Shown: positions 1 to 64,000 of the stretch, piece after piece | Layout of the letters: each line of letters begins with the position of its first letter | Position numbering within the stretch: the stretch's first letter is position 1 | From: an uncultured Pelagimonas sp. | GTDB taxonomy: Bacteria; Pseudomonadota; Alphaproteobacteria; Rhodobacterales; Rhodobacteraceae | NCBI RefSeq assembly: GCF_947498515.1 | Contig: NZ_CANMKO010000003.1 | Coordinates: 372,001 to 436,000, forward strand | Length of the DNA stretch: 64,000 nt | Reading direction: 5' to 3' | Notes under the pieces: generated by a model | Told to the model about the DNA's origin: nothing | The model's database searches: none | What the model saw: the letters and a program-made list of their open reading frames with translations, nothing else | Program-made: the position numbers and the translations under genes

Positions 1-1432
1 ACTCGGCCTCGGGGTCGCTGTCATAGACAACACCGCCACCGGCTTGAATATAGAGCTTTTGGTCTTTGACGATGGCGGTGCGCAGCGCGATGCACATGTC
101 CATATCGCCACCGGCGCTGAAATAGCCAACACCGCCGCCATAGACGCCGCGTTTTTCCGGCTCAAGCTCATCAATTATTTCCATCGCCCGGACTTTGGGC
201 GCGCCTGAAACCGTACCTGCGGGCATCCCGGCAAAGAAGGCCGATAGCGCGTCTTGGTCCTCGTGCAGCTCACCCACAACGTTTGAAACGATGTGCATGA
301 CGTGGCTATAGCGTTCGATAATGAACTCTTCGGTTGGGCGCACCGTGCCGATTTTGGCGACACGGCCGACATCGTTGCGGCCAAGATCAAGCAGCATCAA
401 ATGCTCGGCCAGCTCTTTTTTGTCCGCCAACAAGTCGAGTTCCAACGCCTTGTCTTCTTCGGGCGTGGCACCGCGCGGACGGGTGCCGGCGATGGGGCGA
501 ATGGTGACTTCGTTGCCAAAGACCCGAACCAAGATTTCCGGTGACGCCCCGATGACCTGAAAGCCGCCAAAGTTGAAATGGAACATGAAGGGCGACGGGT
601 TGGTACGGCGCAGGGACCGATACAAGGCAAAAGGCGGAAGTGGGAAATCCTGTGTCCAACGTTGGGCTGGAACCACCTGAAAAATATCACCGGCTTTGAT
701 GTAATCCTTGGCCTTCATCACTGCGGCTTTGTAGCCGTCATGGGTGAAGTTCGACACTGGCGTGCCAAGATCGGCGGCTTCGCCGAGGTCGCGGGCTTGT
801 TGGGGCAGGGCGCGTTCCAAATCACGAACGGCGTCCATCACGCGCTCTGCGGCTTGCGCATAGGCCGCGCGGGCCGACATGCCGTCTTGGACCCATGCGG
901 GCGAGACAACCGTCACTTCGCCCTTGGCTCCGTCCAAAACGGCGACAACAGACGGGCGCAAGAAACAGGCTTCGGGAAGGCCCAAGGGATCGGGGTTTAC
1001 ATTGGGCAGATGTTCGACCTGACGGATCATGTCATAACCCAGATAGCCAAACAGACCAGCCGCCGCTTGCGGAAGATCGTCGGGCAGGTCGATCCGGCTT
1101 TCGGCCAAAAGCGCCCGTAGCTCATCCAACGGTGCGCCGGGTTGATCGACAAAACTATCTGGGTCAAAGCGCGCCGCTCGGTTGATCCGAGAGGTTGAGC
1201 CGTGGCTTTGCCAAATGAGATCCGGCTTCATGCCGATGATCGAATAGCGCCCGCGGATTTCGCCCCCGGTCACGGATTCAAGCATAAAGCTATCGCGCGC
1301 GGCACCCGTCAGCTTGAGCATCAAAGACACCGGCGTATCTAAATCCGCCGCCAGTCGGGTATAGACGACCTGATTGCGCCCCGATTGGTACGCAGTTGAA
1401 AAGTCGTCAAAAGATGGGGTGAGCTCGGACAT
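1..1432 (-). CDS. trpE: Anthranilate synthase component I (3' end cut by window edge)
   Basis: TrpE converts chorismate, with ammonia or glutamine through TrpG, to anthranilate, the first committed step of tryptophan synthesis. The ATG at 1432 opens a frame that runs without a stop to the window edge (477 codons), so the last part of the C-terminus is missing. The N-terminal region carries the ES-x3-G-x3-GRYS feedback-site pattern (LESVTGGEIRGRYS). The chorismate-binding domain shows the IAGTRPRG, LDLGRNDVGRV and GTVSGAPKVRAME motifs. It starts 14 nt after the stop of the SurA/PpiD-type gene and is probably co-transcribed with it. PabB or MenF are alternatives, but the feedback motif and overall fit favour TrpE. 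No leader peptide or attenuator fits in the 14 nt gap. Confidence 0.95.
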   Translation of the reverse strand, partial: MSELTPSFDDFSTAYQSGRNQVVYTRLAADLDTPVSLMLKLTGAARDSFMLESVTGGEIRGRYSIIGMKPDLIWQSHGSTSRINRAARFDPDSFVDQPGAPLDELRALLAESRIDLPDDLPQAAAGLFGYLGYDMIRQVEHLPNVNPDPLGLPEACFLRPSVVAVLDGAKGEVTVVSPAWVQDGMSARAAYAQAAERVMDAVRDLERALPQQARDLGEAADLGTPVSNFTHDGYKAAVMKAKDYIKAGDIFQVVPAQRWTQDFPLPPFALYRSLRRTNPSPFMFHFNFGGFQVIGASPEILVRVFGNEVTIRPIAGTRPRGATPEEDKALELDLLADKKELAEHLMLLDLGRNDVGRVAKIGTVRPTEEFIIERYSHVMHIVSNVVGELHEDQDALSAFFAGMPAGTVSGAPKVRAMEIIDELEPEKRGVYGGGVGYFSAGGDMDMCIALRTAIVKDQKLYIQAGGGVVYDSDPEAE

Positions 1433-1446
1433 AGCCAGGTCGGACC

Positions 1447-3297
1447 TTATTGGAAATTGGCGTGAACGGCGTTGATCGCCTGTTGATCAATCGAGACACC
1501 GGCACGCTGTTGAATGTCTGCGGACAAGGCGCGGAACAGGTCCTGAGACACGTCAGAAGCAGCTTGGTCGCCAAATAGATTGGCAAGCATCTCTGCACTT
1601 TCGTCTTCGGAGTCCGCCTCTAGGATGTCGTCTAGGCGTAGAACGACTGCGCCATCCGTTCCCGGAACGGCGCGCACGTCACCCGGCTCCATGTCGAAAA
1701 CGGCGTCCAAAACACCCGGCGCAAGTTCAGCACCAAAGGCATTGCGGGTAAGACCTTCTTCGGTGTTGGGGGTTAGGGAGAGCGCTTCAAAGGTTTTGCC
1801 TTCGGACAACTCTGTTGCCTTAAGCTCAGCTTGTTCAACAAGCGCTTTGGTGCGCGCGTCGTTTTCAAAAGCAGTCGCGACATTGTCACGAACATCTTCA
1901 AATGGCAGCGGGGCTGGCTCCATGATTTCTTCTAGACGCATGGCAAAGATGCCGCCATCGCCCAACTGTGCAACAGTCGGGTAGTCTTCCGCTGTGGCTT
2001 GGGCTGCGGCTTCGCGGAACCCGTCATAGGCGGCAATTTCGCCGTCGCCATCGTTGCCTGTCCAACCGATTTTACCCAGCTGCAAATCAGAAGTGTCCGC
2101 GAGTTCTTCGAGCGTGGCTCCAGCGGCCAGATCATCATCAAACCCTTGTGCCTGACCTTCGATCACCCGACGGGCCCGATCAAGGGCAAGGGCATCACGC
2201 AAGTCTGGCATTGCGTCCTCGAAACTTGTGGATTGCTCTGGCAGGACGGCATTGACGCGGAACAAAGCCGGACCAAGGTCGCTATCCGCCGGACCGACGA
2301 CGGTCCCCACATCTGCGGCAAAAACAGTATCAGCCGCGGCTCCCAAATCACCTTGGGTCACGTCACCCATGTCTGTGTCCGACAGGGTCAGATCCCGTTC
2401 TGCGACCAGATCCTCAAACGTCACCTCGCCGGAAGACACGCGATCAAGCGCGGCTTGGGCGGTAGCGGCGTCGCCGTATACCAAACGTTCAACCAAACGG
2501 CGTTCGGGCATGTTGAATTCGGCTTCGCGCTCTGCATAGGCGGCGCGCAAGCTGTCTTCGTCGACCTCAACCGTATCAAGGATCATCTCGGGCGTGAGCC
2601 AGACATAAGTAATCAGCTTGGTTTCAGGACGGGTATATTGCGACAGGTTCTCTTCGTACCAAGCAGTGAGCTGTTCTTCGGTAGGAACTGGCAAGCCGGT
2701 GGTCAGATTCTCGGGGCCGTAAGCAGCCCAGGTAAAGGCACGGCGTTCCCCGGCAAAACCAATCAAGGTGTCAACATAAGTGTCAGGCAGTTTTATTCCG
2801 GCCAACACCGAGCCCTGCAAAATGGTGCTGGCGCTGTCGGCGCGCAGGCCTTCTTCGAATTCGCGTTCGCTTAGCCCGGCATTGTTTAGCGCGTATTCAT
2901 AAGCTTGGCGGCTGAATTGGCCGTCCGCGCCTTGAAAGGCCTGCGTATTCACGATTTCCTCGGCAAGACGATCGTCGCCGACCGAAATGCCAATCTTGGT
3001 GGCTTCGTCTTCGAGGGCGGCATTCACCACCATCTGGGCGAGGACCTGAGACGTCACGCCTTGTTCCTGAGCCTGTTGAAAGGTCAGCGGCTGGCCGTTC
3101 TGCGCTTCGATAGCGGCAATTTGGTTTCGTAGGGCACGGTAGTATTCTTGAACCCCAATTTCAGCGTCACCAACAGAGCCAATGTTGCTCACATTCCCCG
3201 AGAAATTGGTGGCGCCAAAGCCGCCCAATCCCACAAAAAGTAGTGCCATAAGGCCATAGACAAAAATCTTGCCAATGCTCGTTTTTTTCTCGGCCAT
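1447..3297 (-). CDS. SurA/PpiD-type membrane-anchored peptidyl-prolyl isomerase
   Basis: The 616-residue protein has a short cytoplasmic N-terminus, one transmembrane helix (about residues 10-30) and a long acidic periplasmic part. That part has a SurA-N-like chaperone region (about 35-190) and a parvulin-like rotamase segment (about 240-360). The layout is that of PpiD, an inner-membrane foldase that assists outer-membrane and secreted proteins. The start at 3297 is chosen because GGAGG lies six bases upstream and the hydrophobic anchor follows at once; an upstream in-frame extension is implausible. It is followed after 14 nt by trpE, an arrangement I recall as common in Rhodobacteraceae. 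Rotamase activity is inferred; many PpiD parvulin domains are inactive. Confidence 0.85.
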   Translation of the reverse strand: MAEKKTSIGKIFVYGLMALLFVGLGGFGATNFSGNVSNIGSVGDAEIGVQEYYRALRNQIAAIEAQNGQPLTFQQAQEQGVTSQVLAQMVVNAALEDEATKIGISVGDDRLAEEIVNTQAFQGADGQFSRQAYEYALNNAGLSEREFEEGLRADSASTILQGSVLAGIKLPDTYVDTLIGFAGERRAFTWAAYGPENLTTGLPVPTEEQLTAWYEENLSQYTRPETKLITYVWLTPEMILDTVEVDEDSLRAAYAEREAEFNMPERRLVERLVYGDAATAQAALDRVSSGEVTFEDLVAERDLTLSDTDMGDVTQGDLGAAADTVFAADVGTVVGPADSDLGPALFRVNAVLPEQSTSFEDAMPDLRDALALDRARRVIEGQAQGFDDDLAAGATLEELADTSDLQLGKIGWTGNDGDGEIAAYDGFREAAAQATAEDYPTVAQLGDGGIFAMRLEEIMEPAPLPFEDVRDNVATAFENDARTKALVEQAELKATELSEGKTFEALSLTPNTEEGLTRNAFGAELAPGVLDAVFDMEPGDVRAVPGTDGAVVLRLDDILEADSEDESAEMLANLFGDQAASDVSQDLFRALSADIQQRAGVSIDQQAINAVHANFQ

Positions 3298-3340
3298 TAT
3301 GTCCTCCGAAGGAATGGTTTTCGCCTGTCTGCCGCCTTGT

Positions 3341-4537
3341 CTACGACGCGGGTCTGGCCCCTGCAAGGGGCCAGTCGAGGCTGGCAAGGCGTTGGGTTAC
3401 TTTCTTGATGTCCGATGGGGTCACATTTGCGAAAGCAATGCGAAAGGCGCGGTCGGCTGATGTGTCGCCTTCGGGCATGAACATCGACGCAGGCAAGAGT
3501 AAAACCCCAGCCTCGCGGACAAGTTTTGGCGCAAGATCTTGGGCGCGCCCGGCAAAGGGGTGCGTGACCCACGCGAAATAGGCCCCAACTCCGTGAAGCT
3601 GCCAGCCCTTGTCGGCCAGAACAGGAAAACTGTCTTCGACGGCTGCGCGGCGGGTCAAGAGGTCGGCACGTTGGTCCGCCAACCAAGGGCCAAGGTTGCG
3701 AAGCCCCCATTCCGCCGCGATCTGTCCCAAAGTTGGGGCGCAAATTGTGATGGTGTCGAGGTATTTTTCGACTTCGGACAAAGTTTCGGCGTTGGCGATA
3801 ATCGCCCCGGTGCGATGGCCGGTCATCCGGAAGCTTTTGGAAAAGCTATAGAGTTGAATTAGCGTGTGGTCCCAATCCGTGGTCTTCAACAGGGCATGGA
3901 CCGGGTCGGCTTGGCTGTGAAAATCGCGGTAGGTTTCATCGATGATCAGTTTCAACCCATGCTCGCGCGCAAGATCAAAAAATCCGTGCAACAGGGCAGG
4001 TGGGTATTCAACGCCGGTCGGGTTGTTGGGCGAAATGAGCAAAATCGCCTTGGTGTTTGGGGTGATCAAACTCCGGGCTTGATCGACATCCGGCAAAAGA
4101 CCGGCCCCGACGGCAATCGGGCGGGCCACTACACCAGTCATATCCATGCACATTTTGTGGTTAAAGTACCACGGCACCGGTAAAATCACCTCATCTCCGG
4201 CGCTGCAAAGCGCGGCAATACAAGCGGCAAAAGCCTGATTACATCCGGCGGTGATGGCGATTTGATTTGGAGCGACTTTGGCATCGTAAAACCCCGACCA
4301 GGTTGCGGCCAGGGTTTCTCGCAAAGAAGACAGCCCCAAGACCGGCCCATACAAATGGGTAGCCGGGGATTTGAGCGCTTCGGCCATCACATCCTGCAAC
4401 ACCTGAGGCGGCGGGTCGGCAGGTACGGCTTGGCTCAGGTCAATCAAGGGGCGATCAGCCGGAAAATCTACACCATCAAGCCACTTGCGCGCGGCAGGAA
4501 TAGGTGGCGCAAAGGTGGTTTGCGTCCAGCTGGTCAT
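3341..4537 (-). CDS. Class I/II PLP-dependent aminotransferase
   Basis: This 398-residue fold-type I aminotransferase has the substrate-loop motif SPNNPTG, the PLP-contacting segment IIDETYRDF, and the Schiff-base lysine in SFSKSFRMTGHRTG. It would transfer an amino group between an amino acid and a 2-oxo acid in the cytoplasm. The substrate cannot be read from sequence; aspartate/aromatic or alanine-type enzymes are closest in motif spacing. The start at 4537 follows GGGGGAG nine bases upstream. It lies 54 bp downstream of gpt and 43 bp upstream of the foldase gene on the same strand, so it may belong to a longer transcript. Confidence 0.85.
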   Translation of the reverse strand: MTSWTQTTFAPPIPAARKWLDGVDFPADRPLIDLSQAVPADPPPQVLQDVMAEALKSPATHLYGPVLGLSSLRETLAATWSGFYDAKVAPNQIAITAGCNQAFAACIAALCSAGDEVILPVPWYFNHKMCMDMTGVVARPIAVGAGLLPDVDQARSLITPNTKAILLISPNNPTGVEYPPALLHGFFDLAREHGLKLIIDETYRDFHSQADPVHALLKTTDWDHTLIQLYSFSKSFRMTGHRTGAIIANAETLSEVEKYLDTITICAPTLGQIAAEWGLRNLGPWLADQRADLLTRRAAVEDSFPVLADKGWQLHGVGAYFAWVTHPFAGRAQDLAPKLVREAGVLLLPASMFMPEGDTSADRAFRIAFANVTPSDIKKVTQRLASLDWPLAGARPAS

Positions 4538-4590
4538 ATCGAATTCTCCCCCGGGAAAAGGCGCAAACTTAAGGGTTTGCGCCGCTGTCT

Positions 4591-5097
4591 CTAGTCGTCT
4601 TTGCCTGTGTAGGGCTTGACGTATTGTAGCGCCATATCCCACGGGAAGAAGATCCAAGTGTCTTGGCTCACTTCGGTGATGTAGGAATTCACTTGCGGCT
4701 TGCCCATGGGCTTTGCGTAGATGGTTGCAACATGCGCGTTTGGCATATGCTCGCGCACAACCTCAAGCGTTTTGCCGGTGTCGACCAGATCATCAATGAT
4801 CAAAACCCCTGTGCCATCGCCAACCAGCTCTTTGTTGGGGGCTTTGATAACCTGTGGCTCGGACTGGCTTTGGTGCTGATAGCTTTTGACGCTGATGGTA
4901 TCGACCAAACGGATATCTAGTTCGCGCGCGATGATCATTGCCGGGGCCATACCCCCACGGGTGATCGCAACAATGGCTTTCCAGCCTTCGCCATTTGGGC
5001 TTTGATCCTGAAGTCGCCATGCCAAGGCACGGGCGTCACGGTGCAATTGGTCCCAGCTGACATGGAAGCCTTTTTCATGGGGCAAACGGTCGGTCAT
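4591..5097 (-). CDS. gpt: Xanthine phosphoribosyltransferase
   Basis: The 168-residue protein carries the type I phosphoribosyltransferase PRPP loop [13 protein letters not shown] (about residues 97-109). The overall order of motifs matches Gpt, which makes XMP/GMP from xanthine or guanine and PRPP in purine salvage. It is slightly longer than the E. coli enzyme because of the N-terminal segment. GGAGA precedes the ATG. It ends 53 bp before the aminotransferase start and begins 10 bp after the stop of the first LysE-type exporter. Hypoxanthine-guanine phosphoribosyltransferase is a less likely alternative. Confidence 0.9.
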
Positions 5098-5107
5098 CGG
5101 TGTCTCC

Positions 5108-5719
5108 TTAGGTCAGGGCTATTTTTAGCCCGAACACAGCAATCAGCGCGCCAAAGACCCGGTCAGTCCAGGCTTTCATACGGGCGTAAAGCGCGCGGGG
5201 TTTGGGTAGGGAAAAAATACGGGCCACGCTGAGATACCATAGGGTTTCATTCACCCCAATCATGGCAACCAGCAAAACACGCGACAAAACAGAGGCGTCG
5301 GTGGGCAAAAGGCCAATAAAAATCGCGCCAAAAAACACGGCCGGTTTGGGATTGGTGGCAAAGGCCAAGAACCCCATACGCATAGCGGATAAAGGTCGGC
5401 GTGGTGCGGTGGTGTCGATCTCGGGCATGGGGGTTTTGGCATGTCGAAACATCATGATCGCGATGTAGACAAGAAAAAGGCCGCCAATAATCTTGAGGCC
5501 CAAAAACAACGCCGGGACCAGTTCGAACAACAAGGCCAACCCAGCCATTGCCCCCGCGGCCCACAACATCGCTCCGATTCCAAATCCGATCGAGAGCATG
5601 GCCGCAGTGCCGAACCCTTCGGAGGCGGCGGTGCGCAGGCACAATACGAATGTCGGCCCCGGGCTCATCGCGGCCAAGAGGTGGATTAAGACAACCGAGA
5701 AAAAGACGCCCAATTCCAT
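5108..5719 (-). CDS. LysE/RhtB-family amino acid exporter (first copy)
   Basis: The 203-residue integral membrane protein has about six hydrophobic segments. It shows the LysE/RhtB N-terminal signature around [19 protein letters not shown] and the central [12 protein letters not shown] motif. Such proteins export amino acids or homoserine-type compounds across the inner membrane by proton exchange. The ATG at 5719 lies one base after the stop of the second LysE gene (TAA-T-ATG), so translation is probably coupled. A TTG at 5731 would extend it by four residues. The substrate is unknown. Confidence 0.85.
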
Positions 5720-5720
5720 A

Positions 5721-6323
5721 TTAGCGCCCAATCAAGAGTTTGAGGCCCAATAACCCCAGGATCGCACCGGCCACCCGGTCAAAACTCGATTTGAGACGCA
5801 GGTAACCGGCACGGGCCGGTGGAGTCGACAGCAATGCGGCAAAGGCCCCGTAGGCGATCAATTCGATTACAAGGTGATTGCCGACGATCAACGCCTTTTC
5901 AGCAAGGCTAAGTCCAGCAGGAAAGATCACAACCAAGACTGACGCCGCAAACAGCACCGATTTTGGGTTGGCCAAATTGACAAATAACCCACCTAAAAAT
6001 GCCTTTTTGCCCGGCGTCGCCGTGTCGTTGAGCGGTTTGGCGGCGTCGCGCCACAAGCAAACGGCAACCCAGATCAGATAGAGCGCCCCGACGGTTTTTA
6101 TTGCGACAAATGCCCAAGGAAACAGGGTGAAAACAGCTTCGAGGCCCAAAAGCGCGGCGGACGTCCAACAGGCGGCCATGATCGCCAATCCCGCCCCCGT
6201 CGCCATGCCAACCCAAAATCCGCCGGAAATAGCCTGACGCAATGCAAACAATAGGGCCGGGCCGGGCGCAGCAAGCGCAGCCAGCAAGGTCAGGTTAAAG
6301 GCAAGCAGGTGGGTCCAATCCAT
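5721..6323 (-). CDS. LysE/RhtB-family amino acid exporter (second copy)
   Basis: This 200-residue protein of about six transmembrane helices shows the family pattern APGPALLFALRQAISGGF near the N-terminus and NLANPKSVLF in the middle. It is a clear paralogue of the following gene. The two back-to-back copies may work together or be a recent duplication; they differ at most positions, so the duplication is not recent. The ATG at 6323 is preceded by AAAGGAC. It lies 86 bp downstream of the L,D-transpeptidase-like gene on the same strand. Confidence 0.85.
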   Translation of the reverse strand: MDWTHLLAFNLTLLAALAAPGPALLFALRQAISGGFWVGMATGAGLAIMAACWTSAALLGLEAVFTLFPWAFVAIKTVGALYLIWVAVCLWRDAAKPLNDTATPGKKAFLGGLFVNLANPKSVLFAASVLVVIFPAGLSLAEKALIVGNHLVIELIAYGAFAALLSTPPARAGYLRLKSSFDRVAGAILGLLGLKLLIGR

Positions 6324-6409
6324 GGGATGTGTCCTTTGTTCGGGCTGTTCTAGGACAACAACCAAGCCCCAGCAAATCGAAAACACCGCAAAACGCGTCG
6401 GTGGGCAAG

Positions 6410-7156
6410 TCAATTCACCGCGTAACGCCCGTCAATGACCTCAACAGTCGGGATTTGCCGGGTGGTTTCGAACTGTTCATAGATCGTAGAAAGCTGTTCC
6501 CAAAATCCGAACCAAGGCGAATGGGCCGCCTGTGCCATACGCTCTGGTGTCATTCGAAACGGAAAGGCGTGGACGGGCACCGCATGTTGCCCGCCGCTCA
6601 ACGCCGCCTCGACCAACACATAGATTTCTTCAATCATCGGATCGGTCATGGCATAACATCCGACCGACACACAGTTGCCATGCACCATCAAAAAGCTACC
6701 CGTTCGATCATGGGATCGGTCGAACCGATTGGGAAAACCAAGGTTGAAGGACAAATGAAAGCTTGAGTTTGGGTTCAACGCATCACGGGTGACATTATAG
6801 ATGCCTTCGGGGGATTGTCGGTCGCCCTCACGTAATTTCGGGCCAAGATCACCAGAGAAATTGCAAATCGGATAGGTTTTGAACAGGCTGAATTGGCTGT
6901 CGTCTTCAATCCAGACTTCAAGCTCGGCCTCTTCTTTGAAAATCCGAATGAACACCGGTGCAGAAAAGCTGAGATCACTATGAGCAAGCTGTGATGTCAA
7001 AATTGGAATCTGGTGGGCACGAATTTCTGAAATATCGGCGCGAAGCCCAAGTTTTTCCGCCACTGGCGGTGGGACCATATGACGTGCCTTGTAGGCGGCA
7101 AAGAAAATGCCCGCGCCAAGCGCGAGCATTATTGTCATTAAACCAAGTCGGCGCAT
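6410..7156 (-). CDS. L,D-transpeptidase (YkuD-like) family protein
   Basis: The 248-residue protein has an N-terminal hydrophobic segment (about residues 5-22) that can act as a signal anchor, followed by a YkuD-type domain. The catalytic cluster is HGNCVSVGCYAM (about residues 155-166), giving the expected His, Gly and nucleophilic Cys. Such enzymes make 3-3 cross-links in peptidoglycan or attach proteins to it in the periplasm. Proteins with this spacing are often annotated murein L,D-transpeptidase or YafK-like, and some relatives act as hydrolases. The ATG shares one base with the fabI stop (TGATG), so the two are translationally coupled. Confidence 0.8.
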   Translation of the reverse strand: MRRLGLMTIMLALGAGIFFAAYKARHMVPPPVAEKLGLRADISEIRAHQIPILTSQLAHSDLSFSAPVFIRIFKEEAELEVWIEDDSQFSLFKTYPICNFSGDLGPKLREGDRQSPEGIYNVTRDALNPNSSFHLSFNLGFPNRFDRSHDRTGSFLMVHGNCVSVGCYAMTDPMIEEIYVLVEAALSGGQHAVPVHAFPFRMTPERMAQAAHSPWFGFWEQLSTIYEQFETTRQIPTVEVIDGRYAVN

Positions 7157-7962
7157 CAACCCTTGGTGATATCCGGCGCGTCAACGGCCTTCATGCCAAC
7201 CACATGGTAGCCCGCATCCACGTGCAGGTTTTCACCGGTGACACCGCTACCCAGATCGGACAGTAGGTAGAGCGCCGATTTACCAACATCGTCGGTCGTC
7301 ACATTACGACGCAGCGGCGAGTTGTATTCGTTCCACTTCATAATGTAGCGGAAATCGCCAATGCCCGAGGCGGCCAATGTCTTGATCGGACCCGCCGAAA
7401 TTGCATTGACGCGAATGCCATCTTTGCCAAGGTCTTCGGCAAGGTATTTGACCGAGGCCTCTAGCGCAGCTTTGGCAACACCCATGACATTATAATGCGG
7501 CATGACTTGCTCGGCACCATAATAGGTCAGCGTTAGGGCACTTGCGCCCGGTTTCATCATCTTCTCAGCGCGCTGCATGATCGCGGTAAAGCTATAGACC
7601 GAGATATCCATCGTCATGGTGAAGTTGCCACGCGTGGTGTCAACATAGCGGCCACGCAATTCGCCCTTGTCGGAAAACCCAATGGCATGCACGACAAAGT
7701 CCAGCTCACCCCATTTTTCCTTGAGAACCGCGAAAAGCTCATCCATCGAGGCTTCGTCGCTCACATCACAAGGGATGACGATGTCGCTCCCGAGTTGTTC
7801 GGCCAAAGGGCCAACGCGTTTTTTCAGCGCCTCCCCCTGATAGGAAAACGCCAGCTCAGCACCGGCATCGGCGCAGGCCTTGGCGATCCCCCAGGCAATC
7901 GACTTGTCATTGGCAAGACCCATGATGAGGCCGCGTTTGCCGGCCATCAAACCATTCGACAT
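7156..7962 (-). CDS. fabI: Enoyl-[acyl-carrier-protein] reductase (NADH)
   Basis: FabI performs the final reduction of each fatty-acid elongation cycle (enoyl-ACP to acyl-ACP) with NADH in the cytoplasm. The 268-residue protein has the divergent short-chain-dehydrogenase features of FabI: GLANDKSIAWGIAKA for the nucleotide site, HAIGFSD, and the catalytic YYGAEQVMPHYNVMGVAKA with Tyr-x6-Lys spacing. It is the triclosan-target family. The start follows a GGAG element. It is divergent from pdxH across 132 bp and coupled to the downstream L,D-transpeptidase-like gene. Confidence 0.95.
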   Translation of the reverse strand: MSNGLMAGKRGLIMGLANDKSIAWGIAKACADAGAELAFSYQGEALKKRVGPLAEQLGSDIVIPCDVSDEASMDELFAVLKEKWGELDFVVHAIGFSDKGELRGRYVDTTRGNFTMTMDISVYSFTAIMQRAEKMMKPGASALTLTYYGAEQVMPHYNVMGVAKAALEASVKYLAEDLGKDGIRVNAISAGPIKTLAASGIGDFRYIMKWNEYNSPLRRNVTTDDVGKSALYLLSDLGSGVTGENLHVDAGYHVVGMKAVDAPDITKG

Positions 7963-8094
7963 TTTGGTACTCCAACCCTGTCCACGTTAGACACGGTCTT
8001 TAGGTGAATGCCCGGCACGCTTCAAGCCAATGCTGAAACAGGTTGCACATTCCGATGACCTAAGGGACATCTTGACCCACAAACGGAGGCTGAC

Positions 8095-8700
8095 ATGACA
8101 GATAGAACCGGGATTTTTGCGGGGGATGACCCATTTGCCCTTGCCCAAAGCTGGCTGGATGAGGCGGTCGATACAGAAATCAATGACCCCAATGCCATGG
8201 CCTTGTCGACGGTAGACGCCGAAGGCATGCCCAACTCGCGTATGGTTTTGCTCAAAGATATCGAAGCCGATGCCTTTGTTTTCTACACAAATTACGGAAG
8301 CGCCAAGGCGCGAGAATTGGACGGGCAGGGTAAAGCGAGTTTCGTGATCCACTGGAAATCTCTGCGCCGCCAAATTCGTGTGCGTGGTCTAATCGAGCGA
8401 GAAGACGGGCCCGCCGCAGACGCCTATTACAAGTCTCGGTCTCTCAAAAGCCGACTTGGCGCTTGGGCGTCGCATCAGTCACAACATTTGGACTCACGCG
8501 CGTCTTTGATGGCAGATGTGGCCAAAATTACCGCGACCAAAGGTCCGAATCCGCCGCGACCACCGTTTTGGGGCGGTTATAGGATTCGCCCGTTTGAGAT
8601 CGAGTTTTGGGCAGATGGGGCGTTCAGATTGCATGACCGCTTTCGCTGGACACGGCCAGATTGTACCACCCAATGGTCAGTCTACCGGTTGCATCCCTAA
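8095..8700 (+). CDS. pdxH: Pyridoxamine 5'-phosphate oxidase
   Basis: PdxH oxidises pyridoxine or pyridoxamine 5'-phosphate to pyridoxal 5'-phosphate with FMN and oxygen. The 201-residue length and motifs fit well: [23 protein letters not shown], the FMN/substrate segment [15 protein letters not shown], the [19 protein letters not shown] stretch (split here by its Arg and Ser residues), and the [14 protein letters not shown] element near the C-terminus. GGAGG is seven bases before the ATG. It is transcribed away from fabI and followed by a 156 bp gap before the cold-shock gene. Confidence 0.95.
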
Positions 8701-8732
8701 AATAGGATATGTTCTGGTTCAAACGGATAGGT

Positions 8733-8749
8733 TTGGACGAAATGTCCAA
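8733..8749. repeat. Short inverted repeat downstream of pdxH
   Basis: TTGGAC and GTCCAA are separated by five bases. It could be a weak hairpin ending pdxH transcription (no T-run follows) or an operator just upstream of the cold-shock promoter. The role is unknown. Confidence 0.4.
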
Positions 8750-8751
8750 GT

Positions 8752-8780
8752 TTGACTGTGCCCCTGACACAAAATAGAGC
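8752..8780 (+). promoter_or_regulatory. Putative sigma-70 promoter of the cold-shock gene
   Basis: TTGACT and TAGAGC are separated by exactly 17 bp. This would give a leader of about 70 nt before the cold-shock gene, a length common for genes of this family. The -10 box is weak, so this is tentative. Confidence 0.35.
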
Positions 8781-8856
8781 AATTTGTAGGCCTTGAAATC
8801 CGACTGTTATTTGTTCCAAGACAGACGGTGGGGATACGTCAGTACATCACTGGAAG

Positions 8857-9393
8857 GTGAGTTTGAAACAGAACGACAATGAAGTAACACGGCTGTTAGG
8901 CACGGTTAAGTGGTTTGATCCTGTAAAGGGGTTTGGTTTTGTAGTTGCCGACGAAGGTGGGCCGGACATTTTGCTCCACGCAAATGTCCTGCGCAATTTT
9001 GGGCAAAGCTCAGTAGCTGATGGAGCGCAAATCGAGATCGAAGTTCAAGAGACCGATCGCGGAGTGCAAGCAACCGAAGTGTTGCGAATTGATCCACCCG
9101 AGGTTGCCGATAGCGCACCTTTGGCGGATTTTGAACATTTGGACCCAGAGGTCATGGCGCAGGCTTCACTCGAGCCTGCCCGTGTCAAATGGTTCGACAA
9201 GGCCAAAGGCTTTGGGTTTGCAAATGTATTTGGAAAACCCGATGATGTGTTCATTCATATCGAAGTTCTGCGCCGGTCAGGACTAGCGGATTTGCAGCCC
9301 GGAGAGGCATTGGCAATTCGTGTCGTCGACGGCAAGCGCGGACGCATGGCGATGGAAGTGAACGCATGGGAAGCAGCCTTAGTACGCGAATAA
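8857..9393 (+). CDS. Double cold-shock-domain protein
   Basis: The 178-residue protein contains two cold-shock (OB-fold) domains, about residues 12-80 and 106-175. Each carries the RNP1-type motif: TVKWFDPVKGFGFV in the first and RVKWFDKAKGFGFA in the second. Such proteins bind single-stranded RNA or DNA and act as RNA chaperones. An acidic linker joins the domains. The start is uncertain: a GTG at 8857 directly abuts GGAAG, whereas a TTG at 8863 is better spaced and would shorten the protein by two residues. The 3' end overlaps the DUF192 gene by 28 bp. Confidence 0.9.
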   Translation: MSLKQNDNEVTRLLGTVKWFDPVKGFGFVVADEGGPDILLHANVLRNFGQSSVADGAQIEIEVQETDRGVQATEVLRIDPPEVADSAPLADFEHLDPEVMAQASLEPARVKWFDKAKGFGFANVFGKPDDVFIHIEVLRRSGLADLQPGEALAIRVVDGKRGRMAMEVNAWEAALVRE

Positions 9394-10145
9394 CCTATCG
9401 ATTTGGACGGGCGTCTCAGGCCCGTTTTATTTTAACGAGTGTTTTGGCTTTGGCTTTTACGGGTCAAGCTGTCGCGGACAAGAACGCTTTTAATGAAAGA
9501 TCCGGAGAGGAGCATCCACCTCGTGAAGCTCCTCCCGAGATCATTTCGGTTCCTCCTGTTGAACCGGCCTCTGGCATTGCGCCTCCCTTTACATTGAATC
9601 CCATAACACCGGACCCTGTGGCACCGAACCCAGTGAAACCGGTACAAGACGACGGTCTTGATCAAGCCACTCTTGATAAAGAAGCGGATTCGCAGCAGGT
9701 CTCGACCCAAGATGTTGGCGCGGACCAATCTGTCGGCAAAGACACATGCCCAGCGGATACACTGTGGCTGCGCGGCGATTTTGGCCGGGCGCGATTTAGT
9801 GTCGACGTCGCCGATACCCGCCAGTCGCGTGCGCAGGGCTTGATGCATGTGGAATATATGCCGAGCAGCAAGGGCATGCTGTTTGTCTATGACTATCCGC
9901 AAGAAGTCGCGTTCTGGATGAAGAACACCCTGATTCCGCTCGATATCATCTATGCGGACGACCGCGGTGTTGTTTCTAGCGTTCAAGCGAATGCGATTCC
10001 CGGAGACCAAACGCCTTTGCCGGGAGAGGGGCTGATCCAGTATGTCTTGGAAATTAATGGTGGATTGGCTGCGAAACTGGGTATTGAGCCCGGAAATGAG
10101 ATCCAACATCCGGCGATTGTAGCTCCAATTTGGCCTTGTGAATAA
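9366..10145 (+). CDS. Secreted DUF192 protein with Pro-rich linker
   Basis: The 259-residue protein has an N-terminal signal peptide (hydrophobic core about 20-32, likely cleavage after GQAVA), a proline- and acid-rich linker (about 40-125) and a C-terminal DUF192 domain. The domain shows RAQGLMHVEYMPSSKGMLF and the conserved WMKNTLIPLDIIY. The molecular role of DUF192 is not established. The ATG lies inside the end of the cold-shock gene in another frame, with GGAAG eight bases upstream, so the pair is likely translated from one message. The long Pro-rich linker is longer than in minimal DUF192 proteins and may span the periplasm. Confidence 0.85.
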   Translation: MGSSLSTRITYRFGRASQARFILTSVLALAFTGQAVADKNAFNERSGEEHPPREAPPEIISVPPVEPASGIAPPFTLNPITPDPVAPNPVKPVQDDGLDQATLDKEADSQQVSTQDVGADQSVGKDTCPADTLWLRGDFGRARFSVDVADTRQSRAQGLMHVEYMPSSKGMLFVYDYPQEVAFWMKNTLIPLDIIYADDRGVVSSVQANAIPGDQTPLPGEGLIQYVLEINGGLAAKLGIEPGNEIQHPAIVAPIWPCE

Positions 10146-10203
10146 TTTTCCCATTTTGGGGGTTTTCATCCGGCGAAAGGGTCGCTAAACACCGCCTCAC
10201 GGT

Positions 10204-10280
<77 letters not shown>

Positions 10281-10845
10281 CTTCTCTCTCACAATCTAGA
10301 TATAGACGCCTTCGGGTGCATTACCTGACGGAAGCCCTACATATGGTGCTCTCGTTAAGGTTGATTCGGGTCCGCAATCCCTTGTTTGTGCCCCCGGTGC
10401 CACATCTTTCGTGACTTAACGAAGATTAACAGAATTTGGCGGTTATCTTCAGGTCGTTTGTCAACAACTGTGGATAACTGGGCCGAGTTATTGGGTTTTC
10501 CCAAGTGTTACCGGGGTTGGCGGGAATTAACCTTCTGTGGGTGAATCGGGGGAGTACTACAGCCCCTAGTGGGGGCAAGTATCGTCAACACAAAATATAT
10601 GTAGAAACCGTGAAAAAAGCCGTTGACCCAAACGCCAGATAACAGCAATTTGTGCGGGCCGGTCGAGAGGCACACTAGATATAGTAGTCACGACCGCACG
10701 AGGGATAGAACGCTTACCACAGCAACAACGCCGGATCACACCGGTGGTCGCGCACCACTCGCGCGGCACGGTCGTTCTTTGCCCATCGTGTTCCGCAACA
10801 GGAGGCGCATATAACGGGGACAGCCAGAGAGACGGGGCAGCACTG
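10281..10845 (+). promoter_or_regulatory. Long nrdJ upstream/leader region (565 bp)
   Basis: No convincing gene lies here. The region holds A+T-rich dyads resembling NrdR boxes, several inverted repeats (for example GTGGT-CGCGC-ACCAC near 10745) and a TGCCC/GGGCA pairing that could close the last 50 bases before the nrdJ start. A segment at 10822-10839 resembles the B12-box of cobalamin riboswitches. The nrdJ start lacks a strong Shine-Dalgarno sequence, which is compatible with RNA-based control of translation. All of this is suggestive only. Confidence 0.4.
10672..10687 (+). promoter_or_regulatory. Candidate NrdR box
   Basis: ACACTAGATATAGTAG matches 13 of 16 positions of the NrdR operator consensus as I recall it (ACAC-WATATATW-GTGT). 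NrdR represses ribonucleotide reductase genes when dATP/ATP is high. A weaker relative (ACACAAAATATATGT) starts at 10588, 84 bp upstream. Pairs are normally closer together, so only the box given here is favoured. Confidence 0.45.
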
Positions 10846-13800
10846 ATGAAAATCGAGCGCAAATTTACCAAAGCAGGCCAGGACGCATACGAAGGCGTCG
10901 AATTTGTCACCACAAGCTCCGAGATCCGAAACCCGGACGGGACTGTTGTTTTCTCAAACGACAATCTCGAAGTGCCGGCAAAGTGGAGCCAGGTGGCCAG
11001 CGATGTCATTGCGCAAAAGTACTTCCGCAAAGCGGGTGTTCCCGTCGCTCTGAAACGCGTCCCCGAAGATGGCGTTCCGGAGTTCCTGTGGCGGTCGGAA
11101 CCCGCAGAAGTCGGCACGGAAATCGTAGGCGAAAGCTCAGCCAAACAGGTTTTTGATCGTCTTGCCGGGGCTTGGGCCTATTGGGGTTGGAAAGGTGGCT
11201 ATTTCAGTACCGACGAAGACGCCCGCGCGTATTTCGACGAGATGCGCTTTATGCTTGCCACCCAAATGGCCGCTCCCAATAGCCCACAATGGTTTAACAC
11301 CGGCTTACATTGGGCCTATGGCATCGATGGCCCCGGTCAGGGCCATTTCTATGTCGACTACAAGACCGGCGAGCTCACCGCCTCTGACAGCGCCTATGAG
11401 CACCCACAGCCGCACGCTTGCTTTATCCAGTCCGTGAGCGATGATCTGGTCAAAGAGGGCGGGATCATGGATCTCTGGGTGCGTGAGGCGCGCCTGTTCA
11501 AATACGGTTCTGGCACTGGCACCAACTTCTCGTCCCTACGCGCCGAAGGCGAATCCCTTTCTGGTGGTGGTAAATCCTCTGGCCTGATGGGTTTCCTGAA
11601 AATTGGTGACCGCGCCGCGGGTGCGATCAAATCCGGTGGCACCACACGTCGCGCCGCCAAGATGGTGATCTGTGACGCTGATCACCCTGACATCGAAGAA
11701 TTCATCAATTGGAAGGTCAAGGAAGAGCAAAAGGTTGCGTCAATCGTTGCCGGCTCCAAGATGCATGAGAAAATGCTGAATGGCATTTTCGCAGCGATCA
11801 AAGCTTGGGACGGTGTCGAAACCGACGCCTATGACCCTAAGAAAAACGATACCCTGAAAAACGCTATTCGCGAAGCCAAGAAGACGATGATCCCCGAGAC
11901 ATATGTCAAACGGGTCTTGGATTACGCCAAGCAGGGCTACGCCAGCATCGAATTCCCGACCTATGATACCGATTGGGATAGCGAAGCTTATGCCAGCGTC
12001 TCGGGCCAGAACTCCAACAACTCGATCCGAGTCACCGATGCCTTCCTAAAGGCCGTTAAAGACGATGCCGATTGGGAGCTGATCCGTCGCACGGATGGTA
12101 GCGTTGCCAAAACCATCAAGGCGCGTGATCTTTGGGAAAATGTCGGGCACGCCGCTTGGGCCTGTGCCGATCCCGGTATTCAATTCCACGACACTGTGAA
12201 CGCTTGGCACACATGCCCCGAAGATGGCGCGATCCGGGGCTCGAACCCGTGCTCGGAATACATGTTCTTGGATGACACCGCTTGTAACCTAGCGTCGATG
12301 AACCTGCTGACCTTCCTTAAAGGCGATCGGTTCGACGCCGAGAGCTATATGCATGCCACACGCCTGTGGACGCTGACGCTGGAAATCTCGGTCACGATGG
12401 CACAGTTCCCATCCAAGGAAATCGCCCAACTCTCCTATGATTTCCGCACCTTAGGTCTTGGCTATGCCAATATTGGCGGTCTGTTGATGAACCTCGGCCT
12501 AAGCTATGACAGCGTCGAAGGCCGCGCCTTGGCCGGGTCGTTGACCGCGATCATGACCGGTGTCTCTTATGCGACCTCGGCGGAAATCGCCGGTGAGCTG
12601 GGTCCGTTCTCGGGCTACAAACGCAACAAAGCCCATATGCTGCGCGTCATCCGCAACCACCGCAACGCCGCCTATGGCGCGACCTCGGGCTATGACGGGT
12701 TGGACATCAAGCCGGTGCCACTCGATCACGCGGGCTGCCCTGATGGCACCTTGGTTGAACTGGCGATGAGCTGCTGGGACGAAGCGCTGCGCCTCGGTGA
12801 ACAGCATGGCTACCGCAACGCCCAAACCTCGGTTATCGCACCAACAGGCACCATTGGCCTTGTCATGGACTGTGACACCACCGGGATCGAACCTGATTTC
12901 GCTCTGGTAAAGTTCAAGAAACTGGCCGGTGGCGGTTACTTTAAAATCATCAACCGCTCGGTTCCTGCGGCGCTTGATACGCTTGGCTATTCTAGCGCTC
13001 AGATCGAAGAGATCATTGGTTACGCCGTCGGTCACCAGACCCTTGGCAATGCGCCTGGCATCAACCATACCTCGTTGATCGGACACGGTTTTGGCCCCGC
13101 CCAGATCGAAAAGCTCGAAGGTGCCTTGGCCACCGCGTTTGATATCCGCTTTGTGTTCAACCAGTGGACTTTGGGCGAAGAGTTCTGTCAGGATGTGCTC
13201 GGCATCCCGAGTGAAAAATTGAATGACCCGACCTTCGATTTGCTCCGTCATCTGGGCTATACCAAAGCCGATATTGATGCGGCCAACGACCATGTTTGTG
13301 GCACGATGACGCTCGAAGGCGCACCACATCTACGCGCACAGGATTACCCGGTCTTTGACTGTGCCAACCCGTGCGGCAAGAAAGGTACGCGTTACCTGTC
13401 GGTCAATGCCCATATCGACATGATGGCGGCGGCTCAGTCGTTCATTTCCGGCGCAATCTCCAAGACCATCAATATGGCCAACGACGCCACGATTGAAGAT
13501 TGCCAAGCCGCCTATGAGCGCAGCTGGAAGATGGGTGTCAAAGCCAACGCGCTTTATCGTGACGGCTCGAAACTGTCGCAACCTTTGGCCGCTGCTTTGG
13601 TCGAAGACGATGATGAGGCCGCCGAGGTTCTTGAAACCGGCAATCCGCAGGAAAAAGCACAGGTTCTGGCCGAGAAGATCGTTGAAAAGATTGTGGTCAA
13701 AGAGATCATCAAATCTGAGCGCACCAAAATGCCAGAGCGCCGCAAAGGCTATACGCAAAAGGCGGTTGTTGGCGGTCACAAAGTCTATCTGCGGACCGGC

Positions 13801-14517
13801 GAATATTCGGACGGCTCTTTGGGCGAGATCTTTATCGACATGCACAAAGAGGGGGCGGGTTTCCGCGCCATGATGAACAACTTCGCCATCGCGGTGTCGG
13901 TTGGGCTTCAATATGGTGTGCCGCTTGAGGAATTTGTCGACGCCTTCACCTTCACCAAGTTCGAACCAGCGGGCATGGTTCAGGGCAACGACAGCATCAA
14001 AAACGCCACGTCGATCCTCGACTATATCTTCCGCGAACTGGCGGTAAGCTATCTTGATCGCACCGATCTGGCGCACGTCAAACCCGAAGGCGCGTCGTTT
14101 GATGATCTGGGCCGTGGACAGGAAGAAGGCGTTGCCAACGTCAAGGAACTTTCGGCAACAGCAGCAGATAAGTCCCTGGCCGTGCTGAAACAAATCAGCT
14201 CGACAGGCTATCTGCGCAAGCGTCTGCCTCAGGAATTGGTTGTCCTGCAAGGCGGGCAAGCCGGGGCCGTGGCCCTTGGACAAACCGGCACCGATCCGGT
14301 TCAAGCGCTCAATACTTTGGTTCCCGAAACGTCAGTGACACCTGTGGCGGATACGCCGGTGATGGAAACATCCATGCCCGCGATGAACGCCGTCAGCCGC
14401 GCCAAGATGCAGGGCTATGAAGGCGAGGCCTGTGGCGATTGCGGCAACTACACACTGGTGCGCAACGGCACATGTATGAAGTGTAACACCTGCGGATCAA
14501 CATCCGGGTGTAGCTAA
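10846..14517 (+). CDS. nrdJ: Adenosylcobalamin-dependent (class II) ribonucleoside-diphosphate reductase
   Basis: NrdJ reduces ribonucleotides to deoxyribonucleotides using a radical generated from adenosylcobalamin, independent of oxygen. The 1223-residue protein has the NSPQWFNTG segment, a GTNFSSLR loop, the catalytic NPCSE motif at residues 467-471 (thiyl Cys469, Glu471), and the reducible pair Cys192/Cys480. Near residues 1000-1100 lies the TSCPD-type domain, followed by a linker and a C-terminal cysteine cluster ([14 protein letters not shown]) that resembles a zinc ribbon and likely relays electrons. The start is set at the conserved [15 protein letters not shown]. It is monocistronic: a strong terminator follows and a long regulatory leader precedes it. 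Confidence 0.97.
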
Positions 14518-14525
14518 AAAAAGAC

Positions 14526-14560
14526 GAGGGGCGGGTCAATGATCCGCCCCTCGCGCTTTT
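14526..14560 (+). terminator. Intrinsic terminator of nrdJ
   Basis: A 9-bp GC stem (GAGGGGCGG / CCGCCCCTC), extendable by GTCA/TGAT, is followed by GCGCTTTT, nine bases after the nrdJ stop. Confidence 0.9.
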
Positions 14561-14652
14561 CCGGGGTCGGTGCGCTGACCCTGAACGCGGGTAGGGCCGC
14601 AGGCAAAAATCAAGGGCGGTGAAATATAGGAGCCCTATCAGCGAAACTAACA

Positions 14653-14676
14653 GGGTCCCAACCGGGGCCCTTTTTT
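14653..14676 (+). terminator. Second intrinsic terminator before the glycosyltransferase
   Basis: GGGTCCC pairs with GGGGCCC (one G-T pair) around a four-base loop and is followed by six Ts. It lies about 100 bp after the nrdJ terminator. It may be a back-up terminator or may end a short unannotated transcript. Confidence 0.75.
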
Positions 14677-14720
14677 CTTGGTCGACAATGGGTTAGCCTA
14701 TCGCAAACAGGGGGCTTGCC

Positions 14721-15590
14721 ATGAAAATAGCCGCATTGACGATGGTCTATCGGGATTACTGGGCGCTGTCGCGTTGGTATGCGCACCATGGCGCGCAGAT
14801 TGGGTTTGAAAACCTGTTTATCGTCGCGCATGGGGCCGACCACAAGATCGCACAGATTTGCCCCAAGGCCAGCATCTTAACCATCGCCCGCGATAAGTTT
14901 GACGATTTCGACAAAACACGTGCGGAGCTTTTGAACGGGATTCATGCCGGGCTGGATGCCGTTTACGATTGGGTGATCCGGTCCGACGCAGATGAGTTGA
15001 TCTGTTTTGACCCTGATCGCTATGCCAGTCTTGGTGAGGCCATAGCCGCCAATGCTGATGTACCAGTGCTCACAGCGCTTGGTTTTGATCTGGTCGAGAT
15101 GCCCGCAGATACTCCGATGCAAGAGGGGCCGGTTTTTGCACAGCGTCGCCAAATTGGGTTTAGCGGGCATTACTCCAAGGCCGTGGCATCCCGCCGGGCT
15201 ATCGATTTTTCACTACACGGGGTGCGAGTTGCGGCGCGGCGGCTCGAGGCATTTCCGTTTTCCATGCCACGCGGCTTGTTTCTGGCACATCTGAAATACG
15301 CCAATCAGGCGGCGCTTGTTGATGGAACGACGGTGCGTATGGAAGTCGGCAACGCCGAAGGGCGCGGTTTACCCGGGGCAGGGTGGCATGCCGCGGATGA
15401 AGATGCCGTCAAGTTTATGGCCAATTTCTCAGAGAAGCCGGTGTTGTCATGGGACAAGGCCGAGGCCAAAGCGCATGCAACTCTGTCGGTCAAACCCGCC
15501 CGTTTGGAACGCTATAATCTTGTTAAAACAAGAGCTCTCAAACTGCCCTATCGAACAGAGATTCCCACCCGGTTTTCCGATCAGGGGTAG
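14721..15590 (+). CDS. Glycosyltransferase family 2-like protein
   Basis: The 289-residue soluble protein begins with a Rossmann-like strand (MKIAALTMVYRDYWALSRWY) and has the acidic metal/nucleotide-sugar motif RSDADELICFDP around residue 95. This fits the GT2-like group (Glyco_tranf_2_4/GT92-like) found in many Rhodobacterales. Substrates are unknown; cell-surface or capsular polysaccharide decoration is a guess. It stands alone between the nrdJ terminators and the convergent icd gene. No transmembrane segment is seen. Confidence 0.75.
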   Translation: MKIAALTMVYRDYWALSRWYAHHGAQIGFENLFIVAHGADHKIAQICPKASILTIARDKFDDFDKTRAELLNGIHAGLDAVYDWVIRSDADELICFDPDRYASLGEAIAANADVPVLTALGFDLVEMPADTPMQEGPVFAQRRQIGFSGHYSKAVASRRAIDFSLHGVRVAARRLEAFPFSMPRGLFLAHLKYANQAALVDGTTVRMEVGNAEGRGLPGAGWHAADEDAVKFMANFSEKPVLSWDKAEAKAHATLSVKPARLERYNLVKTRALKLPYRTEIPTRFSDQG

Positions 15591-15752
15591 AGGGCACCTT
15601 GTATAGCTTTGAACCCGGCCAGTCGTGCGGCCGACCTTCATTTATGGAGCCAATTCAAACGGGTAAAATGCGCGCAACACCTGTCTCGCGATTTTGGCGC
15701 AGCATCAAAAAGTTGGCCGCATAGGATAAATAGCCAAACGGTTGTTTCAAAA
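15591..15752. other. Intergenic stretch between glycosyltransferase and icd terminator
   Basis: No gene or RNA is recognised here. It separates two convergent genes. Confidence 0.5.
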
Positions 15753-15785
15753 GATAAACGGGGCAAAACCTTGACCCCGTTTATC
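15749..15785 (-). terminator. Intrinsic terminator of icd
   Basis: On the minus strand GATAAACGGGG and CCCCGTTTATC form an 11-bp stem around an 11-base loop, followed by TTTT. It lies just past the icd stop. Confidence 0.9.
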
Positions 15786-15797
15786 GTGTTGTTTCCG

Positions 15798-17012
15798 CTA
15801 CCCTTTGAGAGCCTTGTTGAGGTTTTCATCGATCTTTTCAAGGAAGCCCATAGTGGTGAGCCAACCTTGGTTTGGGCCAACCAAGAGCGCTAAATCTTTG
15901 GTCATGTGGCCGGATTCGACCGTATCGATGATGACCTTTTCCAAGGTCTCGGCAAAGGTTGTAAGAGCTTCATTTTCGTCCAGCTTGGCGCGGTGTTTCA
16001 ACGCCCCGGTCCACGCATAGATTGACGCGATCGAGTTGGTGGAGGTGGCTTCACCGGCCTGATGTTGACGGTAGTGACGTGTCACCGTGCCGTGGGCGGC
16101 TTCGGCCTCAACAATTTTGCCGTCCGGGGTCATCAGCTGTGATGCCATCATGCCAAGCGACCCAAACCCTTGGGCAACGGTGTCAGACTGCACATCACCA
16201 TCGTAGTTTTTGCAGGCCCACACAAAACCGCCGTTCCATTTCAACGCACAAGCGACCATATCGTCGATCAAGCGGTGCTGATATTCGATTCCGGCTTCCT
16301 TAAACTGTGCTTCAAATTCCTCCTCAAAAATCTCTTGGAAGATGTCTTTGAAACGACCATCATAGGCCTTCAGAATGGTGTTCTTGGTGGACAAATACAC
16401 CGGCCAGCCAAGGTTGAGCCCGTAATTCATCGACGCGCGGGCGAAATCGCGGATCGAGTCATCGAGGTTGTACATGCCCATGGTCACACCAGCGCTTGGG
16501 GCATCGTAGATATCTTTTTCGATGACGGTTCCGTCGTCGCCTTCGAATTTCATTGTGATCTTGCCCTTACCGGGAAAACGAAAATCGGTGGCTTTGTATT
16601 GATCACCAAAGGCATGGCGCCCAACAACAATCGGTTGCGTCCAACCGGGAACGAGGCGCGGGACGTTTTTACAAATAATCGGCTGGCGAAAAACAACACC
16701 ACCAAGGATGTTGCGAATGGTGCCGTTTGGACTCCGCCACATCTTTTTGAGTCCGAACTCTTCGACACGTTGTTCGTCGGGGGTAATCGTCGCGCATTTC
16801 ACCGCGACGCCAACTTCTTTCGTCTTTTCAGCGGCATCAATGGTGATCTGATCTTCTGTACGATCACGTTCCTCGATGCCAAGATCGTAGTAAAGAAGAT
16901 CAATGTCGAGGTAGGGCAATATCAATTTGTCTTTGATGAACTGCCACATAATCCGTGTCATTTCATCCCCGTCCATTTCGACAATGGGGTTTGCAACCTT
17001 GATTTTTGTCAT
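15798..17012 (-). CDS. icd: NADP-dependent isocitrate dehydrogenase (eukaryote-like type)
   Basis: This 404-residue enzyme oxidatively decarboxylates isocitrate to 2-oxoglutarate in the TCA cycle. Motifs include [16 protein letters not shown], the substrate-binding [16 protein letters not shown], and [17 protein letters not shown] with the metal-binding aspartates. The sequence resembles mitochondrial/cytosolic IDH more than E. coli Icd, as is usual in alphaproteobacteria. It is monocistronic with its own terminator. The 250 bp upstream contain only promoter DNA shared with the divergent chemoreceptor gene. Confidence 0.97.
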
Positions 17013-17262
17013 CCTGGCCCTCTTTGGCTTTTACCTTGGTCATCATGAGACATACAGCAAATTAGTAAACAATCAAGAACTGTATGCAGCGGTATACAAA
17101 GATGTTTCCGACGGAATAGTTTAACTTCTAACTAGTTATTTTTAGGGCGTTAAAGTTCCGGAAATTGAGGTCTGGTACCTGAAAGCAAAGCCATCAGGTC
17201 GTAAAAATCCACCTGTTTTGCTCTTGGCGTTGTTGTGATTGGGTTCTTCTGGAGTGCGAAAT

Positions 17263-18807
17263 ATGGACATTCTAATTCAGGTATTGCGTAAATACGGACG
17301 TTGGAATTTGCCATTGTTGGCATGCCTACTGATGGTGCCCGTAACGGTTTTCTCCGCTTTTTTCGCTAAGGCATCGGTTCCGTTAGGATTTGGTGGCGCG
17401 ATTGGATTCGCGGCGTTGGCGATGATGTCGCATCGATGGGCTCCAAAGCTGGCGGACTATGTGACAACAGGCTGTGTTCTAGGGCAATCTATGCTGATCA
17501 CAGCCCTTTTTGACGGCCATCCATGGCAAAGCGATACGCATGTTTTGTATTTTGCATTTCTGGCTTTGTTGTCGACCATGGGGCGCATCCCGGTTTTATT
17601 CTGGGCCTGTGGACTGTCGATGGCGTTTCAAATTGCTCTGACTCTTGTGGCCCCGAATTTACTCTTTGTATCGGGGGGATTGTTCAATGACTTGCTTCGC
17701 ACAGGTTTTCATTGCGGTGTGGTTTTGATTGAAGGTTTGATTTTGTGCGTTGCGATTGCCCAACGCGCTGCAGCATCCCGCAAGATTGAACGCAAAAGTC
17801 AGGAACTTGAGGCGGAAACACGTCTTGTTGCAGAGTCCAAAAAAGAGGCGGATATCGCGCATGAGCAAGCAAACGTCGTAATTTCAGCCTTTCGCCAGAC
17901 ATTGACACAACTAGCAGGTCGCGATCTTACCTGCGAAATTGAGGTCGAATTCCCACAAGAATACGATGTATTGCGAGAGGATTTTAATATCGCAGTGCAA
18001 ACTTTGCGTGAGGCATTTTCAGGAGCGGATGTCGTTTCAGATGAGCTTGCTGCCGATGCCCAGAAATTGGCCAAAGCGATGCAGTCCATGTCTATTTTGA
18101 CAGACACTCAGGCCAAGTCGCTTGGTGAGATGACAAAAACGGCGTCCAACTTAAAGACCACTTTGGGGGAAACGGCCCATCAGGCTAGTCGCGCTGCAAA
18201 AAGCGCCAGGGATGTTAAGACCAGCGCCATACAAGGCGGAGAGGTCACCCACAACGCTATTGAGGCCATGCGCGGGATCGAAGCATCGTCCAGAGAGATT
18301 TCTCAGATCGTGGATTTGATCGACGATGTCTCGTTTCAAACAAATCTGCTGGCGCTGAATGCAGGTGTTGAAGCGGCCCGCGCGGGGGAGGCGGGTAAAG
18401 GATTTGCAGTCGTCGCGTCAGAGGTCCGCCAATTGGCTCAGAGCACCTCAGAAGCCGCCGCTGGAATCAAACGCCTAATCATAGACAGCAGCGATCAAGT
18501 CTCCGCGGGGGCCGAGCTGGTCAACGCGGCGGGACAGCATCTTGACGAAATTTCATCACAGATTGCAAACATGGACAAACTCACATCGTCAATTTCAGAA
18601 AAGAACCACCAACAATCTCTGGCTTTGAACAGTCTACATGAAATGGTCGAATCCGCCGATGAAGAGACGCGCAAAACCGTAGAGATGGGAAAAACCCTTG
18701 GCGCGATGAGCCGTCGGATGACAATGGCATCAGCGAAATTGTCCGCCGATATGGGGGCGTTTACGTTATCAGAGCATGATCTTCGTACAGGAATTGCCGC
18801 AGCTTGA
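17263..18807 (+). CDS. Methyl-accepting chemotaxis protein with multi-pass membrane sensor
   Basis: The 514-residue protein has about six hydrophobic segments in residues 10-175 with very short loops, then a coiled region (about 180-215), a linker, and a chemoreceptor signalling domain. The hairpin tip reads [20 protein letters not shown] followed by [20 protein letters not shown], the conserved CheA/CheW contact. There is no periplasmic ligand-binding domain, so the signal is probably sensed in or at the membrane. It could control motility or another Che-like pathway. The ATG at 17263 has GGAG eight bases upstream. No che genes are in the window. It converges with the exporter gene with a one-base gap. 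Confidence 0.9.
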
Positions 18808-18808
18808 G

Positions 18809-20011
18809 CTACTGCTTGGCTTCGGCCCGTGCCATCGCCATCATAGCGACAAGCGCCAAAGCTGTGTAGGTCAGAATGCCAATCACCAAAGGCAGGATCG
18901 TGCCATCAAAGTTTAGTGAAATTGGGGCTGCAAGGACGACCGCTATGACCGTCGCGATCGACCCCATAATGGAGGCGGCCAATCCAGCAACATGCCCCAT
19001 CGGTTCCATTGCAATTGCGTTCAGGTTGCCAAGTGTGAGGCCAATTTGAAAGAACACTGTCGTTTGCCAAAAAACAAACGAGAGAAACGCGATGTCGCCG
19101 GGCATGCCCCATAAGACACCCACCAGAATTGCGGAACCGAAAATCAGTTGGGCAATAAGGATTGTGGTCACAAGTTTGCGCATGCCGACACGCATAACCA
19201 AAACAGCATTCACAAAGCTGGAGGTGCCGGCGACAACTGCGATGGCACCAAACCAATAGGGAAAGCTATCGGCGCGATCAAAGACGTTGTCGTAAATCGG
19301 TTGGACCGTCGAAATCATCGAAAACAAAATGCCAAAACAAAACCCTTGGGCGACAATTGACCAACGAACAACGGGGCTTGCGAACATTTCTTGAATGGCT
19401 GCCCAAATAGATGAAACGGTAAATGGACGGCGATCAGGTTTGGCAAGGGTTTCTGGCATCCTAATACCAAACCACAAGCAAGCAATCGTTGCAAAAACCG
19501 CAAAGGCCCAGAAAACGGCGGGCCATCCGGCCCAAGCGATCAATCCTGTTCCTATCAAAGGTGCAACAGCTGGAACCAAAGTGAAAACGATCATTACAAA
19601 AGAAATCGTTCGCGCCATTTCGCGACCAGAGTAGAGATCGCGCAAAATGGCCATTGAAACAATCCGAGGGCCCGCAGCTCCTATCCCTTGAACCAATCGA
19701 GCTAGCAACAGCGTTTCCAGACTTTGGGCCCATGCCCCCACCATAGCGCCCAATACGTAGATCACGGTTCCAATAAGAACGATGGGACGTCGCCCGAACC
19801 TGTCCGATAACGGACCGGCGATCAAGGTTCCGAGGCCCATACCAAAGACAAAACTTGTCACGATAAACTGCGCGCGATTGATATCATGCGGTGTCATGGT
19901 TTGAGCAATTTCGGGCAAGGCCGGCAACATAGCATCGATCGCAAATGCGATAGTGGCAGATAGCATCGCAACCAGGGCGATTACTTCAATCTTCTTGGGG
20001 AACGGACGCAT
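18809..20011 (-). CDS. Bcr/CflA-family multidrug MFS exporter
   Basis: The 400-residue major-facilitator protein has about 12 transmembrane helices and the motif-A loop GPLSDRFGRRPIVLIG between helices 2 and 3. Its sequence pattern is of the Bcr/CflA drug-resistance group (bicyclomycin/chloramphenicol-type efflux by proton antiport). The ATG at 20011 has GAGG five bases upstream; an in-frame TTG at 20023 lies upstream but overlaps the ribosome binding site. The substrate is not predictable. Confidence 0.88.
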   Translation of the reverse strand: MRPFPKKIEVIALVAMLSATIAFAIDAMLPALPEIAQTMTPHDINRAQFIVTSFVFGMGLGTLIAGPLSDRFGRRPIVLIGTVIYVLGAMVGAWAQSLETLLLARLVQGIGAAGPRIVSMAILRDLYSGREMARTISFVMIVFTLVPAVAPLIGTGLIAWAGWPAVFWAFAVFATIACLWFGIRMPETLAKPDRRPFTVSSIWAAIQEMFASPVVRWSIVAQGFCFGILFSMISTVQPIYDNVFDRADSFPYWFGAIAVVAGTSSFVNAVLVMRVGMRKLVTTILIAQLIFGSAILVGVLWGMPGDIAFLSFVFWQTTVFFQIGLTLGNLNAIAMEPMGHVAGLAASIMGSIATVIAVVLAAPISLNFDGTILPLVIGILTYTALALVAMMAMARAEAKQ

Positions 20012-20144
20012 GAAACCTCGCAAACAGAGCCAAGCGGTATCAGGTGTTTTAAGACTTGAACAGGGTAGTTTTAGGTGAGTGAAATATGTGCTTTTAATAG
20101 TCTACAAAAACACTAAGAAAGGCGGAAAATAAGGAACCTATGAC

Positions 20145-20459
20145 ATGAAATACACTCTAGCTGCGTTTAGCCTTTTGATATCCTTCGGGACAACCGGCCT
20201 TGCGTCGGGTCCCGGTGAAACAAGCCACGCAGGTACCGGATACCTTGAAAAGGGAGTCTTTACCTATGAGGTCTTCGAACAAGCTGTGGACCATGTCGAT
20301 CTTGAAAGCTGTCCGGCGGCGTTCGACCCAGAGGTCGTGTTTTGCCGCATGACCCTCGCTTCGGAAATGGCCAACGTGTTTGTGTTTGCCTTTGATGGCG
20401 ATCAGCCGCTTTTGGCAATCAAAAGCTATGAACTGGACGAGGATTTCTTGCCATTCTGA
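20145..20459 (+). CDS. Small secreted protein of unknown function
   Basis: A 104-residue product with a signal peptide (MKYTLAAFSLLISFGTTGLA) and a mature part of about 84 residues containing two cysteines (SCPAAF and VFCRMT) that could form a disulphide. I do not recognise the family, though the coding frame looks genuine. AAGGA precedes the ATG. Its 3' end overlaps the K+ channel gene on the other strand by 34 bp. Confidence 0.7.
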   Translation: MKYTLAAFSLLISFGTTGLASGPGETSHAGTGYLEKGVFTYEVFEQAVDHVDLESCPAAFDPEVVFCRMTLASEMANVFVFAFDGDQPLLAIKSYELDEDFLPF

Positions 20460-20806
20460 ACGTTTGGGGCCGCGTCATCATTCGCGGCCAATTCGTCTTC
20501 TTCCTTGCCAAGGCTGGCGACCAATATTTCGGAATGGTGTTCGCGTTTACGAATTGCGTAGTGACCAAATTGTTGTATCGCGGCGGCAAATATGCCCAGC
20601 CCTGCAACGATAAAGATCGTCGTTCCGATTTTGCCAACCGCGGTCGCTGGGACCAGTTCTCCGTAGCCAACAGTGGACAAGGTCACGACAGTAAAGAAAT
20701 AGGCGTCAATCCACGACCATCCTTCAACGACCTTAAAAAACACCGTGCCGCCAGCGATGACGGACAACAGCATGCCAACCAAAGTGTAGCCACGGTATTT
20801 CGTCAT
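20426..20806 (-). CDS. Two-helix potassium channel family protein
   Basis: The 126-residue protein has a first transmembrane helix (about residues 5-28), a pore loop with the selectivity filter TLSTVGYGELVPAT (about 42-55), and a second helix (about 60-82), followed by a charged Ser-rich tail. This is the minimal KcsA-like Ion_trans_2 plan; four copies would form a K+ pore. There is no ligand-binding RCK domain. The ATG overlaps the stop of the oxidoreductase gene (TAATG), so the two are translationally coupled. An alternative upstream start would extend into that gene and is unlikely. Confidence 0.88.
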   Translation of the reverse strand: MTKYRGYTLVGMLLSVIAGGTVFFKVVEGWSWIDAYFFTVVTLSTVGYGELVPATAVGKIGTTIFIVAGLGIFAAAIQQFGHYAIRKREHHSEILVASLGKEEDELAANDDAAPNVQNGKKSSSSS

Positions 20807-21447
20807 TACCCTTGCTCCGTTTCCTGACGCAATTCGGCGATGACTTTGGTCCACAATTCCGGCGGCTGTGCACCGGGAACCGCGTGTTTGCCCGCAACGA
20901 TGAATGTTGGAACCGATGAAATGCCCATGCCGCGCGCCGCTGCATCCCGTTCAACGATTTCGCGTTTGTCTTCATCGCTTTGCAGCAGGCGCAGCACAAC
21001 ACTGGCATCCATAGCGCAGGTATCCGCAATATCCGCCAGAACCTCGTGTTCCGAAATGTCACGTCCTTCGACAAAATAGGCCTTGAACATCGCCGAAACG
21101 ACCGCAGTTTGCGTGCCCTCAATCGCAGACCAATGGATCAGACGGTGAGCATCAGTGGTGTTTGGGGTTCGGGTGATTTTATCAAGATGGATCTCAAGCC
21201 CGGCTTGCTCGGCATGTTCGTGCACTGGGAGATAGGCTTGAACCGCGCCCTCTTGACCGCCGAACTTCCCTTCAAGGTATTCGCGCCGGTCCATGCCGTC
21301 CTTTGGCATTGCGGGGTTCAACATGAACGGCAGCCACCGGATGTTGAACGGATGATCGTGATGCGCGGCCAAGGCCTTGTCGAGGTGGGCTTTGCCGATA
21401 TAGCACCACGGGCAAATCGGATCGGAAAAAATGTCGAGCTGGATCAT
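20806..21447 (-). CDS. DsbA/FrnE-family thiol oxidoreductase
   Basis: This 213-residue cytoplasmic thioredoxin-fold protein has the active-site motif CPWC at residues 12-15 (SDPICPWCYIGK) and the cis-proline segment ISSVPTFIVAG near the C-terminus. It fits the FrnE/2-hydroxychromene isomerase-like DsbA group. No signal peptide is present. Possible roles are thiol redox homeostasis or polyketide/aromatic metabolism. It is coupled to the K+ channel gene downstream and lies 54 bp after the acyl-CoA synthetase on the same strand. Confidence 0.88.
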   Translation of the reverse strand: MIQLDIFSDPICPWCYIGKAHLDKALAAHHDHPFNIRWLPFMLNPAMPKDGMDRREYLEGKFGGQEGAVQAYLPVHEHAEQAGLEIHLDKITRTPNTTDAHRLIHWSAIEGTQTAVVSAMFKAYFVEGRDISEHEVLADIADTCAMDASVVLRLLQSDEDKREIVERDAAARGMGISSVPTFIVAGKHAVPGAQPPELWTKVIAELRQETEQG

Positions 21448-21501
21448 GTCAGGTCCCCTTTGCCTTCATGTAACAATCCTGATCAAGGATGGCGAGGGGG
21501 G

Positions 21502-23016
21502 TTAACCCGGCACCATGTTCTTGAGGTGATTGCGCAGCAGTTTGCCATTGGCGTTTTTCGGCATCGCGTCGATTCGAATAAAGGTGCGGGGGCATTTGTA
21601 ACGGGCCAAGCGGCTGGCAGCGATGGATTTAAGGGAGTCTTCGTCAAGCGTCTCTTGCGCCGTATAAAACGCCGCGATCAAGCGCAGGTCCTTTTTGACG
21701 GCGATGTCGGTCACGGCCAGCTCCTGAACACCCGGCAACCCGGCGAGAGCGGCTTCGACTTCGAGCGGAGAAACGCGGTAGCCTCCTGCATTCATCATGT
21801 CATCAGACCGTCCTAAATAGCTTATGTCGCCGTTCGCAGTCATGACGGCGCGGTCTCCGGTTAAGAACCAACCGTTGGCGTATTTATCTTTGGTTGCCTG
21901 ATCCGCCCCGATATAGCCGAGCATCAATCCGGGATCGTCGCGATAGACGGCAATCACCCCTTCTTGACCAATGGGAACGGGGTGACCGCCGTCATCGGTA
22001 AGCGCGACCCGACGCCCGATTTGGGGGCGTCCCAGCGTGCCGACCTGTGTCGCAGTGCCGGGCGAAGATGAGATAAAGGTTGAGCATTCTGACATGCCAT
22101 AGGCCTCGTATATCTCTGTTCCGGCCACGTCGCGCCATTGGTCACGCAAGCTGGAGGAAAGCTTTTCACCCGCCGCCAATCCGTGGCGCAGATCGGGGAG
22201 ATCGGGTACAGGAAACTTGAGGATTTGGCGATAAACCCCCGGTACTGCAGCGAAAATCGTGGCATGGCTTTGGTGCAGTAATAGCGCCAATTGCGCCGGA
22301 TCGGTCCCCGCGGCGGGGATAATCGCGGTCGCGCCTTTGGTCCAAGGGTCCATTAATCCGGTGCCAAGGGTGTAGGTCCAATTGAAGGCCCCAGCATGTA
22401 GAAGCACATCTTCAGAGCGCAAGTCATACCACCCATCCATCATCATCTGGCGCGCCCAGATGGCGCGATGGGCATGGCCGACGGCCCGCGGGATGCCCGA
22501 GGTGCCAGACGTATAGATGATGTAAGCCAGACGATTGGGATCACCCATGTCGTAGTCAGCGGGTGGCAAGGCGTGCCAAGCCTCAAAGGTGTCCGGCCCA
22601 AAAGTAAGAATGTCAGTGTCCGGGCAGGCGATACCATCCCCCAGTAGAATCCCGGACGGTGATAGTTGATCTAGAATTTTGGACACTTCAAACGCGGTCA
22701 ATTGACTTGAGGTCGGCACGGGAACAATCCCGGCCGCAATAGCCCCAAGATAGGCAATCGGGAAATCGACCGAATTTCCGAGCCGCATCAAAAGGATGTC
22801 ACCCGGGCGAAGACCGACCTTTAACAAGCCCGTCGCAGTACCACGAATGGCGGCGGTTAACTCAGCGTAGGTCCAGCTTTGCTTGCTCGTAGGAGAGACA
22901 ATTGACAAGGCTATTTTGTCTGGCGTTTTCACACCTGCAGCCAGCACATGCTGTGCAAGGTTGAAAGGTGCGGGGCAGGGTGCAAAGGCACCTTTGTCAA
23001 AGATCGAAAATTCCAT
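21502..23016 (-). CDS. Acyl-CoA synthetase (AMP-forming)
   Basis: The 504-residue ANL-superfamily ligase has the phosphate-binding loop YIIYTSGTSGIPRAV, the YGMSE motif, NGWFLTGDRA, and the C-terminal catalytic lysine in PKNANGKLLRNHL. It activates a carboxylic acid via acyl-AMP to an acyl-CoA. The sequence resembles benzoate-CoA ligase and medium-chain synthetases, but the acid cannot be assigned. It is divergent from an XRE-cupin regulator across 91 bp, which probably controls it. Confidence 0.88.
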   Translation of the reverse strand: MEFSIFDKGAFAPCPAPFNLAQHVLAAGVKTPDKIALSIVSPTSKQSWTYAELTAAIRGTATGLLKVGLRPGDILLMRLGNSVDFPIAYLGAIAAGIVPVPTSSQLTAFEVSKILDQLSPSGILLGDGIACPDTDILTFGPDTFEAWHALPPADYDMGDPNRLAYIIYTSGTSGIPRAVGHAHRAIWARQMMMDGWYDLRSEDVLLHAGAFNWTYTLGTGLMDPWTKGATAIIPAAGTDPAQLALLLHQSHATIFAAVPGVYRQILKFPVPDLPDLRHGLAAGEKLSSSLRDQWRDVAGTEIYEAYGMSECSTFISSSPGTATQVGTLGRPQIGRRVALTDDGGHPVPIGQEGVIAVYRDDPGLMLGYIGADQATKDKYANGWFLTGDRAVMTANGDISYLGRSDDMMNAGGYRVSPLEVEAALAGLPGVQELAVTDIAVKKDLRLIAAFYTAQETLDEDSLKSIAASRLARYKCPRTFIRIDAMPKNANGKLLRNHLKNMVPG

Positions 23017-23107
23017 GGTTTTGGCCTAAGCATCCCAAAGCGGTGTTTCAAGAGTGATCACGCGCATTGCTTGAAAGGCCGCAGGTCCCGGCCTATAGCA
23101 TTGAGAT

Positions 23108-23731
23108 ATGACAAACCGTGATCCCAAAAGCCTAATCCGTATCGCGCGCGAAAGCGGCGAAGATTCCGTTGCCGAACCTTTGGACCTTGGTCTGAGGGTG
23201 CGGGATTTGCGCAAAGAGAGAAACTGGACGTTGGAACAAGCCGCCAAACAGGCGGGTCTTGCACGTTCGACCCTATCGAAAATCGAAAACGGCCAGATGT
23301 CTCCGACTTATGAGGCGTTGAAAAAACTGGCGGTTGGGTTGGAGATTTCGGTGCCGCAGCTGTTTACCCAACCACAACAGGAAAAGGTGAACGGCCGTAT
23401 GGCGGTGAACCGGTCCGGTGAGGGGCAGGAACATGCGACCGCCACCTATGAACACGAATTGTTGGCCGAAAACCTAACCCGCAAAAAGATGCTGCCGTAT
23501 CGGGCGCGGGTTCGGGCCCGGTCTTTGGACGAATTTGACGGTTGGGTACGTCATGACGGCGAAGAGTTTTTGTATGTTTTGACCGGAGTGGTGAAGCTTT
23601 TCACCGAGTTTTACGAACCCATCGAAATGCGGCGTGGTGACAGTGCCTACTATGATTCAACCATGGGTCACAACGTGATTTCGACCTCGGATGAGGATGC
23701 GACGATCCTTTGGGTGACGTCTCTGACTTGA
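23108..23731 (+). CDS. XRE-family regulator with C-terminal cupin domain
   Basis: The 207-residue protein has an N-terminal helix-turn-helix of the XRE/Cro type (about residues 28-85, with LEQAAKQAGLARSTLSKIEN) and a C-terminal cupin barrel (about 130-205, with GEEFLYVLTGVVKLF and MGHNVIS). Proteins of this PuuR-like plan sense a small metabolite in the cupin domain and often regulate an adjacent gene. Here the neighbour is the divergent acyl-CoA synthetase, so an acyl-CoA or acid ligand is plausible. The ligand itself is not known. Confidence 0.88.
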   Translation: MTNRDPKSLIRIARESGEDSVAEPLDLGLRVRDLRKERNWTLEQAAKQAGLARSTLSKIENGQMSPTYEALKKLAVGLEISVPQLFTQPQQEKVNGRMAVNRSGEGQEHATATYEHELLAENLTRKKMLPYRARVRARSLDEFDGWVRHDGEEFLYVLTGVVKLFTEFYEPIEMRRGDSAYYDSTMGHNVISTSDEDATILWVTSLT

Positions 23732-23755
23732 ACGTTTTGGCACCGGTAGACATGA

Positions 23756-23786
23756 AAAAGGCCCCTGCATGTGCGGGGGCCTTTTG
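23756..23786. terminator. Bidirectional intrinsic terminator
   Basis: AAGGCCCCTGCA pairs with TGCGGGGGCCTT (one wobble). The stem is flanked by A-run and T-run, so it can end both the XRE-cupin gene (plus) and the liv operon (minus). Confidence 0.9.
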
Positions 23787-23806
23787 TTTTTGAACCAAGT
23801 GCTGGA

Positions 23807-25099
23807 TCACTTTTCGGGAAGCAATCCACGTGGGCTAAACCTCAGCACCAGCAACAAGATAACCCCCATGGTTAGCAGACGCATATGCGCAACGCTGGAC
23901 ATCAGATGGGCCTTGAGCTCGGACCCCTCGGCCAGACCGGAGGTCAAGAAGGTCATGATGCCAGGGCCAAGGGTTTCAACCTGCACCCAGAGGAACCAGA
24001 TCAGGAAACCACCAAGAACCGCACCAAGGTTGTTGCCCGAGCCACCAACAATCACCATCACCCAGATCAAGAAGGTGTAGCGCAGCGGTTGGTAGGCCGT
24101 GGGGGCAAACAAACCGTCAAGCGTTGTCATCATCGCACCGGCAATGCCACAGATTGCGGACCCAAGGATAAAGACCTGAAGGTGGCGGAAGGTGACATCT
24201 TTACCCATGGCGCGGGCCGAGACTTCGTTGTCACGAATGGCGCGCATCATCCGCCCCCATGGCGAATTCAGAGCGAACTGGGCCAAGACCAACAAGATCA
24301 CCAAAACCACGGTAAAGAGCAGCGAATAGCCGATTTTCACATAGAGGGTTGAGGCGATAGTTGGGTCAAACCCATAGCCCGCAGCGGATTCAACGAAACC
24401 GGGATCATTTTGCAGATCGATCTCATTTGGCACCGGACGGGGCAAGCCGTTGACGTTTTTAACGCCGCGCGACAGCCAATCTTCGTTCTTGATAATCGCG
24501 ATGACGATTTCCGAAATGCCCAAGGTGGCGATAGCAAGGTAATCTGAGCGCAGACCAAGAGCGGTTTTGCCGATCACCCAAGCTGCACCAGCCGCCAGCA
24601 AACCACCAACTGGCCATGCCAAGATGACGGGAAGGCCGAGCCCGCCCAAATAGCCGGTCGCGGCAGGGTCAACCGCTTCGATAGCCGAAACTGCCGGATC
24701 GCGGACCCAACGATAACAGACGAAGCCCACCAGCAACATCAAACCAACAAGCCAGCCTTTGCGGGTGCGTTTGAACATCAAAGCAGACCCGGCAACCGTG
24801 CAAGCCGCGAGGAGAACGGAAAACCAAGCGCGCACACCGCCCGCCGCCCAAGCTTCTGGGACGGGGGGCATAGAGGTCAACACAACGGCCAAACCACCAA
24901 GGGCGACAAAGCCCATGATACCAACGTTAAACAGGCCGGCGATGCCCCATTGCAGGTTCACACCAAGCGCCATGATGGCACTAACAAGGCCCATATTCAG
25001 GATGACAAGGGCAAGGTTTGGCCCTTGGAGAATGCCGGTTCCGATGATCAGCACGGCAACAAAGCCGAACAAAAGGATCGTTCTGAAAGACTGGCTCAT
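23807..25099 (-). CDS. livM: Branched-chain amino acid-type ABC transporter permease LivM
   Basis: The 430-residue permease has about ten hydrophobic segments, the LivM motif LRSDYLAIATLGISEI, and the EAA-like loop SPWGRMMRAIRDNEVSARAMGK (positions spread over the last cytoplasmic loop). It forms the transmembrane channel with LivH and passes branched-chain amino acids or related compounds inward. It is longer than E. coli LivM homologues in the N-terminal half because of inserted segments near residues 75-150. The ATG overlaps the livH stop by four bases. It is the last gene of the operon. Confidence 0.93.
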   Translation of the reverse strand: MSQSFRTILLFGFVAVLIIGTGILQGPNLALVILNMGLVSAIMALGVNLQWGIAGLFNVGIMGFVALGGLAVVLTSMPPVPEAWAAGGVRAWFSVLLAACTVAGSALMFKRTRKGWLVGLMLLVGFVCYRWVRDPAVSAIEAVDPAATGYLGGLGLPVILAWPVGGLLAAGAAWVIGKTALGLRSDYLAIATLGISEIVIAIIKNEDWLSRGVKNVNGLPRPVPNEIDLQNDPGFVESAAGYGFDPTIASTLYVKIGYSLLFTVVLVILLVLAQFALNSPWGRMMRAIRDNEVSARAMGKDVTFRHLQVFILGSAICGIAGAMMTTLDGLFAPTAYQPLRYTFLIWVMVIVGGSGNNLGAVLGGFLIWFLWVQVETLGPGIMTFLTSGLAEGSELKAHLMSSVAHMRLLTMGVILLLVLRFSPRGLLPEK

Positions 25100-26106
25100 A
25101 CCGATTTCCCCTTGAAGATACCTGTGGGTTTGATGAGCAGCACAATCACCAGGATCATGAAGCTGACGGCGAATTTGTATTCAGTTGCAAGAAGTTGCAC
25201 GAGGCCTTCGGGTTCAAGGCTTTCGGGCAGCAGATAGACCAGAACCTTTTTCCACGCATAGGTCACCGCAACTTCGGAAAAAGCGATGACAAAGCCACCA
25301 GCAATCGCGCCAACTGGGCTTCCTAGCCCGCCAACAATGGCTGCGGCAAAGATTGGCAGCAAGAGTTGGAAATAGGTGAAGGGTTTATAGCTCTTGTCGA
25401 GGCCATAGAGCGTGCCAGCGATGGTAACTAGCGCAGCAACGATGATCCACGTCACCATTACGACGCGTTCCGGGTTGATCCCAGAGAGCAAAGCCAGATC
25501 TTCGTTGTCAGAAAAGGCGCGCATGGATTTGCCGGTGCGGGTCTTGTTCAAGAACCAGAACAGTACAATCACAACAACGACGGCGGTCAGAATGGTCAGA
25601 CCTTGGGTGGTTTTGAATGCCAACCCTTCGCGCAAACCGGTCATTTCCTTGAACTCACGCGCCCGGATAATGAACCGTTCACCATCCATGAAACGCTGTT
25701 CTTCGGCGCCCAGAATGAAACGGGTCAGGCCGTTATAGATAAACATGACCCCGAGCGAGACCATCACCACGATGACCGGTTTGGCCTTTTGCGCGCGATA
25801 GAACCGATAAACGACCCGATCGGTTCCCAACATGAGCAAAGCCGTCGCGGCAATGCCAAAGGGGATGGCCAAAAGGGCGGTCGGCAGCGGATGCAGCGAG
25901 ATGCCCATTGATTGAAACAGCCAGGTGAACAGGATCACCGACATGGTCCCAAAGGCCATGGTGTCGCCATGGGCAAAGTTCGAGAACCGCAAGATCCCGT
26001 AGACCAATGTCACCCCTAGCGCACCAAGCGCCAGCTGGCTGCCATAGGTCATCGCCGGGATGAGAACAAAGTTAGAAAGCGCCACAAGGGCGTTGAGAAA
26101 ATCCAT
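25096..26106 (-). CDS. livH: Branched-chain amino acid-type ABC transporter permease LivH
   Basis: The 336-residue integral membrane protein has about eight transmembrane helices and LivH signatures such as GVTLVYGILRFSNFAHGD and the loop TRTGKSMRAFSDNEDLALLSG. It pairs with LivM in the inner membrane. The start codon overlaps the stop of the 59-residue membrane protein gene (TAATG) and its stop overlaps the livM start, indicating translational coupling along the operon. Confidence 0.94.
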   Translation of the reverse strand: MDFLNALVALSNFVLIPAMTYGSQLALGALGVTLVYGILRFSNFAHGDTMAFGTMSVILFTWLFQSMGISLHPLPTALLAIPFGIAATALLMLGTDRVVYRFYRAQKAKPVIVVMVSLGVMFIYNGLTRFILGAEEQRFMDGERFIIRAREFKEMTGLREGLAFKTTQGLTILTAVVVVIVLFWFLNKTRTGKSMRAFSDNEDLALLSGINPERVVMVTWIIVAALVTIAGTLYGLDKSYKPFTYFQLLLPIFAAAIVGGLGSPVGAIAGGFVIAFSEVAVTYAWKKVLVYLLPESLEPEGLVQLLATEYKFAVSFMILVIVLLIKPTGIFKGKSV

Positions 26107-26285
26107 TACGAGTTTCCCTTTTTATCACGCTTTTTCGAAGTCTCGAGGCCAAGGGACCTTGAAAACGTCGAAGGGTTGCGGATTGATTTGAAAGGATCGC
26201 TGTTTGTCCGGATTGCGAACATGCATATTGAAGCACCGGCCAGAAGAATGCCGTTGAGGGCTAGGAAATGCAAAAGGTCAGTCAT
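26106..26285 (-). CDS. Small single-pass membrane protein in liv operon
   Basis: A 59-residue product has one hydrophobic helix (about residues 4-25, LHFLALNGILLAGASICMFA) and a basic cytoplasmic tail ending in KKRDKKGNS. I do not recognise a family. Its reality is supported by junctions: the ATG forms a four-base ATGA overlap with the upstream gene's stop and its TAA shares a base with the livH ATG. It may be a small transporter subunit or assembly factor, but this is inference. Confidence 0.65.
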   Translation of the reverse strand: MTDLLHFLALNGILLAGASICMFAIRTNSDPFKSIRNPSTFSRSLGLETSKKRDKKGNS

Positions 26286-26653
26286 TCCGCCACCCGGCAT
26301 TGCCCGTCATAGGCAATCATCAGATGCGAGCCACTATAGTGAACGCTCAGCTTGGCCAAACCACCGGGACTACGTGTCAAAAGATACGCGCCATTGGTGT
26401 CCTTGGCCGAGACCATGAGCATGTCATCGACCAGATCGGCCTTGCCTTCGGCTGGGCCTGTGTCTGGCAAAAGCGATGCGTCCCCCGGAACATTTCCCAA
26501 AGCCACATCCACGGTGAAATCGGTGAATGTGCATTCCTCGGTCTCATAGCATTCTGTGGTGAAGGTGCAGATCAGGGTTTGGTTGGCGATGTCCTCGGCC
26601 TGTGCGCTGAAGGGCAGGGCGATCAGGGTGCCCAACGTGATTAGATGTTTCAT
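26282..26653 (-). CDS. Periplasmic Cys-containing protein of unknown function in liv operon
   Basis: A 123-residue product has a signal peptide (MKHLITLGTLIALPFSAQA) and a mature domain rich in beta-prone sequence. Four cysteines stand in its first third (the CTFTTECYETEECTF segment supplies three, plus the one before it is part of the same run) and one in QCRVAE at the C-terminus, compatible with disulphides. I do not recognise it. It begins four bases after the livF stop and overlaps the small membrane gene. A periplasmic partner of the transporter or of its binding protein is a reasonable guess. Confidence 0.7.
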   Translation of the reverse strand: MKHLITLGTLIALPFSAQAEDIANQTLICTFTTECYETEECTFTDFTVDVALGNVPGDASLLPDTGPAEGKADLVDDMLMVSAKDTNGAYLLTRSPGGLAKLSVHYSGSHLMIAYDGQCRVAE

Positions 26654-26656
26654 CGC

Positions 26657-27487
26657 TTAACCCCCCAGGAAACTGGCGCGGACTTCTGGGTCGGCCATGA
26701 GGGATTTACCGGTGCCGGTATGGGCATTTGCGCCCTGAACCAAAACATAACCTTTATCTGCAATATCAAGTGCTTGTTTGGCGTTTTGTTCTACCATCAG
26801 GATCGAAATACCGGTGCGGGCAACTTCGATGATACGGTCAAACAATTCGTCCATCACAATCGGCGACACACCGGCAGTGGGTTCGTCCAACAATAAAACC
26901 TTGGGCTGGGTCATCAAGGCGCGACCGACGGCCACCTGCTGACGTTGACCACCCGAAAGCTCACCCGCAGGCTGATTGCGTTTTTCCTTGAGGATCGGGA
27001 ACAGGTCGTAGACTTGCTCCATAATCGGGCGGAAATCATCGGTGCGAATGAACGCGCCCATTTCCAGATTTTCCTCAACCGTCAGCGAGGTAAAGATGTT
27101 GTTGTTTTGCGGAACAAACCCCATGCCCTTGGCCACGCGGTCCTGTGGCGTTAGGTTGGTGATGTCGATCCCGTCCAAGGTCACATGACCCTTGCGCAGG
27201 TTCAGCATCCCAAAGGTTGCCTTCATCGCGGTGGATTTACCGGCGCCGTTCGGGCCGACGATCACGGCGATCTCGCCCTTTTCAACCGCAATGGTGCAAT
27301 CATGAAGGATGTCGGGGCCATTTTTGCCATAGCCACCGGTCATGTTGGCACCGATCAAAAAGGGTTCGCCGGTGCTTTCAAAGGTCGGGCCGCTATGTTT
27401 GGTGGTGTCAATTTCACCGATACCGGCGGCGTTGCCCAAGGACATATCCTTGTTGCCGTGGTCGTCCTGATACGGATTGTCGCTCAT
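26657..27487 (-). CDS. livF: Branched-chain amino acid-type ABC transporter ATPase LivF
   Basis: The 276-residue ATPase has Walker A GPNGAGKST, signature LSGGQRQQ, and Walker B VLLLDEPTAG, and drives import with LivG. About 40 residues of hydrophilic N-terminal extension (rich in D, N, G and K) precede the nucleotide-binding domain, which is longer than in typical LivF. The ATG overlaps the livG stop by four bases. The extension is in frame from the coupled ATG; a shorter start cannot be excluded but would lose the overlap. Confidence 0.93.
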   Translation of the reverse strand: MSDNPYQDDHGNKDMSLGNAAGIGEIDTTKHSGPTFESTGEPFLIGANMTGGYGKNGPDILHDCTIAVEKGEIAVIVGPNGAGKSTAMKATFGMLNLRKGHVTLDGIDITNLTPQDRVAKGMGFVPQNNNIFTSLTVEENLEMGAFIRTDDFRPIMEQVYDLFPILKEKRNQPAGELSGGQRQQVAVGRALMTQPKVLLLDEPTAGVSPIVMDELFDRIIEVARTGISILMVEQNAKQALDIADKGYVLVQGANAHTGTGKSLMADPEVRASFLGG

Positions 27488-28305
27488 TCCACGGCCTCTT
27501 TGTCTTTGTTTTTCAAACCGGTACCAAGATAGGCCTCAACGACTTGTGTGTTGGCTTTGATCTCGTCCAAGGTGCCTTCGGCAAGCTTTTTGCCCTCGGC
27601 CATGACGATCACCGGGTCACAGAGTTTGCCAATGAAATCCATGTCATGTTCAATAACGCAGAATGTGTAATTGCGTTCTTTGTTCAGGCGGATAATTGCG
27701 TCGGCGATGGTCATCAAAAGGGTGCGGTTCACACCCGCGCCCACTTCGTCCAAAAAGACGATTTTGGCATCGACCATCATAGTGCGACCAAGTTCCAGAA
27801 GCTTTTTCTGACCACCGGAAATCGCCCCGGCGGGATGGTCCGCCAGATGGGAAATAGTTAGAAAATCAAGGACTTCGTCGGCTTTGGCCCGCAATGCGCG
27901 TTCTTCATTCGCGATGCGTTTTCGGCCAAACCATGTGTTCCACAAAAGCTCGCCCGACTGACCGCCCGGAACCATCATCAGGTTCTCTCGACAGGACATC
28001 GACCCAAATTCATGCGCAATCTGAAACGTGCGCAATAGCCCCTTATGGAAAAGTTCATGCGGCGGCAGACCGGTGATATCTTCACCGTCCATGAACACCT
28101 GACCAGAGGTCGGTGGCAAAGCGCCTGCAATGACATTGAAAAGAGTGGTTTTACCGGCCCCATTAGGCCCGACCAACCCGGTGATCGAGCCGGTTTCGAT
28201 GGTCAGCGATGCGCCATCAACAGCTCGGAAACCGCCAAAATGGCGGTGAAGGTTTTCAACCCGGATCAAGGATTTCCCCCCATAGGAGTGCGCAAATGCG
28301 CTCAC
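27484..28305 (-). CDS. livG: Branched-chain amino acid-type ABC transporter ATPase LivG
   Basis: The 273-residue ATPase has Walker A GPNGAGKTT, signature ISGGQKK and a Walker B region IVFLDEVGAGVN. The usual DEP sequence after Walker B is DEV here, an unusual D-loop variant with the catalytic Glu kept. The GTG start at 28305 has only a weak ribosome binding site and lies ten bases after a strong hairpin. A TTG about 13 codons downstream, preceded by GGGGGG, is a plausible alternative that starts at LIRVENLHRHFGG. Confidence 0.9.
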   Translation of the reverse strand: MSAFAHSYGGKSLIRVENLHRHFGGFRAVDGASLTIETGSITGLVGPNGAGKTTLFNVIAGALPPTSGQVFMDGEDITGLPPHELFHKGLLRTFQIAHEFGSMSCRENLMMVPGGQSGELLWNTWFGRKRIANEERALRAKADEVLDFLTISHLADHPAGAISGGQKKLLELGRTMMVDAKIVFLDEVGAGVNRTLLMTIADAIIRLNKERNYTFCVIEHDMDFIGKLCDPVIVMAEGKKLAEGTLDEIKANTQVVEAYLGTGLKNKDKEAVE

Positions 28306-28315
28306 CAGAATGCAA

Positions 28316-28342
28316 GAACAGCCCGGAAAATCCGGGCTGTTC
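28316..28342 (-). repeat. Perfect 12-bp hairpin between binding protein and livG
   Basis: GAACAGCCCGGA and its exact reverse complement flank a three-base loop. No T-run follows on the minus strand, so it is more likely a partial terminator or an mRNA-stabilising element than a full stop. Such elements raise the expression of the binding protein above that of the membrane genes in many ABC operons. Confidence 0.8.
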
Positions 28343-28358
28343 CACTAAAAGTCGCGTA

Positions 28359-29543
28359 TTATTTATACTCGACAGTTTCGAACTTCGACGCTTTCACTTC
28401 GTAGTGACGGTACGAACCTGCGGCCTCACCCGGGCCGATCAGCTCAACGCCAGTTGCGCCGACATAGTCGATTTCACCGCCACCAGCGAGGATTTCAAGC
28501 GCTTTGCCCAATTCACCCGGCATGATTGGCTCACCCGGAGCGTTGGCAACGTTCAGCAAGTTGGCTGCAACAGCCGCCGAAGAGGCCTCACCACCAGCTG
28601 CCATTGCCAGAGCAATCAGAGCCGCCGCGTCATAGGATTCACGGGTGTAGGAGGATTCGGCGTTCAGATCGTTGTCTGCCGCCAGCTTGGTGAAGATTTC
28701 GGTGCCTTCGCCCTGCGCCCAAGGAACGGTCCCGAAGGTGCCTTCCATGTCTGCGCCAAGGTCAGCCAGCAGGGAGTCACCATACATGCCGTCACCCATC
28801 AGATAAGTGTCGAATGCGCCGGTGTCGATCGAGGCTTGGATGATGCCTTTGCCGCCCTGATCGGTGTAGCCAAAGACCGCCAACAGGTCGCCGCCAGCAG
28901 ATGCCAGAGCGCCGATTTCAGCCGAATAGTCGGCTTTGCCGTCTTCGTGAGGTGCCGTCAAAGTGACTTTGCCGCCATTGCCTTCGAAGGCCGCAACAAA
29001 TGCATCGGCCAAACCTTTGCCGTAGTCATTGTTGGTGTAGGTCACGGCGATTTCGCCAACGCCCTTGTCCTTCAGGATTTCGGCCAGAACTTCACCCTGA
29101 CGGGCGTCGGACGGCGCGGTGCGGAAGAACAGGCCGTTGTCTTCGGCGGAAGACAAAGCAGGCGATGTCGCAGAAGGCGATACCATTGGAACGCCGTTTG
29201 GAACCGCAACGTTGGATAGGATCGCGCCGGTTACGCCGGAACAATCCGCGCCCATGATCGCTACAACACCATCAGATGTGATCAGGCGTTCAGCAGCGGC
29301 CGTGGCAGCAGCAGCGTCAACACAGGTGCTGTCGGCGCGAACCGGAACAAGGGTGTCGCCGTTCAGGAACTTGCCGCTGTCGTTGACTTCTTTGAGCGCC
29401 AGCTCAGCAGCGCCGCCCATCATTGGTGTGATCGATTCAATTGGGCCAGTGAAACCCAAGATGATACCGACCTTGACCTCATCAGCCGAAACGGCACCCG
29501 CGGTCAGTGCTGTGGCCGCAGTGGCCAGAAGCAGCTTTTTCAT
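28359..29543 (-). CDS. Liv-type ABC transporter periplasmic substrate-binding protein
   Basis: The 394-residue protein has a signal peptide (MKKLLLATAATALTAGAVSA) and a type I periplasmic-binding fold of the Leu/Ile/Val family, beginning EVKVGIILGFTGPIES and containing MGADCSGVTGAILSNVAVPN. It captures the substrate for LivHMFG in the periplasm. Branched-chain amino acids, amides or urea-like ligands are all possible for this family. It is the first gene of the operon; the 159 bp upstream hold a perfect palindrome that may be an operator. Confidence 0.93.
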   Translation of the reverse strand: MKKLLLATAATALTAGAVSADEVKVGIILGFTGPIESITPMMGGAAELALKEVNDSGKFLNGDTLVPVRADSTCVDAAAATAAAERLITSDGVVAIMGADCSGVTGAILSNVAVPNGVPMVSPSATSPALSSAEDNGLFFRTAPSDARQGEVLAEILKDKGVGEIAVTYTNNDYGKGLADAFVAAFEGNGGKVTLTAPHEDGKADYSAEIGALASAGGDLLAVFGYTDQGGKGIIQASIDTGAFDTYLMGDGMYGDSLLADLGADMEGTFGTVPWAQGEGTEIFTKLAADNDLNAESSYTRESYDAAALIALAMAAGGEASSAAVAANLLNVANAPGEPIMPGELGKALEILAGGGEIDYVGATGVELIGPGEAAGSYRHYEVKASKFETVEYK

Positions 29544-29624
29544 AACTCATCTCCCTTATTGGATCTTATGATCATATCGGAGCCTAAGCGGGCGACGCTC
29601 AAAAGAAAAGTGCATTTTGGAAAC

Positions 29625-29636
29625 ATTGTCGACAAT
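29625..29636. promoter_or_regulatory. 12-bp palindrome, GntR/FadR-type operator candidate
   Basis: ATTGTCGACAAT is perfectly self-complementary and contains TTGT-N2-ACAA, the pattern of many FadR-subfamily GntR operators. It lies 82 bp upstream of the binding-protein start and 67 bp upstream of the divergent sugar dehydrogenase. No GntR gene is in the window. Confidence 0.4.
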
Positions 29637-29702
29637 ATGTATCTTATATTTGGACCTTGTTTTTGAGACCTCAAACAACAGTTAATGAGACGGAGGGTCG
29701 TC

Positions 29703-30800
29703 ATGTTCAACTTTGGTTTTTCTCGCTTATTCGCAATTGGTTATGTTGCAATCCTATGCGGTGCACCTATGCAAACTGCTGCGCAGCAATACGATTTTGA
29801 GTTGATTGCAGAAGGGTTTGACACCCCTTGGGCGTTTGGATTTTTGCCAGATGGCTCCCTTCTCGTGACCGAGCGGGATGGAAAATTGTTGTATTTGTCA
29901 GGCGCTAACCGAGTCGAAGTTTCCGGTTTGCCCGAGGTAGAGACAGACGGGCAGGGCGGGCTATTGGACGTTTTGATTCCGCGCGATTTCAACAAAACGC
30001 GCGATATTTACTTGACCTATGTGGTCAAACAGGGCTGGCGGGGGGCGGGCACCGCTTTGATGCGCGGAACGCTATCCTCAGATGGTCAGCGTCTCGACAA
30101 TGTCCAAACCCTGTTTGAAATGTCCAAAGGGTCAAGCGGTGGTCGTCATTTCGGGTCTCGTCTGGTTGAAGCACCGGATGGGTCTTTGTTGATGACACTT
30201 GGCGACCGCGCTGATCGTGACAGCGCGCAAGACCTGTCGCGCCATAACGGATCAATCTTGCGACTGGATCGAAACGGCAAGCCGGCCGCGGGAAACCCTT
30301 TTGTCGGCGCCGCCACTGCGCAACCCGAAATCTGGAGCTTTGGGCATCGCAATCCGCAAGGGTTGGCGGTTGATCCCGAGGGACAGCTTTGGGCGGTCGA
30401 ACATGGCGCACGGGGTGGCGATGAACTAAACAAGCTCACGGCCGGGGCAAATTTTGGCTGGCCGGTCATTTCCTACGGCGTGCATTACAGTGGTTTCAAA
30501 ATTGGCGAAGGCCAAGAGAAAGACGGGATGGAACAGCCCGAGCATTATTGGGACCCATCAATTGCCCCGTCTGGATTGGCCTTTCACGATGGGCGCGGCA
30601 AGGCGGAATGGGCGGGGGATGCTTTTGTCGGCTCGCTGAAATTTGACTACATCGCCCGCATGTCTGGAAAACCGATGCTCGAAGTTGAACAGATTTCAGG
30701 CCCTGAAACCGAACGGGTGCGCGATGTACGCCAAGGGCCAAACGGTGCGATTTGGTTTTTGAGTGTTGGAAACGGGGCACTTTTTCGGATTGCCCAATAG
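29703..30800 (+). CDS. PQQ-dependent sugar dehydrogenase-like (soluble GDH/YliI family) protein
   Basis: The 365-residue protein starts at an ATG with GGAGGG five bases upstream; a GTG/ATG 18 bases earlier would include the ribosome binding site and is rejected. A signal peptide (hydrophobic core about 10-22, cleavage near QTAAQ) leads into a six-bladed beta-propeller of the glucose/sorbosone dehydrogenase family with FDTPWAFGFLPDGSLLVTER, SGGRHFGSRL, FGHRNPQGLAVDP and VEHGARGGDELN. It would oxidise aldose sugars in the periplasm using PQQ. No PQQ synthesis genes are in the window. Confidence 0.9.
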   Translation: MFNFGFSRLFAIGYVAILCGAPMQTAAQQYDFELIAEGFDTPWAFGFLPDGSLLVTERDGKLLYLSGANRVEVSGLPEVETDGQGGLLDVLIPRDFNKTRDIYLTYVVKQGWRGAGTALMRGTLSSDGQRLDNVQTLFEMSKGSSGGRHFGSRLVEAPDGSLLMTLGDRADRDSAQDLSRHNGSILRLDRNGKPAAGNPFVGAATAQPEIWSFGHRNPQGLAVDPEGQLWAVEHGARGGDELNKLTAGANFGWPVISYGVHYSGFKIGEGQEKDGMEQPEHYWDPSIAPSGLAFHDGRGKAEWAGDAFVGSLKFDYIARMSGKPMLEVEQISGPETERVRDVRQGPNGAIWFLSVGNGALFRIAQ

Positions 30801-30880
30801 GTCGATAGACAGGAATGGTAGTTTCCACACCGATCTGATCATGTCAGTATTATACCATATTGATTGTATTGGAGGCAAAG

Positions 30881-31300
30881 ATGCGTTTTCAGAACCTGGT
30901 TGCAGGGGCGATGTTGTGCTTGGCGTCGGCCGTTTCTGCACAAGAAAATGAACCTATTTTCGACACTTACGAGTCCATGCGTGCCGAAATGGACCGTTTG
31001 ATGGTGACCCGTGACATTCAAACATTGATGTTGAGTTTTGGTGGCGGTGACGAGATGACACCACAACAGCTCAACCAATTAGATGTCCAAGTAGAGCAGC
31101 TTTATCCGGTTGATTTTCAAAATGTTGCGGTCGTTCGCAAGGGGAATTTGCAGGGCGGGTTTCATCAAGAACTGTTGGCCTATTGGACGGGCACCTTCTA
31201 TATCTACGCCTATGTTTTGTACCATGACCGTGGCAGTGATGTTGTCTCGGTGAATTTCCGGTTCAACTCTGACTTTTCGGCTTTGAACAGCTTATTCTAA
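30881..31300 (+). CDS. Small exported protein of unknown function
   Basis: A 139-residue product with a signal peptide (MRFQNLVAGAMLCLASAVSA) and a mature part of about 119 residues without cysteines. GGAGG is seven bases upstream of the ATG. I do not recognise the family. It follows the sugar dehydrogenase by 80 bp on the same strand and ends tail-to-tail on the acetyltransferase (four-base overlap of stop regions). Confidence 0.65.
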   Translation: MRFQNLVAGAMLCLASAVSAQENEPIFDTYESMRAEMDRLMVTRDIQTLMLSFGGGDEMTPQQLNQLDVQVEQLYPVDFQNVAVVRKGNLQGGFHQELLAYWTGTFYIYAYVLYHDRGSDVVSVNFRFNSDFSALNSLF

Positions 31301-31800
31301 GGCCGCGTTAGGCTATAATAAGCTGTGTCACACCATTCGGTTTCGCCATAGAGAAAGTTCTTTTCGGCGAAACCAACACGTTCAAACCCTTGCTTTTCCA
31401 GCACTTTGATTGACCCAAGATTGCGTGGGTCCAACTCGGCTGTTACTTTATCGGCCTCGGGAAACCGTTCAAAAACCCTTGGGATTATTGTGCTCAAAGC
31501 TTCGGTAACGAGGCCACGCCCCCAAAGATCGGGGTGCAGGATATAGCCGATTTCAAACCGTCTCCACATCCCGGCTTTGCCAACACAGACCCCGTCAACC
31601 TCAAGGATGTACTCTTCGCGATTGTTGAGATCAGAGGCGATAAAATGATCGAGAAACCGCTGTGTCTGATCCATATCCTGATGCGGCGGACGGTCCCAAT
31701 AGCGCATGGCGCGGGGGTCGGAAAAAACCGCGTGCAGTGGTTCCAAATCTTCGGGAACCGCTGCGCGCAATAAGAGCCGACCTGTCTTGATCACGGTCAA
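31297..31800 (-). CDS. GNAT-family N-acetyltransferase
   Basis: The 167-residue enzyme has the GNAT acetyl-CoA loop in GYILHPDLWGRGLVTEAL and a C-terminal segment LDPRNLGSIKVLEKQGFERVG typical of the RimJ/RimL-like group, which acetylate protein N-termini or small amines. The apparent start is a TTG at 31800 that overlaps the regulator's stop (TTGA), and a GTG two codons downstream is possible. It is likely co-translated with the GlxA-type regulator. Confidence 0.85.
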   Translation of the reverse strand: MTVIKTGRLLLRAAVPEDLEPLHAVFSDPRAMRYWDRPPHQDMDQTQRFLDHFIASDLNNREEYILEVDGVCVGKAGMWRRFEIGYILHPDLWGRGLVTEALSTIIPRVFERFPEADKVTAELDPRNLGSIKVLEKQGFERVGFAEKNFLYGETEWCDTAYYSLTRP

Positions 31801-32807
31801 ACAGAGAGGCGTGACGCATGGGCTCCACGCTCACGATACGGGGTGGTTTCATAGTGGGACCGGTAGCATTTTGAAAAATGCGATGGCGAAGCAAACCCAC
31901 AGGCCAAGGCGACGTTGATCACGCTCATGTCCGTTTGCATCAACAGGTTGCGTGCTTTTTGTAGACGCAATTCCATATAATATCGTTTTGGTGAACGATT
32001 CAGATAGCGCCGAAATAGCCGTTCAAGTTGACGCGTCGACATCCCAACATCTTTGGCCAAAATCGACGGGCTTATCGGCTCTTCGATGTTGGCTTCCATC
32101 ATCTGGATCACTTGGCTGAGCTTGGGGTGACGCACACCAATGCGGGTGGGAACCGAAAGCCTTTGGGTGTCTTGATCGGTCCGGATCGAGTTGTAAATTT
32201 GCTGATCAGCCACGGCCGAAGCCAGATCTTCGCCATGATCGGTCGCGATAAGTTGCAAGAACAGGTCAATCGAGGACGTTCCGCCAGCGGTCGTCAACCG
32301 GTTCCCATCAATCGCAAAAACAGACTTCGTAAGCTCTACATCTTCGAATTCTTCGGAGAAACTATCCTGATTTTCCCAATGGATGGTTGCCTTCTTTCCA
32401 TCAAGCAACCCTGCCTTGGCAAGAGAGTAGGCCGCCGTACACAAGCCGCCAACCGAAACACCTTTGCGGGTTTCGCGGCGCAGCCAATTCAGCATCTTTT
32501 TGGTTGTGGCCTGCTGAACATCGGCCCCGCCACATAAGATAACTGTGTCATCTCGATGCAGGTCTTCCAATTGACCATCGGTTTGAAGGCCGATCCCCGT
32601 GGAGCTTTGAATGATTCCACCGTCTTCGGAAATGACCGACCAACTATAGAGTTCCTTGGCCGACATACGGTTAGCCAAACGCAAACAATCCACCGCTGCC
32701 GCAAAGGACAGCATGGTGAAATTATCAAGTAAAACAAAGACAAAGCGCCTTGTTTTGCCGGACGTGGACGTGAGGTCCAACACAGGTCGTTGCGGCGACG
32801 GGAGCAT
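31797..32807 (-). CDS. GlxA-type transcriptional regulator (DJ-1/PfpI + AraC HTH)
   Basis: The 336-residue regulator has an N-terminal class I glutamine amidotransferase-like/DJ-1 domain (about residues 20-190, with VSVGGLCTAAYSLAKAGLLDG) and a C-terminal AraC-type double helix-turn-helix (about 225-325, with ILAKDVGMSTRQLERLFRRY and VINVALACGFASPSHFSKCY). This plan is shared with GbdR, CdhR and ArgR, which respond to glycine betaine, carnitine or arginine. The true ligand is unknown. It is transcribed divergently from the DAHP synthase across 205 bp, so it may regulate itself, the acetyltransferase, or both. Confidence 0.88.
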   Translation of the reverse strand: MLPSPQRPVLDLTSTSGKTRRFVFVLLDNFTMLSFAAAVDCLRLANRMSAKELYSWSVISEDGGIIQSSTGIGLQTDGQLEDLHRDDTVILCGGADVQQATTKKMLNWLRRETRKGVSVGGLCTAAYSLAKAGLLDGKKATIHWENQDSFSEEFEDVELTKSVFAIDGNRLTTAGGTSSIDLFLQLIATDHGEDLASAVADQQIYNSIRTDQDTQRLSVPTRIGVRHPKLSQVIQMMEANIEEPISPSILAKDVGMSTRQLERLFRRYLNRSPKRYYMELRLQKARNLLMQTDMSVINVALACGFASPSHFSKCYRSHYETTPYRERGAHASRLSV

Positions 32808-33012
32808 TCAGCGGCTTCCTTCTATCTGCGCGGTGGGGCCCGGTGTGTCGGGTGATGCAGACCAGATGGGCAGAATGCGTTAAATCCGTCAAGACATGTC
32901 GGAAAAAACCAACGCGTCGGGCGGCTCTGGTCAGGGTGATCGGGATTGGTTACAAGGGGCGCTGTTAACGCTGACTCACTGCAGCGATGCGATATAAAGC
33001 GGAGAAATTTCC

Positions 33013-34383
33013 ATGACCGAATGGCAGAAATCGAACTGGCGTAACAAGCCGCGGGTTCAGATGCCGGATTATACCGACGCCGAGGCCCTGAATGCGGTTG
33101 AGGCGCAGTTGTCGCAATATCCGCCGTTGGTTTTTGCCGGTGAAGCACGTCGGTTGAAAGACGAGCTTGGTGCGGCCGGGCGCGGCGAGGCGTTCTTGCT
33201 TCAGGGGGGCGATTGCGCTGAAAGCTTTGAACAATTTAGTGCCGACGCGATCCGTGACACCTTCAAAGTCATGCTACAAATGGCGATTGTTTTGACCTAC
33301 GGTGCCAAGGTGCCGGTGGTCAAAGTGGGTCGTATGGCGGGTCAGTTCGCCAAACCACGTTCCGCGGCGACGGAAACCGTTGATGGTGTTGAGCTGCCAA
33401 GCTATCGCGGTGACATTATCAACGAGCTGGCCTTTACGCCGGAATCCCGCATCCCCGACCCAAAGAAAATGCTTCAGGCCTATACGCAGGCGGCGGCGAC
33501 GCTCAACTTGCTGCGCGCCTTTTCGACCGGTGGTTACGCGGACGTGCATCAGGTGCACGCTTGGACGCTTGGCTTTGTCGAGGGCGACAAATCTGCCCGT
33601 TACCGTGAAATGGCCGGCCGTATCGGCGACACGCTCGACTTTATGAAAGCGGCGGGTGTCACCTCTGATCGCCTGCATTCGCTGCAAACTGTTGATTTTT
33701 ATACCAGCCATGAATCGCTTTTGCTGGAATATGAAGAGGCGCTGACCCGTCTTGATTCGACATCTGGCAAGTGGCTGGCTGGCTCTGGTCACATGATTTG
33801 GATCGGTGACCGCACCCGTCAGCCCGATGGCGCGCATGTTGAATTCGCCAGTGGTGTGTTGAATCCTGTTGGCCTCAAGTGCGGCCCGACGACCACTGCA
33901 GAAGACCTCAAGGTTTTGATGTCCAAACTGAACCCCGAAAACGAAGAGGGCAAATTGACCCTGATCGCGCGCTTTGGCGCAGGAAATGTCGGGGAACATC
34001 TGCCACGTCTTGTCAAAGCGGTTCAAGAAGAAGGTGCCAACGTCACTTGGGTTTGTGACCCGATGCATGGCAATACAATCAAATCGGCCACCGGGTTCAA
34101 AACCCGTCCGTTTGAATCGGTTCTACGTGAGGTTCAGGATTTCTTTGGTGTCCACAATGCCGAAGGCACCGTTCCCGGTGGTGTGCATTTTGAAATGACG
34201 GGTCTAGACGTGACCGAATGCACCGGTGGTGTTCGTGCGGTTACCGAAGAGGACCTGTCGGATCGCTATCACACAGCCTGTGACCCACGTCTGAACGCCT
34301 CTCAATCGCTCGAACTGGCCTTCCTTGTGGCCGAAGAGCTGACCAAGCGGCGAAACAATGACAAGGCAGCTGCGTCCGCCTAA
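33013..34383 (+). CDS. Class II 3-deoxy-7-phosphoheptulonate (DAHP) synthase
   Basis: This enzyme condenses phosphoenolpyruvate and erythrose 4-phosphate, opening the shikimate pathway. The 456-residue length and motifs are those of the plant/Mycobacterium type II enzymes: [57 protein letters not shown] and [16 protein letters not shown] precedes the ATG. It is monocistronic, with a terminator after it. aroQ near 61.5 kb and trpE at the left edge belong to the same pathway. Confidence 0.96.
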
Positions 34384-34413
34384 TCGGCGAAACCAACTGT
34401 AACATAAAAAGTG

Positions 34414-34452
34414 AACGCTCCTGCCGGGAAATCGGTGGGAGCGTTTCGTTTT
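34414..34452 (+). terminator. Intrinsic terminator of DAHP synthase
   Basis: AACGCTCCTGCCG pairs with CGGTGGGAGCGTT (two wobbles) and is followed by TCGTTTT. Confidence 0.85.
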
Positions 34453-34520
34453 GGGGCTGGTCAATGTGTCAATTGCTTCGCAAAACTTGCGCCTAGCATG
34501 GATCGCAGGGAACAAAGCGC

Positions 34521-36767
34521 GTGGCACAAGACAATTCGATTGTTACCAAAGTAACCTCAAGCCATTGGGGTGCGTTCGAAGTTGACGTGCAGGATGGCAA
34601 AATCATCGCCACCCGCCCGTTCAAGGCCGACCCCAATCCGACCGACATTCCCCAAGCCGTTCCGGCGGCCGTTCATCACAAGTTACGTGTCGCGCGACCA
34701 TCAATCCGCCGGGCCTGGCTCGAGAAGCGGGATAGGGCAGGGCGCGGCGACGGTGACTATGTCGAATTGCCTTGGGATGAGGCCCTGGATATCGCCGCGG
34801 CCGAAATTGATCGCATTCGCAAAACCCACGGCAATGAGGCTATTTATGGCGGGTCGTATGGCTGGAGCTCAGCCGGCCGTTTCCACCATGCCCAAAGCCA
34901 AGTTCACCGGTTTCTTAACAAAATCGGCGGCTATGTCTCGTCGTTTGGAAGTTATTCAACTGGATGCGCGCAAGCGATTATGCCCCATGTTTTGGGCACG
35001 CCGTTCCTCCAGTACACTTATGACTGTCAAGACAGCTGGCAAACCATTGCAGATCATACCGAAACGCTCGTTATGTTTGGCGGGATTAACCCGAAAAACG
35101 CCCAAGTCAGTATGGGTGGCATCACCGAACATGATACCAAAACCTGGTTTGATGTGTTTGCCGACAAGGGGATGCGATGCATTAACATTGGCCCCCAACG
35201 TACTGATAGTGTTGATGGTTGCGACTGGTTGAAATGTAGGCCAGCCACGGACACCGCTCTGATGTTAGCGCTTGCCTATGTCCTCGAAGACGAAGGGCTC
35301 ACCGATCAGGCGTTTTTGGAAAACTACACGACTGGGTTTGAACGGTTTTTACCCTATCTAAAAGGCACGAGTGACGGTGTCGCAAAAACGCCGGAATGGG
35401 CAAGCGGGTTATGCGGAGTTGCCCCGGACTCTATTCGCGAACTAGCTCGTCGTATGGCGAAAACCAGGACGTTGATCACCCTGTCTTGGTCGTTGCAGCG
35501 TGCCGAACATGGCGAGCAGCCCTATTGGATGTCTGTGGTTCTTGGCGCAATGCTCGGTCAGATCGGCTTGCCCGGCGGCGGGGTCGGCTATGGCTATGGG
35601 GCAATTGGTGGCATCGGAAAATCGATGCGAGCTATGAGCGGTATGACCTTGGATCAAGGACAAAACCCAATCAAAACCCAAATCCCTGTGGCGCGAATTG
35701 CAGACATGCTTTTGAACCCTGGCGTGCCTTATGATTTTAATGGAAAAACAGAGCCTTACCCAGATATCAAGCTGGTCTATTGGGCCGGAGGTAATCCGTT
35801 CCACCACCACCAAGATCTTAACCGGTTACACAAGGCGTGGCAGCAACCCGATTGTGTTATTGTCAATGAACCCTGGTGGACAGCCACCGCCAAACGGGCC
35901 GACATCGTGTTTCCGGCAACCACCCCGTATGAGCGCGAGGATATTGGCCGCTCAAGCATGGATGATTACCTGTTCAACATGCCCCAGATGATAGCACCAC
36001 AAGGCCAAGCACGCGATGACTACGATATTTTTGTGGGCTTATCAGATCGCTTAGGGACTGAGCCGGCGTTTTCAGAAGGCCGGTCAGGCGAGGAATGGCT
36101 TAGAACCCTCTATCAAGAATACGAAAATCGGTCTGATGTGTCAGAAATACCTGTTCCGAATTTTGATCAACTCCGAAAACAAAACTGGATTCACCTTCCT
36201 ATAAAGAACACCAGCCATACGACGTCACAGCTCGCGCGTTTTCGACAAAATCCTCGAGAACACGCGTTGAAAACACCATCCGGAAAAATCGAAATCTTCT
36301 CTGAAACGATCGAACGGTTTAACTATACGGATTGTGGTGGTCATCCGATGTGGTTGCCGCCGTCTGAATGGCTTGGAGACGCAAGCGATAAGGCCCCTTT
36401 GCACCTTGTTTCGCCACAACCCGGAGACAAGTTGCACAGCCAATTGGAGGCGGCTTTGCAAGATGTTGAAGGGGCACGGCCCGAAACAATTGTCATGAAC
36501 CCAGAGGATGCTGCTAAACGCGGCATCGAAACAGGTGAAATCGTTCGGGTATTCAATTCACGCGGGGCCTGTCGCGCCCGGGCATTGGTGAGTGGCGATA
36601 TTGTTCAAGGCGTCGTCGCGCTCCCCACTGGGGCATGGTACGGCGAGGCTCATGATAACATTGATAAAAATGGAAACCCAAATGTCTTAACCTTGGATGT
36701 TGGGACCTCCAAACTTGGTCAGGGAAGCAGTGCTCATACTGCTCTTGTCGACGTTTCCTTGTTGTAG
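34521..36767 (+). CDS. Cytoplasmic molybdopterin oxidoreductase, BisC/TorZ-like
   Basis: The 748-residue protein is a DMSO-reductase-family enzyme. It has the segment GGSYGWSSAGRFHHAQSQ, where Ser117 is the likely molybdenum ligand, and the cofactor-binding stretches NPKNAQVSMGG, YWAGGNPFHHHQDLNRL and the C-terminal molydopterin-binding domain (about 620-745). No Fe-S cluster cysteines and no twin-arginine signal are present, which suits a cytoplasmic biotin sulphoxide or free methionine sulphoxide reductase. A GTG start has AGGGA 11 bases upstream. The substrate is inferred from architecture only. Confidence 0.85.
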   Translation: MAQDNSIVTKVTSSHWGAFEVDVQDGKIIATRPFKADPNPTDIPQAVPAAVHHKLRVARPSIRRAWLEKRDRAGRGDGDYVELPWDEALDIAAAEIDRIRKTHGNEAIYGGSYGWSSAGRFHHAQSQVHRFLNKIGGYVSSFGSYSTGCAQAIMPHVLGTPFLQYTYDCQDSWQTIADHTETLVMFGGINPKNAQVSMGGITEHDTKTWFDVFADKGMRCINIGPQRTDSVDGCDWLKCRPATDTALMLALAYVLEDEGLTDQAFLENYTTGFERFLPYLKGTSDGVAKTPEWASGLCGVAPDSIRELARRMAKTRTLITLSWSLQRAEHGEQPYWMSVVLGAMLGQIGLPGGGVGYGYGAIGGIGKSMRAMSGMTLDQGQNPIKTQIPVARIADMLLNPGVPYDFNGKTEPYPDIKLVYWAGGNPFHHHQDLNRLHKAWQQPDCVIVNEPWWTATAKRADIVFPATTPYEREDIGRSSMDDYLFNMPQMIAPQGQARDDYDIFVGLSDRLGTEPAFSEGRSGEEWLRTLYQEYENRSDVSEIPVPNFDQLRKQNWIHLPIKNTSHTTSQLARFRQNPREHALKTPSGKIEIFSETIERFNYTDCGGHPMWLPPSEWLGDASDKAPLHLVSPQPGDKLHSQLEAALQDVEGARPETIVMNPEDAAKRGIETGEIVRVFNSRGACRARALVSGDIVQGVVALPTGAWYGEAHDNIDKNGNPNVLTLDVGTSKLGQGSSAHTALVDVSLL

Positions 36768-36904
36768 TGCATGGATTTTTTCGGGCGACTGATTGTACAG
36801 CATGAGCCGCTAAATATGGAAAGCTGTAGACCTGGGCCGTTGTGCTTCGTTGTCCACCCCTTTTGAGTTCAGTGCAAATAGCATGGATCTACGATGTACG
36901 GGTG

Positions 36905-37033
36905 ATGCGCGACGTCGCGACTATCTTGCTGACAATGGTTTTGATCTTGCTGTTGATTATTGTCTTTGCGAACAATGCGTTTTGGTTTCCCAAGAAATTA
37001 AGCCCGACAGGTTCAAGTAAGGCCACCCTATGA
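36905..37033 (+). CDS. Small single-pass membrane protein coupled to AGE epimerase
   Basis: A 42-residue frame starting MRDVATILLTMVLILLLIIV has one very hydrophobic helix and a short basic tail. Its stop overlaps the epimerase start by four bases (ATGA). An in-frame upstream start at 36842 would give 63 residues. I do not recognise it. The helix and the coupling support a real gene, but its ribosome binding site is weak. Confidence 0.45.
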   Translation: MRDVATILLTMVLILLLIIVFANNAFWFPKKLSPTGSSKATL

Positions 37034-38202
37034 CAAAAGATGCAAAGTATTGGTCGGAGTGGTTTTGGCGGGGATTTTTTGCCAACTGGGTCACGCAGGT
37101 TCAAGACAATCAAGGCGGTGTATTTGATGCACTCGATGCTGAGGGCAAACCAGATTTGAAGTCTGGAAAATCGCTTCTTGCTCAGGCACGTGCGCTTTTC
37201 ACTTTCTCGTATGTTGCGCTGTTATCCGGAGATAAGGTGCTCACCGAGGTTGCCCGGAAGCAATTGTTTTTTATTAATAAATTCGAAAAAGAACCGGGCT
37301 TGTTTCGATGCAATATGACCCGAGACGGAACTCCGACTGGCAACCAAGAGGATGAAGTCGCTCGCAGTTATGACCAGACCTTTGTCATTTTGGGGTTGGT
37401 CACATGGAACAAGCTTTCACCATCAAAAGAGGCGACGGTTCGGATTGATGCGTGTTGGGAAGCTATTGAAACCCAGCTAACCGATCCCGCGACTGGTCTG
37501 CTCCTGAACGACGATAGCGGAATAGAAACGGGCCCTGCACAAAACCCCCATATGCACCTCTATGAGGCATGCTTGCAGGCTTTTCGCATGACAAACGAAA
37601 CCGTCTGGCTTTCGCGTGCGGCGGGTTTGCGCAACGTCGGGCTGCGGTTTTTCATGAATGATCACAGTGGCAGTGTTGCTGAATTCCTAACGCACAACTT
37701 AGAGCCTTTGCCGGGTAGGGCTGGCCAACGGCGCGAGGTTGGGCATCAATGCGAATGGGCTTGGCTGATGTTGGAAGAGGCCGATCTTTCTGAGGATTCC
37801 CGTCTGCTTGCGCCGGCCGAACATCTCTTTAGATTTGCCGAAAAATATGGTTTTTCTCAAGACGGCCCCTTGAAGGGGGCTGTTTTTGATGCCGTTTCGA
37901 CAGAGGGGAAAGTTGTTGAAAACACGTTTCTCTTGTGGCCTCAAACCGAAGCAATCAAAATATTGTCGATGCGTCACAAAGCTGGTGATCCTTTGACCGG
38001 TGAGCGCGCGCAAAATTTGCTTTGTCTTGTGTTCCAGCGTTGGTTCGAACAGCATCCATATTTTTGCAATCAACTGGATGCTGATGGTCTTGTCGTTTGG
38101 GATGAGTCCCTGACACGCCTTATGTACCACCTAATTTTGGCGTTGCTAGAGGGGTCAAAGGCCGGGTTGTGGCCTGAAATACCGAAGAAAATAGTGTCGT
38201 GA
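37030..38202 (+). CDS. AGE-family (N-acylglucosamine 2-epimerase/mannose isomerase-like) enzyme
   Basis: The 390-residue protein has the alpha/alpha-barrel repeat pattern of the AGE superfamily. Recognisable segments are SYDQTFVILGL, NPHMHLYEACLQAF (the His-x-His pair that lines the active site), GHQCEWAWLMLE and ENTFLLWPQTEAIK. Members interconvert sugars such as N-acetylglucosamine/mannosamine or mannose/fructose and cellobiose/4-glucosylmannose. The substrate cannot be told. It is coupled to a tiny membrane protein gene upstream, and follows the molybdenum reductase by about 260 bp. Confidence 0.82.
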   Translation: MTKDAKYWSEWFWRGFFANWVTQVQDNQGGVFDALDAEGKPDLKSGKSLLAQARALFTFSYVALLSGDKVLTEVARKQLFFINKFEKEPGLFRCNMTRDGTPTGNQEDEVARSYDQTFVILGLVTWNKLSPSKEATVRIDACWEAIETQLTDPATGLLLNDDSGIETGPAQNPHMHLYEACLQAFRMTNETVWLSRAAGLRNVGLRFFMNDHSGSVAEFLTHNLEPLPGRAGQRREVGHQCEWAWLMLEEADLSEDSRLLAPAEHLFRFAEKYGFSQDGPLKGAVFDAVSTEGKVVENTFLLWPQTEAIKILSMRHKAGDPLTGERAQNLLCLVFQRWFEQHPYFCNQLDADGLVVWDESLTRLMYHLILALLEGSKAGLWPEIPKKIVS

Positions 38203-38494
38203 TTATTTCGGTTGAGGTGTTCTTAAAAGGCCAAGTGAGATCTCCAAAATCGAAAGTTTCTCCTGCAAGGTAACCGATCTTTGGAAAACTGGTACGTGCG
38301 GACATGGGGTAGCGCTTGTCGGTACAGAGCTACAAGCTCAACCGGACATCATTTGTTTATTTATGATCAACCTGTTGGGCTCAACGTTGTTGAACAAAAA
38401 TGTCACACCCAATAGTAATGAAATAGTACTTTGCACGATATACCGTTTACGACGGCAATTGGTTCAAGCGTATGACTGAGTGAGGTGAAAAGAA

Positions 38495-39145
38495 TTGGAA
38501 AGCCGACCGATCCGCTTGGCCATAATTGATGACCATGCCATTTTCTTACAGGGGCTTTTCTATGTGTTTGAAAGGTCGCCTTTGGACCTTGATGTGCGGA
38601 GTTTCACGACGGCCACTGACTTTCTACAAGAAACCGACAATGGCCAAACCTGGGATGTGGTGATTACCGACTTGGCCATGAAACCCTTCAATGGGATTGC
38701 GCTGATCGGAGCGTTGCGGGCAAGAAACATTGGCGTTCAAGTGATCGTTTTATCCGCATCCGAAGATGCTATCACCCGCACCAACGCCCAAATGGTCGGG
38801 GCGTTTCGTTTTGTTCACAAGTCTTGTGAAGAACATGTTTTGCTCGACGCGATCACCGCTGCTTTTGCAGAAGGGCCGTTACCAGCCAAGTCAATTGAGA
38901 ATGGAGCACGTCGCACGATGTTTCAATCCGATGGAACAGACACGGTGGTTCGGCCAAAACTTGGCCCACAGCAGCAACGTATCCTGTCAATGATGGCGGA
39001 AGGTTCTACCAACAAGGACATTGCCCGCGCCCTTACCATTAGCGAGAACACCGTCAAAACCCACGCCAAAACGATCTTTCGGGAGCTCTCTGTAGGAACC
39101 CGCGCCGCAGCGGTTCAAAGAGCACGCGAATTGGCGTTGTTCTGA
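38495..39145 (+). CDS. NarL/LuxR-family response regulator
   Basis: The 216-residue protein has a receiver domain (about residues 4-125: acidic pair in AIIDDHAIF, phospho-Asp in VVITDLAMKP, conserved Ser and Lys in VLSASED and FVHKSC) and a LuxR-type helix-turn-helix (about 150-212: LSMMAEGSTNKDIARALTIS then ENTVKTHAKTIFRELSVGTR). It starts at TTG 38495 with GAGGTGA eight bases upstream. Its last ten codons overlap, tail-to-tail, the histidine kinase gene on the other strand by 31 bp. The kinase is the likely partner. Confidence 0.9.
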   Translation: MESRPIRLAIIDDHAIFLQGLFYVFERSPLDLDVRSFTTATDFLQETDNGQTWDVVITDLAMKPFNGIALIGALRARNIGVQVIVLSASEDAITRTNAQMVGAFRFVHKSCEEHVLLDAITAAFAEGPLPAKSIENGARRTMFQSDGTDTVVRPKLGPQQQRILSMMAEGSTNKDIARALTISENTVKTHAKTIFRELSVGTRAAAVQRARELALF

Positions 39146-40794
39146 AGCGATCGCTCCAATGCGCGCCGTAATTCTATTTCCCGTCTGGGCAGTTCAATCG
39201 TGTCTTGGGTCCAGCTTTGCGCGTCCGTATTTGCGGCCCGCAAAAGGCGCGTTGTCGGGGCGAATTGGCGTAGGTCACCAATCTCTTCAGGAGAAAATGT
39301 TTGGCCCGCGGCTGGGTCAAGCACGATCAAATCCGGCACTTGCCCCAGAACCGTGATCGCTTCGGCCGCATCTTCACAGGTATCCGCATGGGCAAATTTC
39401 CAAACCCAGGACGAGACCAAATCCGCCCATGCGCCCATAGTTGGGAGGGTCTCCTGCCCAACAACCAGTACGAAGGCTTGTTCCTGTGGCGTCTCAATTT
39501 GCACCCTCGGCAGTCGAAGCGTCACTTGCGTGCCTTTGGTTTCGCTGGATTTGATCTCAAATGTGCCGTCAAGCTCATGGGCGAGTTGCCGTACAATGCC
39601 CAGCCCCAAACCGCGGCCACTGTGGGTCGCTGGCAAATCTTCTCCTTGGCGCACCGCTTGAATTTGGTCCTGTGTCATACCTGGGCCTTGGTCGGTGACT
39701 TGCCAGAGGCTCTCGGTGTCGGTCGCATAAACCGTCAATCGTACCGCGCCACCAGAGGCCCCATATTTTACCGCGTTGCTTAGAAAATTTCGAAGAATAC
39801 GCTCAAGCTTGGGGCGGTCACTTTCGATGACATCCAAATCAACGTCCACGGTGAAATCGCAGCCTTCGGCGGCAAATTGCGGGCGATATTCATCGTCCAA
39901 CTGAGCCACCAAATCCGCCACGTCGATCTCAGCCTGCGCCGGTTCTTGGGCGGGCTGCTCCACATTCGAGAGTTCCTCAACCAGCGCTTCTTGGCTAATC
40001 AACGCAAGGCGGATTTGGCGCACGAGAACCGCTTGTTCCGGTGAACTGGCTTGGCGATCCATCTCGGCCAAGAAATTTCGCAGGGCCAATAGGGGCTGGG
40101 CCATGTCATGTCGAATAGCTTCCAAAGATCGTTTGGCCGCTCGTTGATGCTTGGCGGCTTCGGCAAACTCTTCCAGTGCTTTTTCAGCCTGACGGCTGAC
40201 CAATTTGGCCGCTAGCGCATCGCGTGTCTTTTGACTGGCCGTTTTGTTGGTGGTGAAACAGAAGCTCAAATAAAACAGGATGAACCCACCATAAATGCGA
40301 AGGACGCCATCCATCGTAAACAAGAGATACAGGCCAAAGGGTAGCAAAGAGCATACAGCAATAGCGAGGTAACCCGGGCGATACACGGTCCCGGCCATGA
40401 CCCCGCCTGCGGTGATCGAGGTCAAAAACAAACCCGCCAAAAACGTCTGAAGCTCTGATGTCGGGCTGGCCAGCTCGATCGCACCTTTTGCCCAGAGCAA
40501 TCCGGTGCAGGCAGAGATTACGATGTGCCCGATCAGATATTGGTCGACCTGTTTTGGGGTGTCGTCTGAGTGCAACCAAAACCGGGCGTATAGTATCGTG
40601 ATCGCGACCATAACCGAAGCAAGGCAGGTCCAGATCAAAGCCTCTCGATAGAGATGCACAGAGGCAAGGCTAATTGCGATCAATGCGATCAGAATAAAGA
40701 CAGATCTGGCAGAGCCATGCGCCCGCTCTCGTAACAAGCGCGCTTCTTCGGCCCGGATTTCGACCGAAGTTGGTGGAACGAATGCTTGGCTCAT
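39115..40794 (-). CDS. Membrane histidine kinase with degenerate receiver domain
   Basis: The 559-residue protein has about six hydrophobic helices (about 30-180), a coiled linker, a dimerisation/phosphoacceptor helix with AIRHDMAQPLLALRNFL (His about 228), and an ATPase domain with NFLSNAVKYGAS, DQGPGMTQDQ and GRGLGLGIVRQL. Residues about 435-555 resemble a receiver fold, but the acidic pair is GQE instead of DD and the conserved Lys is missing; only the Asp in LIVLDPAAG is kept, so it is probably a non-phosphorylatable regulatory domain. Its ATG overlaps the symporter stop by four bases, and its tail overlaps the response regulator. Confidence 0.88.
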   Translation of the reverse strand: MSQAFVPPTSVEIRAEEARLLRERAHGSARSVFILIALIAISLASVHLYREALIWTCLASVMVAITILYARFWLHSDDTPKQVDQYLIGHIVISACTGLLWAKGAIELASPTSELQTFLAGLFLTSITAGGVMAGTVYRPGYLAIAVCSLLPFGLYLLFTMDGVLRIYGGFILFYLSFCFTTNKTASQKTRDALAAKLVSRQAEKALEEFAEAAKHQRAAKRSLEAIRHDMAQPLLALRNFLAEMDRQASSPEQAVLVRQIRLALISQEALVEELSNVEQPAQEPAQAEIDVADLVAQLDDEYRPQFAAEGCDFTVDVDLDVIESDRPKLERILRNFLSNAVKYGASGGAVRLTVYATDTESLWQVTDQGPGMTQDQIQAVRQGEDLPATHSGRGLGLGIVRQLAHELDGTFEIKSSETKGTQVTLRLPRVQIETPQEQAFVLVVGQETLPTMGAWADLVSSWVWKFAHADTCEDAAEAITVLGQVPDLIVLDPAAGQTFSPEEIGDLRQFAPTTRLLRAANTDAQSWTQDTIELPRREIELRRALERSLQNNANSRAL

Positions 40795-42089
40795 GATGCT
40801 GTGGCGGCCTCAGTCAAATCATCCGACTGGAACCATAAATACCCAGCAACGGCCAACCTAAGCACGCCCGGTAGCCCGGTAAAAAAGAATAAGAGCAGGC
40901 CAATAGACTCGGGACCATCTGCGCCGGATTTATCGAAACCGGCCATCCCCAAAATAGGAAAGGCAATCCCCATAGGCGCAACAAAGGCCATTTTTGAGGC
41001 CGCGTTTTTCAAAGCCAAATAGCTGGCCGCTCTTGGGTGGCCGCTGTCGGCTTCGTCGCGCGCAACGATATCTGCAAGCATTGAGGTCGGCATGACCGCA
41101 TCGCAGGTCATACAGGCCCCAAGGCCAACGCAAATCGCTTGCATCATGACTGTGTCTCCGACCCCAACGGCGTAGCAGGCCGACAAAACACCGGTGCAAA
41201 TCATGATGGCACATGCCCAAGTTTTGCGCTTGCCGATCTTTTTGGAAAGCAGAATCCAAAGCGGTACAAAAAAGGCGGTTCCTACTAGCAACAGCAAGAA
41301 CATCTGACCCACCATAGCGGGGGCCTTCAGAACGTGTGTGACAAACAAAACCAGAAGACCGACCGTCATGGCGTTGGCCGCTTGAACGGCAAAAAACACG
41401 ATCATTAGCTTGCGAAACGCACGCTCTTGCAGGCAGTTGCGCCATGCGGTCCACGGGCTCATTCGGGTTTGGACAACCGGATGTGTCCGTCGCGGGGCCC
41501 ATATGAAGAACACTGCCAATGCCACGGGCATCGTTATCAAAAAGGCCAACGCCAACGTCGCCAAGGATACCCCCATCTGTGACCCGATGATGAGCGGAGC
41601 CAATGAGGCGGCCAATGCGCCCAATATCTGAAACACGGCCTTGGTGCCGGCCAGAACCGAACGCTCGTGCACGTTGGGAGAAATCTCTAGGCCGATGCTG
41701 GAGTAGGGCACATCAAAAGCGGTTACAAAAAGCAGATATCCGGAAACCACACAGAACAGGTAAATTGGGCCAACCGCATCTTGCGGGGCGAGCAACAACC
41801 AAGCAAATAGCAAAACACCGGGGAAGGATAACACCATCCATGGCACCCGGGGACCGCGTGCTCCGCCGGTTCGGTCGCTGAGCGCTCCGATCAATGGATC
41901 CGTAAACACATCGAAAAACCGACCAAACATAAAAACGGCACCTACAACCGCCAGTCCGAGCCCCATGTCTATTGCGTAGAAGGTTGGCACAAAGCTTACA
42001 ACCGCGAAGCTAACCATGGCCAAAGGTGCGCTTAGAGCGCTGAAACAGACGAGCTGCCAGCCGCTCATAATCCGATCGGTAGTTCCCAT
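40791..42089 (-). CDS. GPH-type (glycoside-pentoside-hexuronide) sugar:cation MFS symporter
   Basis: The 432-residue membrane protein has about 12 transmembrane helices and the GPH family signature FGRFFDVFTDPLIGALSDRT, plus the VPYSSIGLEI motif near residue 125. Such symporters import melibiose-, lactose- or pentoside-like sugars with Na+ or H+. The ATG at 42089 has GGGGAG six bases upstream. Its stop overlaps the kinase start by four bases, so sensor and transporter are co-translated. Two large palindromes lie 38-100 bp upstream. Confidence 0.87.
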   Translation of the reverse strand: MGTTDRIMSGWQLVCFSALSAPLAMVSFAVVSFVPTFYAIDMGLGLAVVGAVFMFGRFFDVFTDPLIGALSDRTGGARGPRVPWMVLSFPGVLLFAWLLLAPQDAVGPIYLFCVVSGYLLFVTAFDVPYSSIGLEISPNVHERSVLAGTKAVFQILGALAASLAPLIIGSQMGVSLATLALAFLITMPVALAVFFIWAPRRTHPVVQTRMSPWTAWRNCLQERAFRKLMIVFFAVQAANAMTVGLLVLFVTHVLKAPAMVGQMFLLLLVGTAFFVPLWILLSKKIGKRKTWACAIMICTGVLSACYAVGVGDTVMMQAICVGLGACMTCDAVMPTSMLADIVARDEADSGHPRAASYLALKNAASKMAFVAPMGIAFPILGMAGFDKSGADGPESIGLLLFFFTGLPGVLRLAVAGYLWFQSDDLTEAATAS

Positions 42090-42127
42090 TATTCTCCCCA
42101 AGTCGTTGAGACCATTTTGGACGCATT

Positions 42128-42147
42128 GTTGTTTCCAAGGAAACAAC
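42128..42147. promoter_or_regulatory. 20-bp inverted repeat upstream of symporter/kinase
   Basis: GTTGTTTCC and GGAAACAAC flank a central AA: nine perfect base pairs. Its size and symmetry suit a dimeric repressor operator of the LacI or similar type. It lies 39 bp upstream of the symporter ATG (minus strand). Confidence 0.55.
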
Positions 42148-42164
42148 TTTCTGTTTCGCTCTTA

Positions 42165-42188
42165 ACAATCACCCGTTTGGGTGATTGT
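42165..42188. promoter_or_regulatory. 24-bp perfect inverted repeat in divergent promoter region
   Basis: ACAATCACCC and GGGTGATTGT flank GTTT. The two palindromes are 17 bp apart, centre to centre about 39 bp. No gene ends here, so it is not needed as a terminator; an operator for the divergent symporter and VCBS genes, or a hairpin in one leader, is more likely. Confidence 0.6.
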
Positions 42189-42310
42189 CGCTCATACCCT
42201 CAACTCATTAAAACTAGCTTGTTTTTGCGCGATTTTCCTCTGTTTGGGTGCGCGCGAAGGCTTGGGGAAGGAGCGCGAAAGCGGTCCAAAGGCAATATTG
42301 GAGGGTCATC

Positions 42311-44419
42311 ATGGGATATCGCGGTCGCGGTCACAAGAGAAATACGGACAAGGAAGTTGATGCATCAAGCGCGTCGCATGGGAAATTCATCCGGACGCAC
42401 CGTGGTGACGATGACGTCACTGGCTCTGACCATGGTGACTATATCTTTACCGGACGTGGCGACGACACTGTGGAAGGGGGCGGTGGAAACGACGTGATGT
42501 TTGGTGGCCGGGGGCAGGACACTGCGGTCTTTTCCGGCTCAGTGTTGGACTATAAAGTTCTTAGTTTCGGATGCGGGCGTTGGAACCTTGTCCAAGGAGC
42601 GGATGGTTGCGATCTTCTGCATAGCTTTGAAATCTTGCAATTCGACGACTTCACACTGGATTTGAGGTCCAACAACGACCCACTGGTGATCCTACGGGAT
42701 GACGGTCTGGAAACCTCTCAGGGCGAGGCGCTGAGTTTTCAGGTGGATTTCTATGATATCGACGGGTCCTCGGTTGAGCTGGTTTCGGCGAGCGTTACCG
42801 GCAATGGCACATTGACCACCCAAGACAGCGGTGTCAGCCAGGTTGGTCAGATCGGCGTCGGTGGAGGCACATCCGTGTCATTTGAGCCGGGCAACGCCTA
42901 TGACAGTCTCGGCGCCGGTGAGAGCATTACAGAAACCGTCACCCTGGTGATTTCGGATGGTCAAGGCGGTTCCACGACCGTGACCTACGACATTACCATA
43001 GAGGGTCAGAATGACGCCCCTTTAGCCTTGGCGGTGTCGGCGACCGCGTCCGAAGACGCCGCGACCGTTGTCGTTTCCGAATTTAGCGACATCGACACCA
43101 ACGACAGCCATAGTTTCACCATTGATACAACAGACACACGTGGCGTGGTTACAAACAACGGCGATGGCACATTCGGGTACGATCCAACCACCGCCTTCGC
43201 CACTCTCGGCGCTAGTGAAACTGCGACGGATACCTTCCTTTATACGGTTGCTGACGGCAATGGCGGCGTCGCCACCGAGACAGTAACCATCACCATTCAG
43301 GGGCAAAATGATGCTCCGGTGGCCATGGCTGTTAGCGACACCGCTGACGAAGATGGCCCCGCGATCACCATTTCAGCGGACGTCTCGGACGTAGATATTT
43401 CTGATATCCATACGTTCAGCGTCGATACCACAGACACGCTCGGCGTAGTTACAAACAACGGAGACGGCACCTTTGCCTACGCCGCAAATGGCGTCTTTGA
43501 CTATCTCTCTGATGGCGAGACCGCGACTGACGCGTTCACCTATACCGTAGATGACGGCAATGGCGGGATTGATACTGAAACTGTCACCGTAACCATAACA
43601 GGTCAAAACGATGCGCCCATTGCAGGCGCGGTGACAGGAACCGTTGGCGAAGATTCACAGGTAGCCGACTCCGATAGCGTCGGAGCCTATACGATCCCAA
43701 ATGCCGGTCGTTTCTATGTCTATGATTTCGATACGGGCACCGCGACTACGATTCCGCGCGACGGCGGGCAAAACAACAATTTTGACCAGATCGCCGCACA
43801 ATATCTAAGCGATGGCAATGGCGTGATCGTGCAACCGAACCCCAATAACTCGGGTTGGGGGTTTGCAGGCCAAGTGTACGTGGACGGTGCAGCAGAAGCA
43901 ATTGCTCCTACCGATTGGGTCATAAACGGGGGGAACGGTGCCGTTGATGTGTCGGGCCCGCAGTGGATTGGGTTTGCCGACAATAACCAAAGTATCGATA
44001 GCATTGAGCTGAACATTGACGGGCTTGATCTTGGCAATGGCGTCACAGTGGATGCGCATATTTCGGTTGGCCCGCTGAATTACGAATACTTGCGGACCGA
44101 TGATCTGCGCGTGGATGGGGTTCAGTTCAGCTCAGCGCTGAATGGACCAAGTCCCTCGGTCACGGTGGCGGCGGAATTTGCCGATCCTGACAGCGATGCT
44201 TTTGTGTTCACGATTGATGACAGCAGTACCCTTGGTGACGTCATCAACAATGGCGATGGTACATTCACCTATTCCGCTAATGGTATGTTCGAGTATTTGG
44301 ACAGCGGAGAGACCGCGACCGACACCTTTGCCTACACAGTAGACGACGGCAATGGAGGTTTGGACACGGCAATCGCCACCATCATCGTAACGGGATCGGA
44401 TGATATTCTATTTGCCTAA
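42311..44419 (+). CDS. RTX/VCBS-cadherin repeat surface or secreted protein
   Basis: The 702-residue protein starts at ATG 42311 with GGAGGG upstream. There is no Sec signal. Residues 32-75 carry RTX-like Ca-binding motifs (GRGDDTVEGGGGNDVMFGGR). Residues 130-232 form a first Ig-like repeat. Three VCBS/cadherin-like repeats follow, each opened by QNDAP at 233, 332 and 432 (99-100-residue period). The third repeat is interrupted by about 165 residues of different sequence (about 447-612) before its end (TFAYTVDDGNGGLDT). Such proteins are type I-secreted adhesins, but the usual C-terminal RTX tail is absent; the protein ends right after the last repeat (VTGSDDILFA). Acidic composition. Confidence 0.82.
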   Translation: MGYRGRGHKRNTDKEVDASSASHGKFIRTHRGDDDVTGSDHGDYIFTGRGDDTVEGGGGNDVMFGGRGQDTAVFSGSVLDYKVLSFGCGRWNLVQGADGCDLLHSFEILQFDDFTLDLRSNNDPLVILRDDGLETSQGEALSFQVDFYDIDGSSVELVSASVTGNGTLTTQDSGVSQVGQIGVGGGTSVSFEPGNAYDSLGAGESITETVTLVISDGQGGSTTVTYDITIEGQNDAPLALAVSATASEDAATVVVSEFSDIDTNDSHSFTIDTTDTRGVVTNNGDGTFGYDPTTAFATLGASETATDTFLYTVADGNGGVATETVTITIQGQNDAPVAMAVSDTADEDGPAITISADVSDVDISDIHTFSVDTTDTLGVVTNNGDGTFAYAANGVFDYLSDGETATDAFTYTVDDGNGGIDTETVTVTITGQNDAPIAGAVTGTVGEDSQVADSDSVGAYTIPNAGRFYVYDFDTGTATTIPRDGGQNNNFDQIAAQYLSDGNGVIVQPNPNNSGWGFAGQVYVDGAAEAIAPTDWVINGGNGAVDVSGPQWIGFADNNQSIDSIELNIDGLDLGNGVTVDAHISVGPLNYEYLRTDDLRVDGVQFSSALNGPSPSVTVAAEFADPDSDAFVFTIDDSSTLGDVINNGDGTFTYSANGMFEYLDSGETATDTFAYTVDDGNGGLDTAIATIIVTGSDDILFA

Positions 44420-44440
44420 GTGACAAGGACAATTTTGCTG

Positions 44441-44475
44441 GCAGGCGCCAAATAATGGTGCCTGCTTTAACCGTT
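44441..44475 (+). terminator. Probable terminator of the VCBS-repeat gene
   Basis: GCAGGCGCCA pairs with TGGTGCCTGC (one wobble) around a five-base loop, followed by TTTAACCGTTTTT. The T-run is interrupted. Confidence 0.6.
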
Positions 44476-44754
44476 TTTACGGGTGTATCGGCATCTAATA
44501 CAGCCGTCTTAAGGGAGTAATGAAAGACAATCGCGCCCTGACGATTGAATGCATTTTTGAATGGCAACTCCAGGACGCTTGATCTTTGTCTTGTGGTGTC
44601 AAAAATCTAGTTTGGACGGACAGCACCAAAAACTGCGAGATTTTCGCGACAATCTCTTTCGAGTTCAGGGCACGCCTCGTACGACTGAACTAAAACCATC
44701 CAATGTAATTTGCGTCCCACATTTGGCTACGTTTTTATACAATTGGAGCAGACT
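44476..44754. other. Intergenic stretch before IS5-type element
   Basis: No recognisable gene. A 20-codon frame at 44520-44582 (MKDNRALTIECIFEWQLQDA) follows AGGGAG but has no known counterpart and may be chance. Confidence 0.4.
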
Positions 44755-45844
44755 GGCTTTGTCGCATAAATCGGTTGGGGGGATTCATGTTGCGAATCTA
44801 GCGTGATAGCCAACGGTCATGAGAAGCTGGGCACCAACGACTTACAAGACCAAGAACTGGTCAGACTATAATCGAGTTTTGAAACAGCGCCGTTCCCTAT
44901 CAATCTGGTTTCTTGCTGAGATGATTTGGGAAGCCGAACGTTCTGATCGCCGAGGACGGCAGCAAGCCTATAGCGACGCTGCAATCCAAGCATGCCTGAC
45001 CTTTAAGGTTATGTTCAGTTTGCCTCTGAGACAAACGACAGGGTTTGAAGAAAGCATGTTTGAGTTGGTTGGGTTGAGTTGGACGGTTCCAGACTTCAGT
45101 ACGCTGTGTCGTGGCCAGAAAACCCTGACGGTGAACATTCCATATCGTGGCTCAGGAGGCCCCTTGCATCTCTTGATCGATAGTACAGGTGTCAAGGCTT
45201 AGGGCGAAGGTGAATGGAACGCACGCGCATCGTGGCTCCAAATGTCGCTTGTGGTCTAAGAAACACATTGGGATAGATGAGAAAACGCTGGAATTACTTG
45301 CAGTTGAGGTCACGAGTAGCAGCATTGGTGATGCACCCATGTTTCCTGACCTGTTCGATCAGATCCCGCCCGACCAAGAGATTGCCAGTGTCACGGCCCC
45401 TTCTCGGCAGATCGCTGCGCAATCTGCCTGCCGGGCAATGGATTGGGCTAACGACACGCGCAAATGCCAACACGCCATCGCAACGCGAAAGGCCCATGCC
45501 GTCATTCCACCGCGTAAGTACGCTAAGCTGTGTAAGCCCGACTCCTCGGGAGCAAAGGCGCGAAACGAAGCCGTCCGAGCATCAAAATATCTGGGTCGCG
45601 CGTTGCTGAAGAAAGTTACCGGATACCACCGCCGAAGTCGCGTTGAGGCAAAATGAATTTTGTGAATCTGCTCGGTCAGTGCGTCTCCGCGCGTGACTTC
45701 GATCAACAGGTCGCGGACATCCAGATCCGTTCTGCGATCCGCAACGGCTTCACTGCGCTTGGCATTCCCAAGACAGAACCCGTAAGATAAATCCGTCCGG
45801 TGTGAGGGGACGTCTGACCTCTATGTGATTTGTTCAACAAAACC
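44755..45844 (+). mobile_element. Decayed IS5-family insertion sequence
   Basis: The boundaries are set by imperfect terminal inverted repeats of 18 bp: GGCTTTGTCGCATAAATC at 44755 and GATTTGTTCAACAAAACC at 45827 (reverse complement matches 14 of 18). Between them lies one transposase gene broken by a stop and frameshifts. No matching target-site duplication is visible (flanks GACT and GACA), so the ends have diverged or rearranged. Confidence 0.75.
44819..45790 (+). pseudogene. IS5-family transposase, inactivated
   Basis: The reading frame begins at 44819 (TTYKTKNWSDYNRVLKQR) and contains the family segments YSDAAIQACLTFKVMF, LRQTTGFEESM and LLIDSTGVKA. It is interrupted by an in-frame TAG at about 45199 (where family members read VEGEGEWNAR). 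It continues in another frame as HIGIDEKTLE, DTRKCQHAIAT, VIPPRKYAK, YLGRAL and GYHRRSRVEAK, then in a third frame as LGQCVSARDFDQQVADIQIR and NGFTALGIPKTE to a stop at 45790. A segment near residue 190 (SVTAPSRQIAAQ...) is also scrambled relative to the family. The gene cannot give an active enzyme. Confidence 0.85.
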
Positions 45845-46100
45845 GACAAGCCACCGAAGAGGATGCGGCCAAACCCAGCTTTTCCAGCGTTCTGAATAGA
45901 TGCCTTCAGCACAGGAGTATTTGCCTCGACGTTCAGTGAGGTGAAGGCTGGGCCTTCTAGCGCGATTTTCTCGCCTCGGCACCGCCGGTCAGCCACTGAC
46001 CAGTAGCGAACAAGGCACTCATGAGCGCCAATCTCTGCAGCCACTTCTTGCGCTGACTGCCCATCTTCTTGGATGCACCGCGTAGCTTACCGTTTCAAAT
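45845..46100 (-). pseudogene. Fragment of a second transposase-type helix-turn-helix protein
   Basis: On the minus strand the frame reads IQEDGQSAQEVAAEIGAHEC followed by LVRYWSVADRRCRGE and GPAFTSLNVEANTPV. This resembles the helix-turn-helix and tail of IS66-type TnpA or a similar OrfA. The fragment has no intact start region and runs into the IS5-type element at its 3' side. The family is uncertain. Confidence 0.35.
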
Positions 46101-46336
46101 CGTTGGGCCAGAAATTTTTCCGGCCGCCGACTTGCTAACTTAGTAACCCCAAAGCTTGTGCTCCGCCATTCACGCGTCCTGTTTTTCGCCAAACGCCTGA
46201 AACTCTCATAGCTTTATGGGATTAGGGGGGGGAAGGGCCAGATGCAGCGCTTGCGCTTCACCGCTGTGGTGCCGCAACTGGCATCGGGAGCGAGCCGATT
46301 GCGATACAAGCGGGAGCTTGTGATTTGATAGAAAAC
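46101..46336. other. Intergenic stretch beside tRNA-Asn
   Basis: No gene recognised. A G-run (eight G near 46225) and a 28-codon frame at about 46241 are present; neither has a clear role. Part may be further mobile-element debris. Confidence 0.4.
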
Positions 46337-46370
46337 AAAAAAGCCCTCGAGCCGTTAAGACTCAAGGACT
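46337..46370 (-). terminator. Terminator of tRNA-Asn
   Basis: On the minus strand AGTCCTTGAG pairs with CTCGAGGGCT (two G-T pairs) and is followed by six Ts, five bases after the tRNA. Confidence 0.8.
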
Positions 46371-46375
46371 TTTTA

Positions 46376-46451
46376 TGGCTCCGGCGGTAGGGATCGAACC
46401 TACGGCCAATTGATTAACAGTCAACTGCTCTACCGCTGAGCTACGCCGGAA
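46376..46451 (-). tRNA. tRNA-Asn (anticodon GUU)
   Basis: The 76-base cloverleaf on the minus strand has TTCCGGC/GCCGGAG acceptor strands, anticodon loop CTGTTAA (anticodon GTT), T-loop GGTTCGATCCC and encoded CCA. tRNA genes are common integration points, and mobile-element relics lie directly downstream of its 3' end. Confidence 0.96.
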
Positions 46452-46530
46452 TATGTGGGGGTGTATAGCTACGAGAATTTCGGGCGTCCAGAGGGATTTT
46501 GAACAAAATGAAGTTTTTTTTCACCTTGGA

Positions 46531-47445
46531 CTAAATCCGACGAAAAACAGCAGTTTCCGACAATTCTGAAACCGGTTCGATGAAGGATTTATCCATGAGA
46601 TCAATGAGGTGCGCCAAAACGTTGCGTGACGCAGCAGGAAGCAATGCCTCTGGAGTTTCGGTGTAAATCATCCGAGCTAACCGTTGGGCGTTTGCCGGAC
46701 CGGCTGCCAAGCCTTCAAGGATTGAAGACTCGCGCGCCATGCGATGCGCCAAGAGTTCTTGAACTCGGGCGTTGGGCGTGGTGATGGGGGCGCCGTGGCC
46801 GGCGTGAAAGGTGTCCCAGCTGGTCCTATCAAGCCTTTGCAAGGAGGCCATGAACCCCCCAAGATCACCATCGGGGGGCGAAACCAAAGAACTGGCCCAA
46901 CCCATTACAAGGTCACCAGAGAACAAAACATTATCCCAAGCAAAACAAAGGTGATTGGCCATGTGACCGGGCGTGTGTAACGCCCGCAAGCTCCAATCTT
47001 TGCCTTTGATGACTTGATCGTCTGACAGGTGGATATCAGGGGCAAATGCCTGATCGACGCCTTCTCCACCTCCGACGCACCCGGAAAGAGCCAAACGTGT
47101 CATCGTTTTGCTGCGACCATCTTCTGCCCGGCCAAAGGCCAAAACTGGCGCATCAACACGATTGGCCAGCGGACTCGCCAAAGGGGAATGGTCAAGATGG
47201 GCATGGGTGACAAATATGTGGGTGATTTTTTGCCCCGGTAGGACCGCAGATTCGATTGCCTGAAGGTGGGCGGGGTCATCGGGGCCGGGATCGATAACAG
47301 CCAACTCGGAGGTGCCCAACAGGTAAGTGTTTGTACCGCGAAACGTCATCGGTGAGGGATTTGGTGCCAGAATGCGACGCAAGCCCGGCGAAAGGTCTTC
47401 TGCAACTCCAACACTCGGTTTGAAATCAGGTTGAGGATCTTGCAT
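46531..47445 (-). CDS. Metallo-beta-lactamase-fold hydrolase
   Basis: The 304-residue enzyme has the metal-binding motif THAHLDHS (HxHxDH, about residues 80-87), a further histidine in HTPGHMANHL (about 160-168), the bridging Asp in FSGDLVMG and a C-terminal winged-helix-like part, as in LACTB2-like hydrolases. It hydrolyses a thioester, RNA or small ester; the substrate is not assignable. The gene is divergent from an EnvZ-like kinase across 53 bp. Confidence 0.88.
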   Translation of the reverse strand: MQDPQPDFKPSVGVAEDLSPGLRRILAPNPSPMTFRGTNTYLLGTSELAVIDPGPDDPAHLQAIESAVLPGQKITHIFVTHAHLDHSPLASPLANRVDAPVLAFGRAEDGRSKTMTRLALSGCVGGGEGVDQAFAPDIHLSDDQVIKGKDWSLRALHTPGHMANHLCFAWDNVLFSGDLVMGWASSLVSPPDGDLGGFMASLQRLDRTSWDTFHAGHGAPITTPNARVQELLAHRMARESSILEGLAAGPANAQRLARMIYTETPEALLPAASRNVLAHLIDLMDKSFIEPVSELSETAVFRRI

Positions 47446-47498
47446 CGTTTGTCCTTTTCGCGATGGTAGCGCCGCGTGGCTTTGGGTAGGCTTATCTC

Positions 47499-48791
47499 AT
47501 GTCGTTCAAATGGCTCAAACAATATATGCCGCGCAGTTTGTATGGGCGGGCCGCATTGATCCTGGTTTTACCGGTGGTCACGCTACAATTGGTTGTTTCG
47601 GTCATCTTTATTCAGCGCCATTTTGATGACGTGACCCAGCAAATGAGTCGTGAGTTGGCACGCGCTACCAATTTGGCGCTGAGCCTGTCCAACTCTCAAG
47701 TTGACGCATTAAAACAACTCGATCTGGAAATTTCTGTGGTGGACGAAAGCGTCGTTCCCGCGGAAGATATTCGGCGCTGGTATGACTTTACCGGAGTAGT
47801 GGTGATCCGCGAGCTGAACCGGAAAATTCCAGGGTTACAGCGTGTCGCCTTGCCCGATGACGGGGTGGTTGAGCTCTATATCCGGCGTGACGACACCTTA
47901 TTCCTCGTCGAAACGAGCCGGGGCCGTGTTTCAGCGACCAACCCGCACCAATTACTTGTTAATATGGTGTTTTTTGGTGTTTTAATGACGTTGATTGCGT
48001 TCTTGTATCTTCGCAATCAACTGCGTCCGATCACACGCCTTGCAACCGCGGCCGAGGCCTTTGGTCGTGGGCGTCACGAAGTCTATTCGCCGTCAGGTGC
48101 CGTAGAAGTTCGCGCCGCAGGCAGTGCCTTTGTCGACATGAGGGCGAGAATCGAACGTCATATCGAACAGCGCACTATGATGCTGTCCGGTGTCAGCCAT
48201 GATTTGCGCACGCCAATCACACGGTTGCGTTTGGGATTGTCACTTTTGGAGGAAGAGGACCGTGCGCCGCTAGAGCAAGACGTTGAAGAGATGCAGCTTT
48301 TGATTGATTCCTTTCTGGATTTCGCACGAGGGGACGCACAAGACGCTGAAACCGAGCTTGTTGACCCATTCATGTTGGTCACCGACATCGTCCAAGACGC
48401 TCAGCGCACCGGGCAAGATGTTGAAATTGCCGAACTGGAAGGTGATGGCGAGGTGCGATTACGCCCGAGGCCCATGCGTCGCGCCGTGGAGAATCTTGTG
48501 GGCAATGCCCGTCGATATGGTTCGTGCTGTCGTGTGTCGGTTTTTCTTTCGGCCAAGGCGTTGCGCATTCGGGTTGAGGATGACGGCCCTGGAATTCCCG
48601 CAGAGGAACGTGAGAGAGCGATGCGTCCCTTTGTACGGCTTGACCCGGCGCGCAACCAAGATCGCGGGTCCGGTGTTGGGCTGGGTTTGGCGATTGCCGC
48701 CGATATTGCCCGAGCGCATGGGGGCGTTTTGCGTCTAGGTGAAAGCGCCGAATTGGGTGGGTTGCGGGCCGATATTGTTATTGGTCTGTAA
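47499..48791 (+). CDS. EnvZ-like membrane sensor histidine kinase (orphan here)
   Basis: The 430-residue kinase has TM1 (about 20-40), a periplasmic domain of about 110 residues, TM2 (about 152-172), a HAMP linker, the phosphoacceptor box SGVSHDLRTPITRLRLGLSL (His about 232) and an ATPase domain with VENLVGNARRYG, DDGPGIPAEE and GSGVGLGLAIAADI. The kinase core resembles EnvZ. No OmpR-type partner is nearby, so the regulator must lie elsewhere. The ATG has only a weak ribosome binding site. Confidence 0.9.
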   Translation: MSFKWLKQYMPRSLYGRAALILVLPVVTLQLVVSVIFIQRHFDDVTQQMSRELARATNLALSLSNSQVDALKQLDLEISVVDESVVPAEDIRRWYDFTGVVVIRELNRKIPGLQRVALPDDGVVELYIRRDDTLFLVETSRGRVSATNPHQLLVNMVFFGVLMTLIAFLYLRNQLRPITRLATAAEAFGRGRHEVYSPSGAVEVRAAGSAFVDMRARIERHIEQRTMMLSGVSHDLRTPITRLRLGLSLLEEEDRAPLEQDVEEMQLLIDSFLDFARGDAQDAETELVDPFMLVTDIVQDAQRTGQDVEIAELEGDGEVRLRPRPMRRAVENLVGNARRYGSCCRVSVFLSAKALRIRVEDDGPGIPAEERERAMRPFVRLDPARNQDRGSGVGLGLAIAADIARAHGGVLRLGESAELGGLRADIVIGL

Positions 48792-48948
48792 CATGGCCTT
48801 ACGGAAGGCATTCGCTTAAAATTGCAGTGGATAGTCCGATTTTCGCCATGATCAAAACACGTAGTTGCACGGCTTGCCCGCCAAACAGATCTCTATCAGC
48901 CGCATCAATGCGCGGCACAGGATTTCTGTTCAAAAGGGAGACCCAAAG

Positions 48949-49218
48949 ATGGGCATTACCGCATTTGTTACACTGGCCACACTGGGCTTAGCTGCTGTTC
49001 CCGACCATGCGCCTAAAGGCGAAGTATTGGCACAGGCCGTTCCGTTTATGTCGACGCAAGGAATTGTCGTGCCGCGCGGTGACGTGATGACTACGGCCAA
49101 AGGCTGCAGCTATCAGCGCACTCAGGCACCGGGCCATCCGCCACGCTGGATTTTGATTGTTAACCCGCAACGTCTTGGTCTGCCAAAGCCGCCAAGACGC
49201 TGTAGCGGAATGATGTAA
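48949..49218 (+). CDS. Small exported protein of unknown function
   Basis: An 89-residue product with a short hydrophobic N-terminus (MGITAFVTLATLGLAAV), which may be a signal peptide, and a basic, proline-rich C-terminus with two cysteines. GGGAG precedes the ATG. I do not recognise it. It ends three bases before the hybrid kinase stop on the other strand. Confidence 0.6.
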   Translation: MGITAFVTLATLGLAAVPDHAPKGEVLAQAVPFMSTQGIVVPRGDVMTTAKGCSYQRTQAPGHPPRWILIVNPQRLGLPKPPRRCSGMM

Positions 49219-49221
49219 GCA

Positions 49222-51432
49222 TCAGTTGGATGCAGTTGCGACCGCATCCAAAAATTCGCCAAGTTTGTGACGATCGAGCGGCTTTGGAAGCAGCTCGATC
49301 GCATGTTGTTTACAGGCTTGCTGGAGTTCGGGTGCGCGATCCGCTGAGATGACCGCACAGGGCAGGGCACCGTATCTATCACTAATCATCGTATATAGAT
49401 CGATCCCCGTACCGCCGGGCCCCAATTGATAGTCAACCAGCAAAACATCCGGTGTAATTTCAATATCTTCCAGCAAAGACAGCGCGGAATTCGCATCATC
49501 GGCTTCAATGACATGAACCCCCCAAGCTTCGAGCATCACCGTTAAAGCGCGTCGGAGTTGCGTTTCGTTTTCGACCAGTAAAACTATAAGACCGGCTTGC
49601 GCTAATCCAACCGGGGCGGCGATACGGCGCGCGCTGGGTTTTTTGCTATCGGCACGGCCCGCGATCGGGACCGTCACCATGAAACAACTGCCCTGACCGG
49701 GAATTGATTTCAAATCCAAAGCGTGGCCCAACCGGGCACAAGCGCGTTCCACAATTGCAAGCCCAAGGCCCAAGCCTTCATTGGCGCTGGCATTGGGATC
49801 AAGTCGGCGGAACTCTTCGAAAATAGTTAACTGATCCTCTTCATCTATACCGGGTCCGGTATCCCAGACTTCTACTCGGGCAGACCCTCCAACGCGGCGA
49901 ACGCCCATCAAAACCTTGCCAGTTTCGGTGTAGCGTACCGCGTTAGAAATCAGATTTTGGATAATTCTCCTGAAATACGCGGGGTCGGTTTCGACCATCA
50001 AATCCGATGGCACAAAGCGTAGAATCAACCCGTTTTCGGCGGCCAGAACCTCCATTTCATCGCGAAGACTGCCTAAAATGTCGCGCAAAGCGACAGTGCG
50101 CACGTCAAAGGTGATACCTTCATCCGAATCCAGTTTGGAAATATCAAGCAGAGCGTCGATGATTTGCCCGGCGCTTCCTAGAGCGGCATCAGCCTTGGAT
50201 AAAACAGCCTGTTCGTGGGGTGTTTTCGACGTATCCGCAAGCGATGCAATGAACAGTTTGGCCGCTGACAAAGGTTGCAACAAGTCGTGACTGGCCGCGG
50301 CAACAAATCGGGACTTCGAGGCATTGGCCCGCTCGGCTGCGGCTAGGGCATCTTCCAATTCCATGGTACGTTCAACGACGCGCTGTTCCAGTATTTCGTT
50401 GATTTCAGCAAGCTTTTGGGCAGCTTCACGTTCGGCGGTAACGTCAGTAACGGAAATCACAAATCCACGATCTGGCATGCCGCGGCCAAAGATTTGCAAC
50501 GTCATACCGCCGCCGCGTTTGATTTCAAAACTGATGGGTCCGCGTGGTCCTTCAGAATAAGCCCAGTGGAGAAATCCTTCGGGGCCAAGGCCGCGGGTAA
50601 AGACGATTTGTTCGTCCAACTGCTCAAGCAACCCGGAGAACGATACGCCCAATTGCAGGCGCCGGGCGGGCAGGGCGAGGAGGGCACCAATCTTGCGATT
50701 CCAGCCGACCAAACGCGCGTTTTCATCAAAGACGCAGACCCCTTGGTTCAAATGATCCAAGGTCGCGCGAATAACGCGGGTTTGTTTATCCTTAAGGCGG
50801 TCGCGCTCCTGACGTTCTAGACGGATCAAATCCGTCACATCGGTTTGCAAGACCACAGTGCCGCCATTGGCGGTCCGATGCTCTGAAACCTGCAACCAGC
50901 GATCCTTGACCAGCCGAACATTAAACATCACATGGCGGTCTTGATGGCGCCGCATCCGTTGCTCGGCCCAATTCTCGGGGCTTATCCCCTTGGGCAACGC
51001 AAGATGCGCGGACCGGCTAATATTGCGAACATAGTCTTGAAAGGGGAGTCCCGGATGAAGAAACCCCTCCACATCCTTGAAGTCACGACAAAAACGCGTA
51101 TTGCTCATCACTAGGAAATCGGCCGGATCGAAGAGAGCAAACCCTTCGGAAACGGTTTCAATTGCATCGGCAAGGTTGCGACGTGCTGCCTCGGTATCAT
51201 CATTGGCCTTTGCCAGCTGCGCGTTGGATTGGTGGAGTAAATCAAGCGTTTGCTCAAGCTCCAGAGTTCTTTCACGAACACGCTTTTCCAACAGTGCGGC
51301 GCGTTCAAATTGCGCGTAGGCGGCGCTTGATTGCTCGCTGCCGTATTCGACACGTTTCATCAACGCATCGGCGATCTTTAAAAGCTTCTCGTTCTGGCGC
51401 TCTAGGCTGTCGTCAGGATCAATCAGGGACAT
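49222..51432 (-). CDS. Hybrid histidine kinase, NahK-like (PAS-HisKA-HATPase-REC)
   Basis: The 736-residue cytoplasmic protein has an N-terminal coiled coil (about 1-85), two PAS-like segments (about 88-200 and 215-335), a second coil, the phosphoacceptor AAASHDLLQPLSAAKLF (His about 389), an ATPase domain (NLISNAVRYTETG, DTGPGIDEED, GLGLGLAIVERA) and a C-terminal receiver (VLLVENE, phospho-Asp in LLVDYQLGPGG, Lys in LLPKPL). There is no transmembrane helix. NahK of Pseudomonas has this plan and sits beside the FIST protein NosP; here the FIST gene is 11 bp upstream. It would act as a cytoplasmic phosphorelay kinase. Confidence 0.88.
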   Translation of the reverse strand: MSLIDPDDSLERQNEKLLKIADALMKRVEYGSEQSSAAYAQFERAALLEKRVRERTLELEQTLDLLHQSNAQLAKANDDTEAARRNLADAIETVSEGFALFDPADFLVMSNTRFCRDFKDVEGFLHPGLPFQDYVRNISRSAHLALPKGISPENWAEQRMRRHQDRHVMFNVRLVKDRWLQVSEHRTANGGTVVLQTDVTDLIRLERQERDRLKDKQTRVIRATLDHLNQGVCVFDENARLVGWNRKIGALLALPARRLQLGVSFSGLLEQLDEQIVFTRGLGPEGFLHWAYSEGPRGPISFEIKRGGGMTLQIFGRGMPDRGFVISVTDVTAEREAAQKLAEINEILEQRVVERTMELEDALAAAERANASKSRFVAAASHDLLQPLSAAKLFIASLADTSKTPHEQAVLSKADAALGSAGQIIDALLDISKLDSDEGITFDVRTVALRDILGSLRDEMEVLAAENGLILRFVPSDLMVETDPAYFRRIIQNLISNAVRYTETGKVLMGVRRVGGSARVEVWDTGPGIDEEDQLTIFEEFRRLDPNASANEGLGLGLAIVERACARLGHALDLKSIPGQGSCFMVTVPIAGRADSKKPSARRIAAPVGLAQAGLIVLLVENETQLRRALTVMLEAWGVHVIEADDANSALSLLEDIEITPDVLLVDYQLGPGGTGIDLYTMISDRYGALPCAVISADRAPELQQACKQHAIELLPKPLDRHKLGEFLDAVATASN

Positions 51433-51443
51433 ATTCTGTTGCG

Positions 51444-52625
51444 CTATTCTGAATCACGGGGTGTTGGGGGATAGATCGCCACACCGGTCAAGGTCTGGTT
51501 CACATGTAGACCGCCAATTTGCTCTCCATAGGTAGAAAAGCCAACAACGTTGTGACGCTGAAGAATATCCGAAATCTCACGGGTTTTTTGTTTTTGTTCC
51601 GCCTCGACCCGTCGCAACAGGCAATCACAGCCCAAAATGTGATCCGGGACACCGTCTACTCCGAATTTGGATAGGCCTTGTTCAAGATGACCGGCCATAT
51701 CCTGATGGTTGGCCAGGGTAAGGACCATGCCTTCGTTAACGGCAGAAAAGAATACCAAGTCTCCGTTTTCATTCACCCTTTGGATCGCGCGCACGTGGTG
51801 GGTATCGCCAAGACGGACGACAACCGGGTAGGCCGCAAAGGTAAAAGCCGAGAGTTGGAAGGGGTCTTTGCCAGTCAGGCGAGCATATTCCTTGGCAGCA
51901 GGTTCCGCATTGATTTCATGCACCAGACGGTTGGCCGGGTCGGCACCGGTTACGACCATGCGGGTATCCGTTGGCACCAAGTGATCCAAGCTAAATACCC
52001 GCACGGGGCAATGGCTTCGGACCAACGCAACAACCGCTGCATTCTGGCGGATTGATCCGTTGTAAGATAGCCAGGTCTGACCAAACTCGGTCCCGTCGCC
52101 GGAGGAGCCACCAAACAGCGGCATCGCCCCAAGCCCGGACGCCAAAACACTTGTCAGCTTTTCTTCGCAAAGCGACAAACCATCGACCATCAAAAATGCA
52201 AATTCAGACACCATAGAACCGGCGCGATGATTGAGACCGAGACGTTGTTGGATCAAGGTGTCGACGATGTTTTGCTCGTCCATATTCCCAAGATCATCAA
52301 TTACATAGGTCGAGGTGGCAAAATTCTCGGACGGAAAACCAACGGCAATGATTTGGCCGTCCTCGTAACCATTTTTGCCAAGCTCTCCGGCTGTCGTACA
52401 AGACAGGATTTCAGCGCCTTCAAAAAGGCCCTGTGCGGTGCCTGTGAGGGCACCAAAATCCGCGTCAGGAGAGGCAAACAAACATACCATTGAAAAAGGC
52501 CCGGACCCAAGCTGATCGCGTAGGGCGACCGCCGGGTTAGGGTCCGTTGCAGCAATCTGCGCGGTGCGCAGTGCTGGCGATCTGGTCAACTCCTCCTGAG
52601 CGGAGCCTTGCGTTGCTCCGTCCAC
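51444..52625 (-). CDS. FIST-domain protein, NosP-like
   Basis: The 393-residue cytoplasmic protein has a FIST-N domain (about 40-230, with EILSCTTAGELGKNGYEDGQ and LFGGSSGDG) and a FIST-C domain (about 235-385, ending VVGFSTYGEQIGGLHVNQ). FIST proteins are sensory modules. NosP is a haem protein that binds nitric oxide and controls its partner kinase NahK. I cannot tell from sequence whether this one binds haem. GTG 52625 is the likely start. It lies between the regulator (43 bp upstream) and the kinase (11 bp downstream). Confidence 0.88.
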   Translation of the reverse strand: MDGATQGSAQEELTRSPALRTAQIAATDPNPAVALRDQLGSGPFSMVCLFASPDADFGALTGTAQGLFEGAEILSCTTAGELGKNGYEDGQIIAVGFPSENFATSTYVIDDLGNMDEQNIVDTLIQQRLGLNHRAGSMVSEFAFLMVDGLSLCEEKLTSVLASGLGAMPLFGGSSGDGTEFGQTWLSYNGSIRQNAAVVALVRSHCPVRVFSLDHLVPTDTRMVVTGADPANRLVHEINAEPAAKEYARLTGKDPFQLSAFTFAAYPVVVRLGDTHHVRAIQRVNENGDLVFFSAVNEGMVLTLANHQDMAGHLEQGLSKFGVDGVPDHILGCDCLLRRVEAEQKQKTREISDILQRHNVVGFSTYGEQIGGLHVNQTLTGVAIYPPTPRDSE

Positions 52626-52667
52626 TCTTTTTTCTTTCCTCAGATCAGTTCGCCGAGAATAGGGACC

Positions 52668-53360
52668 TTAACCCTCGTTTGGCAAGACCCGTGAAAACCG
52701 CGCCTCCTGCGCGACCAACACCGCTTGGGTCCGGGAATGCACGCCAAGCTTGCGCATAATGGCTGTGACATGCGCTTTGACCGTGGTTTCGGCAATGGAC
52801 AGGTCATAGGCGATTTGCTTGTTCAACTTGCCCTCGCAAATCAAATGCAGTATGCGCGCCTGTTGATTGGTGAGCGACGCAAGGCGCGCAAGGGCGTCAT
52901 CGGGTGCGTTTTCTTGACCGCCTTGCGGGTCGATATATCCATCCGGAACAAAGCTTTGCCCCGCGGTAACCGCTTCAAAGGCACGGCGGAACACCGAGCG
53001 TTGCGAATGTTTGGGCACAAACCCGTTGGCCCCGGCCTTGAGCGCGTGGCTAATCATGCGGTTGTCCGCCATAGACGACGCGATAATGATAATTGCGTCC
53101 GTGGCGGCATTGCGCAGACGAACAAGCCCGTCAAGGCCGTTCACATCGGGTAGGTTCAAATCAAGGATGATCAAGCCGATCTTGGAGTCTTGACCGACGA
53201 TCTCTAGCGCCTTTTCTAGGGTTCCGGCGGTTCGGATTTCCTCAAAATCGGCAATCGACTGCAAGGTCAGCGTCAGCGCATCACAAAACAGAGGATGATC
53301 GTCAACGACCAGAGCGGAACTGGTACCGGATGCCAAAGCGGTGTGTGGGCTGCTGGTCAT
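52668..53360 (-). CDS. NarL/LuxR-family response regulator of the FIST/kinase operon
   Basis: The 230-residue regulator has a receiver domain (about 15-130: ALVVDDHPLF, phospho-Asp in IILDLNLPDVNG, Ser in IIASSMAD, Lys in FVPKHSQ) and a LuxR-type helix-turn-helix (about 165-225: ILHLICEGKLNKQIAYDLSI and AETTVKAHVTAIMRKLGVHS). The start at 53360 is chosen before the receiver; an upstream extension to 53534 would overlap the binding-protein gene. It is first in the probable operon with the FIST protein and hybrid kinase, and is the natural phosphate acceptor. Confidence 0.9.
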   Translation of the reverse strand: MTSSPHTALASGTSSALVVDDHPLFCDALTLTLQSIADFEEIRTAGTLEKALEIVGQDSKIGLIILDLNLPDVNGLDGLVRLRNAATDAIIIIASSMADNRMISHALKAGANGFVPKHSQRSVFRRAFEAVTAGQSFVPDGYIDPQGGQENAPDDALARLASLTNQQARILHLICEGKLNKQIAYDLSIAETTVKAHVTAIMRKLGVHSRTQAVLVAQEARFSRVLPNEG

Positions 53361-53445
53361 AACGCTTTCGTCTTTCTTGAATTCTTGATCAGGATAGGAC
53401 GGTCGCGCGCCGGGGTCTTTAGCCGAAAGGTCGCATATGCAGATG

Positions 53446-53473
53446 CAAAAACGGCGGGGAAGACCCCGCCGTT
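53446..53473 (-). terminator. Intrinsic terminator of the peptide-binding protein gene
   Basis: On the minus strand AACGGCGGGG and CCCCGCCGTT form a 10-bp stem with a four-base loop, followed by five Ts. Confidence 0.92.
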
Positions 53474-53488
53474 GTGACTTGGTTATAT

Positions 53489-55318
53489 TTATTTTTCTTC
53501 CCACCACCAGACATCTGATTGCCAGGTGATCCAATCGCCATAGACCGGAATGCGTTCGGGAAATTGCAATTCTTTGGCATGGGCCAAGCGGCCATTTGTG
53601 TAGGTGTAGAACGGGATCACATAGCGTCCGGACGTCAACACACGGTCCAAGGCGCGCGTCGAGGCGATGAAATCATCACGCGTCGTTGACGTTAGGATCG
53701 AGGTGATCATTGCATCCACAGCGGGTGAGTTGATGCCCATCCAATTTCGGGTCCCTTGGGTTTCAACACCATTGGAGCCCCAATAATTGTGTTGTTCGTT
53801 GCCGGGGCTCAGCGACACACCGCGCCAATAGAAGGTCATGTCGAAATCATATTCGACAGTGCGTTCCTTGTATTGGGCGGAATCGATTGAGTTGATCGAC
53901 ACATCAATGCTCATCCGTTTCAGAGCTTGTTGATAGGTATCCGCGATCCTCTCATGTTCTGCATTGCCTTTGCGCATCAGGATTTCAAAGGTAAAAGGCG
54001 TACCGTTCTGATCCTTCATCACACCGTCCTGAACGGTGTAACCGGCCTCTTCCATAAGGGCCAAGGCCTTGCGCAGGTTTTTGCGATTGCGTTCGGATCC
54101 ATCTGAGACGGGCAGGGTGTAGCCATCGAGCGCGCCGGGCAAGAGATCATCCTTGAACGGATCCAAAAGCTCTTTGACCTTGCCGGTCGCGGGGCCGTCC
54201 TGCATTCCGAGGACCGAGTTGGAAAAATAGGATGTGATGCGCGGTTGCTGCGATCCGGTCAGCGTTTCGTTGATATATTCAAAGTTGAACGCATGTATCA
54301 GCGCATCGCGCACGCGCCAATCCTGAAACAACTCACGACGCGTGTTCATCGCCAAACCGATGATCCCGGAGGGGCGGGCATGTGGAATTTCCGACTTCAC
54401 AACTTCACCGGCACTGACCGCCGGGAAGCCATATTGGGTTTGCCACTTTTCAACGTTGAACTCGCGGTTGGAGTTCAGGACGCCGCCCTTGAAGGCTTCG
54501 AACATCGCGGTTTCGTCGCCAAAGAACTCCATCCGAATCTCGTCGAAATTCATTGTGCCACGGCGGAAGGGCAAATCCTTGCCCCAGTATTCGGGATTGC
54601 GTTTGAGCGAGACATAGCGCCCGGCCTCATAGTCCTCGATCACATATGGGGCCGAGGTGATCGGGAGTAAATCCAGCCGGGATTGTTCAAAATCGACACC
54701 GTCCCATTGCGCCTTTTTCAAGATCGGACGCATCCCGACGATGAGCGCCAACTCGCGATCTTCGACATTGAAGGTGAACTTGACCTTGTTGGGCCCGGTC
54801 TTTTCCATCTTGTCGATTTTGCCCCAAAGCCCGCGGTAGCGGCCATGGCCTTGGGTGCCGAGGGTCTCATAGCTCCACATGACATCGTCGATGGTCACCG
54901 GGCTGCCATCCGAGAATTTGGCCCCGTCACGCAGAGTGAATTCGGCCCATTCGCGATTCGGCCCAACCTCAATCGATTCGGCCAAAAGGCCATAAAGCGA
55001 GAAAGGTTCGTCCCAATTGCGCCCCATAAGACTTTCGGAACCAAGAAAGCGCAATTGCCAAGGAACCCGGCCTTTTTGAATATAAGGATTGAGGCTATCA
55101 AAACTGCCGACTTCACCGGCGGCAATAACGCCCCCTTTTGGAGCATCCTGATTGACATAAGGGAGAGACACAAAATCCGGTGGAAGGGCCGGGTCTCCAT
55201 ACATAGCTATGCCATGCTGAGGATCGGCCCATGCGACTCCTGCTGCTAACCCACTGGTTAGAATCAGAGAAATCGCACCCATTGTACGGCCTGTATTTCG
55301 GAAAAAGTCTAAGCTCAT
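53489..55318 (-). CDS. Extracellular solute-binding protein, family 5 (peptide/microcin C-type)
   Basis: The 609-residue protein has a signal peptide (hydrophobic core about 14-28, cleavage near GVAWA) and the SBP_bac_5 fold of oligopeptide and YejA-like binding proteins: EPFSLYGLLAESIEV, LRDGAKFSDGSPVTIDDV and TNGRLAHAKELQFPE at the end. It would capture peptides or opine-like ligands in the periplasm. No permease or ATPase genes are adjacent, so the transporter lies elsewhere. Confidence 0.92.
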   Translation of the reverse strand: MSLDFFRNTGRTMGAISLILTSGLAAGVAWADPQHGIAMYGDPALPPDFVSLPYVNQDAPKGGVIAAGEVGSFDSLNPYIQKGRVPWQLRFLGSESLMGRNWDEPFSLYGLLAESIEVGPNREWAEFTLRDGAKFSDGSPVTIDDVMWSYETLGTQGHGRYRGLWGKIDKMEKTGPNKVKFTFNVEDRELALIVGMRPILKKAQWDGVDFEQSRLDLLPITSAPYVIEDYEAGRYVSLKRNPEYWGKDLPFRRGTMNFDEIRMEFFGDETAMFEAFKGGVLNSNREFNVEKWQTQYGFPAVSAGEVVKSEIPHARPSGIIGLAMNTRRELFQDWRVRDALIHAFNFEYINETLTGSQQPRITSYFSNSVLGMQDGPATGKVKELLDPFKDDLLPGALDGYTLPVSDGSERNRKNLRKALALMEEAGYTVQDGVMKDQNGTPFTFEILMRKGNAEHERIADTYQQALKRMSIDVSINSIDSAQYKERTVEYDFDMTFYWRGVSLSPGNEQHNYWGSNGVETQGTRNWMGINSPAVDAMITSILTSTTRDDFIASTRALDRVLTSGRYVIPFYTYTNGRLAHAKELQFPERIPVYGDWITWQSDVWWWEEK

Positions 55319-55397
55319 TTTGGCAACAATCCCTGTTAACCCTTGTTTTATTGATGCTCAGCCTACCGGTGCTTTTACGCCTTTTCAAACTTTTAGC

Positions 55398-55426
55398 TTG
55401 GACTCGGGCGGGTTAATGCTTATAAC
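55398..55426 (+). promoter_or_regulatory. Strong sigma-70-like promoter
   Basis: TTGGAC and TATAAC are separated by exactly 17 bp. Transcription would start near 55433 and meet a perfect terminator 50-70 bases later. Confidence 0.65.
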
Positions 55427-55432
55427 AAAGTC

Positions 55433-55507
55433 ACTGCTCGATAGGTTTCTTGCCTGTATGAAACCTGCCTCAATGACTTAACCCCGGCTTCGTGCCGGGG
55501 TTTTTTT
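55433..55507 (+). ncRNA. Candidate small RNA (about 75 nt) or bdhA leader with attenuator
   Basis: After the promoter at 55398-55426 the transcript would contain hairpin AGGTTTC/GAAACCT (55443-55466, loop TTGCCTGTAT), a short linker, and an intrinsic terminator AACCCCGGC-TTCGT-GCCGGGGTT (55480-55502) followed by seven Ts. No open reading frame of substance lies within. It could be a stand-alone small RNA. Alternatively it is the leader of bdhA (130 bp further on), with the terminator acting as an attenuator. The sequence does not separate the two. Confidence 0.55.
55480..55507 (+). terminator. Intrinsic terminator with no upstream plus-strand gene
   Basis: A nine-base-pair GC-rich stem with a five-base loop and seven Ts. 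The nearest upstream plus-strand gene ends at 49218, which is why a short transcript is proposed. Confidence 0.9.
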
Positions 55508-55584
55508 CTGCCCAACACTCAGCAACAGTCAAAGTCATTGATATAGTCGCAGCTATGCCTCTAGCCCTTGCATTTATGGGCAAT

Positions 55585-55601
55585 GCAGCATGATATGCTG
55601 C
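55585..55601. promoter_or_regulatory. Inverted repeat upstream of bdhA
   Basis: GCAGCAT and ATGCTGC flank GAT, 36 bp before the bdhA ATG. TGC-rich dyads are recognised by PhaR, the polyhydroxyalkanoate regulator, in related bacteria; the link here is only a suggestion. Confidence 0.45.
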
Positions 55602-55636
55602 GCATGCAAAGTCAGTAGGACAGGAGAGCAGCCGCT

Positions 55637-56410
55637 ATGTCGCTTCAGGGAAAAACCGCCGTTATCACCGGATCCAACTCGGGAATCGGTTTGGGAATCG
55701 CTTGGGAAATGGCCAAGGCCGGGGCCGATGTGGTGATCAATTCGTTTACCGACCGCCCCGAGGACCATGATCTCGCGGCGCAAATCGCCAAAGAGACCGG
55801 TGTCACGGCACGCTATATTCAGGCGGATATGTCCAAGGCAAGCGCCTGTCGTGCGCTGATCGAGCAAGCAGGCAACTGCGATATTCTGATCAACAACGCC
55901 GGTATCCAACACGTCGCGCCGATTGACGAATTCCCCGAAGACAAATGGGACGCCATCATCGCCATCAACATGAGCTCGGCCTATCACACAACCGCAGCCG
56001 CCTTGCCAAAAATGCGCGCAGCGGGCTGGGGCAGGGTGGTCAATATCGCTTCGGCGCATGGGTTAACGGCATCGCCGTACAAATCGGCTTATGTTGCTGC
56101 CAAACACGGCGTTGTGGGCATGACCAAGGTTGTGGCGCTTGAAACCGCGCAAGAACCGATCACCGCCAACGCCATTTGCCCCGGCTATGTGTTAACCCCA
56201 TTGGTCGAGGCCCAGATCCCCGACACGATGAAAGAATACAATATGAGCCGTGAGGACGTGGTGAAGAACGTCATGCTGACGCGTCAGCCCTCCAAAGAGT
56301 TCGCAACCGTCGAGCAGATGGGCGGTACGGCTGTGTTCCTATGTTCGGACGCGGCGGCCCAGATCACCGGCACCACGATTAGCGTCGATGGCGGTTGGAC
56401 CGCCCTTTAA
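55637..56410 (+). CDS. bdhA: 3-hydroxybutyrate dehydrogenase (SDR family)
   Basis: The 257-residue short-chain dehydrogenase interconverts (R)-3-hydroxybutyrate and acetoacetate with NAD, feeding polyhydroxybutyrate breakdown products into central metabolism. It has TGSNSGIGLGIAW for the nucleotide site, the INNAGIQHVAPIDEFP segment, the catalytic Ser in IASAHG and Tyr/Lys in YVAAKHG, and the family tail ITGTTISVDGGWTAL. GGAG precedes the ATG. The neighbour is a convergent enoyl-CoA hydratase. Confidence 0.93.
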   Translation: MSLQGKTAVITGSNSGIGLGIAWEMAKAGADVVINSFTDRPEDHDLAAQIAKETGVTARYIQADMSKASACRALIEQAGNCDILINNAGIQHVAPIDEFPEDKWDAIIAINMSSAYHTTAAALPKMRAAGWGRVVNIASAHGLTASPYKSAYVAAKHGVVGMTKVVALETAQEPITANAICPGYVLTPLVEAQIPDTMKEYNMSREDVVKNVMLTRQPSKEFATVEQMGGTAVFLCSDAAAQITGTTISVDGGWTAL

Positions 56411-56416
56411 ATCAGA

Positions 56417-56445
56417 AAAATGGCGGCCCGGGACAAAGCCGGGCC
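56417..56445 (-). terminator. Terminator-like hairpin between bdhA and enoyl-CoA hydratase
   Basis: GGCCCGG and CCGGGCC flank a seven-base loop. On the minus strand it is followed by GCCATTTTT, so it probably ends the hydratase transcript; on the plus strand no T-run follows. Confidence 0.6.
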
Positions 56446-56452
56446 TCCTATC

Positions 56453-57247
56453 TCATTTGAAGTTGGGTTCGCGCTTTTGGAAATTGGCGAAAACGGCTTC
56501 CATCTGATTTGGCTGACCAATGATTTCGGCCTGAAGCTCGGCCTCTCGACGCATGGTTTCACCGGCATCACCGGTCCAGGTCTCATTCAAAAGCTGTTTG
56601 TTGCGGCGGATTGCGTCGGGGTTCTTGCTTGCTATCAAGGTCGCCATGGCTCGCGCTTCCTCTAGCGGATTGTCGACAACGCGCGTCACCAATCCCAATT
56701 CGGCGCATTCCTTAGCCTCAACGATACGGCCCGTGAACAACAGCTCCTTGGCGACATCCATACGCACAACGCGGGGCAGGGTCTGGGTGATGCTCATATC
56801 CGGGATCAGACCCCATTTGATTTCCATCACCGACATACGGGTGTTGGGCGCCGCGAGACGAATATCAGCCCCGAGCGCAATTTGCGTGCCCGCCCCATAG
56901 GCGACGCCTTGCATCGCGGCGATGACCGGCACGCCCACCTCTTGCCAGACCCAGCCCGGCTTTTGGAACATGTTGGCGTTTTCGCCTTCAGGGAAGGTTT
57001 TGATCTGCTCAACAAGCTTCGCCGGGTTGAGCGCCCCCGTGAAGAAACCAGTGTCGATCCCGGAGCAAAAATTATCCCCTTCGCCGGTTAGGATGACGGC
57101 GCGGATACTCTTGTCGGCGCGGATGTCCTCGCCAATTTGTGCAAGCCCTTCGAAAACTGATTGATCAACGGCATTGTGTTTTTCAGGACGGTTGAGCCAC
57201 ACTTCGGCAACATGGCCTTCGCGTTTAAGAATGACGGATGCGGTCAT
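56453..57247 (-). CDS. Enoyl-CoA hydratase/isomerase family protein
   Basis: The 264-residue crotonase-fold protein shows RPEKHNAVDQ, the oxyanion-hole segments LTGEGDNFCSGIDTG and GVAYGAGTQIALGADIRLA, and MEIKWGLIPDMS. Crotonases hydrate or isomerise acyl-CoAs. The second catalytic position reads W-G-L-I-P-D, where classical hydratases have a Glu followed by a Gly-rich turn, so activity other than hydration is possible. ATG 57247 has AAAGGTG upstream; a GTG at 57256 is an alternative. Gene context gives no pathway. Confidence 0.85.
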   Translation of the reverse strand: MTASVILKREGHVAEVWLNRPEKHNAVDQSVFEGLAQIGEDIRADKSIRAVILTGEGDNFCSGIDTGFFTGALNPAKLVEQIKTFPEGENANMFQKPGWVWQEVGVPVIAAMQGVAYGAGTQIALGADIRLAAPNTRMSVMEIKWGLIPDMSITQTLPRVVRMDVAKELLFTGRIVEAKECAELGLVTRVVDNPLEEARAMATLIASKNPDAIRRNKQLLNETWTGDAGETMRREAELQAEIIGQPNQMEAVFANFQKREPNFK

Positions 57248-57423
57248 TTTGGGCACCTTTCTAACGGTCGTTTGCCATAGGTATTCCCGCTACGGTCTCG
57301 CTTGAAAAGCTTTACGTTGCACTCCGTTGCGTCACTTTGGCCTGCCTTAACGTCATATTCCCGTTGTGGTCATTGCCCATTCAGACGGGTATGAACAAAG
57401 GGTCACGAGCAAAGGGGACAACC

Positions 57424-58452
57424 ATGGTAAAGATCAATCTAGCCTTGCAAGGCGGCGGGGCGCATGGGGCTTTTACCTGGGGTGTACTGGATCGCTTGTT
57501 AGAAGAAGAAGGTTTGGAGATTGCCGCGATTTCCGGAACCTCGGCGGGCGCCTTGAACGGTGCCGCGCTGAAATCTGGCCTGATCAAAGGCGGGCCTGAG
57601 GGCGCGCGCGACAATCTGGATTGGCTCTGGGGGCAACTTGGTGCGAGTGAAACGACAACCCCTGAATGGATGCACCCGTGGCTTCCCCATCCCGGTGCCG
57701 TATCCAAGGCGGTTGAATACTCCTTGCCCTATATTTGGGGCGAAACCATGGGGCGCATGTTGTCACCCTATGCTTGGGGGCCTGCTTACCGGAATCCTTT
57801 GGAAAAAGTCGTCGACAAATTTGATTTCGAAACGATTTGCGCGACGGATGGCCCACGGTTTTTCGTAGGCGCAACGCAGGTCCGCGATGGTAAAATCCGC
57901 GTCTTTACCGGCGACAAAATCAACACTCAGGCGATTTTGGCATCGGCGTGCCTTCCTACCTTGTTTCAGGCGGTTGAACTCGAGGACCCGGAAACCGGCG
58001 TGATTGAGGCCTTTTGGGACGGCGGATATACCGGAAACCCACCGCTGTTTCCGTTTTTTGACAAAGAGTTACCAGATGACATTGTTGTCGTGAACCTCAA
58101 CCCGCTGCATCGCGATCAGATTCCGGTAACACCGCCGGAAATCCAAAACCGGATCAACGAAATCAGTTTCAATTCTTCGCTTCTGCGCGAGTTGCGGGCG
58201 ATCGAATTTGTCCAACGCTTGTTGGGGCAGGGTGCCTTGCAACCTGGTTCGATGAAAGAGGTCAGGGTTCACATGATTGCCGATGATGATCTGATGAATG
58301 ATCTATCGGTCGCCACAAAATCCCTACCGGTTCCGTCGGTTCTAAAACAGCTAAAAGAAGCCGGTCGCCGCGCCGCCGGTGGGTTTTTGGAAAGTCACAA
58401 AGCTGACTTGGGCAAACGACAAACCGCTGATCTCAAAGAGATGTTCGGCTAG
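57424..58452 (+). CDS. Patatin-like phospholipase
   Basis: The 342-residue protein has the oxyanion loop LALQGGGAHGAFTWGVLDRL, the nucleophile elbow SGTSAGALNG (Ser about 41) and the catalytic Asp in WDGGYTGNPPLFPF. Such lipases hydrolyse acyl esters of membrane lipids; many lie in the cytoplasm. The ATG is preceded by GGGGAC. The gene ends one base from the convergent DUF502 gene. Confidence 0.9.
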   Translation: MVKINLALQGGGAHGAFTWGVLDRLLEEEGLEIAAISGTSAGALNGAALKSGLIKGGPEGARDNLDWLWGQLGASETTTPEWMHPWLPHPGAVSKAVEYSLPYIWGETMGRMLSPYAWGPAYRNPLEKVVDKFDFETICATDGPRFFVGATQVRDGKIRVFTGDKINTQAILASACLPTLFQAVELEDPETGVIEAFWDGGYTGNPPLFPFFDKELPDDIVVVNLNPLHRDQIPVTPPEIQNRINEISFNSSLLRELRAIEFVQRLLGQGALQPGSMKEVRVHMIADDDLMNDLSVATKSLPVPSVLKQLKEAGRRAAGGFLESHKADLGKRQTADLKEMFG

Positions 58453-58453
58453 G

Positions 58454-59185
58454 TTAGCTCGCTTTCTTGAGCTGGTTTTCAAGGGCTTCTTTGGCTTTTT
58501 CCCCGTTGGGATAGACCAAACCGGCCGATATCACCAATTTGGCGGCCTCTTCGATGGTCATATCCAACTCGATGATGTCTTCGACCGGAAAGAACAGCAA
58601 AAAGCCTGAGGTCGGATTTGGTGTTGTCGGAACAAAGACCGACATCATATCCCCGACTGTCTCGGCTTTCTCGGCCACTTCGCCGCGCGCTTTGGTCGAA
58701 ATGAACCCAATCGCCCAAATACCTTTTCGTGGGTACTGGATCAGACAAGCCTTTTCAAAACTGCGGTCACTCTGTGCAAAGACCGTTTCCGCGAGTTGTT
58801 TGATACCGGAGTAGATGGAGCGAACAATCGGGGTCCGATCCACGAGGTTTTCCGCAAAGGTGATCATCGAACGACCGATGAGACCCTTAGCAATCCACCC
58901 AACTGAAACCGTGAAAATCAAAAAGATAACAACGCCCAAGCCGCGTACGTTCACCTCGATTTGATCAGCACCTTCTAGCTCAAACAGCCGGTTGATTATC
59001 GCCGCAGGTTGATACGCCGCCGGAACAAAAGGCCAGACAAAACTGTCGACCCAGCCAACCACGGTCCAGATCAACCATACCGTTAGACCAACCGGCGCGA
59101 TCACAATGATCCCGGTCAGAAACGAGTTGCGCAGTCTGGTGATAAAACCGGGGCGTTTGGTGTCCTGGTCAAATGGAGTTGTCAT
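58454..59185 (-). CDS. DUF502-family membrane protein
   Basis: The 243-residue protein has two transmembrane helices (about 22-45 and 82-105) and a C-terminal soluble domain with the family pattern VRSIYSGIKQLAETVF and FVPTTPNPTSGFLLFFPVED. DUF502 proteins have no known molecular function; plant relatives are linked to membrane trafficking. No useful clue comes from the neighbours. Confidence 0.88.
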   Translation of the reverse strand: MTTPFDQDTKRPGFITRLRNSFLTGIIVIAPVGLTVWLIWTVVGWVDSFVWPFVPAAYQPAAIINRLFELEGADQIEVNVRGLGVVIFLIFTVSVGWIAKGLIGRSMITFAENLVDRTPIVRSIYSGIKQLAETVFAQSDRSFEKACLIQYPRKGIWAIGFISTKARGEVAEKAETVGDMMSVFVPTTPNPTSGFLLFFPVEDIIELDMTIEEAAKLVISAGLVYPNGEKAKEALENQLKKAS

Positions 59186-59231
59186 AGGGCGTTGTTTTTC
59201 AAGTAGAGGTTAAGGCCAAGGTAGGCTGTGC

Positions 59232-59262
59232 AAATGCGCTCTACAATGGGCAGAGCGCATTT
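59232..59262 (-). terminator. Terminator of the psuK-psuG operon
   Basis: AAATGCGCTC and GAGCGCATTT form a perfect 10-bp stem with an 11-base loop just after the psuG stop. The T-run is short, being part of the stem. Confidence 0.7.
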
Positions 59263-59270
59263 CAATGACA

Positions 59271-60185
59271 TCACGCGTCAATATTGCACATTTCTTGCGC
59301 AATTTCAGCGGCTAGCCGGGCATTGTTGAGAACCAGCGCGATATTGGCTTCTAGGGACCGCCCGTCGGTCAACTCAAAAATCCGCTGGAGCAAATAGGGC
59401 GTCACGTCTTTTCCTGAAATCCCATGCGCATGGGCATCTCGGGTGGCTTCTGCAATGATTGGCGCGAGCGTTTCACGTGCAATTTCAGCATCTTGCGGGA
59501 TGGGGTTGGTCACCAACTGCCCCCCTGGCAAACCGAGGCGACCACGCATGACATGGGCCTTGGCAATGTCTTTGGCCGTATCCATCCGCAAAGGCGCGCG
59601 CAAACCTGCTTCTCGTGACCAGAATGCCGGCACCTGATCCTGACCATAGGCAATCACAGGAACACCAAGAGTTTCAAGGACTTCTAGCGTTTTAGGAAGG
59701 TCGAGGATCGCCTTGGCACCTGCGGCGACGACCGTCACTTCGCTGTGCGACAATTCCTGTAGATCCGCCGAAATATCAAAGCTGTTCTCGGCCCCCTTGT
59801 GAACTCCCCCAATGCCACCGGTTGCGAAAACCGAGATCCCAGCCAATTTGGCTGCGATCATAGTGGCCGCAACCGTTGTCGCACCAGTGCGGCCCTGAGA
59901 CATGCAAACGGCCATATCAGCACGGCTAAGCTTGGCCACGCCACGTGCCTGAGCGAGAGCTTCAAGCTGTTCATCCGTAAGCCCGACGTGCAAGGTTCCG
60001 TCGATCACGGCGATTGTCGCGGGTTCAGCGCCGTTATTACGCACTGTGGCCTCGACCTGACGCGCAACCTCAAGGTTTTGTGGCCAAGGCATGCCATGGG
60101 TAATGATCGTGCTTTCAAGCGCGACCACAGGGCGTTTTTCGGCCAAAGCAGTGGCAACAGCGGGCGAGGGGGTCACGATGGTCAT
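59271..60185 (-). CDS. psuG: Pseudouridine-5'-phosphate glycosidase
   Basis: PsuG splits pseudouridine 5'-phosphate into uracil and ribose 5-phosphate. The 304-residue protein shows VALESTIITHGMPWPQN, IDGTLHVGLTDEQLE, GATTVAATMIAAKLAGI and VFATGGIGGVHKGAENSFDISADL, typical of the family. It overlaps the kinase gene by four bases and completes the two-step pseudouridine breakdown pathway with it. Confidence 0.93.
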   Translation of the reverse strand: MTIVTPSPAVATALAEKRPVVALESTIITHGMPWPQNLEVARQVEATVRNNGAEPATIAVIDGTLHVGLTDEQLEALAQARGVAKLSRADMAVCMSQGRTGATTVAATMIAAKLAGISVFATGGIGGVHKGAENSFDISADLQELSHSEVTVVAAGAKAILDLPKTLEVLETLGVPVIAYGQDQVPAFWSREAGLRAPLRMDTAKDIAKAHVMRGRLGLPGGQLVTNPIPQDAEIARETLAPIIAEATRDAHAHGISGKDVTPYLLQRIFELTDGRSLEANIALVLNNARLAAEIAQEMCNIDA

Positions 60186-61075
60186 ATGGCTATTTCTCCG
60201 GAAACATAGGCTGCGGCGGCGTGCAAGGCGCGGCTAAGCGCGTCTTTGCGGTCCGATCCGTCGCATTCGGCAGCAATATGAGCCGCCATAAAGGTATCAC
60301 CGGCTCCAGTGACGCGTGTCACCAAAACCTTAGGAGGGCGCTGTGTCACCAACCCGTCTTGCGTTGCATCGCAGCAGCTTTCGCCACCATTGGTGACCAA
60401 GACGCGAAAAGCACCCCGTTCCAATAGTTTAGCAGCCGCATCTGAGCTATTGTCGAAATTCAATTGGCACAAAATGCCAGCTTCTTCGAGATTGACGTAT
60501 AACGTGCCACGACCCGACCGGACAAAGGGCAGGAGGCGCTCGGCCTTACCCGGGCTAGCCGGTGCAACACGCAAATCGGCTGAGGAAAAAGAAGGGCTTA
60601 TGGCAATTTCTTCAAGCAGTGATGCCGTCAGATTACCATCCAAGGCGATCAATCCATTAAAAGGCGTTTCGTCACTGCCCAACGGGCCAAACTTCAATGG
60701 ATTCAGTATCTTGTCGCCCGCAGCTTCGAGAGAATGCGCATCTGCGATTGCGGCGATCAAGCCATTTGCGCCTTCGATGGCCATGTAGCGATCCGTTGGC
60801 AAATCTGCAGACCGGTAAAGAAAATCGGTGCCTAGACCGCGACGGGCGCATTCCGAAACCAATTCATTGCCTTCGGCGTCTTGTCCGATGGCAGACAACA
60901 AATCAGGCTTTAGACCAAATCGCGACAACGCCATTGCGATGTTCATACAAACCCCACCAGGCAGGCGGATAATGCGGCCAGGTACATCAGAACCGGCGCG
61001 CATGTGACTGGCAGACCGCCCAATGATGTCCCAAAGCACCGAGCCAACGCAGAGAATTTTGTGTTTGTTTGTCAT
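60182..61075 (-). CDS. psuK: PfkB-family carbohydrate kinase (pseudouridine kinase)
   Basis: The 297-residue PfkB-family kinase has the N-terminal GGVCMNIAMALSRFG glycine motif and the C-terminal catalytic signature VTRVTGAGDTFMAAHIAA with the conserved Asp. Fused or adjacent PfkB kinases phosphorylate pseudouridine to the substrate of PsuG. The four-base overlap with psuG supports this role; other sugar kinases of the family cannot be ruled out from sequence alone. Confidence 0.88.
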   Translation of the reverse strand: MTNKHKILCVGSVLWDIIGRSASHMRAGSDVPGRIIRLPGGVCMNIAMALSRFGLKPDLLSAIGQDAEGNELVSECARRGLGTDFLYRSADLPTDRYMAIEGANGLIAAIADAHSLEAAGDKILNPLKFGPLGSDETPFNGLIALDGNLTASLLEEIAISPSFSSADLRVAPASPGKAERLLPFVRSGRGTLYVNLEEAGILCQLNFDNSSDAAAKLLERGAFRVLVTNGGESCCDATQDGLVTQRPPKVLVTRVTGAGDTFMAAHIAAECDGSDRKDALSRALHAAAAYVSGEIAI

Positions 61076-61460
61076 ACACGCCTTGTGGCGCTGAACGTGG
61101 ATTGGCGCAAGTGAAGAAGCGTAGAGATAGACGTCGGTGCAATCAAACAGTCGCCTAGTACCTGCTCTGCATTTCCCTGAACCATCGTTGCAACTCGAGC
61201 CCGATCTGAAACTTACATTTCATGTCAACTCAGCCAGTTTGGGCTTTCGGGGCAGAGTGACATTCAGGAATTGTTCATGATGGCTTTATGGGTCTGTGCT
61301 CCCTTACCATATTCTTATAATCAGTATTATGTAAATTAAGGCCATTACGAGAAGGCTAATTACACGACGAAATTGTGTCTGATCGCAATCAACTAACAGG
61401 AAACGCTGGACAGCGCACCCCACAGCCCTTTAACCAAATGGTCAAGCTTTGGGAGGTTTT
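61076..61460. promoter_or_regulatory. Divergent promoter region psuK / aroQ
   Basis: The 385 bp hold no gene. A TATAAT hexamer at 61316-61321 could be the -10 box of the aroQ promoter, about 140 bp before the start; the -35 match is weak. The region near 61310-61340 is A+T-rich. Confidence 0.4.
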
Positions 61461-61898
61461 ATGCGCTCGTTTTTGATACTCAATGGTCCGAACCTAAACT
61501 TACTTGGGACACGCCAGCCTGAGATTTATGGGCATACGACTTTGACGGATGTCGAAGACATGTGCCGGACGCACGCCGAGAAAATCGGCGTCTCTGTCAT
61601 CTGTGCCCAATCCAATCACGAAGGTGCGCTTGTCGATCTTATTCAAGATGCACGCGGCAAACATGACGGCATTATTCTGAACGCTGGTGCCTATACTCAC
61701 ACGTCGATTGCTCTGATGGATGCGATCAAAGGATGTGAGGCCAAGGTTGTTGAGCTTCACTTGTCCAACATTCATGCCCGTGAAAGCTATCGTCACAAAT
61801 CATTTATCTCACCTGTGGCTATCGGTCTGATATGTGGGTTTGGGGCGCACGGGTATATTCTGGCTATGGACGCCCTGAAAAACCATTTGGAGGCTTGA
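61461..61898 (+). CDS. aroQ: 3-dehydroquinate dehydratase, type II
   Basis: AroQ dehydrates 3-dehydroquinate to 3-dehydroshikimate in the shikimate pathway. The 145-residue protein has the catalytic segment LNGPNLNLLGTRQPEIYG, INAG-like LNAGAYTHTSIALMDA, and HLSNIHARESYRHKSFIS containing the general-acid His. GGGAGG is five bases before the ATG at 61461. It is followed two bases after its stop by a LuxR-type regulator, probably on the same message. Confidence 0.95.
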   Translation: MRSFLILNGPNLNLLGTRQPEIYGHTTLTDVEDMCRTHAEKIGVSVICAQSNHEGALVDLIQDARGKHDGIILNAGAYTHTSIALMDAIKGCEAKVVELHLSNIHARESYRHKSFISPVAIGLICGFGAHGYILAMDALKNHLEA

Positions 61899-61900
61899 TC

Positions 61901-62662
61901 ATGAAAGCCAATTTGCGAGTCTACCTGACCGAATTGACCAATGTTGATAATGTCGAAGATCTTTGGGCGCTCCATTGTGACAAGATGGCCGAGTTCGGAT
62001 TTGATCGTCTTATCTATGGCTTCACACAATTCATGACCCCTACGTCATTTGGCGACCCCAATGATTTTGTGGTTCTAAGCAATCACACTCCTGAGTACCG
62101 CAAGGGCTTTGTCGAAGGTGGCTTGTATCGTAATGCGCCTATGGTTCGCTGGGCGCTTGAGAACGAAGGACATGCTAGTTGGCGCGTCATGGCAGAACAG
62201 ATTTCGCGTGGAACACTGGATGAGAAAGTTCAGCAAGTTATTGCGTTTAACCTGACCCACAAGGTTCATGCCGGTTACACAGTAAGCTTCAAGTCGGTGT
62301 CCAGTCGTGCCAAAGGTGCAATTTCCCTATGCGCGCGCGCAGACATCAACCAAGACCAACTAGATGAAATGTGGGAGGATCATGGTGGTGACATCGTATT
62401 GATGAACAACCTCGTTCATCTCAAAATTATGACGCTGCCGATCCCCTTGCAGAATCAGAACCTAACACCGCGCCAGCGCGAAGCCCTGGAATGGGTTGGT
62501 GATGGGAAGACAATGCAGGATATCGCTCAGATCATGGGGCTTACTCAAGCAACGATCGAAAAGCACCTGCGCTTGGCCCGTGATACGCTAAATGTGGAAA
62601 CCACGGCCCAGGCCGTTGCCAAAGCGGCATTCCACAATCAGATGTATATTATCCACACTTGA
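61901..62662 (+). CDS. LuxR-type autoinducer-binding regulator (solo)
   Basis: The 253-residue protein has an N-terminal autoinducer-binding-type domain (about 10-165) and a LuxR helix-turn-helix (about 185-245: LTPRQREALEWVGDGKTMQD and MGLTQATIEKHLRLARDTLN). It resembles the VjbR-like solos of Rhodobacterales. At the place where TraR-like proteins have Asp-Pro contacting the lactone amide it reads LYRNAPMVRW, so ligand specificity may differ from classical AHLs. No luxI gene is in the window. GGAGG lies seven bases upstream of the ATG. It probably shares a promoter with aroQ. Confidence 0.88.
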   Translation: MKANLRVYLTELTNVDNVEDLWALHCDKMAEFGFDRLIYGFTQFMTPTSFGDPNDFVVLSNHTPEYRKGFVEGGLYRNAPMVRWALENEGHASWRVMAEQISRGTLDEKVQQVIAFNLTHKVHAGYTVSFKSVSSRAKGAISLCARADINQDQLDEMWEDHGGDIVLMNNLVHLKIMTLPIPLQNQNLTPRQREALEWVGDGKTMQDIAQIMGLTQATIEKHLRLARDTLNVETTAQAVAKAAFHNQMYIIHT

Positions 62663-63000
62663 CCCCCTGCCCTAGTTTTCCTTGGATGGTGCACTCGGAG
62701 AGTGAATAGGTGTGTTAAAAAGGCTCATTTTACACCTGAGCTTACGTAAGGTCCGGAAAACCTGACTTCCGTTACGGAATGAATGCTGCGAACGTGGTTT
62801 TGTTCCGTGAGTGGTGGCCCTTTAGGCCATGGAACATAAGGAAAAATACCCCGCGTATTGATGGGCTCTACTTTTCTGACGCTGGTTGGTTAATCGATTT
62901 GCGAAGCGCCAATCAGCACCCTTTTCGGGGCCTCTGCCTTCATCCCCAATGTCTCTGGCAGAGGTCCCGATTTCTACCTCCGACACAATCGCCAAACAAA
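62663..63000. other. Structured intergenic region between luxR-type gene and tsf
   Basis: No credible gene. It holds several dyads: hairpin AGGTG...CACCT with inner TAAAA/TTTTA (62708-62737), the 10-bp palindrome CTTACGTAAG (62741-62750), TTCCG-TTA-CGGAA (62767-62779), and a long hairpin GGGGCCTCTGCC/GGCAGAGGTCCC (62927-62968, 18-base loop). These may be operators and an RNA structure. No tRNA was found. Confidence 0.45.
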
Positions 63001-63030
63001 AAAAAGGCCACTCAAAGAGCGGCCTTTTTC
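63001..63030 (-). terminator. Intrinsic terminator of tsf
   Basis: AAAAAGGCC...GGCCTTTTT with GGCCGCTC/GAGTGGCC core (one wobble) and eight Ts on the minus strand, 17 bp after the tsf stop. Confidence 0.9.
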
Positions 63031-63047
63031 GTGAGTATAAAGAACGA

Positions 63048-63923
63048 TTAGCCCTGAACGGCTTTGGCAACTTCAGCTGCGAAATCTTCTTCTTTTTTCT
63101 CGATGCCTTCGCCGACCTGCATACGCACGTAGCCAACGATTTCGGCACCTGCTTCTTTGGCGGCTTGCTCAACGGTCAAGTCGGTGTTCATGACGAACTG
63201 CTGACCCAGCAAAGTGACTTCGGCCAGGAATTTCTTCATACGGCCAACGATCATCTTTTCGATAACCTGCTCAGGTTTGCCGGATTCACGGGCGATGTCG
63301 ATTTGAACCTGACGCTCTTTTTCAACAACAGCCGCGTCCAGATCAGCTTCGGAAAGCGACTGTGGGTTTGCCGCTGCGATGTGCATCGCAACCTGCTTGC
63401 CAAATGCTTCGTCGCCACCCTTAAGCGCAACGAGAACACCGATCTGGCCCATGCCAGGGTTGGCCGCGTTGTGGATATAGGATGTCACAACGTCACCTTC
63501 GACGGACGCCATGCGGCGGACCGACATGTTTTCGCCAATGGTCGCGATTTTGTCTGTGATGGTGTCGGCAACTGTTTTTCCGCCCAAATCGGCAGCGTTC
63601 AGCGCGTCAACATCGGAAACATTCAGCGCGGCAGCAGCAATGCCACCAACCATTTCCTGGAACTCAGCGTTCTTGGAAACGAAGTCGGTTTCGGAGTTCA
63701 CTTCAACAGCAACACCCTTGCCACCGTCAACAGCCACGGCCACAAGACCTTCGGCGGCGGTACGGCCGGATTTTTTGGCGGCTTTTGCCAGACCTTTGGT
63801 GCGCAGCCAGTCGATGGCGGCTTCCATGTCACCGTCGGTTGCTACCAACGCTTTTTTCGCGTCCATCATGCCAGCGGCCGTGATTTCGCGCAGTTCTTTT
63901 ACCTGTGCAGCAGTGATCGCCAT
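63048..63923 (-). CDS. tsf: Translation elongation factor Ts
   Basis: EF-Ts exchanges GDP for GTP on EF-Tu. The 291-residue protein has the N-terminal UBA-like part ([19 protein letters not shown]), the EF-Tu contact motif TDFVSKN (about 78-84), and a dimer-like core. The ATG at 63923 has GAGGAAG upstream. rpsB is expected immediately upstream, beyond the window edge. Confidence 0.97.
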
Positions 63924-63953
63924 GATTTGGCTTCCTCTTCTGAAAATGCAATG

Positions 63954-63974
63954 CGGGTGGCTGTGCGCCACCCG
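63954..63974 (-). repeat. Hairpin upstream of tsf
   Basis: CGGGTGGC and GCCACCCG form an eight-base-pair stem with a five-base loop, about 30 bp before the tsf start. In the usual rpsB-tsf operon this would be an intercistronic processing or attenuation hairpin. Confidence 0.6.
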
Positions 63975-64000
63975 TTTTGGTCATGCGCGCCCTGTTTTAT

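Follow-up and report, generated by a model that had tools for sequence, protein, structure and literature searches.

Methanol and formaldehyde metabolism is under the control of AfdRTS and RfdRTS in Rhodobacter sphaeroides and of FlhR-orf2-FlhS in Paracoccus denitrificans, regulatory systems for whose middle protein the available text of the source assigns no role (PMC4776306). AfdRS is described there as an activator and RfdRS as a repressor, both seem to lack conserved cysteines, and adhI expression in formaldehyde was unchanged in an rfdT mutant (PMC4776306). The work that defined all of these systems used formaldehyde and methanol (PMC4776306; PMC8879981); the available part of a paper on XoxF in roseobacters contains nothing on these regulators (PMC5934484). 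In the ped cluster of Pseudomonas, the pair PP_2663-PedS1 (NosP-NahK) is treated in a 2026 review which, in the text available, leaves open whether nitric oxide or alcohol chemistry is sensed (PMC12997753).

We analyzed a 64,000-nucleotide stretch of DNA (“the window”) which carries an operon of three genes, in the order regulator, FIST protein, kinase. The operon and its surroundings comprise:

49222 to 51432, minus strand: hybrid histidine kinase, two PAS_7 followed by HisKA, HATPase_c and REC (Pfam); NahK-like, in the AfdS/FlhS-like position
51444 to 52625, minus strand: FIST protein (FIST_N and FIST_C), NosP-like, 393 aa, GTG start; in the place of AfdT/RfdT/orf2
52668 to 53360, minus strand: NarL/LuxR-type response regulator (Pfam Response_reg 77 bits, GerE 75 bits), in the AfdR/FlhR-like position
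53391 to 53396, minus strand: TATCCT, a possible -10 element judged from the sequence
53417 to 53436, minus strand: weak operator-like site ATGCGACCTTTCGGCTAAAG, 76 bp 5' of the regulator start (5.6 bits, combined matrix); possible autoregulation
53453 to 53470, minus strand: hairpin GGCGGGG-TCTT-CCCCGCC with a T run after it, probably the terminator of the upstream gene
53489 to 55318, minus strand: family-5 solute-binding protein gene (SBP_bac_5, 220 bits), neighbor of the operon

As an earlier note on this DNA had proposed, a gene combining Response_reg and GerE domains stands first in the operon, and the FIST gene is followed by a kinase of the PAS-kinase-receiver plan; the gaps it gave as 43 and 11 bp measure 42 bp between regulator and FIST (52626-52667) and, as it said, 11 bp between FIST and kinase (51433-51443), and a kinase gene adjoining the FIST gene in this way is a feature of the NosP family. 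Since the hairpin probably terminates the upstream gene, the operon is likely to have its own promoter; TATCCT and the GACC within the operator-like site are 36 bases apart, the corresponding distance being 35 in the promoter of this genome's PQQ alcohol dehydrogenase (PQQ-ADH). In 7 of 80 named loci the solute-binding protein gene stands directly 5' of the regulator, and in two more it is 7-8 kb away; it is a conserved neighbor in the nearest relatives, and we do not count it among the components of the system.

All three proteins belong to recognizable families, and the phospho-acceptor residues are in place (kinase H382, kinase REC D667, regulator D67). The resemblance to NosP and NahK suggested by the earlier note was borne out as homology only: the FIST protein scores 375 bits against the NosP model (NF041558; E = 3e-112) where the curated cut-off is 450, and the kinase, whose architecture fits NahK and near_NosP_CTERM, scores 349 bits against the latter, a NahK-family C-terminal model (NF041832; E = 4e-104; cut-off 400), and 376 bits against NahK itself (NF041831; cut-off 1500). 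No NosP match above the cut-off was found in any of 292 Rhodobacteraceae genomes. The regulator is of a DNA-binding type without a c-di-GMP domain by Pfam, and its best NCBIfam match is ErdR (NF041830) at 156 bits, below the cut-off of 390; this match had suggested an acetate regulator (CrbS/CrbR, acs), a candidate we dropped, the recurrent neighbors identified being PQQ-ADH and ped-type genes.

The gene order is strongly conserved. Of 101 Rhodobacteraceae loci (the window and 100 others that were sampled), all located through the FIST gene, 98 have regulator, FIST and kinase in succession on the same strand within about 2 kb. All three genes are present in 77 of the 80 named loci, a set which overlaps the former in genomes. 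Mapping of gene order and co-occurrence, set beforehand as a test, thus upholds the view of a self-contained signaling unit at the level of the gene set. The same operon occurs in Cereibacter ovatus, Cereibacter johrii and a Paracoccus strain; C. ovatus appears to carry two copies. The genome of the window has a single FIST gene, which belongs to group A, group B being formed by divergent copies. Five alcohol/aldehyde marker genes are all absent from within 10 kb of the operon at the window locus and at its six nearest sampled relatives, and from 28 of the 101 loci altogether; class III alcohol/formaldehyde dehydrogenase lies within that distance in 11 of the 101 and recurs beside group-B copies.

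The distribution of the FIST gene follows that of PQQ-ADH. Among the 292 Rhodobacteraceae genomes it is present in 99 of the 103 with PQQ-ADH versus 37 of the 189 without (99 with both, 37 with FIST only, 4 with PQQ-ADH only, 152 with neither; Fisher p = 7e-41), so that PQQ-ADH is missing from 37 of 136 FIST genomes. The association persists within genera (56/22/2/66; CMH z = 7.9; 146 of the 292 genomes in 27 genera, 19 of them informative). The NO-related gene tested as a control, nirK, shows no association with FIST (20/116/23/133; p = 1.0), and the earlier proposal of a nitric-oxide module is not supported by this comparison: the operon tracks the alcohol dehydrogenase and not the NO-forming nitrite reductase. 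Where both genes are listed (97 genomes), the distance is at most 5 kb in 42, at most 15 kb in 65 and at most 25 kb in 71, with separate contigs in 20; a representative neighbor scores 777 bits as PQQ-ADH (cut-off 480). In the window's own genome PQQ-ADH, PedF, PedC, PQQ_ABC_bind and PQQ_ABC_repeats all exceed their cut-offs in one cluster, of the ped type and with Cox-like hydroxylase genes, 42 kb from the operon. Beyond Rhodobacteraceae, 66 genomes have a strong NosP-type match, and PQQ-ADH occurs in 31 of them versus 55 of the 305 others (p = 3e-6); of the 35 strong-match genomes without it, 19 come from one small-genome family.

Of 40 PQQ-ADH promoters, 38 contain a conserved operator. It was found in 13/13 held-out PQQ-ADH promoters and in 0/4 from genomes without the module, PQQ-ADHs scoring below 400 bits against the own-genome enzyme having been omitted; in three of these four genomes the PQQ-ADH is more distant (463-671 bits), while that of the fourth scores 769 bits. 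With the matrix from PQQ-ADH promoters, sites above 12 bits precede CoxG-like genes (10/21), pedA-type genes (13/32) and pedF (11/25), where 0.02-0.05 would be expected for each, and just 2 of 12 pqqB promoters have the operator. In the window genome's own cluster, matches above 13 bits occur at three promoter regions (PQQ-ADH and two other ped-type; 0.33 expected). A search of this genome with the operator form of the window's genus, allowing up to two mismatches, returned 35 sites versus 37 in the reversed control; we therefore give weight to nothing but the one perfect match, which lies in the PQQ-ADH promoter. The only match in the window above 13 bits, at 23177, lies inside an HTH-cupin gene and was taken as chance. 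When CoxG and pedF sites are added to the matrix (the combined matrix), 52/97 regulator promoters score above 4 bits, permuted matrices giving an expectation of 2.7; under the matrix from PQQ-ADH promoters only, the window's regulator promoter scores -1.0 bits and the site is not found. Regulator and operator are linked by correlation, and binding of the one to the other is a prediction.

Both FIST domains pass their cut-offs (FIST_N, PF08495, 135 bits versus 23.2; FIST_C, PF10442, 67 bits versus 28.5), and the residues C335 (codon 51621-51623) and E368 (codon 51522-51524) are invariant. His215 is kept in 67/74 group-A, 24/26 group-B and 25/25 over-cut-off NosP proteins, but among the 30 FIST_C proteins examined, those with the best scores, 29 have Gly at its position, which marks it as a NosP/T-type residue. 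Cys51 (25/25), Cys128 (18/25), Cys294 (25/25) and His185 (21/25), found in most over-cut-off NosP proteins, are missing from the window FIST; His374, considered as a NosP-specific heme ligand, was dropped on finding it common to 29/30 general FIST_C proteins. The predicted model of the FIST protein has a single PDB match with E below 0.001, FBXO22 (8s7e_B; E = 1.7e-7; TM 0.46/0.52; rmsd 8.7 over 408 columns). In FBXO22, C326 appears to trap aldehydes as a hemithioacetal, with E362 nearby (PMC13316043; PMC11208438). The Cys-Glu spacing is 33 in the window FIST and 36 in FBXO22. By fold, by spacing and by the CxxR motif of FBXO22, C335 may be equated with C326, in place of a residue alignment; sequence profiles against the PDB reached neither FBXO22 nor any other solved FIST relative, so the equation stays provisional.

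We propose, with a probability of roughly 0.78, that the operon encodes a two-component system of the AfdRTS/RfdRTS/FlhR-orf2-FlhS type, with periplasmic oxidation of alcohols and removal of the resulting aldehyde under its control; the signal that we prefer is the aldehyde product, sensed via the FIST protein. The proposal is supported by the genes present, their conserved order, their co-occurrence with PQQ-ADH and the distribution of the operator; contact between FIST and kinase, the phosphotransfer route, regulator-operator binding, the direction of control and the signal are what we infer. The FIST protein would bind the kinase and set its activity; the kinase would phosphorylate the NarL-type regulator, whose predicted target in the phosphorylated state is GGTCGTACGACCTATGGCGCG, an operator that lies upstream of the -10 region and has TACGACCWWKGKC as its core; and the regulator would turn on PQQ-ADH, its cytochromes and ped-type transporter genes, with a form-II Cox-like molybdenum hydroxylase as a probable further target and its own operon as a possible one. 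Control of either sign would have a precedent, RfdRS being described as a repressor and AfdRS as an activator. A doubtful extension is that bacterial FIST proteins of this type act as reversible-covalent aldehyde receptors, in which the aldehyde made by the PQQ dehydrogenase would form a hemithioacetal at the invariant C335, assisted by Glu368 and His374, and the kinase would be released or clamped.

The same regulon could be driven through the PAS domains of the kinase, by redox, quinone or heme state, leaving FIST as a scaffold or minor modulator. The two PAS_7 stretches and the indifference of adhI to the rfdT mutation under formaldehyde in R. sphaeroides (PMC4776306) make this possible, if not probable; a dispensable part is hard to square with FIST lying between regulator and kinase in 98/101 loci, although these were found via FIST, and there is precedent for FIST proteins controlling partner kinases (PMC12570481). 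Restriction of the module to C1 compounds (methanol, formaldehyde), as opposed to alcohols generally, would agree with the substrates used to define the Afd, Rfd and Flh systems (PMC4776306; PMC8879981) and with the class III dehydrogenase near group-B copies, but seems unlikely for a group-A locus whose genome has a cluster of the ped type, with PedF, PedC and Cox-like hydroxylase genes.

Very unlikely, in our judgment, is a NosP-NahK module proper, with a heme-bearing FIST protein whose grip on the kinase is altered by NO and an output in lifestyle or biofilm formation. The window proteins are homologous to both models, His215 is retained, and a Burkholderia NosP controls its own kinase in an NO-dependent manner (PMC12570481). 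Against this stand the scores below the curated cut-offs, the absence of Cys51/128/294 and His185, a regulator that binds DNA, the indifference of nirK, and an operator and gene neighbors that point to alcohol oxidation.

Formaldehyde sensing by AfdRS-type systems becomes testable, as the middle protein in the window, of the FIST family, carries an invariant cysteine at the place at which aldehydes appear to be trapped in FBXO22. By comparison across genomes, NosP-type FIST proteins are tied to PQQ-ADH, which bears on the signal of PP_2663-PedS1, and the operator offers a reporter site for roseobacter alcohol metabolism. The activity of form-II “CO dehydrogenases” is described as unresolved in the available text of PMC13240472; the alcohol-regulon operator is present in about half of the CoxG-like promoters sampled, which suggests that these enzymes oxidize aldehydes. 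Should the aldehyde-receptor reading be true, AfdT/RfdT/orf2 and the FIST protein of the Pseudomonas ped cluster would gain a function, NosP-NahK would be recast, and the aldehyde trap of FBXO22 would be an ancient property of the FIST fold.

Among known systems, human FBXO22 resembles the predicted fold and has a Cys/Glu pair that may correspond to C335/E368, but is a ubiquitin-ligase subunit with 12% identity to the window FIST. NosR-NosP-NosK of Burkholderia is likewise a three-gene unit of regulator, FIST protein and kinase; its regulator has an HD-GYP domain and its kinase is described without a recognized sensory domain (PMC12570481), whereas in the window the regulator is DNA-binding and the kinase is a hybrid with PAS domains. 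The genes for NosP-NahK in Pseudomonas aeruginosa (PA1975-PA1976) and for PP_2663-PedS1 in P. putida belong to the ped/exa alcohol-oxidation cluster, close to the LuxR-type regulator AgmR/ErbR (PMC12997753), and the earlier expectation of an output unlike that of Pseudomonas is weakened accordingly: in both settings a FIST gene adjoins a hybrid kinase, with a LuxR-type regulator close by and alcohol oxidation around it. The window differs in that the regulator heads the same operon, the proteins fall below the NosP/NahK cut-offs and several NosP-typical Cys/His residues are absent. Nearest by layout are AfdRTS/RfdRTS/FlhR-orf2-FlhS, which share the regulator-middle ORF-kinase order and the bacterial family, and whose control of methanol/formaldehyde oxidation would have its counterpart in the proposed role here (PMC4776306); the window operon is set apart by its place beside a solute-binding protein gene, at a distance from the PQQ-ADH cluster, and by predicted targets that are ped-type genes rather than adhI.

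The earlier note's observation of a three-gene operon is confirmed by coordinates, Pfam domains and intergenic gaps (42 and 11 bp), and the genes lie exactly where it placed them, on the minus strand.

Features of the operon in the window
52668-53360, minus strand: response regulator (Pfam Response_reg and GerE)
51444-52625, minus strand: FIST protein (Pfam FIST and FIST_C)
49222-51432, minus strand: hybrid kinase (Pfam two PAS_7 stretches, HisKA, HATPase_c and Response_reg)
53453-53470: hairpin and T run, seen in the sequence, separating the regulator from the solute-binding protein gene upstream of it

The acceptor residues are present in the kinase (H382 and D667) and the regulator (D67), and the FIST gene is the only one in the genome. 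Given the hairpin and T run after the solute-binding protein gene, the operon is probably transcribed from a promoter of its own. Among the window's nearest relatives that gene, of family 5 (53489-55318), is kept upstream of the operon. Downstream of it, the relatives' loci L071, L064, L083 and L095, members of the same small clade, keep genes for an EnvZ-like kinase and for an MBL-fold hydrolase (46531-48791).

The proposed likeness to the nitric-oxide pair NosP/NahK held in part: these NCBIfam models are the best matches of the FIST protein (E 3e-112, 375 bits) and the kinase (E 3e-112, 376 bits), but the scores lie under the curated cut-offs of 450 and 1500. The kinase also matches near_NosP_CTERM (E 4e-104, 349 bits; curated cut-off 400), and the regulator's best match, ErdR, reaches 156 bits against a cut-off of 390. 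NosP is matched in 144 of 292 Rhodobacteraceae genomes, in none of the 292 over the curated cut-off; exclusion of eight weak matches (E worse than 1e-25) leaves 136 FIST genomes. Conservation of the three-gene unit, which the earlier note had proposed to map, was borne out: 98 of 101 loci (100 sampled plus the window) keep the regulator, FIST and kinase genes collinear within some 2 kb, and 77 of 80 named loci (the best 80 of at least 552 relatives) have all three, two sets which share genomes and were both entered through the FIST gene. The closest among the matches listed is Pelagimonas phthalicica (82% identity over FIST), and the named set takes in Salipiger, Ruegeria, Shimia, Sulfitobacter, Cereibacter, Paracoccus and Ensifer. 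In a Marivita metagenome-assembled genome (L219:10001-11116) the FIST reading contains one stop codon, either a pseudogene or a frame or assembly error.

A module serving nitric oxide (NO) should go with NO-forming denitrification, and one serving alcohol oxidation with the quinoprotein alcohol dehydrogenase (PQQ-ADH). Among the 292 genomes, FIST and PQQ-ADH occur together in 99, FIST only in 37, PQQ-ADH only in 4 and neither in 152 (Fisher p 7e-41), whereas the corresponding counts for nirK over cut-off are 20, 116, 23 and 133 (p 1.0), nirK, the NO-related gene covered, standing for one NO source only, and NO being able to reach the cell from outside as well. The NO and biofilm interpretation is only partly supported; the module tracks PQQ-ADH, and nirK is without association. 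Kinship alone is insufficient to account for the link with PQQ-ADH, which goes beyond relatedness, because it persists within genera (table 56/22/2/66, CMH z 7.9; 27 genera, 146 genomes, 19 genera informative). For the 97 genomes listing both genes, the distance is at most 5 kb in 42, 15 kb in 65 and 25 kb in 71, and the two are on different contigs in 20. The link reaches beyond roseobacters, more weakly, since among 371 other Pseudomonadota genomes PQQ-ADH is present in 31/66 with a strong NosP-type match versus 55/305 without (p 3e-6), and in 17 of the 25 with NosP over cut-off; one family of small genomes makes up 19 of the 35 NosP-type genomes lacking PQQ-ADH.

Gene neighbourhoods point the same way. 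In many relatives the gene immediately upstream of the regulator encodes a PQQ-dependent methanol/ethanol dehydrogenase (777 bits for a representative, against a cut-off of 480), and other recurrent neighbours are PQQ-synthesis-type genes (radical SAM/SPASM, TENA/PqqC), SoxYZ-like and MBL proteins, a class III alcohol dehydrogenase and a CoxSLMG-like molybdenum hydroxylase. Within 10 kb of FIST, PQQ-ADH is found in 33/101 loci, a CoxL-like gene in 20/101, one or more of five marker genes in 73/101 and none of the five in 28/101, with the window and the six sampled relatives nearest to it among these last; over the stretch covered in the named set, PQQ-ADH is found in 20/80 and a CoxL-like gene in 25/80. 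The window's own genome has one PQQ-ADH over cut-off, on the same contig and 42 kb from the operon, inside a ped-type cluster whose PedF cytochrome, PQQ_ABC_bind, PQQ_ABC_repeats, PedC and PQQ-ADH are all over NCBIfam cut-offs and which Cox-like genes adjoin; the operon therefore looks like the cluster's usual regulator, shifted a short distance. This PQQ-ADH (L135:9184-11034) reads WDYDGVNE, in which the Asp two places past the catalytic Asp is the hallmark of lanthanide-dependent enzymes.

One conserved site, the operator, with a consensus near GGTCNTACGACCAATGTNCAATAT, was found in 38 of forty PQQ-ADH upstream regions. Over 2.08 Mb of loci its matrix gave 56 sites above 16 bits, training sites included, versus 1.7 for column-permuted matrices. 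Untrained promoters above 12 bits were those of CoxG-like genes (10/21; 0.02 expected), the pedA-type binding protein (13/32; 0.05), pedF (11/25; 0.04) and pqqB (2/12; 0.02), the pedF and pedA-type counts often coming from one shared divergent region. Held-out PQQ-ADH promoters of module-bearing genomes, several closely related to training ones, carried it in 13/13 (15.9-38.3 bits, against 95th percentiles of no more than 8.8 with permuted matrices; two of the sites are on the reverse strand), and those of genomes without the module in 0/4 (best 3.3 bits), three of these four belonging to a more distant PQQ-ADH group. In the window's own genome the sole perfect match to the genus form is the site before PQQ-ADH, and the ped cluster holds four matches above 13 bits at three places (0.33 expected in that stretch).

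Operator places in the own ped cluster, and the adjoining Cox-like genes
Place 1: between pedF and the pedA-type gene, above 13 bits
Place 2: between the cytochrome gene and the NMT1-like gene, assuming that the latter starts at its signal peptide (7864)
Place 3: before PQQ-ADH, above 13 bits
G000:C3:452132-456498 (L136:15233-19599) and L135:113: form-II Cox-like cluster beside the ped cluster, CoxL-like protein with AYRGAGR

An operator-like site of 10.6 bits lies upstream of the form-II cluster, and the analysis suggests that this "CO dehydrogenase" oxidises aldehydes from the alcohol regulon. A NosR-like protein gene (L136:13033-15141; 455 bits, cut-off 1000) adjoins one for an ABC permease and has an operator-like site of 12.5-13.0 bits in front; in the relative's locus L087 the same pair adjoins the FIST operon, and a site there reaches 17.0 bits. 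A variant site above 4 bits stands in 52/97 of the family's regulator promoters (2.7 expected), and in 34 of the 52 it lies 64-85 bases before the regulator start. The window's own regulator promoter has a weak variant site (5.6 bits) and is negative with the matrix from PQQ-ADH promoters alone. The single match above 13 bits in the window, at 23177, is inside an HTH-cupin regulator gene and probably due to chance. Comparison establishes the partners, order and operator distribution of the module.

What the FIST protein might sense was approached through its conserved residues. Across 74 group-A proteins (the window's group), 26 divergent group-B and 25 over-cut-off NosP proteins, Cys335 and His374 never vary and Cys76 hardly does, and His215 is kept in 67/74, 24/26 and 25/25. 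Among the 30 FIST_C proteins that score best in a wider sample, Cys335, Arg338, Tyr366, Gly367, Glu368, Asn376 and Thr378 are invariant, His374 is kept in 29/30 and His215 is not kept. The Cys-Glu-His set, being invariant or 29/30 there, is thus a general signature of the FIST_C fold, and His215 a residue special to NosP and the T proteins; if haem is bound, His215 would be the best ligand candidate. The AlphaFold2 model (mean pLDDT 91.5, pTM 0.88) matches a single PDB entry with E below 0.001, that of human FBXO22 (8s7e_B, E 1.7e-7; TM 0.46/0.52, rmsd 8.7). C335 of the window lies in a CxxR motif, as C326 of FBXO22 presumably does, and the spacing of C335 and E368 is 33 residues, against 36 for C326 and E362 of FBXO22. 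In the relevant passages of two papers, Cys326 of the FBXO22 FIST domain makes a hemithioacetal with aldehydes, with Glu362 nearby (PMC13316043, PMC11208438); the aldehydes of those passages are drug-like compounds, none of them a small metabolic one. The cysteine being general to FIST_C, Cys335 alone does not mark out the window protein. The boldest interpretation compatible with the evidence, and a rather unlikely one, is that an aldehyde-reactive FIST cysteine serves as sensor in an alcohol-to-aldehyde regulon.

For the working of the system we infer every biochemical step. Alcohol would enter the periplasm, where PQQ-ADH would produce aldehyde, part of it passing into the cytoplasm. There FIST, carrying aldehyde or some other ligand, would alter kinase activity. 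The regulator would be phosphorylated either directly or by a relay through the receiver domain of the kinase and a further phosphotransfer protein, and would bind the operator, whose GACC is some 35 bases upstream of the -10 box, activating ped-type genes.

Such a system is ordinary in kind for Rhodobacteraceae. In Pseudomonas, nosP-nahK is described within the ped cluster, near agmR/erbR, and the part of a 2026 review dealing with PP_2663-PedS1 leaves the signal open, NO "rather than (or in addition to)" alcohols (PMC12997753). Our comparison joins the NosP/NahK, Afd/Flh and FBXO22 literatures, a connection not found in the open-access literature searched. Rhodobacter sphaeroides has the operons afdR-afdT-afdS and rfdR-rfdT-rfdS (PMC4776306) and Paracoccus denitrificans flhR-orf2-flhS, each described as a regulator/kinase pair enclosing an ORF whose role is unclear; Afd and Flh activate formaldehyde/methanol oxidation genes, which Rfd is thought to repress (PMC4776306, PMC8879981). 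Within the account of Afd and Rfd, an rfdT mutant leaves adhI in formaldehyde unaffected, and conserved cysteines are reportedly absent from AfdRS and RfdRS (PMC4776306). The window operon shares the regulator-middle ORF-kinase layout, and in the Cereibacter and Paracoccus loci of the named set the middle place is taken by a FIST gene, as in the window; by layout and published descriptions, we therefore provisionally assign it, as a new member, to the Afd/Rfd/Flh kind.
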